Both the position numbers and the translations under genes were made by a program. A stretch of 36,715 bases of DNA from Anaerolineales bacterium. GTDB taxonomy: Bacteria > Chloroflexota > Anaerolineae > Anaerolineales > Villigracilaceae. Below, one piece after another: positions 1-36,715 of this stretch (its first letter is position 1; every line of letters starts with the position of its first letter). The DNA is taken from contig JABWAU010000042.1 of assembly GCA_013360875.1 (NCBI GenBank), positions 1 to 36,715 on the forward strand, written 5' to 3'. The notes under the pieces are model-generated. The model did no database searches. It saw only the letters and a list, made by a program, of their open reading frames with translations, and was not told where the DNA came from.

Positions 1-320
1 CTGACGTCAATGGTCTGACCCGGCGCGACGTTTGCCGGGAAACTGACCGAGGCAGGCGCGCCCATTTGCGCGCCCGAATCGAACACCAGCGAGTAGGAGG
101 TCGTCCACGTGCAGGTGCCGATGTTCTTCAAACGCCAGGTCTTCTTGAAGGTTGCGCCGGGTTCGTACTTCGCGCCGTCTGGAACGGTGACATCGGCGAT
201 GAACTGAGCCCAATCGCAGGTCGCCGCCGAGGCATCCGAAGGCAGCGTCAGCGCCGGCGCAAGCGAGAACAGTAAAGCGAACAACAACATTGCAGACGTT
301 ATTTTCGTTCGTGACTTCAT
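1..320 (-). CDS. Secreted NBR1-type Ig-like domain protein (5' part, continues off the left edge)
   Basis: Partial gene read leftward; the first 106 codons are present. Residues 1-32 form a signal peptide (KSRTK basic start, then a Leu/Ala-rich core ending near SDASA). It is followed by CDWAQFIADVTVPDGAKYEP, then a stretch with TFKKTWRLKNIGTCTWTTSY and SLVFDSGAQMGAP. This is the Ig-like fold found next to BRCA1 (NBR1 central domain), whose hallmark is a W-x-L/V-x-N-x-G-x-C-x-W core. Such domains are common in exported Chloroflexota proteins and probably mediate protein or envelope binding. The start is supported by GAGGAG seven bases upstream and a good promoter further up. What follows this domain is outside the window, so the full function is unknown. 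Confidence 0.85.
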   Translation of the reverse strand, partial: MKSRTKITSAMLLFALLFSLAPALTLPSDASAATCDWAQFIADVTVPDGAKYEPGATFKKTWRLKNIGTCTWTTSYSLVFDSGAQMGAPASVSFPANVAPGQTIDV

Positions 321-389
321 GGCAATTCTCCTCTTCTCCATCCAATTCATCTGGACGTATGGAACGCGTTGAAAGTTCCGTCAGAGGCG

Positions 390-418
390 AGTATAACGTT
401 TCTTTAAGGATTGTTCAA
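390..418 (-). promoter_or_regulatory. Sigma70-type promoter of the Ig-domain gene
   Basis: On the minus strand TTGAAC (413-418) and TATACT (390-395) are separated by 17 bases, placing transcription start about 62 bases before the ATG at 320. Confidence 0.6.
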
Positions 419-485
419 TATCAACGGTAGTGCCGCACTTAGGGACGGTCGCGCAGCGTCAGGCGGATTATGGCTGCAAAACAAT

Positions 486-554
486 AGCGGACGTATAGAG
501 AACGTCCGCTACGCAACGGATTTGTCGAGCAGCGTGCGTTCCCAAATGCACGCT
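486..554. repeat. Intergenic hairpin pair downstream of the TspO-like gene
   Basis: The 252-base gap 321-572 holds the promoter above and two perfect hairpins. AGCGGACGT (486-494) pairs with ACGTCCGCT (502-510) around a 7-base loop. AGCGTGC (531-537) pairs with GCACGCT (548-554) around 10 bases. No T-run follows, so a classical terminator is not supported. The segment 496-516 recurs at 2592-2612 with two mismatches, which suggests a dispersed repeat. Confidence 0.6.
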
Positions 555-572
555 ATGGACGAGTCGGGAAGT

Positions 573-1325
573 TTATGCCATTTTTCGACGCGTCAACCCG
601 TACACCGCCAGCGCGAACATGAGCGCGGCGGCAATCCACGCGCTGAGGGCAACCGTTGGCGCAGGCGTTTGTTTCACGGCAATTCCCATGAAAGACCAGA
701 CTAGCACGAACAGATACGCTGCGTCCCGCCGCGTGAGAGTCATGAGAACGCCCAAGAGTGAGGCGACAGCCAGCATGATCACAGCCCACGTTTGCGCGGC
801 GATTCCAAACCCATTCCACTCAACCAGATACAGCCAGTCGGTGATGTTCGCCACAGTAGCGACGGTAATCCAGCCGAGGTAGACGCCGAAGGGAATATCC
901 ACGCTCCAGCGTTCGGCGCGGGAGACCGATTCACGATTCACGTTTAGGCGCAGGTAACTGGCAATCAGTAGTCCCAGCAGGGTGAGCATGATGAGCACGC
1001 TCAAGCCGAAGGCGTTGTAGTGCCAGGCGAAGAGCCACGCGGCGTTGGCGAGATTGCTGACGGCAAATAAATATCCAAGTTTGCGCAGGCGGGGATTTTC
1101 TTTTTGCTTCGGTTGAAACTGATAGATGATGAATACGATCCAGCCGAGGTAGATGACGCCCCAGATGGCGAAAACGTAACCGGCGGGGACAAAGTAGACC
1201 TGGAAGCGGTCGGAGATTTCGCCTGTGTTCTGTCCGTTGAGGGGAAGAGCGGAGGCAAGGATGTTGACGGTCAGCGCGAGGGCTGCGCTGAGGAGATTGG
1301 CAAGTTGACGGAGGGTGTCTTTCAT
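573..1325 (-). CDS. TspO/MBR-family (tryptophan-rich sensory protein-like) membrane protein
   Basis: The protein has 250 residues counted from MKDTLRQL. The open frame extends 34 codons further, but AAAGGA lies a proper distance before this ATG and the extension is not hydrophobic. It contains the TspO signature region, seen here as FVPAGYVFAIWGVIYLGW near residues 45-65, followed by several more hydrophobic helices rich in Trp (NAAWLFAWHYNAFG, DWLYLVEWNGFG). It is longer than the usual ~160-residue TspO, so it belongs to the extended TspO-like group. TspO proteins bind porphyrins/tetrapyrroles in membranes and modulate photosynthesis or carotenoid genes in some bacteria (family knowledge). 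It lies 77 bases downstream of crtB and is probably co-transcribed, which fits a light or tetrapyrrole-related role (inference). Confidence 0.75.
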   Translation of the reverse strand: MKDTLRQLANLLSAALALTVNILASALPLNGQNTGEISDRFQVYFVPAGYVFAIWGVIYLGWIVFIIYQFQPKQKENPRLRKLGYLFAVSNLANAAWLFAWHYNAFGLSVLIMLTLLGLLIASYLRLNVNRESVSRAERWSVDIPFGVYLGWITVATVANITDWLYLVEWNGFGIAAQTWAVIMLAVASLLGVLMTLTRRDAAYLFVLVWSFMGIAVKQTPAPTVALSAWIAAALMFALAVYGLTRRKMA

Positions 1326-1402
1326 TGAATGGATTCCTTTGTTATTTTGTAGAGTTCGACCGCAGATCGCGAATGATAGGCAGCAACCCAGTGGTCGGCG
1401 GC

Positions 1403-2341
1403 CTATAACGATTTCACCTTCAGCCACAACGACGGAATGCGGCTGAGTTTGCCTATCGCGCTCAGTGAGACGCGGCGGTTGAAGATATTGTAATCATTCT
1501 TTTCGATCTCATCGAGGATGCCCTGATAGAACACGGACGCGGCGCCGATGGCAAGTTGACCTTCGCGTTCGAGCATCTTTACCCCCGCCCACGATTCGGC
1601 ATACAGTTGGCGCGTGCGCTCAATTTGAAATTTCATGAACTGCCGCCAGTTGTCGGTGAGGCGCCCCTCGGCAATGTCCTGTTCACGGATGCCGTAGAAG
1701 ACGAGTTCTTCGCGGGGCAGGTAGAGGCGTCCGTTGCGGAAGTCTTCGCCGATGTCGCGCAGGATGTTGGTCATTTGCAGGGCGACGCCGAGTTTAATGG
1801 CATAGGGCACCGCGTCGCTGGTTTTGAAGCCGACGATGTACATGCTCATCAGTCCCACCGTGGAGGCAACGCCGTAACAATAGGTGGCGAGGTCGTCGAA
1901 GGTTTGGTAACGGGGTTGGATGAGGTCACGGCTGACGCCGTCTATCAGTTGGAGGGCATAGTGACGGGGAATGTGGTATCGGGCGAGGGTATCTGCCCAG
2001 GCGAGGGCAACCCGGTCCTCGGTCGAGGCGGAAGCGGTTTTTGTCACCGTGCGCCAATAGTCGAGTTGGACTTCGCGGTCGTAGTCGGAGGACTCATCCA
2101 CAATGTCATCCACTGTGCGGCAGAAGGCGTAGAGCGCGCGGACGGCGGAGCGTTTCTCCTCTGGCAGGAGCGCGGAGGCCAGATAAAAGGATTTGCTGTG
2201 GGCGCGGGTGACGCTCGCCGCGTGCCTATACGCAGACTGGAGCGCGTGGTCGCCAGCCCAGTATGAAAAGTGCGGACGCGTGGACGGGTGAGGCGCGTGC
2301 CCAGCGAGGTTGATCAAGTGGCGTTCCCATTGTGCCTGCAT
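1403..2341 (-). CDS. crtB: 15-cis-phytoene synthase
   Basis: 312 residues, the normal length for the squalene/phytoene synthase family. The enzyme joins two geranylgeranyl diphosphates head-to-head into phytoene, the first committed carotenoid step, at the membrane surface. Both Asp-rich Mg/diphosphate sites are visible: DDIVDE (residues 78-83, after RALYAFCRTV) and DIGED (196-200, inside TNILRDIGEDFRNGRLYLP). The start is supported by GGAG six bases upstream (AGGAGACCAACATG). It is divergent from crtI and reads into the TspO-like gene. The family also includes squalene synthases (HpnC/HpnD), but the adjacent phytoene desaturase makes phytoene synthase by far the best call. Confidence 0.92.
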   Translation of the reverse strand: MQAQWERHLINLAGHAPHPSTRPHFSYWAGDHALQSAYRHAASVTRAHSKSFYLASALLPEEKRSAVRALYAFCRTVDDIVDESSDYDREVQLDYWRTVTKTASASTEDRVALAWADTLARYHIPRHYALQLIDGVSRDLIQPRYQTFDDLATYCYGVASTVGLMSMYIVGFKTSDAVPYAIKLGVALQMTNILRDIGEDFRNGRLYLPREELVFYGIREQDIAEGRLTDNWRQFMKFQIERTRQLYAESWAGVKMLEREGQLAIGAASVFYQGILDEIEKNDYNIFNRRVSLSAIGKLSRIPSLWLKVKSL

Positions 2342-2393
2342 GTTGGTCTCCTAATCGAGTGTTCCGATTGTCGGTGGTTCAGCGAATGGACAT

Positions 2394-2421
2394 ATTGTAT
2401 GGATTTTGTCGAGATTGTCAA
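2394..2421 (-). promoter_or_regulatory. crtB promoter
   Basis: Minus-strand TTGACA (2416-2421) and TACAAT (2394-2399) are separated by 16 bases. The predicted start leaves a leader of about 45 bases before crtB. The -35 box is part of a repeated TTGNCAA motif described as the operator entry. Confidence 0.75.
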
Positions 2422-2458
2422 GGTTTTGCAAAGAAATATATTGACAAATATTTGACAA
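2415..2458. promoter_or_regulatory. Probable CarH/LitR operator between crtB and crtI
   Basis: Four copies of a 7-base motif are arranged as two pairs, each at an 11-base pitch. TTGTCAA (2415-2421) and TTGCAAA (2426-2432) form one pair; TTGACAA (2441-2447) and TTGACAA (2452-2458) form the other. TTGTCAA is the reverse complement of TTGACAA, so the two halves face opposite promoters. CarH tetramers of Thermus are reported to bind adjacent 11-bp direct repeats over the -35 region, and the carH-like gene lies 1.8 kb downstream. Binding is inferred. Confidence 0.65.
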
Positions 2459-2468
2459 TATGTATAAT
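2441..2468 (+). promoter_or_regulatory. crtI promoter
   Basis: Perfect consensus TTGACA (2441-2446) and TATAAT (2463-2468) are separated by 16 bases. Transcription should begin near 2475, giving an unusually long leader of about 187 bases before crtI. So strong a core promoter normally requires a repressor, consistent with the overlapping repeats. Confidence 0.85.
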
Positions 2469-2474
2469 ACACTC

Positions 2475-2571
2475 GACTTACGCAAAATGACGATTGGATT
2501 GCCTGTGGCCGCCGACCACAGATAGCGGTCGGCGGTCAATTGCTTAAGGAACAAATAATTCTGCGTAAGTC
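2475..2571. repeat. MITE-like 97-bp inverted-repeat element in the crtI leader
   Basis: The ends GACTTACGCAAAAT (2475-2488) and ATTCTGCGTAAGTC (2558-2571) are inverted repeats of 14 bases with one mismatch. Inside, GCCGCCGACC (2508-2517) pairs with GGTCGGCGGT (2527-2536), leaving a 9-base loop. There is no open frame, and I could not find a clear target-site duplication. The element starts at the predicted transcription start, so it would be transcribed as the first 97 bases of crtI mRNA. Confidence 0.55.
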
Positions 2572-2583
2572 CAAATACATGCA

Positions 2584-2640
2584 TCGGACGCTAGAGAACG
2601 TCCATTACGCAAGCGCGTACGAGACACTCTCTAGCGTCGG
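2584..2640 (+). other. Structured part of the crtI 5' leader
   Basis: GACGCTAGAGA (2587-2597) is the exact complement of TCTCTAGCGTC (2628-2638). The left arm can alternatively close a small hairpin, GGACG (2586-2590) with CGTCC (2599-2603). Two mutually exclusive folds just before the AAGGAG ribosome-binding site (2651-2656) are possible. Position 2592-2612 repeats 496-516. Confidence 0.4.
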
Positions 2641-2661
2641 AATTCGTAACAAGGAGACCAA

Positions 2662-4203
2662 ATGAAACCAACTGCGATTGTGATTGGCGCGGGAATCGGC
2701 GGGATCGCCGCCGCCGCCCGCCTTGCCAAAAACGGATATGACGTGACCGTGCTCGAAAAGGAATCCACCCCAGGCGGACGCTGCAACCAGATCGTCCGCG
2801 ACGGTCACCGCTTCGACATCGGACCGACGCTGTTTCTCATGCCCGAAGTTTGGGAGGAGACCTTTGCCGCCCTCGGCGAACGGATGAGCGACCATCTCGA
2901 CCTGCGCCGCATTGACCCGACCTACAAGGTCCACTTTGAGGACGGCTTGCAACTCGCGCTGACCTCCAACCTCGGCGAGATGCAGACTCAACTGGAAAAA
3001 GTGGAGCCAACCGCCTTTACGGGTTTCCTCAACTACATTGCCGAGGGAATCAGGCATTACAAACTTTCGCTGGAGAAGTTCGTCGGGCGTAACTTCTACA
3101 ACATCTTCGAGTATTTCAGCCTGAAGAACCTGCCGCTCATCGTGCAGCTCAAGGCGCTGCAAAAACACTATGCCAATACGGGGCGCTTCTTCCGTGATGA
3201 ACGGCTGAAAGCCGCCTTCACGTTTCAAAATATGTATCTCGGCTTGAGCCCGTATGATGCCCCCGCCACCTACTCCCTGCTCCAATACACGGAGTTGGCG
3301 GAGGGGGTATGGTATCCCATGGGCGGAATGTATGCCGCCATTCAGGCATTGGTGAAGGTGGCCGAAAAATTGGGCGTGACATTTGTGTATGACGCGCCTG
3401 TGAAAAAGATCAATGTTGGAAAGCGGAAAGTAGAGAGCGTAGAGACGGCAGACGGCAGAGAGTGGATTGCCGATCTTTTCATCGGCAACGCAGACCTGCC
3501 GTATATCTACAAAGAACTGCTGCCCGACCCCGCGCCGGCGAAAAAACTGGACGAGAAACTGTACACCTGCTCCACCATCATGTTCTACTGGGGCGTTGAT
3601 AAGCAGTATCCGCAGATCGCCCATCACAACGTCTTTCTCGGCGGCGATTACAAGGCTTCGTTCGACCAGATCTTCCAAGACCACACCCTGCCCGAAGTGC
3701 CGTCGTTCTACGTCCACGCGCCCGCCCGCACCGACCCCGCCGCCGCGCCCGCAGGGCAGGACACGCTCTACATCCTCGTCCCCGTTGGTCACCTCGACGC
3801 CCGCTCCAAGCAGGATTGGGAGGCGCTGGTCAACCGCGCGCGCGAAACCGTGTTCAACCGCCTTGCCAAAGAGATGGGCGTCACAGACCTGAGGGAGCAC
3901 ATCAAGTTCGAGATCGTGTACCAGCCCCGGGTCTGGAAAGAACGCTTCAATCTCGAAAAAGGCGCGGCGTTTGGGTTGAGTCACAACTTCTGGCAGGTGG
4001 GCTATCTGCGCCCGCACAACCGTCACGCCAAATACAAAAATCTCTACTTCGCCGGCGCATCCACGCATCCCGGAACGGGGCTACCCATTGTGCTGCTTTC
4101 GGCAAAACTCACCACCGAACGGATTCTCAAAGAGGCAAAAACTCAAAAAGCCGAAAATCGAGGGTCAAAATCCATCCTCTCACAGGCAAAAGAGGTACAA
4201 TAA
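2662..4203 (+). CDS. crtI: Phytoene desaturase (CrtI family)
   Basis: 513 residues, typical of the CrtI FAD-dependent family. It introduces double bases into phytoene, normally four to give lycopene, with FAD at the membrane. The N-terminal dinucleotide fold shows GAGIGG (residues 9-14) followed by Glu32 in VTVLEKE and then the GGRC turn. The C-terminal FAD-binding block LYFAGASTHPGTGLPIVLLS (near residue 460) is the CrtI signature. AAGGAG lies five bases before the ATG. The last ~25 residues (KAENRGSKSILSQAKEVQ) are Lys/Ser-rich and look like a drifting tail. First gene of the rightward run; carH follows after 53 bases. Number of desaturation steps cannot be read from sequence. Confidence 0.93.
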   Translation: MKPTAIVIGAGIGGIAAAARLAKNGYDVTVLEKESTPGGRCNQIVRDGHRFDIGPTLFLMPEVWEETFAALGERMSDHLDLRRIDPTYKVHFEDGLQLALTSNLGEMQTQLEKVEPTAFTGFLNYIAEGIRHYKLSLEKFVGRNFYNIFEYFSLKNLPLIVQLKALQKHYANTGRFFRDERLKAAFTFQNMYLGLSPYDAPATYSLLQYTELAEGVWYPMGGMYAAIQALVKVAEKLGVTFVYDAPVKKINVGKRKVESVETADGREWIADLFIGNADLPYIYKELLPDPAPAKKLDEKLYTCSTIMFYWGVDKQYPQIAHHNVFLGGDYKASFDQIFQDHTLPEVPSFYVHAPARTDPAAAPAGQDTLYILVPVGHLDARSKQDWEALVNRARETVFNRLAKEMGVTDLREHIKFEIVYQPRVWKERFNLEKGAAFGLSHNFWQVGYLRPHNRHAKYKNLYFAGASTHPGTGLPIVLLSAKLTTERILKEAKTQKAENRGSKSILSQAKEVQ

Positions 4204-4205
4204 CC

Positions 4206-4223
4206 TTGCAAAACATTTGCAAA
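4206..4223 (+). promoter_or_regulatory. Candidate CarH half-site pair upstream of carH
   Basis: TTGCAAA occurs at 4206-4212 and 4217-4223, an 11-base pitch, 34 bases before the carH start. It is the same motif and spacing as one of the pairs between crtB and crtI (TTGCAAA at 2426). This suggests autoregulation; no clear -10 box follows. Confidence 0.45.
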
Positions 4224-4256
4224 CTTTTGTCCTTCAATCTTTGACCGGAGAATCCC

Positions 4257-5597
4257 ATGTCCATCAGCAAAACCCCCACCTTTAATATCAAGGTTGTGCT
4301 CAATAAAACGGGCATTGCCGCCGACACCCTGCGTGCCTGGGAGCGCCGTTATGGGCTTCCTGTGCCCCAGCGCACCCCCGGCGGACACCGCCTCTATTCC
4401 GAATACGACATCGAGACAATCAAATGGCTGATGGCGCGGCAAGCCGAGGGACTCTCCATCTCCCGCGCGGTGGACTTGTGGAACGAACAAATCGCATCAG
4501 GTTCGGACCCCCTCGACAGGCTCGGGGCAATGCCTCTGGCGGGCGCGGCCAAAACGGAGATTCTCCCCGCGAGCGCGACAAATCTCGAATCCCTCCGCCG
4601 TGATTGGCTGGCCGCTTGCTTTCGTTACGACACGATGGAGGCGGAACACATTTTGAACCAGGCATTTGCCGTCAATTCGGTCGAGATCGTCTGCACGGAT
4701 GTGATACTGCGCGGGCTGTATGAGGTGGGCGAATACTGGCACAAGGGAAAAGCCTCCGTCCAGCAGGAGCATTTCGCTTCGGGCATCGCCACCCGCAGGC
4801 TGGAGTCGCTCATCGGCGCAACCCCGCCTCCCGTCCGCGAAGAGACCGTCATCCTCGCCTGCCCTCCCGATGAATGGCATGTCTTCCCGTTGTTACTGAT
4901 CAACCTTTTCCTCCGTCGGCACGGCTGGAACGTGATCCATCTCGGCGCAAGCGTCCCCGTTGACCAGATGGAGGAGACCATCAAAACCACGAAGCCCAGC
5001 CTAGTCATTCTCTCCGCACAAACGCTGACGACCGCGGTGCATCTGCGTGAAATGGTGCGCGCGCTGAACAAGATTGGAATCCAGGCCGCGTTCGGCGGTC
5101 GCGTCTTCAACAACATCAACGGATTGCCCGCGCGCATCCCAGCCCACTTCCTGGCCAACACCATCCAATTTGCCGTTCCCGCCATCGAAAGCTTGCTTGC
5201 CAGTCCGCGTCCCGCGCCAAAGGAAGAACCGATCTCGCAATCGGCGCTTTCAGCCGCCGCCGCGTTCGCGCACAAACGCGCGCAGGTTGAAAATGCGCTG
5301 AGCGACGCCCTCGCCGCGCGCGGACAGCCCATCGCGTTTCTCGACACCGCCAACCGTTTCCTCGGCGACAGCCTGACCGCCGCGCTCGAACTCGGGGACA
5401 TCTCGTTTCTGTCCACAGACATGGCATGGATTGCCCACCTGCTCATCGGGCATAACGTCCCGACCGCCATCCTGCCGATCTATCTCGACGTTTACGCGCA
5501 CGCCGTTGACCAGGTGTTGAACGGCGGCGGAAAAATCATCAGCGACTGGCTGAAACTCCAGGCCGCGTCGCTTCAAACCAATTGGAATGAACTATGA
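4257..5597 (+). CDS. carH: CarH/LitR-type B12-dependent light-responsive repressor
   Basis: 446 residues. Residues ~8-80 are a MerR-type winged helix (TGIAADTLRAWERRYGLPVP, then GGHRLY). Residues ~108-185 are the helical B12 cap with the W-x9-EH motif: W161, H162, E171, H172. These correspond to the adenosyl-capping Trp, the photolytic His ligand and the EH pair known in Thermus CarH. Residues ~195-315 are a cobalamin-binding fold with PDEWHVFP, where H208 should be the lower ligand; Pro replaces the usual Gly of the E/D-x-H-x-x-G signature. In known CarH, adenosylcobalamin tetramers repress crt genes until light breaks the Co-C bond. The linker at residues 84-92 is encoded by a dispersed palindrome. 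Residues ~320-446 are an extra C-terminal region I cannot assign. Its stop overlaps the next start (ATGA). Confidence 0.88.
   Translation: MSISKTPTFNIKVVLNKTGIAADTLRAWERRYGLPVPQRTPGGHRLYSEYDIETIKWLMARQAEGLSISRAVDLWNEQIASGSDPLDRLGAMPLAGAAKTEILPASATNLESLRRDWLAACFRYDTMEAEHILNQAFAVNSVEIVCTDVILRGLYEVGEYWHKGKASVQQEHFASGIATRRLESLIGATPPPVREETVILACPPDEWHVFPLLLINLFLRRHGWNVIHLGASVPVDQMEETIKTTKPSLVILSAQTLTTAVHLREMVRALNKIGIQAAFGGRVFNNINGLPARIPAHFLANTIQFAVPAIESLLASPRPAPKEEPISQSALSAAAAFAHKRAQVENALSDALAARGQPIAFLDTANRFLGDSLTAALELGDISFLSTDMAWIAHLLIGHNVPTAILPIYLDVYAHAVDQVLNGGGKIISDWLKLQAASLQTNWNEL
4508..4528. repeat. Dispersed palindrome in the carH linker
   Basis: CCCCTCGACAGGCTCGGGG matches a short imperfect palindrome (CCCTTCGAC-AGG-CTCAGGG type) that is dispersed in many bacterial genomes. 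It encodes part of SDPLDRLGAM between the DNA-binding and B12 domains. A relative lies in the 3' end of the photolyase gene. Confidence 0.5.
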
Positions 5598-6454
5598 AAA
5601 ACCGCACTTCCCTCCTCATCTTCCCCATCCTCATTCTCATCGGCTGCCTCGTCGCGCTGGCAGGAAGTCAGGGCGGCGCCACGCTCGGCGGCTTCCCCGT
5701 CTTTGCGCTGCTCGTCGCCCTTGCCTTCATCATCCAATGGCTGGCGTTCATCCCTGCCTACCTCTTGCAAACCGAAAAATTCTACGACTTGACGGGCAGC
5801 CTCACCTACCTGACCGTAACCGGCGCCGCTCTGGCGTTCAGCCCCAACCTGGACACCCGCTCCATTCTGCTGGCAGCGCTGGTCATCATTTGGGCGCTGC
5901 GGCTCGGAACCTTCCTATTCAGCCGCATTCGCAAGGCGGGCAAGGACGACCGCTTCGATGAAATCAAACCCTCCTTCATTCGCTTCCTGAACGCCTGGAC
6001 GATTCAAGGCTTGTGGGTGACCTTCACCGCCGCTGCCGCATTAGTGGCCATCACTTCGTCTGTGCACAAGGAACCGGATGCCTTTGCCGTCATCGGTTTT
6101 CTCATCTGGGTTTTCGGCTTTGCCTTTGAAGTCATCGCCGACTCGCAGAAAAGCCGCTTCAACGCGGACCCCGCCAACAAGGGCAAATTCATCCAAAGCG
6201 GATTGTGGTCGCGCTCGCGGCATCCGAACTACTTCGGCGAGATTGTGCTGTGGATCGGCGTCGCCCTCATCGCCATCCCCGTTTTGCAAGGCTGGCAGTG
6301 GGTCGCGATGATCTCCCCGCTGTTCGTGACTCTGCTCCTCACCCGCGTCAGCGGCATCCCGCTGCTGGAGAAAAAAGCCGACGCCAAATGGGGCGGTCAG
6401 GCGGAGTACGAAGAGTACAAGAAGAACACGCCTGTGTTGATCCCGCGGTTATAA
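5594..6454 (+). CDS. DUF1295 / steroid-5-alpha-reductase-like membrane protein
   Basis: 286 residues with about seven hydrophobic segments. The C-terminal part carries the conserved block SGLWSRSRHPNYFGEIVLWIG (near residues 200-220) and a late EKKADAKWGGQAEYEEYKKN segment, both typical of DUF1295 and the wider ICMT/5-alpha-reductase superfamily. In that superfamily the RHPNY region binds a nicotinamide or S-adenosylmethionine cofactor (family knowledge). Its substrate is unknown; a lipid or carotenoid-related reduction is possible from its place after carH but is inference. The start overlaps the carH stop by four bases, so it is translationally coupled to the regulator. Confidence 0.75.
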   Translation: MKNRTSLLIFPILILIGCLVALAGSQGGATLGGFPVFALLVALAFIIQWLAFIPAYLLQTEKFYDLTGSLTYLTVTGAALAFSPNLDTRSILLAALVIIWALRLGTFLFSRIRKAGKDDRFDEIKPSFIRFLNAWTIQGLWVTFTAAAALVAITSSVHKEPDAFAVIGFLIWVFGFAFEVIADSQKSRFNADPANKGKFIQSGLWSRSRHPNYFGEIVLWIGVALIAIPVLQGWQWVAMISPLFVTLLLTRVSGIPLLEKKADAKWGGQAEYEEYKKNTPVLIPRL

Positions 6455-6455
6455 A

Positions 6456-6507
6456 AGTACCGCAAGATTTATCTTGCCCAGCCAGGCGACATGAATGTCG
6501 CGGTACT
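6456..6507. repeat. Paired-hairpin element with complementary loops (copy 1)
   Basis: Outer arms AGTACCGC (6456-6463) and GCGGTACT (6500-6507) enclose two hairpins: GCAAGA-TTTA-TCTTGC (6462-6477) and GCGACA-TGAA-TGTCGC (6486-6501). Loops TTTA and TGAA can pair with one G.U. The outer arms share bases with the inner stems. It sits between two same-strand genes just before the ribosome-binding site of the next one. Confidence 0.6.
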
Positions 6508-6524
6508 GGGTAAAAGGAACAAAA

Positions 6525-6869
6525 ATGACCCTCCTCAAAATTCTGCAACTCATCGCCATCATCCTCACCATCGTGACGGGACTCGTCTCCCTGCTCTGGC
6601 CGCGCAGCGTGCAAGGCTTCACGGGTCTCACCGCCGCCGGCGGACGCGGCATCACCGAAATCCGCGCCATTCTCGGCGGGCTGTTCATCGGTCTGGGCAT
6701 CGCGGTCTTCGTCCTCGCCACGCGTGAGACCTACCAAATGCTCGGCATCATGTACCTCGCCATCGCGGCTGTGCGAATCGTCTCCATCTTCGTGGACAAG
6801 TCCTCCGTCCAATCCAACTGGATCCGCGTTGCCACTGAAATTGTGCTGGGCATTATTTTGGTTTTGTGA
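6525..6869 (+). CDS. Small four-helix membrane protein, DUF4345-like
   Basis: 114 residues from MTLLKILQ. This ATG is chosen over one ten codons earlier because AAGGA lies seven bases upstream, while the earlier ATG falls inside the hairpin element. Four hydrophobic helices are visible. The conserved-looking centre GITEIRAILGGLFIGLGIAV after GFTGLTAAGGRG resembles DUF4345 proteins, which have no known reaction. Part of the rightward membrane-protein gene run after carH, so likely light-controlled (inference). Confidence 0.65.
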   Translation: MTLLKILQLIAIILTIVTGLVSLLWPRSVQGFTGLTAAGGRGITEIRAILGGLFIGLGIAVFVLATRETYQMLGIMYLAIAAVRIVSIFVDKSSVQSNWIRVATEIVLGIILVL

Positions 6870-6872
6870 GTT

Positions 6873-6925
6873 GGAATCCCGAAGTTCTACTTCGGGAAAT
6901 TCCGAAAGTAGAACTTTCGGATTCC
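6873..6925. repeat. Paired-hairpin element with complementary loops (copy 2)
   Basis: Hairpin one is CCCGAAGT-TCT-ACTTCGGG (6878-6896) and hairpin two is TCCGAAAGT-AGA-ACTTTCGGA (6901-6921), closed by GGAAT (6873-6877) and ATTCC (6921-6925). Loops TCT and AGA are exact complements. The second hairpin is close to an inverted copy of the first, so the element can also fold as one long stem. Confidence 0.7.
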
Positions 6926-6947
6926 GCTCGAACAAGCGAGAATAGAA

Positions 6948-7274
6948 ATGAAAATCGCAAAAATCATCTCCCTCCTCGGCATCCTTGCCATGACCGCCGT
7001 GTTGATCTACGGTTTCACCGTCGGTGACTTCTCTGGCGAAGGCAGTCAACTGCTGTCAATGCCGTGGGGCATCGTCTCACTCGTTGACCTCTACACAGGC
7101 TTCACGCTCTTCTCGATGTGGATCATCTACCGCGAGAAATCCCTGCTCGTTGCCATCGTGTGGACGATCGCCATGATGACGCTTGGCTTCTTCGCGGGCG
7201 CGCTCTACACCTTCCTCGCCTTGCAATCCAGCAACGGCGACTGGCGCAAATTCTGGATGGGAAAGCATGTCTGA
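6948..7274 (+). CDS. Small membrane protein, DUF1475-like
   Basis: 108 residues, three hydrophobic helices. The stretch SMPWGIVSLVDLYTGFTLFS followed by MWIIYREKS and FFAGALYTFLAL matches the DUF1475 pattern (Pro-Trp-Gly, Val-Asp-Leu-Tyr, Arg-Glu). Function unknown in the family. Its 3' end overlaps the following gene by eight bases, implying translational coupling. Confidence 0.65.
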   Translation: MKIAKIISLLGILAMTAVLIYGFTVGDFSGEGSQLLSMPWGIVSLVDLYTGFTLFSMWIIYREKSLLVAIVWTIAMMTLGFFAGALYTFLALQSSNGDWRKFWMGKHV

Positions 7275-7941
7275 CAAAGCGCGCGAACTGCTCGAAGAGT
7301 TCCGCACAGTGACAGGAAAGGTCGGGCTGCTGGATACGATCCTGCCGCCAATTCTCTTCCTCCTGCTGAACGGACTGGCTGGATTCACCGCCGCCATGAT
7401 CGGCGCGCTCAGCCTCTCGGTGGTGACCGCCATCCTGCGCTTCCGCCGCGGACAGTCCCTGCTCTACGCGCTCGCGGGACTGGGCAGTGTCGGTCTCGCC
7501 ATCGCGCTTGCGCTTCTGCTCGGACGTTCGGAGGGATTCTTCCTCCCAGGCATCGTCAACGGCGGGTTGACGGTCGCCCTGACGCTGGTCAGCCTGCTCA
7601 TCCGCAAGCCCATCGTGGCATGGACGAGTTACCTCGCCCGCCGCTGGCCGCTCGATTGGTACTGGCATGACCGAGTCCGCCCGGCGTACACCGAAGTGAC
7701 CATCGCATGGCTGTTGTACTTCGCCGCGAAATTATTCTGGCAGGTCATGCTCTTTCAAGGCAACGCGGTGGATCAACTCGCCCTCTTCAACACGCTGACG
7801 GGTTGGCCCGCAACCATCGCCCTGCTCATCTTGAGTTACCTCTACGGCACGTGGCGACTCGCCCAACTGCGCGGTCCCAGCGTGGAAGAATTTCGGGTCG
7901 GCGCGCCCGCCCCGTGGTCGGGCCAGAGGCGAGGGTTTTAG
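7267..7941 (+). CDS. Integral membrane protein, DUF3159-like
   Basis: 224 residues from MSDKARELLEEF. The frame is open 28 codons upstream, but that stretch overlaps the previous gene deeply and is not hydrophobic. Six hydrophobic helices are visible, with RFRRGQSLLYALAGLGSVGL near residue 58 and RKPIVAWTSYLARRWPLDWY near residue 118; this resembles DUF3159 proteins. No enzymatic motif seen. The last residues (PAPWSGQRRGF) run into the degraded MFS region. Confidence 0.55.
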   Translation: MSDKARELLEEFRTVTGKVGLLDTILPPILFLLLNGLAGFTAAMIGALSLSVVTAILRFRRGQSLLYALAGLGSVGLAIALALLLGRSEGFFLPGIVNGGLTVALTLVSLLIRKPIVAWTSYLARRWPLDWYWHDRVRPAYTEVTIAWLLYFAAKLFWQVMLFQGNAVDQLALFNTLTGWPATIALLILSYLYGTWRLAQLRGPSVEEFRVGAPAPWSGQRRGF

Positions 7942-7979
7942 TCAAAACATCCACCGTTGCGGGGAGGGCACTTTTCCCG

Positions 7980-8135
7980 ATGAAACAATTTCCTCGTTGT
8001 GGATGGAATTGCCCGGTCTTCATTGACCTGCTCGGTTTCAGCCTCATCCTCCCGCTGCTGCCGTTCTACTCCAAGCAATACAGTGCCAGCCCCTGTGCCT
8101 CCCGAACTGCTCAAAAACTGAAAGGACCCTTCTAA
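7980..8135 (+). pseudogene. Remnant of an MFS transporter N-terminus
   Basis: The 193-base gap 7942-8134 holds no intact gene. A short frame beginning MKQFPRCGWNCP contains VFIDLLGFSLILPLLPFYSK followed by QYSASP. This is the first helix and loop of TetA-like/multidrug major facilitator transporters. It then runs into unrelated sequence (CASRTAQKLKGPF) and stops after 51 codons, about one eighth of a full transporter. The stop overlaps the next ATG (TAATG). I read it as a deletion scar of a transporter that once sat here. Confidence 0.7.
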
Positions 8136-9151
8136 TGCAACCAACCACTCAAAAAACCACATTCCTCTCGCTCCTGGCTACCATTACAGCGCTCACTGCC
8201 GTCATCTGGCTCACCGCCAACGGGCTGCAAACCCGCTTCGATGTGGTCAACGAAAAGTATTATTCCTTCTTTTATCCCTGGCAGACCCGCAACCCCACGA
8301 CAATGGCATACGTCACTGCCTGGCTGGGATACGCGCTGCACAACATCGCTGCCTGGGCAATCATCTGGGCGGCGCAGCGCGCTAAACCCAAATACGAGAG
8401 CGGCTTCCGCTGGTTCAACTGGGCGATGGTCGCCGTGAACCTGGGCGGATTTGCCCTGCACTGGATTCAAACCCAACTCTGGTACGACGGGCTGGCGATT
8501 TCCGTCCCTGAAGTGACCTCGCAGGGATCGGTCATCCTGATGCTGGTGTTCATCCTGATCCTCGAAGCGCCGCGCCGCGGGCTGTTTTTCGGGAAGAAAA
8601 TCAATTTCCGCCAGGCTTTTCTAGACGTGGTGCGCCGCTATCACGGATACCTGTTCTCCTGGGCGCTGATTTACACCTTCTGGTATCACCCCATGGAAAA
8701 CACCTTCGGTCACCTGGCAGGCTTTCTGTATATGTTTGCCCTGCTTTCGCAGTCGGTGCTGCTCTTTAACCGCGCTCACCTGAATAAGTGGTGGAAGTTC
8801 TCCCTCGAAGCGCTGGTGCTGGTACATGGCACGCTGGTCGCCATCTATCAGGGCAATGGATTGTGGCCCATGTTCTTCTTCGGCTTTTCCGCCATGATTG
8901 TGCTGACCCAAATGCACGGATTGGGGCTGAGCGCCCGTCTGCGCGCCTTGCTGGCTGGGGTCTTCGTCCTCGGTGTGGGGCTGTTCTATGGTCTGAGCGG
9001 GGACTTCGCCCGCATCAACGAAGTCATCCGCATCCCGTTCATCGAATACCTGGCGGTTTTCCTCTTCTACGGCTTGTTCATGACTGGCTACGGGCTAAAG
9101 CGTCTGCTCAAACCCGCCCCGTTTTCCGATAAGGGAGAGGCAAAAGGATGA
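8135..9151 (+). CDS. Unrecognised polytopic membrane protein beside photolyase
   Basis: 338 residues with roughly nine hydrophobic helices. I do not recognise a family. Conspicuous conserved-looking features are several membrane-embedded histidines: [13 protein letters not shown] near residue 66, [18 protein letters not shown] near residue 102, and [20 protein letters not shown] near residue 182. Histidines in helices can bind haem or metal or form a desaturase/hydroxylase-like site, but spacing does not match the classic HX3H/HXXHH boxes. The gene starts on the TAATG of the MFS remnant and ends overlapping the photolyase start by four bases, so it is coupled to photolyase expression. A role in light response or pigment handling is inference. 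Confidence 0.7.
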
Positions 9152-10560
9152 GGAATAAAGAAGCAAACCGCATGACCTCGATCTGGTGGATTCGGCGCGA
9201 CTTAAGACTGACCGACAACCCGGCGCTTCATGCCGCGCTCGAGGCTGGTTCCGTTCTCCCGGTCTTTATCCTCGACCCAGCCTTTTCCTCCTCATCCCTC
9301 CGCCGAAAGAATTTCCTCCACGAGGGACTCCACGCCCTTAACCGCGACCTCCGCGCCCGTAACTCGTATCTCGTAACTCGTCACGGCAAGCCGCTGTCAA
9401 TTTTGAAACAACTCCTCGCGGAAACGAACGCCTCCGCCATCTTCGCCGAAGCGGACTTCACCCCCTACGCCCGCCGCCGCGACGCAGAGATCGCCCGCGA
9501 ACTTCCCCTCCAACTCATTCACGGACAAACCGTCCATCATCCCGAGTTCGTCAAAAAAGCAGACGGCACCCCCTACACCGTCTTCACGCCTTACTCCAAA
9601 GCGTGGAAGGCGCGCCTCGAGCCCATCCACCTGTTCCCCGCGCCTGAAAATATTCCAACTCCCAAGAATATTTTTTCTGAGCCAATTCCAGATTACAAAA
9701 CCAATCCGCTCTTCCCCGCTGGTGAACAAGAAGCGCTCCACCGCTTAAACCAATTTACCTCTTCCCCAATTTTCCAATATACCGACCATCGCAACCGCAT
9801 GGACTTGGATGGCACTTCATCGTTGTCGCCGTATCTCCGCTTCGGAATGCTTGGGCTGCGACAAGCAGTTCATGCAGCGAAACTTTCAAACCTTCAAACC
9901 TTTCAACCTTCGAACAAACAAGGTTCCGAAACCTGGCTCAACGAACTCATCTGGCGCGAGTTCTACATCCAGATTCTCTACCACTTCCCTCACGTCGCAA
10001 AGACCGCCTTCAACCCTGCGCTGGCAAACATCCCCTGGCGGAACGAGACGTCAGAGTTCGAGGCGTGGAAGAGGGGCGAAACAGGCGTCCCTGTGGTAGA
10101 TGCGGCGATGCGTCAACTGCTTGCCACAGGCTGGATGCACAACCGTGCGCGCATGATCGTCGCCTCGTTCCTCGTCAAAGACCTGCTCATTGACTGGCGC
10201 TGGGGCGAAGCCTGGTTCATGGAAAACCTGCTCGACGGCGACCTCGCCGCCAACAACGGTGGCTGGCAATGGACAGCCGGCACCGGCACCGACGCTGCGC
10301 CCTACTTCCGCATTTTCAACCCTGTGCTGCAATCCCGCAAATTCGACCCGAACGGCGACTACATCCGCAAGTGGATCCCCGAACTGCGCGGGCTGAGCGC
10401 TGCGGACATCCACGCCCCGTGGGAAAAAGGCATCCAGGTCAAAGGCTATCCCGCCCGCCCCATCATCGAACGCGACAAGGAAAGAACATTGAAAGCCTAT
10501 AACCTGTCAAAGGTCGAAAGCAACGCCCTGAGCATGTCGAAGGGTCAAAAGTCTCTATGA
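9148..10560 (+). CDS. phrB: Cryptochrome/photolyase-family DNA photolyase
   Basis: 470 residues, normal for class I CPD photolyases; uses FAD and light to split pyrimidine dimers. The N-terminal antenna-domain start [16 protein letters not shown] and the C-terminal FAD domain are clear: [19 protein letters not shown] near residue 270, [19 protein letters not shown] near residue 315, and [19 protein letters not shown] near residue 370. The start is supported by GGGAGAGG seven bases upstream; an ATG eight codons later is possible. The segment [14 protein letters not shown] (9891-9921) and the tail [16 protein letters not shown] are encoded by repeat DNA. Located next to P450 and cyclase genes, as in Thermus crt clusters. 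Confidence 0.92.
9891..9921. repeat. Microrepeat inside the photolyase gene
   Basis: Degenerate TTTCAAACC/TTCAAACC/TTTCAACC units repeat in tandem and encode a Ser/Gln/Asn-rich loop. Similar short tandem words occur in the P450 gene and at 12746-12793. Confidence 0.4.
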
Positions 10561-10590
10561 CCTCTGACCTTCGACTTGCGACTTTTGACT
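10507..10590. repeat. Palindromic repeat at the photolyase/P450 junction
   Basis: CAAAGGTCGAAAG at 10508 is echoed in inverse orientation by TGACCTTCGACTTG at 10566. Between them lies CCCTGAGCATGTCGAAGGG, a dispersed palindrome related to the one at 4508. It supplies the last ~17 residues of the photolyase and the short intergenic gap. Confidence 0.45.
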
Positions 10591-10591
10591 T

Positions 10592-11860
10592 ATGAAATCC
10601 ATCCCCCCCTCCCTCGGACGCGCCGCACTGCGCGCCCTCCTCAAAGAACGTTCCCCGCTTGGACCGCTCAAAGTCATGGCAAAACACGTCGGGCGCTTCT
10701 TTCAAATCCCGCTGCCTGGTTTTCGCCCCTATGTCGTCTTCGGTCCAGAAGCAAACCGCAAAGTCCTCGTCACCGAGCGCGGCAAACTCCTCTGGCGCAA
10801 CACCGACCCCGTCACCGACCTGCTCCGCCGCGGCGTCCTCATCGTGGACGGCGAAGAACACGACCGCTACCGCGCCCTCATGGAACCGCCGCTTCACCCC
10901 TCGCAACTCCCCGCCTACACCGACATGATGATTCGCCAGACCGAGCGCGTCGCCTCAACATGGCAGGACGGTCAAATCGTGGACATGCTCGTCGAGAGCC
11001 GCAAAATCGCCCTGCTCATCATCATGCAAGCCCTCTTTAGCAAAGACGTTTGGGACGACCTGCCGCGCATCTGGGATCCCATCCTCAAAGCCATCGCATA
11101 CATCTCCCCCGGCGCGTGGATTCTCTGGCGCAACATTCCACGTCCTGGCTACAAAAAGCATCTTCAGACACTCGACGACTACCTCTACCAGATCATCGCC
11201 TCCCGCCGCGCCAACGTTGAACGTTCAACGTTAGACGTTCAACCCGACCTCCTCCAACACCTCCTCGACGCAGGACTCACCGACGACCTCATCCGCGACC
11301 AGATGCTGACCATGCTCATCGCGGGGCACGACACCTCCACTGCGCTTCTCGCCTGGACCTTCGCCCTGCTCGGCGAGCACCCCGAAGTTTTCTCCACGCT
11401 GACAGCGGAAGTGATCGCGCGCGAAAAATCGCCCCTGCTCGATCAAGTCATCAAGGAAAGTCTGCGACTCTATCCGCCTATCCACATCGGCAACCGCCGC
11501 GTGGCGGAGGAGATTCACTTCGACGAAGGCTCCGTCCCTGCGGGCGAGCGACTGTTCTACTCCATCTACCTCACCCACCGCGATCCCGAAATTTGGGAAA
11601 ACCCCGATTCCTTCTGCCCCGAACGTTTCGCCCACGGACGCAAGACCCCGCCCATGAGTTACGTCCCCTTCGGCGGCGGACCGCGCGCGTGCATCGGCGC
11701 GGCGTTCGGTCAGGCGGAGGCGCGGGTTGTCCTGGCGCACCTGCTTCGCAACTACCAGTTCCAATTTACCAACCACCCCATCCATCCCCACATGGGCGCC
11801 ACCCTGGAGCCAAGACCTGGGGTGATGATGAGGGTGAAGCGCAGGCAGGTACACAGGTAA
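10592..11860 (+). CDS. Cytochrome P450, CYP175-like probable carotenoid hydroxylase
   Basis: 422 residues, soluble-type P450 without a membrane anchor. Diagnostic motifs are present in order: oxygen-activating I-helix AGHDTST (near residue 244), K-helix ESLRLYPP (near 290), and haem loop FGGGPRACIGAAFG with Cys near residue 367. In Thermus, CYP175A1 hydroxylates beta-carotene and lies in a crt cluster with crtB, photolyase and a LitR regulator. The same neighbours here make beta-carotene 3-hydroxylation the best guess (inference). An NVERSTLDVQP segment is encoded by a repeat. The last codons lie in a 16-bp tandem repeat leading into the cyclase gene. Confidence 0.88.
   Translation: MKSIPPSLGRAALRALLKERSPLGPLKVMAKHVGRFFQIPLPGFRPYVVFGPEANRKVLVTERGKLLWRNTDPVTDLLRRGVLIVDGEEHDRYRALMEPPLHPSQLPAYTDMMIRQTERVASTWQDGQIVDMLVESRKIALLIIMQALFSKDVWDDLPRIWDPILKAIAYISPGAWILWRNIPRPGYKKHLQTLDDYLYQIIASRRANVERSTLDVQPDLLQHLLDAGLTDDLIRDQMLTMLIAGHDTSTALLAWTFALLGEHPEVFSTLTAEVIAREKSPLLDQVIKESLRLYPPIHIGNRRVAEEIHFDEGSVPAGERLFYSIYLTHRDPEIWENPDSFCPERFAHGRKTPPMSYVPFGGGPRACIGAAFGQAEARVVLAHLLRNYQFQFTNHPIHPHMGATLEPRPGVMMRVKRRQVHR
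11213..11242. repeat. AACGTTGAACGTT microrepeat inside the P450 gene
   Basis: Alternating AACGTTGA/ACGTTCAACG/TTAGACGTTCAACC units form overlapping palindromes and encode NVERSTLDVQ in a surface region between helices. Confidence 0.45.
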
Positions 11861-11880
11861 ACACGTACACAGGTAAACAT
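11849..11880 (+). repeat. 16-bp tandem repeat spanning the P450 stop and cyclase start
   Basis: GTACACAGGTAAACAC (11849-11864) is followed by GTACACAGGTAAACAT (11865-11880). The first copy contains the P450 stop; the second supplies the AGG ribosome-binding core and the A and T of the ATG at 11879. Confidence 0.7.
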
Positions 11881-12766
11881 GACATATTTTGGATTTCTTC
11901 TTCGCTTCCTTGTAATTCCCATCCTCGCCTTGCTTGCCATCCACTACCTGCTCTCCCTCCGCGCGAGGACGAAGGCTGGGGTGAGGGCATCCCCTCTCCC
12001 ACAGGGAGAGGGGCCGGGGGTGAGGGTCCCCCCTCTCCCACAGGGAGAGGGGCCGGGGGTGAGGGTATCCCCGCGCGCCGTGTGGATTGGCATCGCCATT
12101 CACGTCTTCCTCGCCGTCGCCTACACCACCCCTTGGGATAACTACCTCGTCGCCACAGGCGTCTGGTACTACAACCCCGACCTCGTGACAGGCATCGTCC
12201 TCGGTTATGTCCCAATCGAGGAATACACCTTCTTCGTCGTGGAGACGCTCCTTGCAGGATTGTGGTGGTGGTTTCTGGCGCGGCGCATCTCCCCGCCCAA
12301 AACAGACTTCAAGGCATCCCTCCCTGCGCGTTTGATTCCGTTTTCCGTTTTATTCCTTGCGTGGGCTGTCTTCACATTCCTTTTCTTCTTCGGCGATGTG
12401 AAATGGACCTACCTCTCCATCACCCTCTTCTGGGCATTGCCTGCCATCTTTCCGCAACTCCTCTTTGGCGCAGACATCCTCTGGCATCACCGCAAACTGG
12501 TCTTCTGGAGCATTCTCGTCCCTGGTTCGTACCTCTCACTGATGGACATCGTCGCACTCACCGACACCACCTGGAGCATTTCAAAGGAACAGACCACAGG
12601 CGTCCTCTTCTTTGGCATCCTGCCGCTGGAAGAGGTGGTGTTCTTTTTCATCACCAATGTTTTAATCACCTTTGGGATGACATTACTGCTCTCAGAGCAG
12701 GGACGCTTGCGCTTGGCGGAATGGAAGGCGCTCCTCCGCCGCCGCTCACTGATTACTGATCACTGA
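11879..12766 (+). CDS. crtYcd: Fused heterodimeric-type lycopene cyclase (CrtYcd/CarR-like)
   Basis: 295 residues with seven to eight hydrophobic helices. The heterodimeric-type cyclases (CrtYc plus CrtYd, fused in archaea, fungi and some bacteria) carry a P-x-E-E motif in each half. Here PIEE is at residues 112-115 (after YTTPWDNYLVATGVWYYN) and PLEE at 249-252 (after LTDTTWSISKEQTTG). The enzyme closes beta rings on lycopene in the membrane, giving beta-carotene for the adjacent P450. Residues 38-63 are two copies of a repeat-encoded PLPQGEGPGVRV unit between helix 1 and helix 2. The last residues (RSLITDH) come from a 14-bp tandem repeat. Last gene of the rightward run. Confidence 0.88.
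   Translation: MTYFGFLLRFLVIPILALLAIHYLLSLRARTKAGVRASPLPQGEGPGVRVPPLPQGEGPGVRVSPRAVWIGIAIHVFLAVAYTTPWDNYLVATGVWYYNPDLVTGIVLGYVPIEEYTFFVVETLLAGLWWWFLARRISPPKTDFKASLPARLIPFSVLFLAWAVFTFLFFFGDVKWTYLSITLFWALPAIFPQLLFGADILWHHRKLVFWSILVPGSYLSLMDIVALTDTTWSISKEQTTGVLFFGILPLEEVVFFFITNVLITFGMTLLLSEQGRLRLAEWKALLRRRSLITDH
11991..12068. repeat. 39-bp tandem palindromic repeat in the cyclase gene
   Basis: Two exact or near-exact 39-bp units (11991-12029 and 12030-12068), each with CCCCTCTCC pairing to GGAGAGGGG. Period 39 equals 13 codons, so the frame is kept. This PLPQGEGPGVRV-encoding sequence is a known type of dispersed bacterial repeat. A partial third unit precedes it (GGGGTGAGGG near 11978). Confidence 0.8.
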
Positions 12767-12793
12767 TTACTGATCACTGATTACTGATCACTG
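12746..12793. repeat. 14-bp tandem repeat containing both convergent stop codons
   Basis: TCACTGATTACTGA repeats at 12746, 12760 and 12774, plus six bases of a fourth copy. The cyclase stop (12764-12766) and the glycosyltransferase stop (from 12774, opposite strand) both lie within it. Confidence 0.85.
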
Positions 12794-13727
12794 CCTCCTT
12801 CTCCTCCGGCGCTTCGCGGACGATATAGAGCGGTCTGCCTTTGGCTTCGTCGTAGATGCGGCCGATGTATTCGCCGAGGATGCCGAGCGAGATCAACTGC
12901 ACGCCTCCGAGGAACAGCACAGCGATCAACGTGGTCGCCTGCCCGAAGAAGGCTTGCGATCCGCTGGCGCGCAGGTAAATGACGATGGGGATGGCAAGGA
13001 TGGCAACCCCCGCCGAGAAGAAGCCAAAGAACGTGGCAACTTGCAAAGGGAAGTAAGAGAAACTGGTGATGGCGTTGAGCGCCAGACGGAACATCTTGCG
13101 GAAGGGATACTTGGTTTCGCCTGCCACACGCGCTGCGCGCTTGTACTCCACCCCAATCTGGCGAAAGCCCACCCATGCCGACATGCCACGCGGGAAGCGA
13201 TGCCGCTCGCGCATGGATTTGAGCACGTCCACCACTTTTCGATCCATCAGGCGGAAGTCGCCGGTATCGAGGGGAATTTTCACGTCCGTGATGCGGTAGA
13301 TGATGCGGTAGAAGAGGGAGGCTGTCCAGAGTTTGAACCAGGACTCGCCCTCGCGCTCGGCGCGCACCGCATACACCACCTCGTAGCCTTCCCGCCATTT
13401 TTTGACCATTTCGGGGATGAGTTCGGGCGGGTCTTGCAGGTCTGCATCTATGACGACGACCGCGTCGCCGCGCGCGTAATCCCAGCCTGCGGTGATGGCG
13501 ATCTGATGCCCGAAGTTGCGCGCGAAGATCACGGGGCGGACGTGTTTGTCCTTTTTGGCGAGTTCGCGGATGGTCTCGGTCGAGCCGTCGGTGGAACCGT
13601 CGTCCACGAGGATGAGTTCCCAGGTCTTGCGCGTGGACTGCATCACCTCGCTCACGCGGCGATGCAGTTCGGGAAGGTTTTCCTTTTCGTTGTAGATGGG
13701 AGCGATGATCGAATAGGTGATTTTCAT
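12774..13727 (-). CDS. GtrB/DPM1-type polyprenyl-phosphate glycosyltransferase (GT2)
   Basis: 317 residues. The N-terminal GT-A fold shows [26 protein letters not shown] and the metal-binding DADLQDPP (near residue 95). Two C-terminal helices follow ([20 protein letters not shown] and [20 protein letters not shown]), then [16 protein letters not shown]. This is the GtrB/ArnC-like group that loads a sugar onto undecaprenyl or polyprenyl phosphate at the inner membrane face. The sugar cannot be read from sequence. Its last residues (AVISNQ) are encoded by the tandem repeat shared with the cyclase. The two GT-C-like proteins at 31778-35802 could use such a donor (weak inference). Confidence 0.88.
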
Positions 13728-13814
13728 TATGGATTTCTTCCGGGCAGATTCGTTTTCAGATGTGAGTCGGTCTGGAAGGTTGAATCAGGTTCGGGTGGGT
13801 GCGAAGCGGGGTTC

Positions 13815-14972
13815 TTATTCCTTCGATTTCTTGAGTTTGATGCGGGCGCGTTTGGGCGGGTTGATCTTTTCCGGCGGGGCGACGAATTGCCGGCTTCCGT
13901 CGTCTTCAAAGGCGGGAAGCCCCAAAACCTTCCGCCGCAGGTATCCGAGGATCACAGTCAACGAGGCGATGACCGGCACAACGAGCAGCGCGCCGAGGAT
14001 GCCAGCCAGAATGGTCGCGACGATGATCACAACGAAGACCAGCCCCTCGTTCATGTGGACGCTGCGCCCCATGATGATCGGGCGCAGGAAGAAATTCTTC
14101 AGGTTAATCAACACCAGGTAAACCGCGATCACCAGTCCCGCCACCCAAAAGTTGGAAAGGGGTATCCACGAAGAGCCTTCGAGCAATGCCACGCCTGCCG
14201 CAAGCACAACGGCAAGAAACGGACCGACATCCGGCACCAACGTGAACAACCCGGCGATCATCCCCAACACCAGCGCGCCGGGAATGCCCATGATGAGCCA
14301 TACGATCGTAAAGACCACGCCCACGATCAGCATCAACACGATCTGCCCGCGCAGGTAAGCCATCCAAATATTTCGGATGCGGTCGTACAGTTCCTGCGCC
14401 TCGGCGCGGTACGGGGGCAGGACGAGGGCGAACATGCCCGCCTGTATCTCGGACCAGTGGGATAGCAGAAGATAGATGACGACCACGATCACGAGGAACC
14501 ACAGCACACCCACCGAGGTGGTTTCGAGCAGGGGCAGGATCTGTTCCGGCAGGGGCGCGAGGAAGGCGTCCTGCGCCTTCAACAGGTTCTCCGCCCAGCC
14601 CTCCAGATGAAATTCGAGACCACCGACCTGGATCGGTTGCGAAAGCGTGTTCCCGAGTTGTCTCGAAAGATCGAGCAGGTCCTGGACGACGATGCGCGCT
14701 TCGTCGTAAAAGATCGGCGTAAGCGCTGCGGGCAGACCAGCCATGAGGACCAGCGAGGAAAAGAAAACGACGTTCACCGAAGCCGCGCGCGACAGCCTCG
14801 TCCGCGCCCTGAGAAACTCGATGATCGGATTCAACAGGTACGCCACGAACCCGGCGATCACAAAATTTCTTACCGCGTCGCGCGCATAAAAGAGGAACGC
14901 GACGAACGCGAGGATGAGAAAAACTCCGACAACGTAACGAAATGTAAGCGACCATTCATTGTTTTCTTTCAT
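13815..14972 (-). CDS. AI-2E family transporter (PerM/TqsA-like permease)
   Basis: 385 residues, seven to eight hydrophobic helices. N-terminal pair around FLILAFVAFLFYARDAVRNF; a large loop near residues 85-150; then the conserved C-terminal core with GIPGALVLGMIAGLFTLVPDVGPFLA and LAGILGALLVVPVIASLTVI. Family members export varied small molecules or ions; the autoinducer-2 role applies to only a few, so no quorum role is claimed. Start overlaps the threonine synthase stop by four bases, so it is coupled to it. The C-terminus (KINPPKRARIKLKKSKE) is basic and cytoplasmic. Confidence 0.85.
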   Translation of the reverse strand: MKENNEWSLTFRYVVGVFLILAFVAFLFYARDAVRNFVIAGFVAYLLNPIIEFLRARTRLSRAASVNVVFFSSLVLMAGLPAALTPIFYDEARIVVQDLLDLSRQLGNTLSQPIQVGGLEFHLEGWAENLLKAQDAFLAPLPEQILPLLETTSVGVLWFLVIVVVIYLLLSHWSEIQAGMFALVLPPYRAEAQELYDRIRNIWMAYLRGQIVLMLIVGVVFTIVWLIMGIPGALVLGMIAGLFTLVPDVGPFLAVVLAAGVALLEGSSWIPLSNFWVAGLVIAVYLVLINLKNFFLRPIIMGRSVHMNEGLVFVVIIVATILAGILGALLVVPVIASLTVILGYLRRKVLGLPAFEDDGSRQFVAPPEKINPPKRARIKLKKSKE

Positions 14973-16237
14973 AGCGCCTTCTTGACCGCCTCCAAAGTCG
15001 GTTCAATGACGGGAGCCTCGATCACCGCCTGCATCGCGGCACGGATGTCCTTCAGACCGCTGCCCGTATTCAACACCAGGATGGGATCATCGCTTCCGAC
15101 CACGCCGGAGCCTGCTCCCTTGACCAGACCGGCATACGCGGCCGCCCCGGCCGGTTCCGCAAAGATCCCCACCCTGCCCAATTCCGCGATCGCCTTGAGT
15201 ATCTCCTCGTCTGTTACGGTGATATACGCGCCGCCCGTCTCCTTCGCCGCGCGGACGGCTCGCACGCCGTCACGCGGCAGGTCAACCGAGATCGAATCGG
15301 CAATCGTCTTTGCAGAGACGGGCGCGATCGTTTCCGTGTTCCCGCGGAAGGCGTTCGCGATCGCGGCGGAACCCTCCGCCTGCACGCCGAAGATGCGCGG
15401 GAGGCGGGAGATCCACCCGAGTTGGAGCAGGTCCTTGAAACCCTTGTGGAGGCCGGAGATGATATTGCCGTCGCCCACCGAGACGAGGATCGTCAGCGGC
15501 GTGTGGTCGGTTTCCTCGCCGATCCGTTTGTGCATATCGCGATGAACGCCCTGCCACCACTCCCAAATCTCGAAGGCAGCGGTCTTCTTCCCCTCCGTCG
15601 TGAAGGGATTGTAGCCCGTGTTGCGGCAATACCAGCCGAACTCCTCCGCGCATTTGATCGTGAGATCGAACGCGTCATCGTACGTGCCATCCACCAGGAT
15701 GACCTTCGCGCCGAAGATGAGCAGTTGCGCCACCTTCGCCTGCGGCGCGGACTTCGGGGCGAAGATCACAGCTTTTTGTCCCACCGCGGCAGACATCCCC
15801 GCGAGCGCCGCGCCGGCGTTCCCGGTCGAAGCGGTGACAACGACCTCCGCGCCGATCTCCCCCGCGCGCGCCACCACAATTGCGGAGGCGCGGTCTTTGA
15901 AGGAGGCGGTCGGGTTCCTCGATTCGTCCTTCAGCCACAAATTCCGCAAATCCATTTTTTCGGCGAGAGAGGTTAATTCGAATACCGGGGTCCCGCCCGC
16001 GGCGTGGAGCGGAGTCGCCTCTCCGCCCGGCATCTTCACCGGCAACAGCGGCGCATATCGCCAGAGGGACGGGTCATGCCGGGAAAGGATGTCATCCGGT
16101 TTGTATTTGTTCTTGATGGCGTCATAATCGAGCAATACGTCCAGATTCCCGCCGTCTTTCGGGCAGGTGTAGGTGATTTCGTCGGGAGCGTATTCTGTCC
16201 CGCACAATGAACAGCGATAGCCGATGAATTTGCCCAT
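14969..16237 (-). CDS. thrC: Threonine synthase, PLP-dependent
   Basis: 422 residues. The N-terminus has a zinc-ribbon-like CSLCG...CPKDGG segment (residues 9-30), common in archaeal and Chloroflexota threonine synthases. The PLP lysine lies in NPTASFKDRAS (Lys near residue 115), and the phosphate loop is TASTGNAGAALAG. The enzyme converts O-phosphohomoserine to threonine. Related fold-type II enzymes (threonine dehydratase, cysteate synthase) are alternatives, but the zinc ribbon and length favour ThrC. AAGGA precedes the ATG. Its own promoter sits in the gap after the molybdenum-hydroxylase terminator. Confidence 0.85.
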   Translation of the reverse strand: MGKFIGYRCSLCGTEYAPDEITYTCPKDGGNLDVLLDYDAIKNKYKPDDILSRHDPSLWRYAPLLPVKMPGGEATPLHAAGGTPVFELTSLAEKMDLRNLWLKDESRNPTASFKDRASAIVVARAGEIGAEVVVTASTGNAGAALAGMSAAVGQKAVIFAPKSAPQAKVAQLLIFGAKVILVDGTYDDAFDLTIKCAEEFGWYCRNTGYNPFTTEGKKTAAFEIWEWWQGVHRDMHKRIGEETDHTPLTILVSVGDGNIISGLHKGFKDLLQLGWISRLPRIFGVQAEGSAAIANAFRGNTETIAPVSAKTIADSISVDLPRDGVRAVRAAKETGGAYITVTDEEILKAIAELGRVGIFAEPAGAAAYAGLVKGAGSGVVGSDDPILVLNTGSGLKDIRAAMQAVIEAPVIEPTLEAVKKAL

Positions 16238-16259
16238 GTTTTATCCTTTTGTTCCCCCA

Positions 16260-16287
16260 ATTGTACCCTGATGGCAGGTTTAACCAA
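16260..16287 (-). promoter_or_regulatory. thrC promoter
   Basis: Minus-strand TTGGTT (16282-16287) and TACAAT (16260-16265) with a 16-base spacer, 23 bases before the thrC ATG. The -35 box directly abuts the terminator T-run. Confidence 0.5.
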
Positions 16288-16320
16288 AAAGGACTCTCAG
16301 GCTTGAAACCTTGAGAGTCC
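16286..16320 (-). terminator. Rho-independent terminator of the molybdenum-hydroxylase unit
   Basis: On the minus strand GGACTCTCAAGG pairs with CCTGAGAGTCC around a short loop and is followed at once by TTTTT (16286-16290). It lies 20 bases after the stop of the xanthine-dehydrogenase-type gene. Confidence 0.85.
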
Positions 16321-16340
16321 CATTATCCACTTTCCACTTT

Positions 16341-19322
16341 CTACTTCCCCTCCCTCTCCCAAATCTCCCGCGCAATGGACTCCTGATCCACAGGCAACTT
16401 ATCCACCCTCACCCCCACCGCGTTATAAATCGCGTTTGTAATCGCGGGCGTGGTTGGGATACTGCATATCTCGCCGACTCCCTTCGCGCCGTAGGGACCC
16501 GCCTCCACAGGATGCTCGACAATGATCGAAGTAATTTCAGGCGTGAGCATAATGCCAGGGACGCGGTATCTTGCCAATCGGTCAGTGACCACATACCCAT
16601 CTTCAACAATAAATTCCTCGGTGAGCGCGTTGCCAAGTCCCATCATCACGCCGCCTTCGACCTGCCCCTGCAAGCCAAGCGGGTTGACCGCCATACCCAC
16701 GTCGTTGGCAGAGATAACTCTCAGCACGCGCACTTCGCCCGTCAGTTTGTTGACCTCCACTTCTGCGGCTTGAACGCCAAACGAGAAGGCGAAGTGCATG
16801 TCTCCGCCTGTGCCGAGTGGCTGGGTCTTCGGCGCTTCGTATTCATAGCGGACGCGCGGCTGCTGACCCGAAGCCGTCATTTCTTTGTAAATTTCCGCAT
16901 AGGTCAATGAATGTCCGTTGACGTGGACAATCCCATTCTCGAAACGGATCTGTTCCGGGCGCACGTCGAATTTCTCAGCCATCATGGCGGTGATTTCATC
17001 GCGTAGAGTCTTTGCCGCATAACGGGAGGCATTGCCGGTGACAAACGTTTGACGCGAGGCGGTCGTGGGACCACCGTTTGGCGCCAGGTCCGTGTCCATG
17101 ACCAAAACTTTCACTTGCTCCGGCGGCACTGCCATTTCCTCCGCCACTACCAGCCGCATCACCGTGACCAGCCCCTGCCCCATCTCGGCGGAGGAACTGC
17201 GCACTTGAAACGTACCGTCAGGGTAGAGTTCCACATCGGCGCCTGCCTTATCGGGCGCGCCGCCACCGAGTCCCGTGTTCTTGTACGCCGCGGCAAAGCC
17301 CCAAGCACGGACAAGATGCGAATCTTTTCCACCGTGAAGAATCGAAGAGCGCGAAGATACCTTTTTCTCTTCGTCTTCTCCCAAAGGAGACTTCGCGTCC
17401 TTCGCGCCTTCGCGGTGAGAATCGGATTCAGGAACAGAAACAGTTATCGGCTTGAAAGGATGCGGGTTGTGTTTCCGCATCTCAGCATCCACCCGGTCAA
17501 TGCATTCCATCAATCCCACCGACTCACGCAAGACCTGTCCTGTGTTTGTGACGCTCCCCACGTGCAGCGCGTTCATACGCCGCAGTTCCACCGGCTCGAT
17601 GCCCAACTTTTCTGCCAGCATATCCATCATGGATTCGACCGCAAACGCCGATTGCGTCACGCCGAAGCCGCGGAACGCGCCCGCCGGCGGATTGTTGGTA
17701 TACATGGCATAACAATCGGCGCGCACATGCGGGATGTCGTACGGACCCGCCGAGTGCGTGGTAGCGCGGGTCATCACCTTCTCGCCGAGCGACGCATAGG
17801 CGCCCGTGTCGCCATACAACTCCGTTTCGCACGCGACCAGCCGCCCGTCCTTCTTCGCGCCGATCTTGACTCGGATCTGCGTGGCATGCCGCTTCGGATG
17901 CACGAGCAGACTTTCGTGACGATCAAAGAGCAACTTCACAGGTCGCCCCGTCGCGTGCGCCAGCATTGCCACGTGAATCTGTCCCATCACGTCTTCCTTG
18001 CCGCCGAATCCGCCTCCCATCAACTGCCCCACAATACGCACCCGCGACTCATCCCAGCCCATGGCGCGCGCCACCTGTGTCCGATCCTGATAGGGAATCT
18101 GCGAACCGCAATAGATTTCCATCCTCCCGTCCGCCAGCGGCACACCGATACTGCACTCAGGTTCGATGAACGCGTGGTCGTACATCGGCGTGTGGAACGT
18201 ATGCTCTAAAATCACATCCGACTCCGCAAACCCCTTCTCCATATCACCTTTTCGGACTTTGATGTGCTTGAGCAGATTTCCCTTTTCGTGAATTTGCGGG
18301 ACCCCCTCCGAACGTGCCTGCACGGGATTCGTGATGACCGGCTGGAGGTCGAACTCCGCTTCGATCAACGCCGACGCCTGCTCGGCGATCTCAAGCGTTT
18401 CCGCCGCTATGACCGCGATCGCATCCCCCACATATCTGACGCGTTCTCCTACACCCACCATTACGGGCCAGTCGTAGATGACCAGTCCGTGAGTCTTTTC
18501 GCCAGGTATGTCCTCGGCGGTCAACACGGCAGCCACGCCGGGCAGCGCTTTCGCCTTCGAAACATCGAGTCTTCTCAGGAAGCCATGTGGAATCATCGCC
18601 CGCCGCACTTTGGCGTGTAACATGCCATCGAACACAAGATCGTCGGTGAAGATTGCCCTTCCAGTGACCTTATCCACGCCATCGTGACGTATGTGTGTAC
18701 GACCAACGGCTTTATGTTCATGAATCGAATCGGGAACATGAGTCGGCTTCCTGACAGGCTCACCCGTCCGCAATGACTCAGCCGCGGCGAGGATGGCGTT
18801 TTCGATGGTCGGATACCCCGCGCAGCGGCAGAGCGTATCCTTCAACGCAAAACGGATATCATCCCGCGTCGGATTCGGATTCCGCTCGAGCAGCGCGTAC
18901 GCCGTCATGATCTGCCCGGGGATGCAGAACCCGCACTGGACGGCACCATGTTCCACGAACGCTTCCTGTAAGGGATGAAGAGTCTTTGGACCGCGAAGCC
19001 CGCCAAGGTCGCGAAGATTCTTTCCTCTTTCCTCTTTTGAATCCTTGGTGTTCTTCGCGTGCTTAGCGGTAAACTCCCCCGCCAACCCTTCAATAGTGAC
19101 CACGGTCTTCCCATCCGCGCGCTCGGCAGGATAAATACACGAGACCACCGGCTCGCCATCCACGAGGACGGTACACGCGCCGCACTCGGCTTCGTCACAG
19201 CCGATCTTTGTCCCTGTGAGACGCAGGCGATAACGGAGCAGATCCGACAGCGTTTCGTTCGCCCTGGCTTCGAGGGTGTGTTGTAGTCCATTGACAGTAA
19301 GAGAAATCTGGTTGCTCGTCAT
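16341..19322 (-). CDS. Xanthine-dehydrogenase-type molybdenum hydroxylase, fused 2Fe-2S and molybdopterin chain
   Basis: 993 residues. Residues 1-185 are the two iron-sulfur domains: C42, C47, C50, C62 (plant-type) and C130, C133, C165, C167. Residues ~205-990 are the molybdopterin chain: GGGFGGKE and AFRGFG carry equivalents of the Glu and Arg that position purines in xanthine dehydrogenase, and GAKGVGEI holds the catalytic Glu. It hydroxylates a heterocycle and passes electrons via FeS to the FAD subunit at 20516-21439. With two purine/nucleoside-type importers next door, xanthine or hypoxanthine oxidation is likely; other N-heterocycles are possible. Two stretches are repeat-encoded inserts: residues ~84-114 between the FeS domains, and a Lys/Glu/Ser-rich run in the molybdopterin chain. 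No independent promoter seen; NUDIX lies 33 bases upstream. Confidence 0.88.
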   Translation of the reverse strand: MTSNQISLTVNGLQHTLEARANETLSDLLRYRLRLTGTKIGCDEAECGACTVLVDGEPVVSCIYPAERADGKTVVTIEGLAGEFTAKHAKNTKDSKEERGKNLRDLGGLRGPKTLHPLQEAFVEHGAVQCGFCIPGQIMTAYALLERNPNPTRDDIRFALKDTLCRCAGYPTIENAILAAAESLRTGEPVRKPTHVPDSIHEHKAVGRTHIRHDGVDKVTGRAIFTDDLVFDGMLHAKVRRAMIPHGFLRRLDVSKAKALPGVAAVLTAEDIPGEKTHGLVIYDWPVMVGVGERVRYVGDAIAVIAAETLEIAEQASALIEAEFDLQPVITNPVQARSEGVPQIHEKGNLLKHIKVRKGDMEKGFAESDVILEHTFHTPMYDHAFIEPECSIGVPLADGRMEIYCGSQIPYQDRTQVARAMGWDESRVRIVGQLMGGGFGGKEDVMGQIHVAMLAHATGRPVKLLFDRHESLLVHPKRHATQIRVKIGAKKDGRLVACETELYGDTGAYASLGEKVMTRATTHSAGPYDIPHVRADCYAMYTNNPPAGAFRGFGVTQSAFAVESMMDMLAEKLGIEPVELRRMNALHVGSVTNTGQVLRESVGLMECIDRVDAEMRKHNPHPFKPITVSVPESDSHREGAKDAKSPLGEDEEKKVSSRSSILHGGKDSHLVRAWGFAAAYKNTGLGGGAPDKAGADVELYPDGTFQVRSSSAEMGQGLVTVMRLVVAEEMAVPPEQVKVLVMDTDLAPNGGPTTASRQTFVTGNASRYAAKTLRDEITAMMAEKFDVRPEQIRFENGIVHVNGHSLTYAEIYKEMTASGQQPRVRYEYEAPKTQPLGTGGDMHFAFSFGVQAAEVEVNKLTGEVRVLRVISANDVGMAVNPLGLQGQVEGGVMMGLGNALTEEFIVEDGYVVTDRLARYRVPGIMLTPEITSIIVEHPVEAGPYGAKGVGEICSIPTTPAITNAIYNAVGVRVDKLPVDQESIAREIWEREGK
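17326..17421. repeat. In-frame palindromic insert in the molybdopterin domain
   Basis: The ends TTTCCACCGTGAAGA and CTTCGCGGTGAGAA are inverted repeats, with CGAAGAGCGCGAAGA and CTTCGCGTCCTTCGCGCC inside. It encodes a charged SHREGAKDAKS-to-SSILHGGKDS segment that interrupts otherwise conserved sequence. Confidence 0.7.
18985..19073. repeat. In-frame palindromic insert between the iron-sulfur domains
   Basis: TTTGGACCGCGAAGCCCGCC at one end and TTCTTCGCGTGCTTAGCGGTAAA-like sequence at the other are imperfect inverted repeats. The encoded FTAKHAKNTKDSKEERGKN run matches the type of in-frame repeat (HAKNTK...) dispersed in other bacterial genomes. Same family as 17326-17421. Confidence 0.7.
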
Positions 19323-19355
19323 GATATAAAATCCTTCTCTACATGATATTTGTGC

Positions 19356-19766
19356 TCAAATGCACTGGAACGCTTTGTCTACGACGGTTTTGGGGTGATA
19401 CTTCACATCAACAAGTTCTTTCGCCGAGAACCAACGCGGTATTTTTTCTCCATAAGGATGATTGGCTTCAGAATTTAATTGTCCATCAATGACGTGCCCG
19501 CGATATGTAATTGTGATGCTGTGCCACGGTCTCTCTGGCAAAATGACTTCACTAACATCAAGTAGTCCAGTGATATCAGCTTTGATACCCGTTTCCTCAA
19601 ACAATTCTCGGACAGCAGTGTCTTGTACACTTTCACCAAATTTAATCCTTCCGCCTGGAATGTTCCATTGAACGACTCCGTCATCCGTCTCAAAATGAGG
19701 AACCAACAGAATTTTGTTGTCTTGAATGACAGCCAAACATGCTCTAATTCGTATTTGGTCGTTCAT
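19356..19766 (-). CDS. NUDIX hydrolase
   Basis: 136 residues. The complete Nudix box is visible: GGRIKFGESVQDTAVRELFE followed by ETGI (residues ~38-60), with all catalytic Glu residues. The family cleaves nucleoside diphosphates linked to another moiety; an MTH1/ADP-ribose-like substrate cannot be decided. Its ATG overlaps the stop of the degenerate FAD-subunit fragment (ATGA at 19763-19766), showing it was once translationally coupled to a FAD-subunit gene. Base composition is clearly more AT-rich than the neighbouring genes, suggesting recent transfer. Confidence 0.88.
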   Translation of the reverse strand: MNDQIRIRACLAVIQDNKILLVPHFETDDGVVQWNIPGGRIKFGESVQDTAVRELFEETGIKADITGLLDVSEVILPERPWHSITITYRGHVIDGQLNSEANHPYGEKIPRWFSAKELVDVKYHPKTVVDKAFQCI

Positions 19767-19866
19767 TTTCGTTCACTTTTTGTTGCCGTTCCTTCCCATA
19801 GCGACTCGAGCATATCCTTGAACAACGTCGCCGCCAGATGCTGACGATGGTCCGCGCTGGCGCGGC
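19763..19866 (-). pseudogene. Duplicated 3' fragment of the FAD-subunit gene
   Basis: Translated on the minus strand this reads RRASADHRQHLAATLFKDML followed by ESLWEG and a short tail to a TGA at 19763. The intact FAD subunit ends RRASADYRQHLVVTLFKETF followed by KSAWERA. The nucleotide match (CTTGAACAACGTC-CC-CCAGATGCTGACG on the plus strand at 19814 and 20550) is strong. No start or upstream part remains; similarity begins directly at the stop of the PIN gene. Confidence 0.85.
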
Positions 19867-19871
19867 GGGAT

Positions 19872-20258
19872 TTACCAAACCACTTCAACATCATATTTCC
19901 GAATATCGGCATCCACAGATAACAACGGCATTGCCTCGATTTGACTTTGCGCGATCAGCAATCTGTCGAATGGGTCGGTGTGGTGCATGGGCAATTTATA
20001 AACCTGTGTGGCATGAGGAATTTGCACAGGCAATGCCTGGAAATTATGTAGACTCATGCGGCTGGTAACATAATGCGCGGGGTCTTCCGGTAAAGTCAGA
20101 CGTCCGCGCGCGGTTTTGATGGTTATTTCCCACGCACTTGCAGCGCTCAGGAAGATCTCGTTATTGCCGTCCGATATGATTTCCTTTGCAATGGTGGACA
20201 GTTGCGGGTCGTCCATGTTCCACCAAAGGAAAGTGAGCGTATCGAGCAGGTATTTCAT
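19872..20258 (-). CDS. PIN-domain toxin (VapC-like, type II)
   Basis: 128 residues. Begins MKYLLDTLTFLWWNMDD, the PIN N-terminal strand with the first acidic residue Asp6 (Leu replaces the usual His two positions later). Also has SAASAWEITIK and HHTDPFDRLLIAQSQ with further acidic residues. Such toxins are Mg-dependent ribonucleases that cut tRNA or rRNA. Start overlaps the antitoxin stop by four bases. The stop abuts the duplicated FAD-gene fragment. Confidence 0.88.
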   Translation of the reverse strand: MKYLLDTLTFLWWNMDDPQLSTIAKEIISDGNNEIFLSAASAWEITIKTARGRLTLPEDPAHYVTSRMSLHNFQALPVQIPHATQVYKLPMHHTDPFDRLLIAQSQIEAMPLLSVDADIRKYDVEVVW

Positions 20259-20473
20259 ACCGCAAATTCCTCGAGCGGCGCGTCGAAATCGGGCATGATA
20301 ATTACCTTGCCTTTATCAATACCGGGTGTGCGCGTAGAAACTTGTGCGGTCACAGGCAAAATCCGCGCTACGGGTTTGCCTGCTTTTGCGATAACCACTT
20401 CTTCGCCTTTCATAACGCGCTCAAGTAGTTTGGAAAAGTGGGTTTTCGCTTCATGGATATTGAATACAGCCAT
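20255..20473 (-). CDS. Phd/YefM-family antitoxin
   Basis: 72 residues. N-terminal MAVFNIHEAKTHFSKLLERV is the Phd/YefM DNA-binding fold; GEEVVIAKAGKPVARILPV is its conserved second half. The acidic C-terminus (PDFDAPLEEFAV) should wrap the PIN toxin. GGAGGTG precedes the ATG. Own promoter upstream, likely self-repressed as in other family members. Confidence 0.9.
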   Translation of the reverse strand: MAVFNIHEAKTHFSKLLERVMKGEEVVIAKAGKPVARILPVTAQVSTRTPGIDKGKVIIMPDFDAPLEEFAV

Positions 20474-20490
20474 CTTACACCTCCACGGGC

Positions 20491-20519
20491 ATTGTAGACT
20501 AACCAGTGGACTAAGTCAA
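20491..20519 (-). promoter_or_regulatory. Toxin-antitoxin promoter
   Basis: Minus-strand TTGACT (20514-20519) and TACAAT (20491-20496) are separated by exactly 17 bases. The -35 box overlaps the FAD-gene stop codon. The spacer holds GACTAACCAGTGGACTAAGTC-type partial symmetry (GACTAA / CTAAGTC), a possible Phd operator. Confidence 0.65.
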
Positions 20520-21439
20520 GCCCTCTCCCACGCAGACTTAAACGTTTCCTTGAACAACGTCACCACCAGATGCTGACGGTAATCTGCGCTTGCCCGCCTC
20601 GCACTCGTGCGGAATTTCGCCTCGGCGAGCAGGGCTTTCAGCGCAGATTCGAATGTCTCCTCGTCAAGGGATTTGCCGCGCAAAACATCCTCGGCTTGCG
20701 CCGCGCGGAAGGGAGTCCCGCCGCCGGGACCGATGGCGATGCGGATATCCTTGATCGCGTCCTTTTCGCGTTCAAGCCAGACTGCGCAATTCAGGATGGG
20801 AAGCGCCACGCCCTGCGGGCGCATGATGCGTTTGAAACACGAGGAGACCCTAAAGGTCTCAGAGACCTTTAGGGACTTACAAATTGGAATATAGAAGCCA
20901 ACAATCAATTCCTCTCCGTGCTTGAGGGAGGATTTGCCGGGACCGAGGAATAATTCTCTGAAGGGTATTCGCCTGGTCTCGGTACGCCGCTCCGCGGCTA
21001 CTCGACCAGCGTCTGGAACAGAAGCAATTTCTGCTTGTGCATCAAGAGCAAGCAAAGCAATCGTCCCGTCGGCGGCGGGAAGGGCGTGAGCGACGTTGCC
21101 TCCGAGGGTGGCTACGTTGCGGACTTGCGGTCCCGCGATCAAATTACAGGCTTCGACCAATGCCTGGGCATGCGCGACAGTCAGCGGGTCCAGCGCGATG
21201 CGATTGACCGGGACGGAGGCGCCAATAAAGAGTTCGTCCCCAATCGTCTCGAGACGAGTCATCTCCGCAACAGAGGTCACGTCAATCAACGTTTGGACGG
21301 GTGAATGTCTGCCTTGTTCGAGGTCGAGCAACAAATCGGTTCCCCCTGCAATCGGTGCAAGCGGACGCGGCGCGTTTGCGAACGCGTCCATTGCCTCGGA
21401 TAGATTTTTGGGTCGAATGTAATTCTGCCAAAGGTTCAT
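20516..21439 (-). CDS. FAD-binding subunit of the molybdenum hydroxylase (XdhB/CoxM-like)
   Basis: 307 residues from MNLWQNYIRPKN. An upstream extension of 28 codons exists, but AGAGGA precedes this ATG and the family begins here. FAD-binding motifs of the CO-dehydrogenase flavoprotein family are clear: PIAGGTDLLLD (~residue 30) and ATLGGNVAHALPAADG (~residue 110). It passes electrons from the FeS/Mo chain to an acceptor. Two segments are repeat-encoded: DAGRVAAERRTETRR (~residue 140) and KSLKVSETFRVSS (~residue 188). Both fall where relatives normally run straight through. Separated from its partner gene by the toxin-antitoxin cassette, its own duplicated 3' fragment and the NUDIX gene. Confidence 0.88.
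   Translation of the reverse strand: MNLWQNYIRPKNLSEAMDAFANAPRPLAPIAGGTDLLLDLEQGRHSPVQTLIDVTSVAEMTRLETIGDELFIGASVPVNRIALDPLTVAHAQALVEACNLIAGPQVRNVATLGGNVAHALPAADGTIALLALDAQAEIASVPDAGRVAAERRTETRRIPFRELFLGPGKSSLKHGEELIVGFYIPICKSLKVSETFRVSSCFKRIMRPQGVALPILNCAVWLEREKDAIKDIRIAIGPGGGTPFRAAQAEDVLRGKSLDEETFESALKALLAEAKFRTSARRASADYRQHLVVTLFKETFKSAWERA
20848..20874. repeat. In-frame perfect hairpin with AGGTCT core in the FAD gene
   Basis: CCCTAAAGGTCT (20848-20859), loop CAG, AGACCTTTAGGG (20863-20874): 12 perfect pairs. The core AGGTCT-nnn-AGACCT is shared with the hairpin at 23244-23274. Confidence 0.75.
20973..21009. repeat. In-frame GGTCGAGTAGCC-type palindrome in the FAD gene
   Basis: CTGGTC (20973-20978) pairs with GACCAG (21004-21009), and GCCGC with GCGGC inside. 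The full unit is the TGGTCGAGTAGCCGCGGAGC-type palindrome dispersed in many bacterial genomes. Confidence 0.65.
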
Positions 21440-21544
21440 TGGTGGTGTCCTCTCAACAAGACGGCGGCACTTTTCGATGGACTTGCGCCCAACGCCGTTG
21501 ATGCAACTTACATCAGCGACCACCGAACCGATGGATATTCACTC

Positions 21545-21656
21545 GTCATTGCGATCCCGAAGGGCGAAGCAATCTTCTGCAAAGAGGAGAACGCTTCGCT
21601 CGGTCTCGATACGAACGAGAAGAACACTCGCTCTACTCGACCATCGCTCGCAATGA
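21545..21656. repeat. Composite nested palindrome between transporter and FAD gene
   Basis: The 222-base gap 21440-21661 has no gene. Outer arms TCATTGCGA (21546-21554) and TCGCAATGA (21648-21656) enclose GGTCTCGATACG (21602-21613) and CTACTCGACC (21633-21642), so one dispersed palindrome seems nested in another. No convincing promoter for the FAD gene was found here. Confidence 0.6.
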
Positions 21657-21661
21657 TGTTT

Positions 21662-23233
21662 CTATTTTACAACATGCGCGCCTTCTTCGGGATGGACGCC
21701 CGCCATCAACAAGCCGAGTTTTTCGGGCGTGGCGTCCGCGCGCGGTACGATGTCCATGATCTGCCCTTCGTAGATGACCGCGATGCGGTCGGAGAGTGCG
21801 AGGATCTCATCGAGGTCTTCCGAGATGAGCAAGATGGCGGCGCCGCGTTTACGCTGTTCGAGCAACTGGTCGCGGACGTATTCGGTCGCGCCGATGTCCA
21901 GTCCGCGTGTGGGCTGCGCGGCGACGATGACGCGCGGGTTGCGTGAGATCTCACGCGCCAGCACCACCTTTTGAATGTTGCCGCCGGAGAGGTTCTTGGC
22001 AAGCGTATCCTGCGATGGCGTTTTGACCTGGAACCTTTCGATTAGCCGGTTCGCATGGGCGGAGATTTCGCGCAGGTTGAGGAAGGCGGATCGCGAAAAG
22101 GGTTGTTTATGATGTTCGCGCAGGATCAAATTCTCCGCGACCGAAAACTCCCGGATGACGCCGTCTCGCATGCGTTCTTCGGGGATATACGATAACATGC
22201 GCTCGGTCAGTTCGCCCGGCGGGAAGTTGGTGACATCCTGCCCATCGAGGCGGACGTTGCCCGAAACGATCCTTCGCAAGCCGGTCACTATCTCTGCCAG
22301 TTCGCGTTGACCGTTGCCCGAAACTCCCGCGATCCCGAGGATCTCGCCCGCACGCACCTCGAGGCTGACGCCGCGCAGACCCGGCGTACCACGGTCGCTG
22401 CCGCATGCAACGTTCTCGAGTTGCAGGCGGACCTCCCCGAATTCAACGTCCCCACGATCCGGCGCAAAGCCGACCTCGCGTCCGACCATCCAGTTGGCGA
22501 GGATCTGCTTCGTCGTTTCGGAGGTGGGGCGCGTGCCGATCTTGCGTCCATCGCGCAGGACCGTGACGCGATTGCTGATCTCGACCACCTCGTGCAATTT
22601 ATGCGAGATGAAGATCAACGCGTGACCATCCCTCACCATCTGGCGCATGATGGCGAACAATTCATCCACTTCCTGCGGGGTCAACACGGCGGTCGGCTCG
22701 TCGAGGATGAGGAGCGCCGCGCCGCGATATAACGCCTTGATGATCTCGACGCGTTGTTGCTGTCCTACAGATAACTGCCAGATGTAGGCGGACGGGTCAA
22801 TTTTCAAACCGTAGATGTCCGCCAGTTCAACGATGCGCTTCGAGACGCGGTCGAGGTCGGTCAATGCGCCGCGCGAGGAGGGCAACCCCAGCGCGACGTT
22901 TTCGACGACGGTCAATGATTCCACGAGCATGAAGTGCTGGTGGATCATGCCGATGCCCAGGTTGATCGCATCCGTCGGCGAGGAAATCGCGACCGGCTTT
23001 CCATTCAACAGGATCTCCCCCTCGTCCGGGTGATACAACCCGTAGAGTATCTTCATCAACGTGCTTTTGCCCGCGCCGTTTTCCCCCAGCAGGGCATGAA
23101 CTTCGCCGGTCTTCACGTCGAAGTCCACGCGGTCGTTGGCTAGCACGCCGGGGAAACGCTTGGTGATACCTCGTATCTCCAGCGTATCAATTCGGGTTCG
23201 ACCGGAGGGGAGAAGGTTGGATTCGGTCATCAC
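21662..23233 (-). CDS. BMP-type ABC importer ATPase 1 (two NBDs)
   Basis: 523 residues, RbsA/MglA-like tandem NBD protein of the nucleoside (BMP/Nup) importer group. NBD1 has Walker A GENGAGKST, signature LSVGQQQRVEII and Walker B LLILDEPTAVL. NBD2 has a degenerate Walker A (GIAGVSGNGQRE) and signature LSGGNIQKVVLAREI, typical of this class. Energises uptake for permeases 24466-26546 and lipoprotein 23285-24358. A 14-bp hairpin lies just before its start. Confidence 0.9.
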   Translation of the reverse strand: MMTESNLLPSGRTRIDTLEIRGITKRFPGVLANDRVDFDVKTGEVHALLGENGAGKSTLMKILYGLYHPDEGEILLNGKPVAISSPTDAINLGIGMIHQHFMLVESLTVVENVALGLPSSRGALTDLDRVSKRIVELADIYGLKIDPSAYIWQLSVGQQQRVEIIKALYRGAALLILDEPTAVLTPQEVDELFAIMRQMVRDGHALIFISHKLHEVVEISNRVTVLRDGRKIGTRPTSETTKQILANWMVGREVGFAPDRGDVEFGEVRLQLENVACGSDRGTPGLRGVSLEVRAGEILGIAGVSGNGQRELAEIVTGLRRIVSGNVRLDGQDVTNFPPGELTERMLSYIPEERMRDGVIREFSVAENLILREHHKQPFSRSAFLNLREISAHANRLIERFQVKTPSQDTLAKNLSGGNIQKVVLAREISRNPRVIVAAQPTRGLDIGATEYVRDQLLEQRKRGAAILLISEDLDEILALSDRIAVIYEGQIMDIVPRADATPEKLGLLMAGVHPEEGAHVVK

Positions 23234-23243
23234 GACATTCTCG

Positions 23244-23274
23244 GACCTCGGAGGTCTCGAAGACCTCCGAGGTC
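23244..23274. repeat. Perfect hairpin between lipoprotein 1 and ATPase 1
   Basis: GACCTCGGAGGTCT, loop CGA, AGACCTCCGAGGTC: 14 uninterrupted pairs in the 51-base gap. No T-run follows on the minus strand. It could stabilise the upstream lipoprotein mRNA or attenuate the ATPase gene. Confidence 0.7.
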
Positions 23275-23284
23275 TGTATCAACT

Positions 23285-24358
23285 TTACGGCAGGGTGATC
23301 TCGATGCTTCCGTCAATGATTCCCTGGATGGTCTCGTCAGCCAGCGACTTGGCGTCCGCGGAAAGCGGATAGTCCGGGTTGTATTCCATCACTTCGCCGC
23401 CGTTGGCAAGATTGGCGACGAACGACTGTCCGCCGAGCGTGCCGGACTTGATGAGACCTATCATCTCGTTCAGCACCACCTCCCAGTGATAGACCTGGCT
23501 GGCGACCACGATGGAAGGCGCAAGAGACGTTTGATTCGACTGCGTGCCGAACCACAGCACGTTGGCTTCCTCGGCTTTGCCGATCGCGCCCACAACCATC
23601 TGGGCGGTGCCGGTCATCACGTCCGCGCCGGCGGCGATGTGCGTGGTCGCGGCTTCGGAGGCAAGCGCAACGTCCGAGAACGAACCGATGTAGTTCACGT
23701 TCACCTGCACGGTCGAGTCGGTCGCCGCGACGCCGGCTTTGAACCCGTCCACGTACAGTTTCGCGTCGCCGGTCTCGATCGGTCCGACAACGCCAACCAC
23801 CTTGCTCGTGGAGAGCGTGGCGGCAAGAACACCGTTGACGTAACCGCCTTCGTGGGACGCGGCTTCATAGGCGAATACGTTGGGCAGACCGAAGGTGTCT
23901 ACGGTGGTGCCCCAGGCGAAACTGGTGTCCGGGAAATCGGGGGCAATCTCCTGCAGGGACGAACCGTACTGCGAACCGTGCGCGATCACCAGGTCGTAGC
24001 CCTGCGAGGCATAATCACGGATGGCAGCGGCGGCATCGTCCACGACGAACATGCCATCGGAGTACACGAACTCGAAGGCGCTCGGTCCACCCATCTCCTC
24101 CTGAACGCGTACCAGCGCGTCGTACATGCTCTGGCTGAAAGCCAGATCGTTGATCGCGCTGGGCATGACGACCGCCACACGGAACGGCTCGGCCGGCGCG
24201 GCGGGAGGTTCGGTGGGAACCGCAGGCACCTCGGTCGCTTCAACGGGAGGCTCTGTGGGGGGAGCAGCCGGCTCGGTGGTGGCAGCCGTCCCTCCGCACG
24301 CGCTCAATACGAGCGCAAAGGTTACAACCAGCGTAAAAAACCAGACGAACTTTTTCAT
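23285..24358 (-). CDS. BMP-family substrate-binding lipoprotein 1
   Basis: 357 residues from MKKFVWFF; the frame is open far upstream but AAAAGGAG precedes this ATG and a lipoprotein signal begins exactly here. Lipobox LSAC with Cys at residue 20, then a Thr/Glu/Pro-rich linker (EPAAPPTEPPVEATEVPA), then the PBP1/BMP fold beginning FRVAVVMPSAINDLAFSQSM. BMP/Med proteins bind nucleosides or purines outside the membrane. Third gene of its set after two permeases. Confidence 0.9.
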   Translation of the reverse strand: MKKFVWFFTLVVTFALVLSACGGTAATTEPAAPPTEPPVEATEVPAVPTEPPAAPAEPFRVAVVMPSAINDLAFSQSMYDALVRVQEEMGGPSAFEFVYSDGMFVVDDAAAAIRDYASQGYDLVIAHGSQYGSSLQEIAPDFPDTSFAWGTTVDTFGLPNVFAYEAASHEGGYVNGVLAATLSTSKVVGVVGPIETGDAKLYVDGFKAGVAATDSTVQVNVNYIGSFSDVALASEAATTHIAAGADVMTGTAQMVVGAIGKAEEANVLWFGTQSNQTSLAPSIVVASQVYHWEVVLNEMIGLIKSGTLGGQSFVANLANGGEVMEYNPDYPLSADAKSLADETIQGIIDGSIEITLP

Positions 24359-24465
24359 TCTTCTTCTCCTTTTTGGGAATGGATACGCTTCTTTGCACGG
24401 GATGGTTGATTCGGTTTCCAGATTCATCTTCATCATCTGACGGGCGCACCTCCATTTTGCGAGCG

Positions 24466-25398
24466 TTACTCCTCCCGCTCGAAGGGCTTGGTCAACGCGG
24501 ACGGTGCCCGCACCCTCGAGACGGTGACAACCAGGACCAAAATGGTCAACACGTAGGGCAGCATCACCGCAATGTCGGGCGGGATCGGAACGTTCTTCAC
24601 CTGCATCCACAACTGAAGCGAGTTGACCATGCTGAACAACAGCGCGCCGCCCAACACCCCCACCGGGCGCCACGCGCCAAAATAGACCAGCGCGACCGCA
24701 ATGAAACCCTGTCCGCTGGTCATATTCTGCTGAAAGACGTTCAACAGCGCGATCGAAAGCGACGCGCCCGCAATGCCCGAAAGCGTCCCGCCAAGAATGA
24801 TCGTGAAATATCGTACGCGCGCCACGTTCACGCCCAGCGAATCCGCCGCATCCGGGTTTTCGCCCACCGCACGGATCTTCAAACCCAGCGTGGTCTTGTT
24901 CAAAACGAACCAGGCCACAGGCACGAGCAGGTAAGCCAGGTACACCAGCAGGTTATGGTTGAAGAAGATCTCCCCGAGAACCGGAATGTCGCTCAAACCG
25001 GGAATGTAAATCCTCGGAAAACCCTTTACCGTTTCCACCGTCCCCATCAATTTCTGGAAGAGCAGGTCGCTCATCCCCAGTCCGAACAGATAAAAGCCGA
25101 TCCCACTGATGCCCTGCTGCGCCTGCAAATTGACCGTCACATACGCCATCGCCAGCCCCATCACCGCGCCGACGATCATCGCGGCAAGCATACCGAGCCA
25201 CAAATTGCCGGTGGTCAACGCCACGTAAAAAGCGGCGAACGCGCCGAGGAGCATCTGCCCCTCCACGCCGAGGTTAAGCACGCCGCTCCGCTGGCTGAAC
25301 GTCTCGCCGACGGCGGCGTATAGATAAGGAGTCGCAAGACGGATGCCCGACGCCAGGATGCCGATCAATACCGTTACGGAGAAGAGATCGGAGATCAT
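24466..25398 (-). CDS. BMP-type ABC importer permease 1b
   Basis: 310 residues, about eight to ten hydrophobic helices, BPD_transp_2 family (NupQ/YufQ-like). The N-terminal block TPYLYAAVGETFSQRSGVLN followed by LGVEGQMLLGAF is the typical start; AVGENPDAADSLGVNV is the cytoplasmic coupling loop that meets the ATPase. Start overlaps the previous permease stop by four bases. Confidence 0.88.
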   Translation of the reverse strand: MISDLFSVTVLIGILASGIRLATPYLYAAVGETFSQRSGVLNLGVEGQMLLGAFAAFYVALTTGNLWLGMLAAMIVGAVMGLAMAYVTVNLQAQQGISGIGFYLFGLGMSDLLFQKLMGTVETVKGFPRIYIPGLSDIPVLGEIFFNHNLLVYLAYLLVPVAWFVLNKTTLGLKIRAVGENPDAADSLGVNVARVRYFTIILGGTLSGIAGASLSIALLNVFQQNMTSGQGFIAVALVYFGAWRPVGVLGGALLFSMVNSLQLWMQVKNVPIPPDIAVMLPYVLTILVLVVTVSRVRAPSALTKPFEREE

Positions 25399-26546
25399 CC
25401 CTTCGCCTCCTTTTCCGCGACCTGAACCTGCCCCGGTTTCGATGCAGTTTCCTCTTCCCTGACAGCCGCCAGCCTTTGCCTTTGCCTCCTGCGCCTCCAG
25501 ATCTCGCTGCTCACAACAAAGACCACGACCAACCCATTCAGCGCGATGACCAGCGCCGACGGCACCTGCACCACCCTCTGCATCTTGTTCGCTCCCACAA
25601 GGAGCGCGCCAAACAGGATCGAAGCCGGGATGGACAAGATCGGATGCAGTTGACCGAAAAGGGCCGCCACGATCCCATTGAACCCGGCGCTCCCCGTAAA
25701 TCCCGAAGCGGACCCGTCCGTAATCATGCGATAGTTCACGCCGTAAACTTGAATGGCTCCAGCCAGCCCCGCAAAAGCGCCGCTCAACAGGAGCGAAAGC
25801 ACGATATAACGTTTCACGTTGATCCCTGCATACTTCGCGGCGTGCGGGTTATGCCCCACCGCGCGGATGCGATAACCAATGGTGGTGCGCCACAACAGAA
25901 TATAGACCAGGATCGCGAGGATCACCGCGATCAACACACCGAGGTGCAGGCGGGTGGGTACGAAACGAGCCAGCCGAAAGGCTTCGATAAGGCGCGCGGT
26001 CTGTGGGATCTTCGAAGCCAGTTCCGCCTGCGCGGGATCAATCATCGGTCCGCGCAGAAGGAAGTTCATGAGTTGAACGGCGATGGCATTCATCATCACC
26101 GTGCTGAGAATTTCGTTGACGCTGAAATAGGCTTTGAGGAAACCGGGAATGCCGCCCCAGATCGCGCCCCCGAGGAAACCTGTCAGCATTGCCGCCGGAA
26201 TGATGACCCAACCTGGCAGGTTGGTGAACTTTAATCCCACCCAGGTCGCCAGGATGGCGCCGACGATCATCTGCCCCTCGCCCCCGATGTTGATCACGTT
26301 GCCGCGAAAGGAAATGCAGATCCCCAACGCCACCAGGAGCAGCGGCGTGGCTTTGACCAGGGTCTCCGCCAGCGAATTGGCGCTCCCGAACGCCCCGTCC
26401 CAAAGCGAAAGATACGCCTCGATGGGATTGACCTTCAAAAAGAGCAGCATCACCGCGCCAACCAGCAACGCCGCCAACGTCGCGAAGACAGGCAGGAGCC
26501 CGTCAAGCAGGCGGGAAACCCAATCGCTTTGCAATAGTTTTTTCAT
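25395..26546 (-). CDS. BMP-type ABC importer permease 1a
   Basis: 383 residues, BPD_transp_2 family (NupP/YufP-like). Has NIGGEGQMIVGAILATWVGL near residue 95 and coupling loop AVGHNPHAAKYAGINV near residue 235. The C-terminus (RRRRQRQRLAAVREEETASK) is charged and cytoplasmic. First gene of importer set 1, with its own promoter and palindromic operator upstream. Confidence 0.88.
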   Translation of the reverse strand: MKKLLQSDWVSRLLDGLLPVFATLAALLVGAVMLLFLKVNPIEAYLSLWDGAFGSANSLAETLVKATPLLLVALGICISFRGNVINIGGEGQMIVGAILATWVGLKFTNLPGWVIIPAAMLTGFLGGAIWGGIPGFLKAYFSVNEILSTVMMNAIAVQLMNFLLRGPMIDPAQAELASKIPQTARLIEAFRLARFVPTRLHLGVLIAVILAILVYILLWRTTIGYRIRAVGHNPHAAKYAGINVKRYIVLSLLLSGAFAGLAGAIQVYGVNYRMITDGSASGFTGSAGFNGIVAALFGQLHPILSIPASILFGALLVGANKMQRVVQVPSALVIALNGLVVVFVVSSEIWRRRRQRQRLAAVREEETASKPGQVQVAEKEAKG

Positions 26547-26574
26547 TGCCAGGCTGGTCGCTCCTGTTTCTGCC

Positions 26575-26604
26575 AGTATATCGGAAGCCTGCCCAATTTG
26601 TCAG
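26575..26604 (-). promoter_or_regulatory. Promoter of importer set 1
   Basis: Minus-strand CTGACA (26599-26604) and TATACT (26575-26580) with an 18-base spacer; predicted start about 25 bases before the ATG at 26546. Confidence 0.6.
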
Positions 26605-26612
26605 ACAAATTG
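26594..26612. promoter_or_regulatory. Perfect 19-bp palindrome, FadR/GntR-type operator candidate
   Basis: CAATTTGTC-A-GACAAATTG. The core TTGTCAGACAA (26598-26608) fits the T-N-G-T-N3-A-C-N-A form known for FadR-subfamily GntR repressors. It covers the -35 box of importer set 1. No such regulator gene is in the window. Confidence 0.6.
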
Positions 26613-26642
26613 TAATCGAAATCGTATGATAATTATCTATAT

Positions 26643-27722
26643 TCAGTACTTCACGAAAACAGCGCGTAATTTGCGCCCTCTGGCGCAAATACGGCGGTAG
26701 AGACCGCCTAATACGCGCTTTCGTGATCTACTGATAAACGGAACGCCCAGCGCGGCGGGAGGCGACGCGCGCATGGCGCGCAGCAGTTTCGCAAAGAACT
26801 TGCGCGTGGATTCCGGCATGGCGGCGAGGGTCCGCTCCACCCATTCGGCATTGCCGATGTTGACCAGCAAAAGCGTGAGGATCATCAACGGGAACGGCGC
26901 GACCTGTAACACCTGCGAAGGGACCTGGGTCAACACGGGTTGGAGGACCAAGCCCAGCCATTGCAGGAAGGCAAAGAGGTACGCGCCGAACGCGCCGCGT
27001 AGCGGGTTCCAGCCGCCGAAGATGGTGATGGCAAGCGCGATCCAGCCGATTCCATCCAGACCTGAAATGGTCCCCATCCACCCCGCGCGGATGGCAAGCG
27101 AATAGGCGGGTCCCGTAAGACCGATCAACGCGCCGCCGATCACCGTATACACGTAGCGCATCAGGGTGACGTTCGCGCCGCGAATGTACGCCGCGGCGGG
27201 CTTCTCGCCGATGCCCTGCAGCATCAAACCGGAGCGTGTGCGGAAGATCCATGCCCAGGCGAGAAAGATGAATAGGAAACTGAGATAGGTGATGAAATCC
27301 TGGCGAAAGAAGAGCGTGCCGAGGACGGGAATGTCGCTGAGAAGCGGAATGGGCACCACCTGCAAACGCGGACCTGGCACACCCATGTACGGGCTCCCAA
27401 GGAAGTAGGAAAGATCGCGGCAGGTGAGCGCGAGGACGAAGCCGACCGCGACCTGCGATTGTTTCAACGTGATGCTTGCAAACGCCACGACTAACGCCAC
27501 GAGCGCGCCGATCAACATCCCTGCCAGAAATCCAAGCAGGATGTTATCCGTGGTGTATGCGACGGCAAACCCGCCCATTGCCGCGAGCAGGATCGTGCCG
27601 TTCATCGAAAGGTTGAGCACACCGGCGCGTTCGGAGAGCGTTTCGCCAATCACCGCAAAAACGACGGGAGCCGCCGAAGCAAGGACGCCAGCCAGACCGA
27701 TGAGAAGCGTTTCCTGGGTCAT
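26643..27722 (-). CDS. BMP-type ABC importer permease 2b
   Basis: 359 residues from MTQETLLIG; GGAGG seven bases upstream fixes this start rather than an ATG six codons earlier. BPD_transp_2 family with PVVFAVIGETLSERAGVLNL and MNGTILLAAMGG near residue 35 and coupling loop GIGEKPAAAYIRGANV. The last ~27 residues (from SRKRVLGGLYRRI on) are encoded by the paired-hairpin element 26651-26726 and are basic, unlike the rest. Confidence 0.87.
   Translation of the reverse strand: MTQETLLIGLAGVLASAAPVVFAVIGETLSERAGVLNLSMNGTILLAAMGGFAVAYTTDNILLGFLAGMLIGALVALVVAFASITLKQSQVAVGFVLALTCRDLSYFLGSPYMGVPGPRLQVVPIPLLSDIPVLGTLFFRQDFITYLSFLFIFLAWAWIFRTRSGLMLQGIGEKPAAAYIRGANVTLMRYVYTVIGGALIGLTGPAYSLAIRAGWMGTISGLDGIGWIALAITIFGGWNPLRGAFGAYLFAFLQWLGLVLQPVLTQVPSQVLQVAPFPLMILTLLLVNIGNAEWVERTLAAMPESTRKFFAKLLRAMRASPPAALGVPFISRSRKRVLGGLYRRICARGRKLRAVFVKY
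26651..26726. repeat. Paired-hairpin element with complementary loops (copy 3)
   Basis: Outer arms TCACGAAAACAGCGCGTA (26651-26668) and TACGCGCTTTCGTGA (26712-26726) enclose ATTTGCGCC-CTCT-GGCGCAAAT (26669-26690) and GGCGGT-AGAG-ACCGCC (26693-26708). Loops CTCT and AGAG are exact complements. It lies inside the 3' end of permease 2b. Confidence 0.8.
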
Positions 27723-27723
27723 A

Positions 27724-28761
27724 TCACGACCTCCTCGCAAACTTCTGCTGCATCCCGGATGCCAGCAGGACGAACAGCACCAGCACGCCCTGCAACACGC
27801 CGGAGAGGGACGAGTCGAGTTTCATCAGGATGGGAAGTTGGATGCTCCCGATGTTCAACGCGGCGAAGAACAGGGCGACGGGTACCGCCCAAAGGGCTTG
27901 ATAATTGATAAGCATCGCCACCAGGAGACCGAGATACCCATACCCGCTCGAAATGGACGGGATGAGGCGATGATACACAGCCGCGACCTGCATGGCTCCC
28001 GCCGCGCCCGCCAGCGCACCGCAGATCAGGAATGAGTACATGGAATATTGCCAGGTGGGAATGCCAAGCAGGTACGCGGCGCGGAAGTTTTTGCCCACCG
28101 CCTTGAGCCGCAAGCCGAAGTACGTGCCCTGCAACAAAAAATATACGATGACAATTCCAACCAATGCAATGCCCAACGCCCAGGGGCTGATGCGTAAATT
28201 CTCCACCAGGGGCAGCGAAAATTCATCCGGGAAGGGAACCGTCCCGCTCATGGAGGCGACGCCCGGTCGTTTCCATGGCCCAAAGATCAGGTAAATGGTC
28301 AACGCGGTGGCAACGAAGTTCAGGCCCAATCCGCCGAAGATCTCGTTCACGCCGCCGAACACCTTCAACAAGCCCGCCAGTGAGCCCCACAACGCCCCGC
28401 CGATCATCCCGCCGAGGATGGCAAGAGCGATGATGAGCGCGGGAGGCAGGTTGCTGTCGAGGAAGAAGCGATACACCCACGTCGTTGCGATCGCGCCCAG
28501 CACCACCTGTCCCTCCACGCCGATGTTCCACAGCCCGGCGGAAAACGTCACCAGCAATCCCGCTGTGACGAGCAACAACGGCACGAACGCCACCAGCACC
28601 TCCGCAAACTTGCGCAACGAACCGAAGGAACCCGCGAACATGTTCCTGAACGCCTCCCACGGCGAGGCGTCCACGGAGATCAGGATCAACGAGACCACGC
28701 CGAAGGAAAGCAGAAGCGCCGCGAGTTGATACAAAAGGTTTCCAAGACGATCCCTAATCAT
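27724..28761 (-). CDS. BMP-type ABC importer permease 2a
   Basis: 345 residues, BPD_transp_2 family. Shows LWNIGVEGQVVLGAIATTWV near residue 78 and coupling loop AVGKNFRAAYLLGIPT near residue 220. Its start overlaps the ATPase 2 stop by eight bases, and the next permease starts one base after its stop, so the set is tightly coupled. Confidence 0.88.
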   Translation of the reverse strand: MIRDRLGNLLYQLAALLLSFGVVSLILISVDASPWEAFRNMFAGSFGSLRKFAEVLVAFVPLLLVTAGLLVTFSAGLWNIGVEGQVVLGAIATTWVYRFFLDSNLPPALIIALAILGGMIGGALWGSLAGLLKVFGGVNEIFGGLGLNFVATALTIYLIFGPWKRPGVASMSGTVPFPDEFSLPLVENLRISPWALGIALVGIVIVYFLLQGTYFGLRLKAVGKNFRAAYLLGIPTWQYSMYSFLICGALAGAAGAMQVAAVYHRLIPSISSGYGYLGLLVAMLINYQALWAVPVALFFAALNIGSIQLPILMKLDSSLSGVLQGVLVLFVLLASGMQQKFARRS

Positions 28762-30244
28762 ACGCCTCTCCCATGTCTGCCCAGTTCTTACCGCCGATCA
28801 ATTGACCGAGTTGGTCCACGCTCGTCTTTCCCGCGTCGAGCGGGCGGGAAACCTTCCCGCTGAAAAAGACCAGCACGCGGTCGCTGTACTGCAAAATTTC
28901 CTCTAGGTCGGATGAAATGAAAATGATGGCGGTGCTGGACCTGCAGCGTTCCTTGAGTTTGCCCCAGATATAGATCACCGATTCGATGTCCAGCCCGCGC
29001 GTGGGATGCTCGAGCAGGACGAGCGAAAGCGGATCCTGTAACAACGCCAGTTCGGCGCGCTGTTGATTCCCGCCCGAAAGCGACTCCACCGGGGTATGCG
29101 GCGCGCCGCGAATGTTGAAGGATTTGATCCGCTCCTCGGCAAGCCGCTGGCCGATGGCGCGGTCAATGAACAAGCCATCCGGTTCCTCCGCAAGGATAAA
29201 ATGATCCGTCAAACTCAAACCGGGGATCAAGCCCTCCTCCAGGCGCGCGGCGGGAAGGAAGTTCACGCCCGCGCGTTTGAACGCGTGATAGGATTTCCCG
29301 GTCATATCCCGACCATTGAGTATGATCCTGCCTCCGACGGGCCTCACCAGCCCCGCGCAGGCACGGATGAACAACCCCTGCCCGGAACCCTCCATGCCTG
29401 CCAGGCCGATCACCTCCCCGGCGCGCACCTCCAAATCCGCGTTCCTTATTTTCAACCGCACGTCTTCGAGCGAAACGTTCTCCAGCGACAATACGGCGTT
29501 GCCTCCCTGCGCGGGCTGCCGTGCGCCGAGGGTGATCACCTTGCCGAACATCATTTCCACGAGTTTCGAAGTGGTGTACGGAGGTTTCGCCTCCCCCACC
29601 AGTTCGCCGGCGCGCAGGACTGCGACCTTGTCGCAAAGATGCTCCACGTCCTCCAGTTTGTGCGAAACGAAGATGACCGTCATGCCCTGTCCCGCCAGTT
29701 TTTTCAGCGTGACGAACAGTTTCGATTTTTGCGAGGCGCTGATGCCGGTCGTCGGTTCGTCGAGGATGAGGACGCGCGCGCCGAGCCACAACAGGCGGAT
29801 GATCTCGAGCTGCTGGCGTTCGCCCACGGTGAGCGAATCCACGTAACTGTCGGGGTCGAGGGAAAAGTCGAATTGTTCAGCGAGCCGCCTGAAGTCCCGC
29901 GCGACCGCATTGCGATTCGGGAAGAGTCCGCCCGATTGCCCCAGCAGAAAATTATCGAGCGCGCGCATGGGTGGGAAGTCCAGCGGATCCTGATGCAACA
30001 TGCCGATGCCCACATGAATGGCGTCGGCGGGCGAATGAATGACGACGGGCTTTCCGTCGAGAATGATTTCGCCGCCCGGGTCGGCTTGAATGAACCCCGA
30101 AAGGATCTTCATCAGGGTGCTTTTACCGGCGCCGTTCTCCCCTAAAATCCCTTGAATGGAACCGGATGGGATGGACAGGTTGATGCCCTTGTTCGCATGG
30201 ACATTGCCAAAGTGCTTGTGAATGTTTTTCAGTTCGACGTTCAT
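28754..30244 (-). CDS. BMP-type ABC importer ATPase 2 (two NBDs)
   Basis: 496 residues from MNVELKNIHKHF; the frame is open 71 codons upstream but that part is not ABC-like and covers a terminator-like hairpin. NBD1: Walker A GENGAGKST, signature LTVGERQQLEII, Walker B VLILDEPTTGI. NBD2: degenerate Walker A (GLAGMEGSGQ), signature LSGGNQQRAELALL, and Walker B altered to LVLLEHPTRGLD, so hydrolysis is probably confined to NBD1. Serves permeases 26643-28761. Confidence 0.9.
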   Translation of the reverse strand: MNVELKNIHKHFGNVHANKGINLSIPSGSIQGILGENGAGKSTLMKILSGFIQADPGGEIILDGKPVVIHSPADAIHVGIGMLHQDPLDFPPMRALDNFLLGQSGGLFPNRNAVARDFRRLAEQFDFSLDPDSYVDSLTVGERQQLEIIRLLWLGARVLILDEPTTGISASQKSKLFVTLKKLAGQGMTVIFVSHKLEDVEHLCDKVAVLRAGELVGEAKPPYTTSKLVEMMFGKVITLGARQPAQGGNAVLSLENVSLEDVRLKIRNADLEVRAGEVIGLAGMEGSGQGLFIRACAGLVRPVGGRIILNGRDMTGKSYHAFKRAGVNFLPAARLEEGLIPGLSLTDHFILAEEPDGLFIDRAIGQRLAEERIKSFNIRGAPHTPVESLSGGNQQRAELALLQDPLSLVLLEHPTRGLDIESVIYIWGKLKERCRSSTAIIFISSDLEEILQYSDRVLVFFSGKVSRPLDAGKTSVDQLGQLIGGKNWADMGEAYD

Positions 30245-30281
30245 GTGCGCTAGGTCTCCATGAGGCGCGCAGGTGAAAGAA

Positions 30282-30307
30282 AGGGGCGCAGTCGAACCTG
30301 CGCCCCT
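30282..30307 (-). terminator. Attenuator-type hairpin between lipoprotein 2 and ATPase 2
   Basis: Minus strand: AGGGGCGCAG, loop GTTCGA, CTGCGCCCCT, then TTCTTTC. Ten perfect pairs followed by a T-rich tract 20 bases after the lipoprotein stop. Partial termination would give more binding protein than ATPase and permease. Confidence 0.75.
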
Positions 30308-30327
30308 CGGGGGATACGATTGTACGA

Positions 30328-31605
30328 TTATTCGGAGGCGCTCAAGCCTTCCATGCCTTCGAGCAACTGCGGCAGGTACCAAACCTGCTGGTCGGTGGCG
30401 ACTTCGCCGTCGGCAAGATAAGGTGTGCCGTCTTGCAGATTGATCGGACCCGTCCACAGGTTCAGCCCGCCAGCGAGTTCGGCAATGAAATTATCCAAGG
30501 CAGCGGAGGCTTCGTCGCTCAACGCATTACCCTTCACGAAACCGATCATGGAGGTGTCGTGGTTGTTGATGTCTGCCCAATCGGGACCAGACCAAATGAA
30601 CTGGGACTGCCAGGTGCCATCCTGCGCGGATTTGATGGCTTTGACGTAATCGGGACCCCAGTTGAAGTATGGCACGCCGAGGCAGACATCCGGCGCGGCG
30701 TCGCAGGCGGCAACGTAGTCGTATGCAATGCCAAGGGACGGCGTGCCCTCAGCCGTATACTTCTGCGCTTCGCTGAGGTTGACGGGATTGTCAATGCCGG
30801 AGATGACGACATCGAACCCGGTCGAATAGAAGTCCTTGGAGACATCCACCGGGTCGGTGGTGAAGCCGGGGATGTGGAACCAGAAGCCGATCCACGTCAC
30901 CTTGAATTCCAGCGCGGCAGGATCGTTACCAGCCTGTTCCCAGCAATGCTTCGCGCCGAGATAGGCGGAGGCGGCAAGGCGGCGGGTTTCATCGTTGATC
31001 AACGGACCAAGATATCCGATCTTGCCGGTCTGCGTGGAAAGGGCGGCGGCACAGCCACCGATCATCTTACCGTATTCCATGCGTCCCATGATATTGATGA
31101 GGTTGGGTATCTCTTCGTAGACCTTGCCATCCTTCCAGACCTGGTCGCCGGAAGCCATGATGACGAAAACGTCGGGATGGTTTTTGGCAAAGGTCGTGGA
31201 GGCGTCCTTCATGTCGTCCGAATTAAAGATGACCAGTTTTGCGCCCTGGGCTACCAACTCTTCGGCGAGTTGATCAGGGGTGGTGCCTGCGCGGTCGGCG
31301 GGATTGACCTTGTCGAGATAGATCATCTTCGCGCCGAGTTTTTCCTCAACGTACAAACCGGCTTCATAGTGCGCCTGGCTCCAGCCGTTGTCGTTATAGG
31401 GACCCACGAGCAACATGCCGAAAACGAACGGCTCCGCGGGAGGAGGCGCTTCGGTATCAGCGGGCGGCTGCGTCGGGGCGGGCGGCTGCGTTGCCGCGGG
31501 GGCTGGGGGTTGGGTGGGCGCCTGGGTTGTCGCAGGCGCACAGGCGGCGACGACAAGCGTGAGCGCCACGGCAAGGAATGCGAGGCGAATCAGGTTCTTG
31601 CGCAT
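30328..31605 (-). CDS. BMP-family substrate-binding lipoprotein 2
   Basis: 425 residues. Signal MRKNLIRLAFLAVALTLVV ends in lipobox VAAC with Cys at residue 22, then a Pro/Ala/Gln/Thr linker to about residue 58, then the BMP fold (FVFGMLLVGPYNDNGWSQAH). Contains LVIFNSDDMKDASTTFAKNH and IGGCAAALSTQTGKIGYLGP. Larger than lipoprotein 1 and only distantly similar, so the two importers probably differ in ligand. AAAAAGGAG precedes the ATG, nearly the same leader as lipoprotein 1. First gene of importer set 2. Confidence 0.9.
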   Translation of the reverse strand: MRKNLIRLAFLAVALTLVVAACAPATTQAPTQPPAPAATQPPAPTQPPADTEAPPPAEPFVFGMLLVGPYNDNGWSQAHYEAGLYVEEKLGAKMIYLDKVNPADRAGTTPDQLAEELVAQGAKLVIFNSDDMKDASTTFAKNHPDVFVIMASGDQVWKDGKVYEEIPNLINIMGRMEYGKMIGGCAAALSTQTGKIGYLGPLINDETRRLAASAYLGAKHCWEQAGNDPAALEFKVTWIGFWFHIPGFTTDPVDVSKDFYSTGFDVVISGIDNPVNLSEAQKYTAEGTPSLGIAYDYVAACDAAPDVCLGVPYFNWGPDYVKAIKSAQDGTWQSQFIWSGPDWADINNHDTSMIGFVKGNALSDEASAALDNFIAELAGGLNLWTGPINLQDGTPYLADGEVATDQQVWYLPQLLEGMEGLSASE

Positions 31606-31738
31606 TTTCTTCTTCTCCTTTTTGAAAATGGATGTTGCGAATTGACTTCGGACTTTTCAGGGGTGAATGGGAATGCCTGTCACCTCCTTTCGGAATGTGC
31701 GTACAAAGACACTGTATCACGAAAAACGAATTGCGTGA

Positions 31739-31768
31739 ATTGTAGAACAAAACGAACCCGGAGGTCAA
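31739..31768 (-). promoter_or_regulatory. Promoter of importer set 2
   Basis: Minus-strand TTGACC (31763-31768) and TACAAT (31739-31744), 18-base spacer, leaving a leader of about 125 bases before lipoprotein 2. It begins only ten bases after the upstream gene's stop. Confidence 0.65.
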
Positions 31769-31777
31769 GTACATTTC

Positions 31778-33778
31778 TCATGGAGTACATGCGAACATGC
31801 TCTTGACCGATGATAGCGCTTCGCTTCGCTCCTGACTTGAGGCTGTCTCCGTCTCGACGCGCTCCCACAACTGACAGAGCATCCTGCCCGTCGCCTCCGG
31901 CGAGACTTCATACATGCGTTTCGATATTTCCACCGCGCGTTCCCATCGCCCGTCATGGGCATAGCCTTCGATAAACAGGAGATGCTCTGCAGGCTCATAG
32001 GGATGATCTTCAAAGGACAAGGCGAGGCTGCTGAATTTCGCCACATCATCCCATCGTCCGAACTGACGCGCAAGATCAGCCTGTTGATAATAATAACAGA
32101 ATCCATGTTCGGGTTCGGGACCGTACACGCCGGGCATCGCCGCGCGCGGCTCCTCCAGGATACGATTGGGATCGGTCAGGCGCGCCGCGTAGCGCATCAA
32201 ACTGTTTTCGGGTATCAGGCGGTCGAGGCGTTCCACCTCCGGGTCCAACAGCCGCAAACATCCGGGCGGATCGAAATAGAACGAAAGCGTGTGCGAGGTA
32301 TTCCCGTCGAACCCACCCGCCAGATAATCATAATGGATCGGCAGACCCGGTTCGATATCCGGCAGGGCATTTCGGAATCGCGTGGTGGGATAGAAGAGAA
32401 CATACGGAATGCGGTCGCTGCGATTATCCGGCGCGTAGATCCAGTTCAACGCCGCGCTCAACGAGTTATCGGCGTAATAATCGAGCGCGCCTTCGTTCAT
32501 CAGGATCAACGTACCCGCTTCGATGGACGGCGCGCGCCAGGTCATCTGCCAGAACAGATTCTTTTGCGTCTCCCAATCCTGCACGTAATTCTGGGCGGTC
32601 AGGTATTGCTTCCCCGCCGCCATGCTCACGAGCGAAACCAGGATCACCATCCGCGCCTTCTCCCAGGGAATGAGCGCGATCAAACCCGCGAACGTCAGCG
32701 CGACCCCGAACATGAACGGGAGCGTAAAACGGCTTGCGGGCCAGTTCAACGAGGGCGTAAAACCGATCAGCCAAAAGGGCCAGCCGGAAAGCGCCAGTAA
32801 CAGGACACCCAAACCGATCATCCACATCCCATCCAGCAGGTTCTTCCAAATGGTCTTCTTCGCATCGCGCGAGGTCGGCAAAAACCCGGCAGCCGTAACC
32901 AGGACGACCGCCGCGACCACCAGATAATAGGAGCGCAGTACGGCTTCTGCGTTTTCGATCTCCGGCAACTCGAACATCTTAAACCAGGCGTCCCTCAGAA
33001 CGAGCCGCAAAGTGACTTTGAAGTTCCAGGCCAGCGCGCGCAACGCATCCAGCGGCGCGGATTCTTCCACGCCCGCCAGCCCCATCTCATACGGGTTGTT
33101 GAAAATGAACAAACGCGAGAAAACCGCCAGCGTGAACACCGCCAGATAGGGAGCCCACAACCTCAAGCCGCGCAGGACGCGATCCCTGAAGGACAACCTC
33201 TCCTCGCGTATCGCGATCAGGATGACCCCCGCGCGCGCAAGTTCCAACAGAAAGAAATACTCCGTCATCCACAGGTTCAGCGCGGAGAAGAACATGCCGG
33301 CGATCGTCCACGCCCAATAACGACCCGGCGATTCCATTGCCCGCAACATGCACCAAAACGAAAAAAGGAAGAAGAACAACACAGCGTAAAAATGGCTGTA
33401 TAGATACGCCGTAAAATGCTGGTCGAAGCCGGGGTACACAAGGAAAAGAAGCGCGATCCCCAAAGCCAGGCTCGACTTGTCCCTCCACAATCTCGCCGCG
33501 ACCAGATACACGATCCACGCGCAAGCCCATCGCAACGCGAACGCGATGACCTGCCAATACAGCGGCGATTGTGGAACGAGCCGGCTCGTCGCCTGATACA
33601 ACACACCCCACACGGGGCGCGAGGTCGCAAAATACGCGGTCAGCGCCTCGGGACCCAATTGATACCCGATCCACGAGATGGGCAAGTCGTCCCAGTAAAA
33701 GCCCAGGCGCGGGATCAACAACCCGTATGCAAACAAGGCAACGAGAAACAGGACGATGGCGGGTTGATACTTTTTCAT
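31778..33778 (-). CDS. GT-C-like polytopic membrane protein with TPR-like tail, paralog A
   Basis: 666 residues, no exact family recognised. Ten to twelve hydrophobic helices occupy residues 1-390; the first outer loop has GFYWDDLPISWIGYQLGPEA (residues ~26-45), where the acidic pair resembles the catalytic Asp-Asp of GT-C glycosyltransferases. Residues ~400-560 form a soluble domain (WRAPSIEAGTLILMNEGALD, then NWIYAPDNRSD). Residues ~570-650 look like TPR helices (YQQADLARQFGRWDDVAKFS, FIEGYAHDGRWERAVEIS). Tandem paralog B ends five bases upstream, so the pair is co-transcribed B then A. Sugar transfer from a polyprenyl donor is inference. Confidence 0.65.
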   Translation of the reverse strand: MKKYQPAIVLFLVALFAYGLLIPRLGFYWDDLPISWIGYQLGPEALTAYFATSRPVWGVLYQATSRLVPQSPLYWQVIAFALRWACAWIVYLVAARLWRDKSSLALGIALLFLVYPGFDQHFTAYLYSHFYAVLFFFLFSFWCMLRAMESPGRYWAWTIAGMFFSALNLWMTEYFFLLELARAGVILIAIREERLSFRDRVLRGLRLWAPYLAVFTLAVFSRLFIFNNPYEMGLAGVEESAPLDALRALAWNFKVTLRLVLRDAWFKMFELPEIENAEAVLRSYYLVVAAVVLVTAAGFLPTSRDAKKTIWKNLLDGMWMIGLGVLLLALSGWPFWLIGFTPSLNWPASRFTLPFMFGVALTFAGLIALIPWEKARMVILVSLVSMAAGKQYLTAQNYVQDWETQKNLFWQMTWRAPSIEAGTLILMNEGALDYYADNSLSAALNWIYAPDNRSDRIPYVLFYPTTRFRNALPDIEPGLPIHYDYLAGGFDGNTSHTLSFYFDPPGCLRLLDPEVERLDRLIPENSLMRYAARLTDPNRILEEPRAAMPGVYGPEPEHGFCYYYQQADLARQFGRWDDVAKFSSLALSFEDHPYEPAEHLLFIEGYAHDGRWERAVEISKRMYEVSPEATGRMLCQLWERVETETASSQERSEALSSVKSMFACTP

Positions 33779-33783
33779 ATGGG

Positions 33784-35802
33784 TTATGGCGGCGGACAGG
33801 AGATCATGTCGTGGATTTCAGCCAGCGCCTCGCTTCGCTCCGACTGACCCAGCGCATCGCGCCCTTGACTTTCGGCTGTCTCTGCTTCGACGCGTTCCCA
33901 CAACCGACAGAGCAACGGGCCCACGTACTCCCTCGAGACCCGGTACGATACCCGCGATAACTCGATCGCGCGTTCCCAATCTCCCGTATGGGCATAGCCT
34001 TCGATGAATACGAATCGTTCCAGCGGGTCGTTGGGATAGTCGTCCAGGTTGAACGCCTTGTCTCCCAGGCTGGCGACCTCCTCCCAATTCCCGAATTGCC
34101 GCGCGAGGTCCGCTTTTTGGAAGTAATAACACCAGCCATGTTCAGGTTCGGGTCCGTAGATGTCGGGCATCACGGCTCGCGGCTGCGGGAGGATCCTGTC
34201 GGCGTTGGATAAGGCTGAGGCTTCGCGCATCAGGCTGTCGTCGGGGATGAGGCGGTTCTTTGAGTCCAGATCGGGTTCGAGGAGGCGTAAACATGCGGGC
34301 GGATTGTAGTAAAAGGCAAGAGCGTCCGAGGTGTTCCCCTCGAATGATGCGGCGAGAAAATCGTATCGGATCGGGATGCCCGGTTCGAGCGCGGGCAACG
34401 AGGCGCCGATGCGGTTGGTCGGGTATAAGACGACGTAATCCACGTTGCGAGTGCGATTCTCCGGGGCGTAGATCCAATTCAACGGCGCGCTGATGGAGTT
34501 ATCGGCGTTGAAGGACAATTCCTCGTTCATCAATACGATGGTGCCAGGTTCGATGCCGGGCGCGCGCCAATACAACTGCCAGAAGAGATTCTTCTGTGAA
34601 CTCCAGTCGCGCGCGTAATCCACCGACCACAAGAACTGCCTGCCCGCGGAGAGTGAGACGAACAGAACGGCAACGAAATATTTCACGCGCACCGGCAAGA
34701 GTTCGATCAAGCCAAGCAGGAGGAAACACGCGCCAAACATGAACGAGAGCAGGGCGCGGTTGGCTGGAAAGCCAAGTGAGACGGGCAGGTTCGTCACCCA
34801 ATAAGGGACGCCGCCCAACAGCAACATAAACGCGCCAAGCCCGATCAGCCATAAGGCGTCGTGTTTTGCGTTTGACGCTGCCGTCTCGTTCTGCTTGTTT
34901 TTGAACAAAAGGACGAAGACGCCGACGGTCAACACAACGGCGGCGTACAAAACGCTCGTGCGCAAGCCGTTGACGCCGGGAGTGGGGAACTGAAAGATTT
35001 GCCCCCACGCGGCGACCGCCGCGATCCATAAACTGGAAAGGATGTGTCCCGCAAGTTGCGCGAGGGTCTCGATGGGCGCGCGGGCAACCTCCTCCGTGAG
35101 GCTGTAACCGAAACCGGGATGGCTGTAGATAAGCGACCTGTACAGGATCGCAAGGACGATCACTTCAATGTAGGGAAGCCATGACCTGAAAGTTTTCACG
35201 GTTCGTTCGCGGTTTGTCATCGGCTCATCGCGCAGGGACATGAATATGATGACCGGACGCGCGAATTCCAGCAGGAAGAAATATTCGAACATCAGAAGGT
35301 TCAAGGCGGAAAAGATCATCGCAGGGATGGTCCGGCCGCGAAGCATCAGATGCCAGGAAAACAGGAGGAAGAAGAGAACGATGAAAAAGTGCGAGTATAC
35401 ATAACTGACCCACTGCTGGTTGAAACCGGGATACAACAACACCAGTAATGAAAGAAGGAACGCCGCCTCCCTGCGGCCCGGAAACAGCCTCGCAATTACC
35501 AGCCAGAAGGCATATACCCCAGCCCAACGCCAGAACATGGCGAACAATTGCCACCAAGCGGGTCGAAGCGGAAGGACGAATCCGGTCAACTGGTAAAGCC
35601 ACGCCCAGACGGGGCGCGAATCGGAAAAGTAACGAGCCGTCGCTTCGGGACCCAACTGGTAGCGGATCCACGAGATGGGCTGGTCGTCCCAGTAAAAGCC
35701 GAGCCGCCAGAAGGACAGTCCATAGGCAAGGATGGTCACGGCGAACAGCGTCAGCGGGACGGCATAGGGGAGGGATGTGAATCTCTTCAACAAGGCGTTC
35801 AT
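33784..35802 (-). CDS. GT-C-like polytopic membrane protein with TPR-like tail, paralog B
   Basis: 672 residues, same architecture as paralog A: GFYWDDQPISWIRYQLGPEA near residue 31, LLYPGFNQQWVSYVYSHF, WRAPGIEPGTIVLMNEELSF, NWIYAPENRTRN, then the TPR-like tail FQKADLARQFGNWEEVASLG. Blocks align without large gaps over the whole length, so this is a full-length duplication that has diverged. The C-terminus (SQGRDALGQSERSEAL) is encoded by a GAAGCGA-type repeat; paralog A has a shorter SQERSEALSS. No clear promoter was found upstream of 35802. Confidence 0.65.
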   Translation of the reverse strand: MNALLKRFTSLPYAVPLTLFAVTILAYGLSFWRLGFYWDDQPISWIRYQLGPEATARYFSDSRPVWAWLYQLTGFVLPLRPAWWQLFAMFWRWAGVYAFWLVIARLFPGRREAAFLLSLLVLLYPGFNQQWVSYVYSHFFIVLFFLLFSWHLMLRGRTIPAMIFSALNLLMFEYFFLLEFARPVIIFMSLRDEPMTNRERTVKTFRSWLPYIEVIVLAILYRSLIYSHPGFGYSLTEEVARAPIETLAQLAGHILSSLWIAAVAAWGQIFQFPTPGVNGLRTSVLYAAVVLTVGVFVLLFKNKQNETAASNAKHDALWLIGLGAFMLLLGGVPYWVTNLPVSLGFPANRALLSFMFGACFLLLGLIELLPVRVKYFVAVLFVSLSAGRQFLWSVDYARDWSSQKNLFWQLYWRAPGIEPGTIVLMNEELSFNADNSISAPLNWIYAPENRTRNVDYVVLYPTNRIGASLPALEPGIPIRYDFLAASFEGNTSDALAFYYNPPACLRLLEPDLDSKNRLIPDDSLMREASALSNADRILPQPRAVMPDIYGPEPEHGWCYYFQKADLARQFGNWEEVASLGDKAFNLDDYPNDPLERFVFIEGYAHTGDWERAIELSRVSYRVSREYVGPLLCRLWERVEAETAESQGRDALGQSERSEALAEIHDMISCPPP

Positions 35803-35934
35803 CCTATTCAGGCGGGCGGACCTGGGTTTCCTTCCACAGGCATTGCAAATCGCATTTTACCCTCGTTTGCCTTCGCACACAGCCCGGCGGCGCAAACATC
35901 ATGCTTTCTCGAAATCCAGATTTGAGGCATTCTG

Positions 35935-35992
35935 CACGCGGATTTCACGGAGCGGACGAAGTTCCTCCGTCATTTTCAGAGCAATCCGCGTG
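35935..35992. repeat. Intergenic inverted repeat
   Basis: The 263-base gap 35803-36065 has no gene. CACGCGGATT (35935-35944) and AATCCGCGTG (35983-35992) are exact inverted repeats, with partial GATTTCACGG/CCTCCGTC symmetry inside. Such CGCGGATT words are typical dispersed palindromes. Confidence 0.55.
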
Positions 35993-36035
35993 GATTTTTC
36001 GCGATTCGTCGTTAGTACTCCGGTACCCGCTGTGC

Positions 36036-36041
36036 TATACT
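36036..36041 (+). promoter_or_regulatory. Possible -10 box of the coiled-coil gene
   Basis: TATACT 24 bases before the ATG at 36066; the only -35 candidate is a poor TTAGTA (36012-36017, 18-base spacer). Confidence 0.35.
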
Positions 36042-36065
36042 TATTCGGGCAAGGAGAATACGCCA

Positions 36066-36515
36066 ATGCTCGATCCAGTCCAAATTCCCATACTGCTTAA
36101 AGCCATTGATTTCGTGTTCGACGAAGGACGCAAGATCCTGGAGGAGCGCCGCGAACGTCGGAGGAAGATGAACGACGCGTCCGCTCAAAACGAGGATCAG
36201 GCACTGGAAGTGGAACCAGCCCTCCCTGAGCCGGAACGGGCAAAAGAGGTCAAGCAGGGTCTTCTCGCAGCCAAAATTGACGATATCCTGTGGCGGGACC
36301 ACGAAGCGGAGGTCCAGCACCTGGTCAGGTTGTTGGAGACGTACTCCCGCAATTACCATCTTGCGAAGGAACAATACGCCAAATGGGGAAGCGCTCTCGT
36401 GCCGCCAATCATCGTGAACAACATGACGGAGGCGGAAAAGTCCATGCTCGAAACTCTCCAGCGGCTCGAGGATGTCTTGTCGAAGGTTTATGAAAAAGAC
36501 ATAAAATCCCAATAA
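36066..36515 (+). CDS. Small charged coiled-coil protein of unknown function
   Basis: 149 residues from MLDPVQIPILLKAIDFVFDE. AGGAGA lies nine bases upstream; longer frames upstream start in repeat DNA. Helical and charged: KILEERRERRRKMNDAS near residue 23, an acidic/proline stretch (EPALPEPERAKE), then a second helix-rich half with LVRLLETYSRNYHLAKEQYA and NNMTEAEKSMLETLQRLEDV. No signal peptide, no catalytic motif. Followed after 17 bases by another gene with a helical N-terminus, so they are probably one unit. I do not recognise the family. Confidence 0.7.
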   Translation: MLDPVQIPILLKAIDFVFDEGRKILEERRERRRKMNDASAQNEDQALEVEPALPEPERAKEVKQGLLAAKIDDILWRDHEAEVQHLVRLLETYSRNYHLAKEQYAKWGSALVPPIIVNNMTEAEKSMLETLQRLEDVLSKVYEKDIKSQ

Positions 36516-36532
36516 TAATAAAACGGTGTGGA

Positions 36533-36715
36533 ATGGATAATAAGGAAGAAATCGCTCATCTGGAAACAATGATCGCCCTGCACAAAAAAAATCTCTTCAT
36601 CCTCGAAGAGATGCTGGCGAAATACGGGGTGGACCAGCCTCTGCACCTCGTCAACAGCGTCACCATGGAAAAGGAGGCAATCGCCAGGTATACCCGGAAG
36701 ATCGAAAGCCTGACC
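36533..36715 (+). CDS. Start of a gene with a helical adaptor-like N-terminus (continues off the right edge)
   Basis: 61 codons visible, open to the window end. Reads MDNKEEIAHLETMIALHKKN, then LFILEEMLAKYGVDQPLHLV and NSVTMEKEAIARYTRKIESL. This two-helix pattern (charged helix, YG-x-D-x-P turn, then an E-x2-I-x-R helix) resembles N-terminal adaptor or effector-associated regions of large STAND, CHAT, TIR or formylglycine-enzyme-like proteins in Chloroflexota. That is recall of a pattern, not a search result. The ribosome-binding site is weak (GGTGTGG), suggesting coupling to the gene before. Confidence 0.6.
   Translation, partial: MDNKEEIAHLETMIALHKKNLFILEEMLAKYGVDQPLHLVNSVTMEKEAIARYTRKIESLT

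Follow-up and report, generated by a model that had tools for sequence, protein, structure and literature searches.

A probable two-module CarH-type operator over divergent carotenoid promoters of an Anaerolineales bacterium, near the gene of a MerR-fused photocobilin-like regulator

Operators of the light-responsive regulator CarH, known from Thermus, Bacillus megaterium and Myxococcales, combine tandem 11-bp repeats with a MerR-B12 protein. According to the excerpted text of PMC9304148, the repeat has the form nnnnTnnACAn and lies in tandem, at 11-bp pitch, over the -35 or -10 of carotenoid promoters; in mapped operators at least three repeats (DR, or dr where degenerate) follow one another on the same strand, and divergent promoters are known in Sorangiineae. 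The same excerpted text describes a dimeric CarH of Cystobacter that requires two tandem repeats per dimer and whose operator comprises three repeats plus degenerate ones, occupied by two dimers; no globin domain is mentioned for it there. Photocobilins, represented by SasPcob (8J2W/8J2X) and AbPcob (8J2Y), carry a globin-like domain of five helices behind the B12 domain, with W, EH and ExH motifs. SasPcob is reported to dimerize in the dark and to be monomeric in the light, and in the excerpted text of PMC10979010 photocobilins are shown to control an enzyme, a role in transcription being only proposed. Finally, CtMerR of Chloracidobacterium (8JBS/8JBT) is a light-responsive MerR-B12 protein (PMC11796333, excerpted text), the solved part of which is the B12-binding domain.

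The window examined here, i.e., the whole 36,715-nucleotide stretch of DNA, shares with CarH systems the tandem 11-bp repeats, the MerR-B12 regulator gene and the divergent promoters. It differs from the runs of three to five repeats in those operators (PMC9304148, excerpted text) in having two opposed modules of two half-sites, one per promoter. It further differs in the position of the second crtI half-site, which lies within the promoter spacer, and in a FAS1 lipoprotein gene that forms a probable second conserved target. We regard it as quite probable that the crtB-crtI gap holds a two-module operator of the 446-aa regulator, which would bring crtB and crtI, with a small regulon, under light- and B12-controlled repression.

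Anatomy of the crtB-crtI gap

The genes and promoter elements concerned are the following, with the evidence in brackets.

573..1325, minus strand: membrane protein gene of probable TspO-like fold, downstream of crtB (model pLDDT 87.7, structural alignment)
1403..2341, minus strand: crtB-like gene of the phytoene/squalene synthase family (PF00494, 265 bits)
2394..2399, minus strand: crtB -10, TACAAT (sequence)
2396..2401, minus strand: degenerate half-site CATACA over the crtB -10, 11 bp from TCGACA (register analysis)
2407..2412, minus strand: TCGACA, an extra half-site within the spacer of the crtB promoter, at 9 bp from the half-site over the -35 (register analysis)
2416..2421, minus strand: crtB -35, TTGACA, also a half-site of the minus pair (sequence, gap comparison)
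2427..2432, minus strand: TTTGCA (TnnRCA), the half-site of the minus pair that lies 11 bp upstream of the crtB -35 (gap comparison)
2441..2446, plus strand: crtI -35, TTGACA (TnnACA), also half-site 1 of the plus pair (sequence; anchor for 51 gaps)
2452..2457, plus strand: half-site 2 of the plus pair, TTGACA, in the crtI promoter spacer, 11 bp from the -35 (conservation and control promoters)
2463..2468, plus strand: crtI -10, TATAAT, 22 bp from the -35 and in the same 11-bp register (sequence, gap comparison)
2662..4203, plus strand: crtI of the phytoene desaturase family, preceding the regulator gene (TIGR02734, 508.8 bits)
4257..5597, plus strand: 446-aa regulator gene, just downstream of crtI (Pfam, structure model, Foldseek)

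The crtB-like gene did not reach the NCBIfam CrtB equivalog cut-off. A second crtI-like gene (51% identity) lies on contig C130 of the same genome (5469-6983, minus strand); it has two internal stop codons and is perhaps a pseudogene.

The membrane protein encoded at 573-1325 gave no credible match in Pfam or NCBIfam, the best scores being insignificant and from unrelated families. Comparison of its model by VIA-align placed seven TSPO chains on top (Z 10.3-11.7), with the next row at 8.1. The best of these alignments (Z 11.7, rmsd 3.8) covered 147 residues of a 155-residue chain, where a Z below about 13 can reflect a common helical-bundle arrangement, and the Foldseek E-value was only 0.6. 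On these structural comparisons the protein is probably of TspO-like fold; its homologues occur in 16 other loci among those searched.

Both promoters described in the earlier note were recovered at their positions, TTGACA (2421-2416)-N16-TACAAT (2399-2394) on the minus strand and TTGACA (2441-2446)-N16-TATAAT (2463-2468) on the plus strand, as was the 11-bp pitch within each pair (TTGTCAA 2415-2421 with TTGCAAA 2426-2432; TTGACAA 2441-2447 with TTGACAA 2452-2458). Two of its details needed revision. The repeats had been said to overlap both -35 boxes, which holds for one member of each pair; the second plus-strand repeat lies in the spacer and the second minus-strand repeat lies upstream of the -35. 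The pairs had also been read as TTGNCAA repeats, and it is TnnACA/TnnRCA that is the conserved half-site. With a 16-bp spacer, the -35 and -10 are exactly 22 bp (2 x 11) apart, which puts TATAAT into the register of the plus pair. The minus strand holds a further pair at 11-bp pitch that the earlier note did not include (TCGACA 2412-2407 and CATACA 2401-2396), 9 bp from the -35 repeat, so that the half-sites on this strand run TTTGCA (2432), TTGACA (2421) and, after 9 bp, TCGACA (2412) and CATACA (2401).

The two pairs thus form two modules in opposite orientation, one per promoter. Counted by strand, each promoter has two conserved half-sites in tandem; on the plus strand the -10 keeps the register and makes a poor third, and the additional half-sites of the minus strand are offset by 9 bp and seldom conserved. 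The repeats at 2441 and 2452 match TnnACA exactly at 11-bp pitch, and the repeats overlap the -35 or -10 of carotenoid promoters, as do those of CarH operators.

At 326 bp, the crtB-crtI gap of the window is unusually long (137-266 bp in 52 of 54 relatives), most of the excess being crtI leader. This leader (2469-2661) contains inverted repeats at 2475-2488/2558-2571 (14 nt), 2506-2517/2527-2538 and 2584-2610/2615-2641 (27 nt, 78%), and it may hold small inserted elements.

Conservation and specificity of the half-sites

Relatives of the regulator were found in 76 of 101 genomes at E <= 0.001, a count that includes weak single-domain matches, and in 198 of 400 genomes of the order at E <= 1e-30; relatives of crtI were found in 96 of 400 genomes at E <= 1e-150. 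From the regulator matches listed and the crtI matches, 92 stretches were taken (one repeating an earlier locus), which yielded 55 crtB-crtI gaps, including that of the window. Both anchors were present in 51 of these, which were counted. The four gaps left out were those of L084 and L085, which have no TAnnnT at the expected -10 distance yet contain TTGACA-11-TAGACA; of L094, where crtB lies in tandem upstream and is not divergent; and of L114, which has no TTGTCA and has AGAGCA at the spacer site. The relatives share descent, and the gap counts therefore overstate independence.

Exactly 11 bp past the crtI -35, within the spacer, TnnACA was present in 41 of the 51 gaps, the looser T..RCR in 45 and the T in all 51; at all other lags between +1 and +19, TnnACA was absent from these gaps. 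Column information for this half-site was 2.00 (T), 0.37 (n), 1.11 (n), 1.60 (A), 1.40 (C) and 1.54 (A) bits. The promoter spacer was 16 bp in 49/51 gaps, the window among them. The +11 half-site occurred in at least one sequence of 12 of the 14 genera; this comparison of crtB-crtI gaps between related genomes, which had been proposed as a check of the 11-bp pitch, bears the pitch out. Loss of the motif in relatives with carH beside crtI, named earlier as what would speak against an operator, is mostly not observed, T..RCR at +11 being kept in the 45 gaps given above. The six exceptions belong to genus g49 (5/5 gaps; TAGATT or TTGATT) and to the single genome of g86 (TAGAAA). Across a further 36 loci, mostly from Chloroflexi or Anaerolineales MAGs and partly from the same assemblies, 23 gaps were found, 20 of which had TTGACA-N5-TnnRCA-N5-TAnnnT.

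On the crtB side, the upstream half-site was present as T..RCR in 33/51 gaps, strict TnnACA occurring in only 8/51. The extra half-sites were not general, with TnnACA in 7/51 gaps at lag +9 and in 10/51 at lag +20. The distance between the two modules was 14, 23-27 or 33-38 bp and in none of the 51 gaps 28-32 bp, an avoidance suggesting that two bound proteins may lie face to face. Helical phasing of the modules at period 11 (R = 0.78 over 31 genus-distance pairs) is only suggestive, as periods of 10, 10.5, 12 and 13 give 0.70-0.77.

Control promoters were examined for the same feature. TnnACA at +11 was present in 2 of 147 distinct TTGACA-N16-TATAAT promoters, these being the distinct ones of 150 listed matches, all from other families of the order, outside family f1. 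At 35 further TTGACA-N16-TAnnnT places in the loci compared, TnnACA at +11 occurred in 4 and T..RCR in 7, and all 7 were crtI or carH promoters (L062-L064 with L131, L111, L128, L135, L144).

Chance expectation depends on how strictly the pair is written. TTGNCAA-N4-TTGNCAA with at most one mismatch has two matches in the window, both at the operator (shuffle mean 0.10; 0/100 shuffles reach 2), and without mismatch it occurs at a single place in the 3,987,936-base genome; with one mismatch there are 6 genome places versus 7 for the reversed control pattern. Relaxed TnnRCA-N5-TnnRCA is not unusual in the window (6 matches; shuffle mean 2.84; 9/100 shuffles reach 6). The case therefore rests on position and conservation and not on the motif by itself. 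As a genome-wide detector the relaxed pair was discarded, since it gave 21 places in this genome and 21 for the reversed control and is useless without position. A promoter-plus-half-site pattern with up to two mismatches gave 28 places versus 20 for the control, with zero mismatches only at the crtI site. The narrower pair TNNRCAAAANCTNNACA matched one place in the genome, the crtB site (control 0), and did not recover the C105 site described below.

Half-site pairs were also associated with the regulator gene outside the crtB-crtI context. Among 89 loci with this gene, crtI lies directly upstream on the same strand in 54 and the arrangement differs in 35. A TnnACA pair at 11 bp was present within 300 bp upstream of carH in 20 of these 35 loci (shuffle mean 0.41, maximum 2), and the strict pair was not found there in the other 15; the next best lag between 7 and 23 was 13 bp (7/35). 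Where crtI precedes carH, the stretch upstream of carH is largely crtI coding DNA and a pair was present in 3/54. In two genomes (G297 and G305; loci L062 and L064) the operator lies between the regulator gene and a divergent TspO-like gene. Plain CarH-like proteins that carry no extra domain and are encoded divergently from crtI (L116-L120) likewise have TnnACA 11-bp pairs in 4/5 loci (L116, L117, L119, L120), with no strict pair at L118. The half-site code thus seems common to plain CarH-like and extended regulators, judging from these upstream sequences.

The half-sites fit the published CarH repeat, their pitch recurs across genera and pairs precede the regulator gene in other gene contexts as well. 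By its sequence, the segment is a probable CarH-type operator over both crt promoters, as had been proposed.

A FAS1 lipoprotein gene as a second probable target

The promoter-plus-half-site search of the window's own genome returned, with two mismatches, a crtB-like composite upstream of a FAS1 gene on contig C105, a site that we accepted only after its conservation upstream of FAS1 was seen.

C105 (locus L158), 4938-5924, minus strand: two-domain FAS1 lipoprotein gene (PF02469, 266 bits), with four TnnRCA half-sites in its promoter

Orthologues at E <= 1e-20 were found in 8 of the 37 family-f1 genomes searched. Within 120 bp upstream of the gene, every one of the eight shows a TnnRCA pair at 11-bp pitch (shuffles: mean 0.06, maximum 2 of 8), and all eight genomes have a full-length regulator. 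In FAS1 promoters half-site pairs also occur downstream of the -10. Upstream of the FAS1 gene at L168, four TnnACA half-sites (TAGACA, TGGACA, TGGACA, TAAACA) lie at exact 11-bp pitch between promoter and start codon.

A search of 150 genomes of the family with a composite pattern built from crtB and FAS1 promoters found 34 matches, spread over 30 genomes, versus 2 for the reversed pattern. Fifteen matches precede FAS1, 10 precede crtB, one precedes a TspO-like gene divergent from carH, and 8 lie elsewhere or have no gene assignment; 18 were read as sequence, 14 were placed by coordinates and 2 (G008:C162, G338:C118) were left out. Among the 18 read, four (L193, L195, L204, L212) stand before other genes and two (L202, L213) run into a contig edge. 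At L211 the FAS1 gene is divergent from a TspO-like gene. AstaP, as described in excerpted literature, is a carotenoid-binding FAS1 protein of algae. These promoter sequences suggest that the FAS1 lipoprotein gene is a probable second light-controlled gene and that the operator class probably has a small light regulon beyond the crt genes.

The regulator and its probable mode of action

The regulator has a MerR HTH domain (residues about 10-74), a B12-binding four-helix plus Rossmann part (about 115-284) and a five-helix globin-like C-terminal domain (about 328-445). Its Pfam matches are those of a CarH protein (PF13411, PF02607, PF02310), and its AlphaFold2 model (mean pLDDT 87) has five C-terminal helices, as expected of a photocobilin module. 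In a Foldseek search of the PDB, ranks 1-4 were photocobilins 8j2w (E 1.4e-15, TM 0.84 by target), 8j2y (1.7e-15, TM 0.83) and 8j2x, followed at rank 5 by CarH on DNA (5c8e; E 2.5e-15) with a lower TM of 0.64. By a profile of 30 regulator sequences, CarH was best by score and photocobilins were matched over profile positions 138-418. The NCBIfam CarH equivalog NF052513 scored 143.5 bits over residues 8-299, below its cut-off of 400. The structural match to CtMerR is at 21-22% identity over about 220-235 columns. Searching the PDB by phmmer with the C-terminal domain alone gave one match (E 0.51), which was not credible; photocobilins were recovered by the full-length search, the profile and the fold comparison.

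Residues W161, E171, H172, E206 and H208 are invariant in the 30 aligned sequences, in agreement with the Wx9EH and E/DxH motifs. Three of the four light-responsive signatures in the excerpted text of PMC11796333 are present (GxxW, EH, GxxxP); the fourth, GxxH, is not matched in the window protein, where Asp205 replaces the Gly. His162 follows the Trp of Wx9EH in the window protein, at the place of the bis-His light-state ligand, and is Tyr in most of the other 29 sequences. The 'EWH' and 'LGASVP' of SasPcob are found in the regulator too. Trp296 of the SasPcob biliverdin pocket aligns with invariant W391, and Asp270 falls beside a three-residue gap, opposite no conserved Asp (both by hand numbering from the alignment); AbPcob likewise has no counterpart of Asp270 (PMC10979010, excerpted text). 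Apart from lacking a clear counterpart of this Asp, the regulator differs from photocobilins in its added N-terminal MerR DNA-binding domain and in a genome with no PF01126 match. This heme oxygenase family, the only one searched, had no match in the window's own genome (96.47% complete) and matches in 2 of 101 genomes overall. One of these two genomes (G086) belongs to genus g49, which has lost the ACA of the crtI spacer half-site.

The earlier note had taken the regulator to be simply the local CarH. According to its model, it instead joins a MerR domain to a module like that of photocobilins, with a B12 domain and a five-helix globin, and is not a plain CarH, given the best structural matches and the equivalog score. 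The note's one or two tetramers, which keep some probability, find no support in the generally conserved half-sites, which number two per promoter and not three or four, or in the top matches, which are photocobilins, reported as dark dimers. Two tandem half-sites per promoter suggest instead one dimer per promoter, in place of a tetramer on three or four repeats.

We propose that each module consists of two TnnRCA half-sites at 11-bp pitch, one module lying over the crtI -35 and spacer and the other over the crtB -35 and the DNA just upstream. In the dark, AdoCbl-loaded regulator would form dimers whose two DNA-binding domains would each take one of the tandem half-sites, so that RNA polymerase would be blocked at the two promoters. 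On exposure to green or blue light the Co-C bond would be cleaved and the dimer would fall apart, freeing the two promoters. Expression of crtB with the TspO-like gene would follow in one direction and, in the other, that of crtI and the regulator's own gene, which would be transcribed together and provide negative feedback. The same type of half-site pair over the FAS1 lipoprotein promoter would extend this control to a small light regulon.

Three other explanations of the segment were weighed. It could consist of promoter elements only, i.e., two TTGACA -35 boxes with AT-rich filler and a coincidental 11-bp pitch, since the -35 of each module falls within one of its repeats, relaxed pairs are not unusual in the window and, with one mismatch allowed, the TTGNCAA pair shows no excess over its reversed control in the genome. 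The spacer half-site lies outside both hexamers, however, and yet keeps its T in 51/51 and TnnACA in 41/51 gaps versus 2/147 control promoters, and FAS1 promoters carry pairs downstream of the -10 too; the control promoters led us to reject this reading, which is extremely improbable. A classical MerR-type activator that binds between -35 and -10 and distorts the promoters would account for the N-terminal MerR domain and for the one half-site found in that position. Classical MerR activators act at long spacers (19-20 bp) with a palindrome centered in the spacer, whereas the spacer here is 16 bp in 49/51 gaps and the half-sites are direct repeats; on spacer length and repeat orientation it was rejected as very improbable.

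A canonical CarH would, as in Thermus or Bacillus, cover the array with one or two AdoCbl tetramers that each take three or four repeats, and the C-terminal domain would be a passive extension. In the window the minus strand does offer as many as four half-sites (2432-2396) and the plus strand two more. Module distances group at 23-27 and 33-38 bp and avoid 28-32 bp in all 51 gaps, which looks as if bound proteins touched and would fit a bridging tetramer. Plain CarH proteins of the same family also have TnnACA 11-bp pairs (4/5 loci), 5c8e stands close behind the photocobilins by Foldseek E-value, and CarH leads by sequence profile. Against this, only two half-sites per promoter are generally conserved (lag +9, 7/51; lag +20, 10/51), the top structural matches are photocobilins, which are dark dimers according to the excerpted text of PMC10979010, and the CarH equivalog model reaches 143.5 of the 400 bits at its cut-off. 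We consider a canonical CarH unlikely, though well short of negligible, and favor the two-module operator of the photocobilin-like regulator.

An extension of this two-module reading is a two-color repressor, in which B12 (green/blue) and a bilin (red) would together switch crtB, crtI, the regulator's own gene and the TspO-like and FAS1 genes, the FAS1 protein binding the carotenoid made. As a PF01126 heme oxygenase was not detected, another route would have to supply the bilin, possibly the TspO-like protein acting on protoporphyrin; a reaction of this kind is known from a bacterial TspO, and the literature search returned no paper on it. We regard this extension as improbable.

CarH operators and photocobilins are each known; what we did not see in the literature searched is their combination, a photocobilin-like protein bearing a DNA-binding domain together with its probable operator and regulon. 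The search returned no paper tying a photocobilin or photoglobin to a promoter, and a 2022 photoglobin paper that lay outside its scope may tabulate a MerR-photoglobin architecture. The locus offers a MerR-fused photocobilin-like member together with its probable target promoters, a half-site code and a second conserved target, which makes light-controlled transcription by this class testable. The prediction of two half-sites and one dimer per promoter separates the regulator from tetrameric CarH, and the compact promoter could act as a green, perhaps red, light switch.
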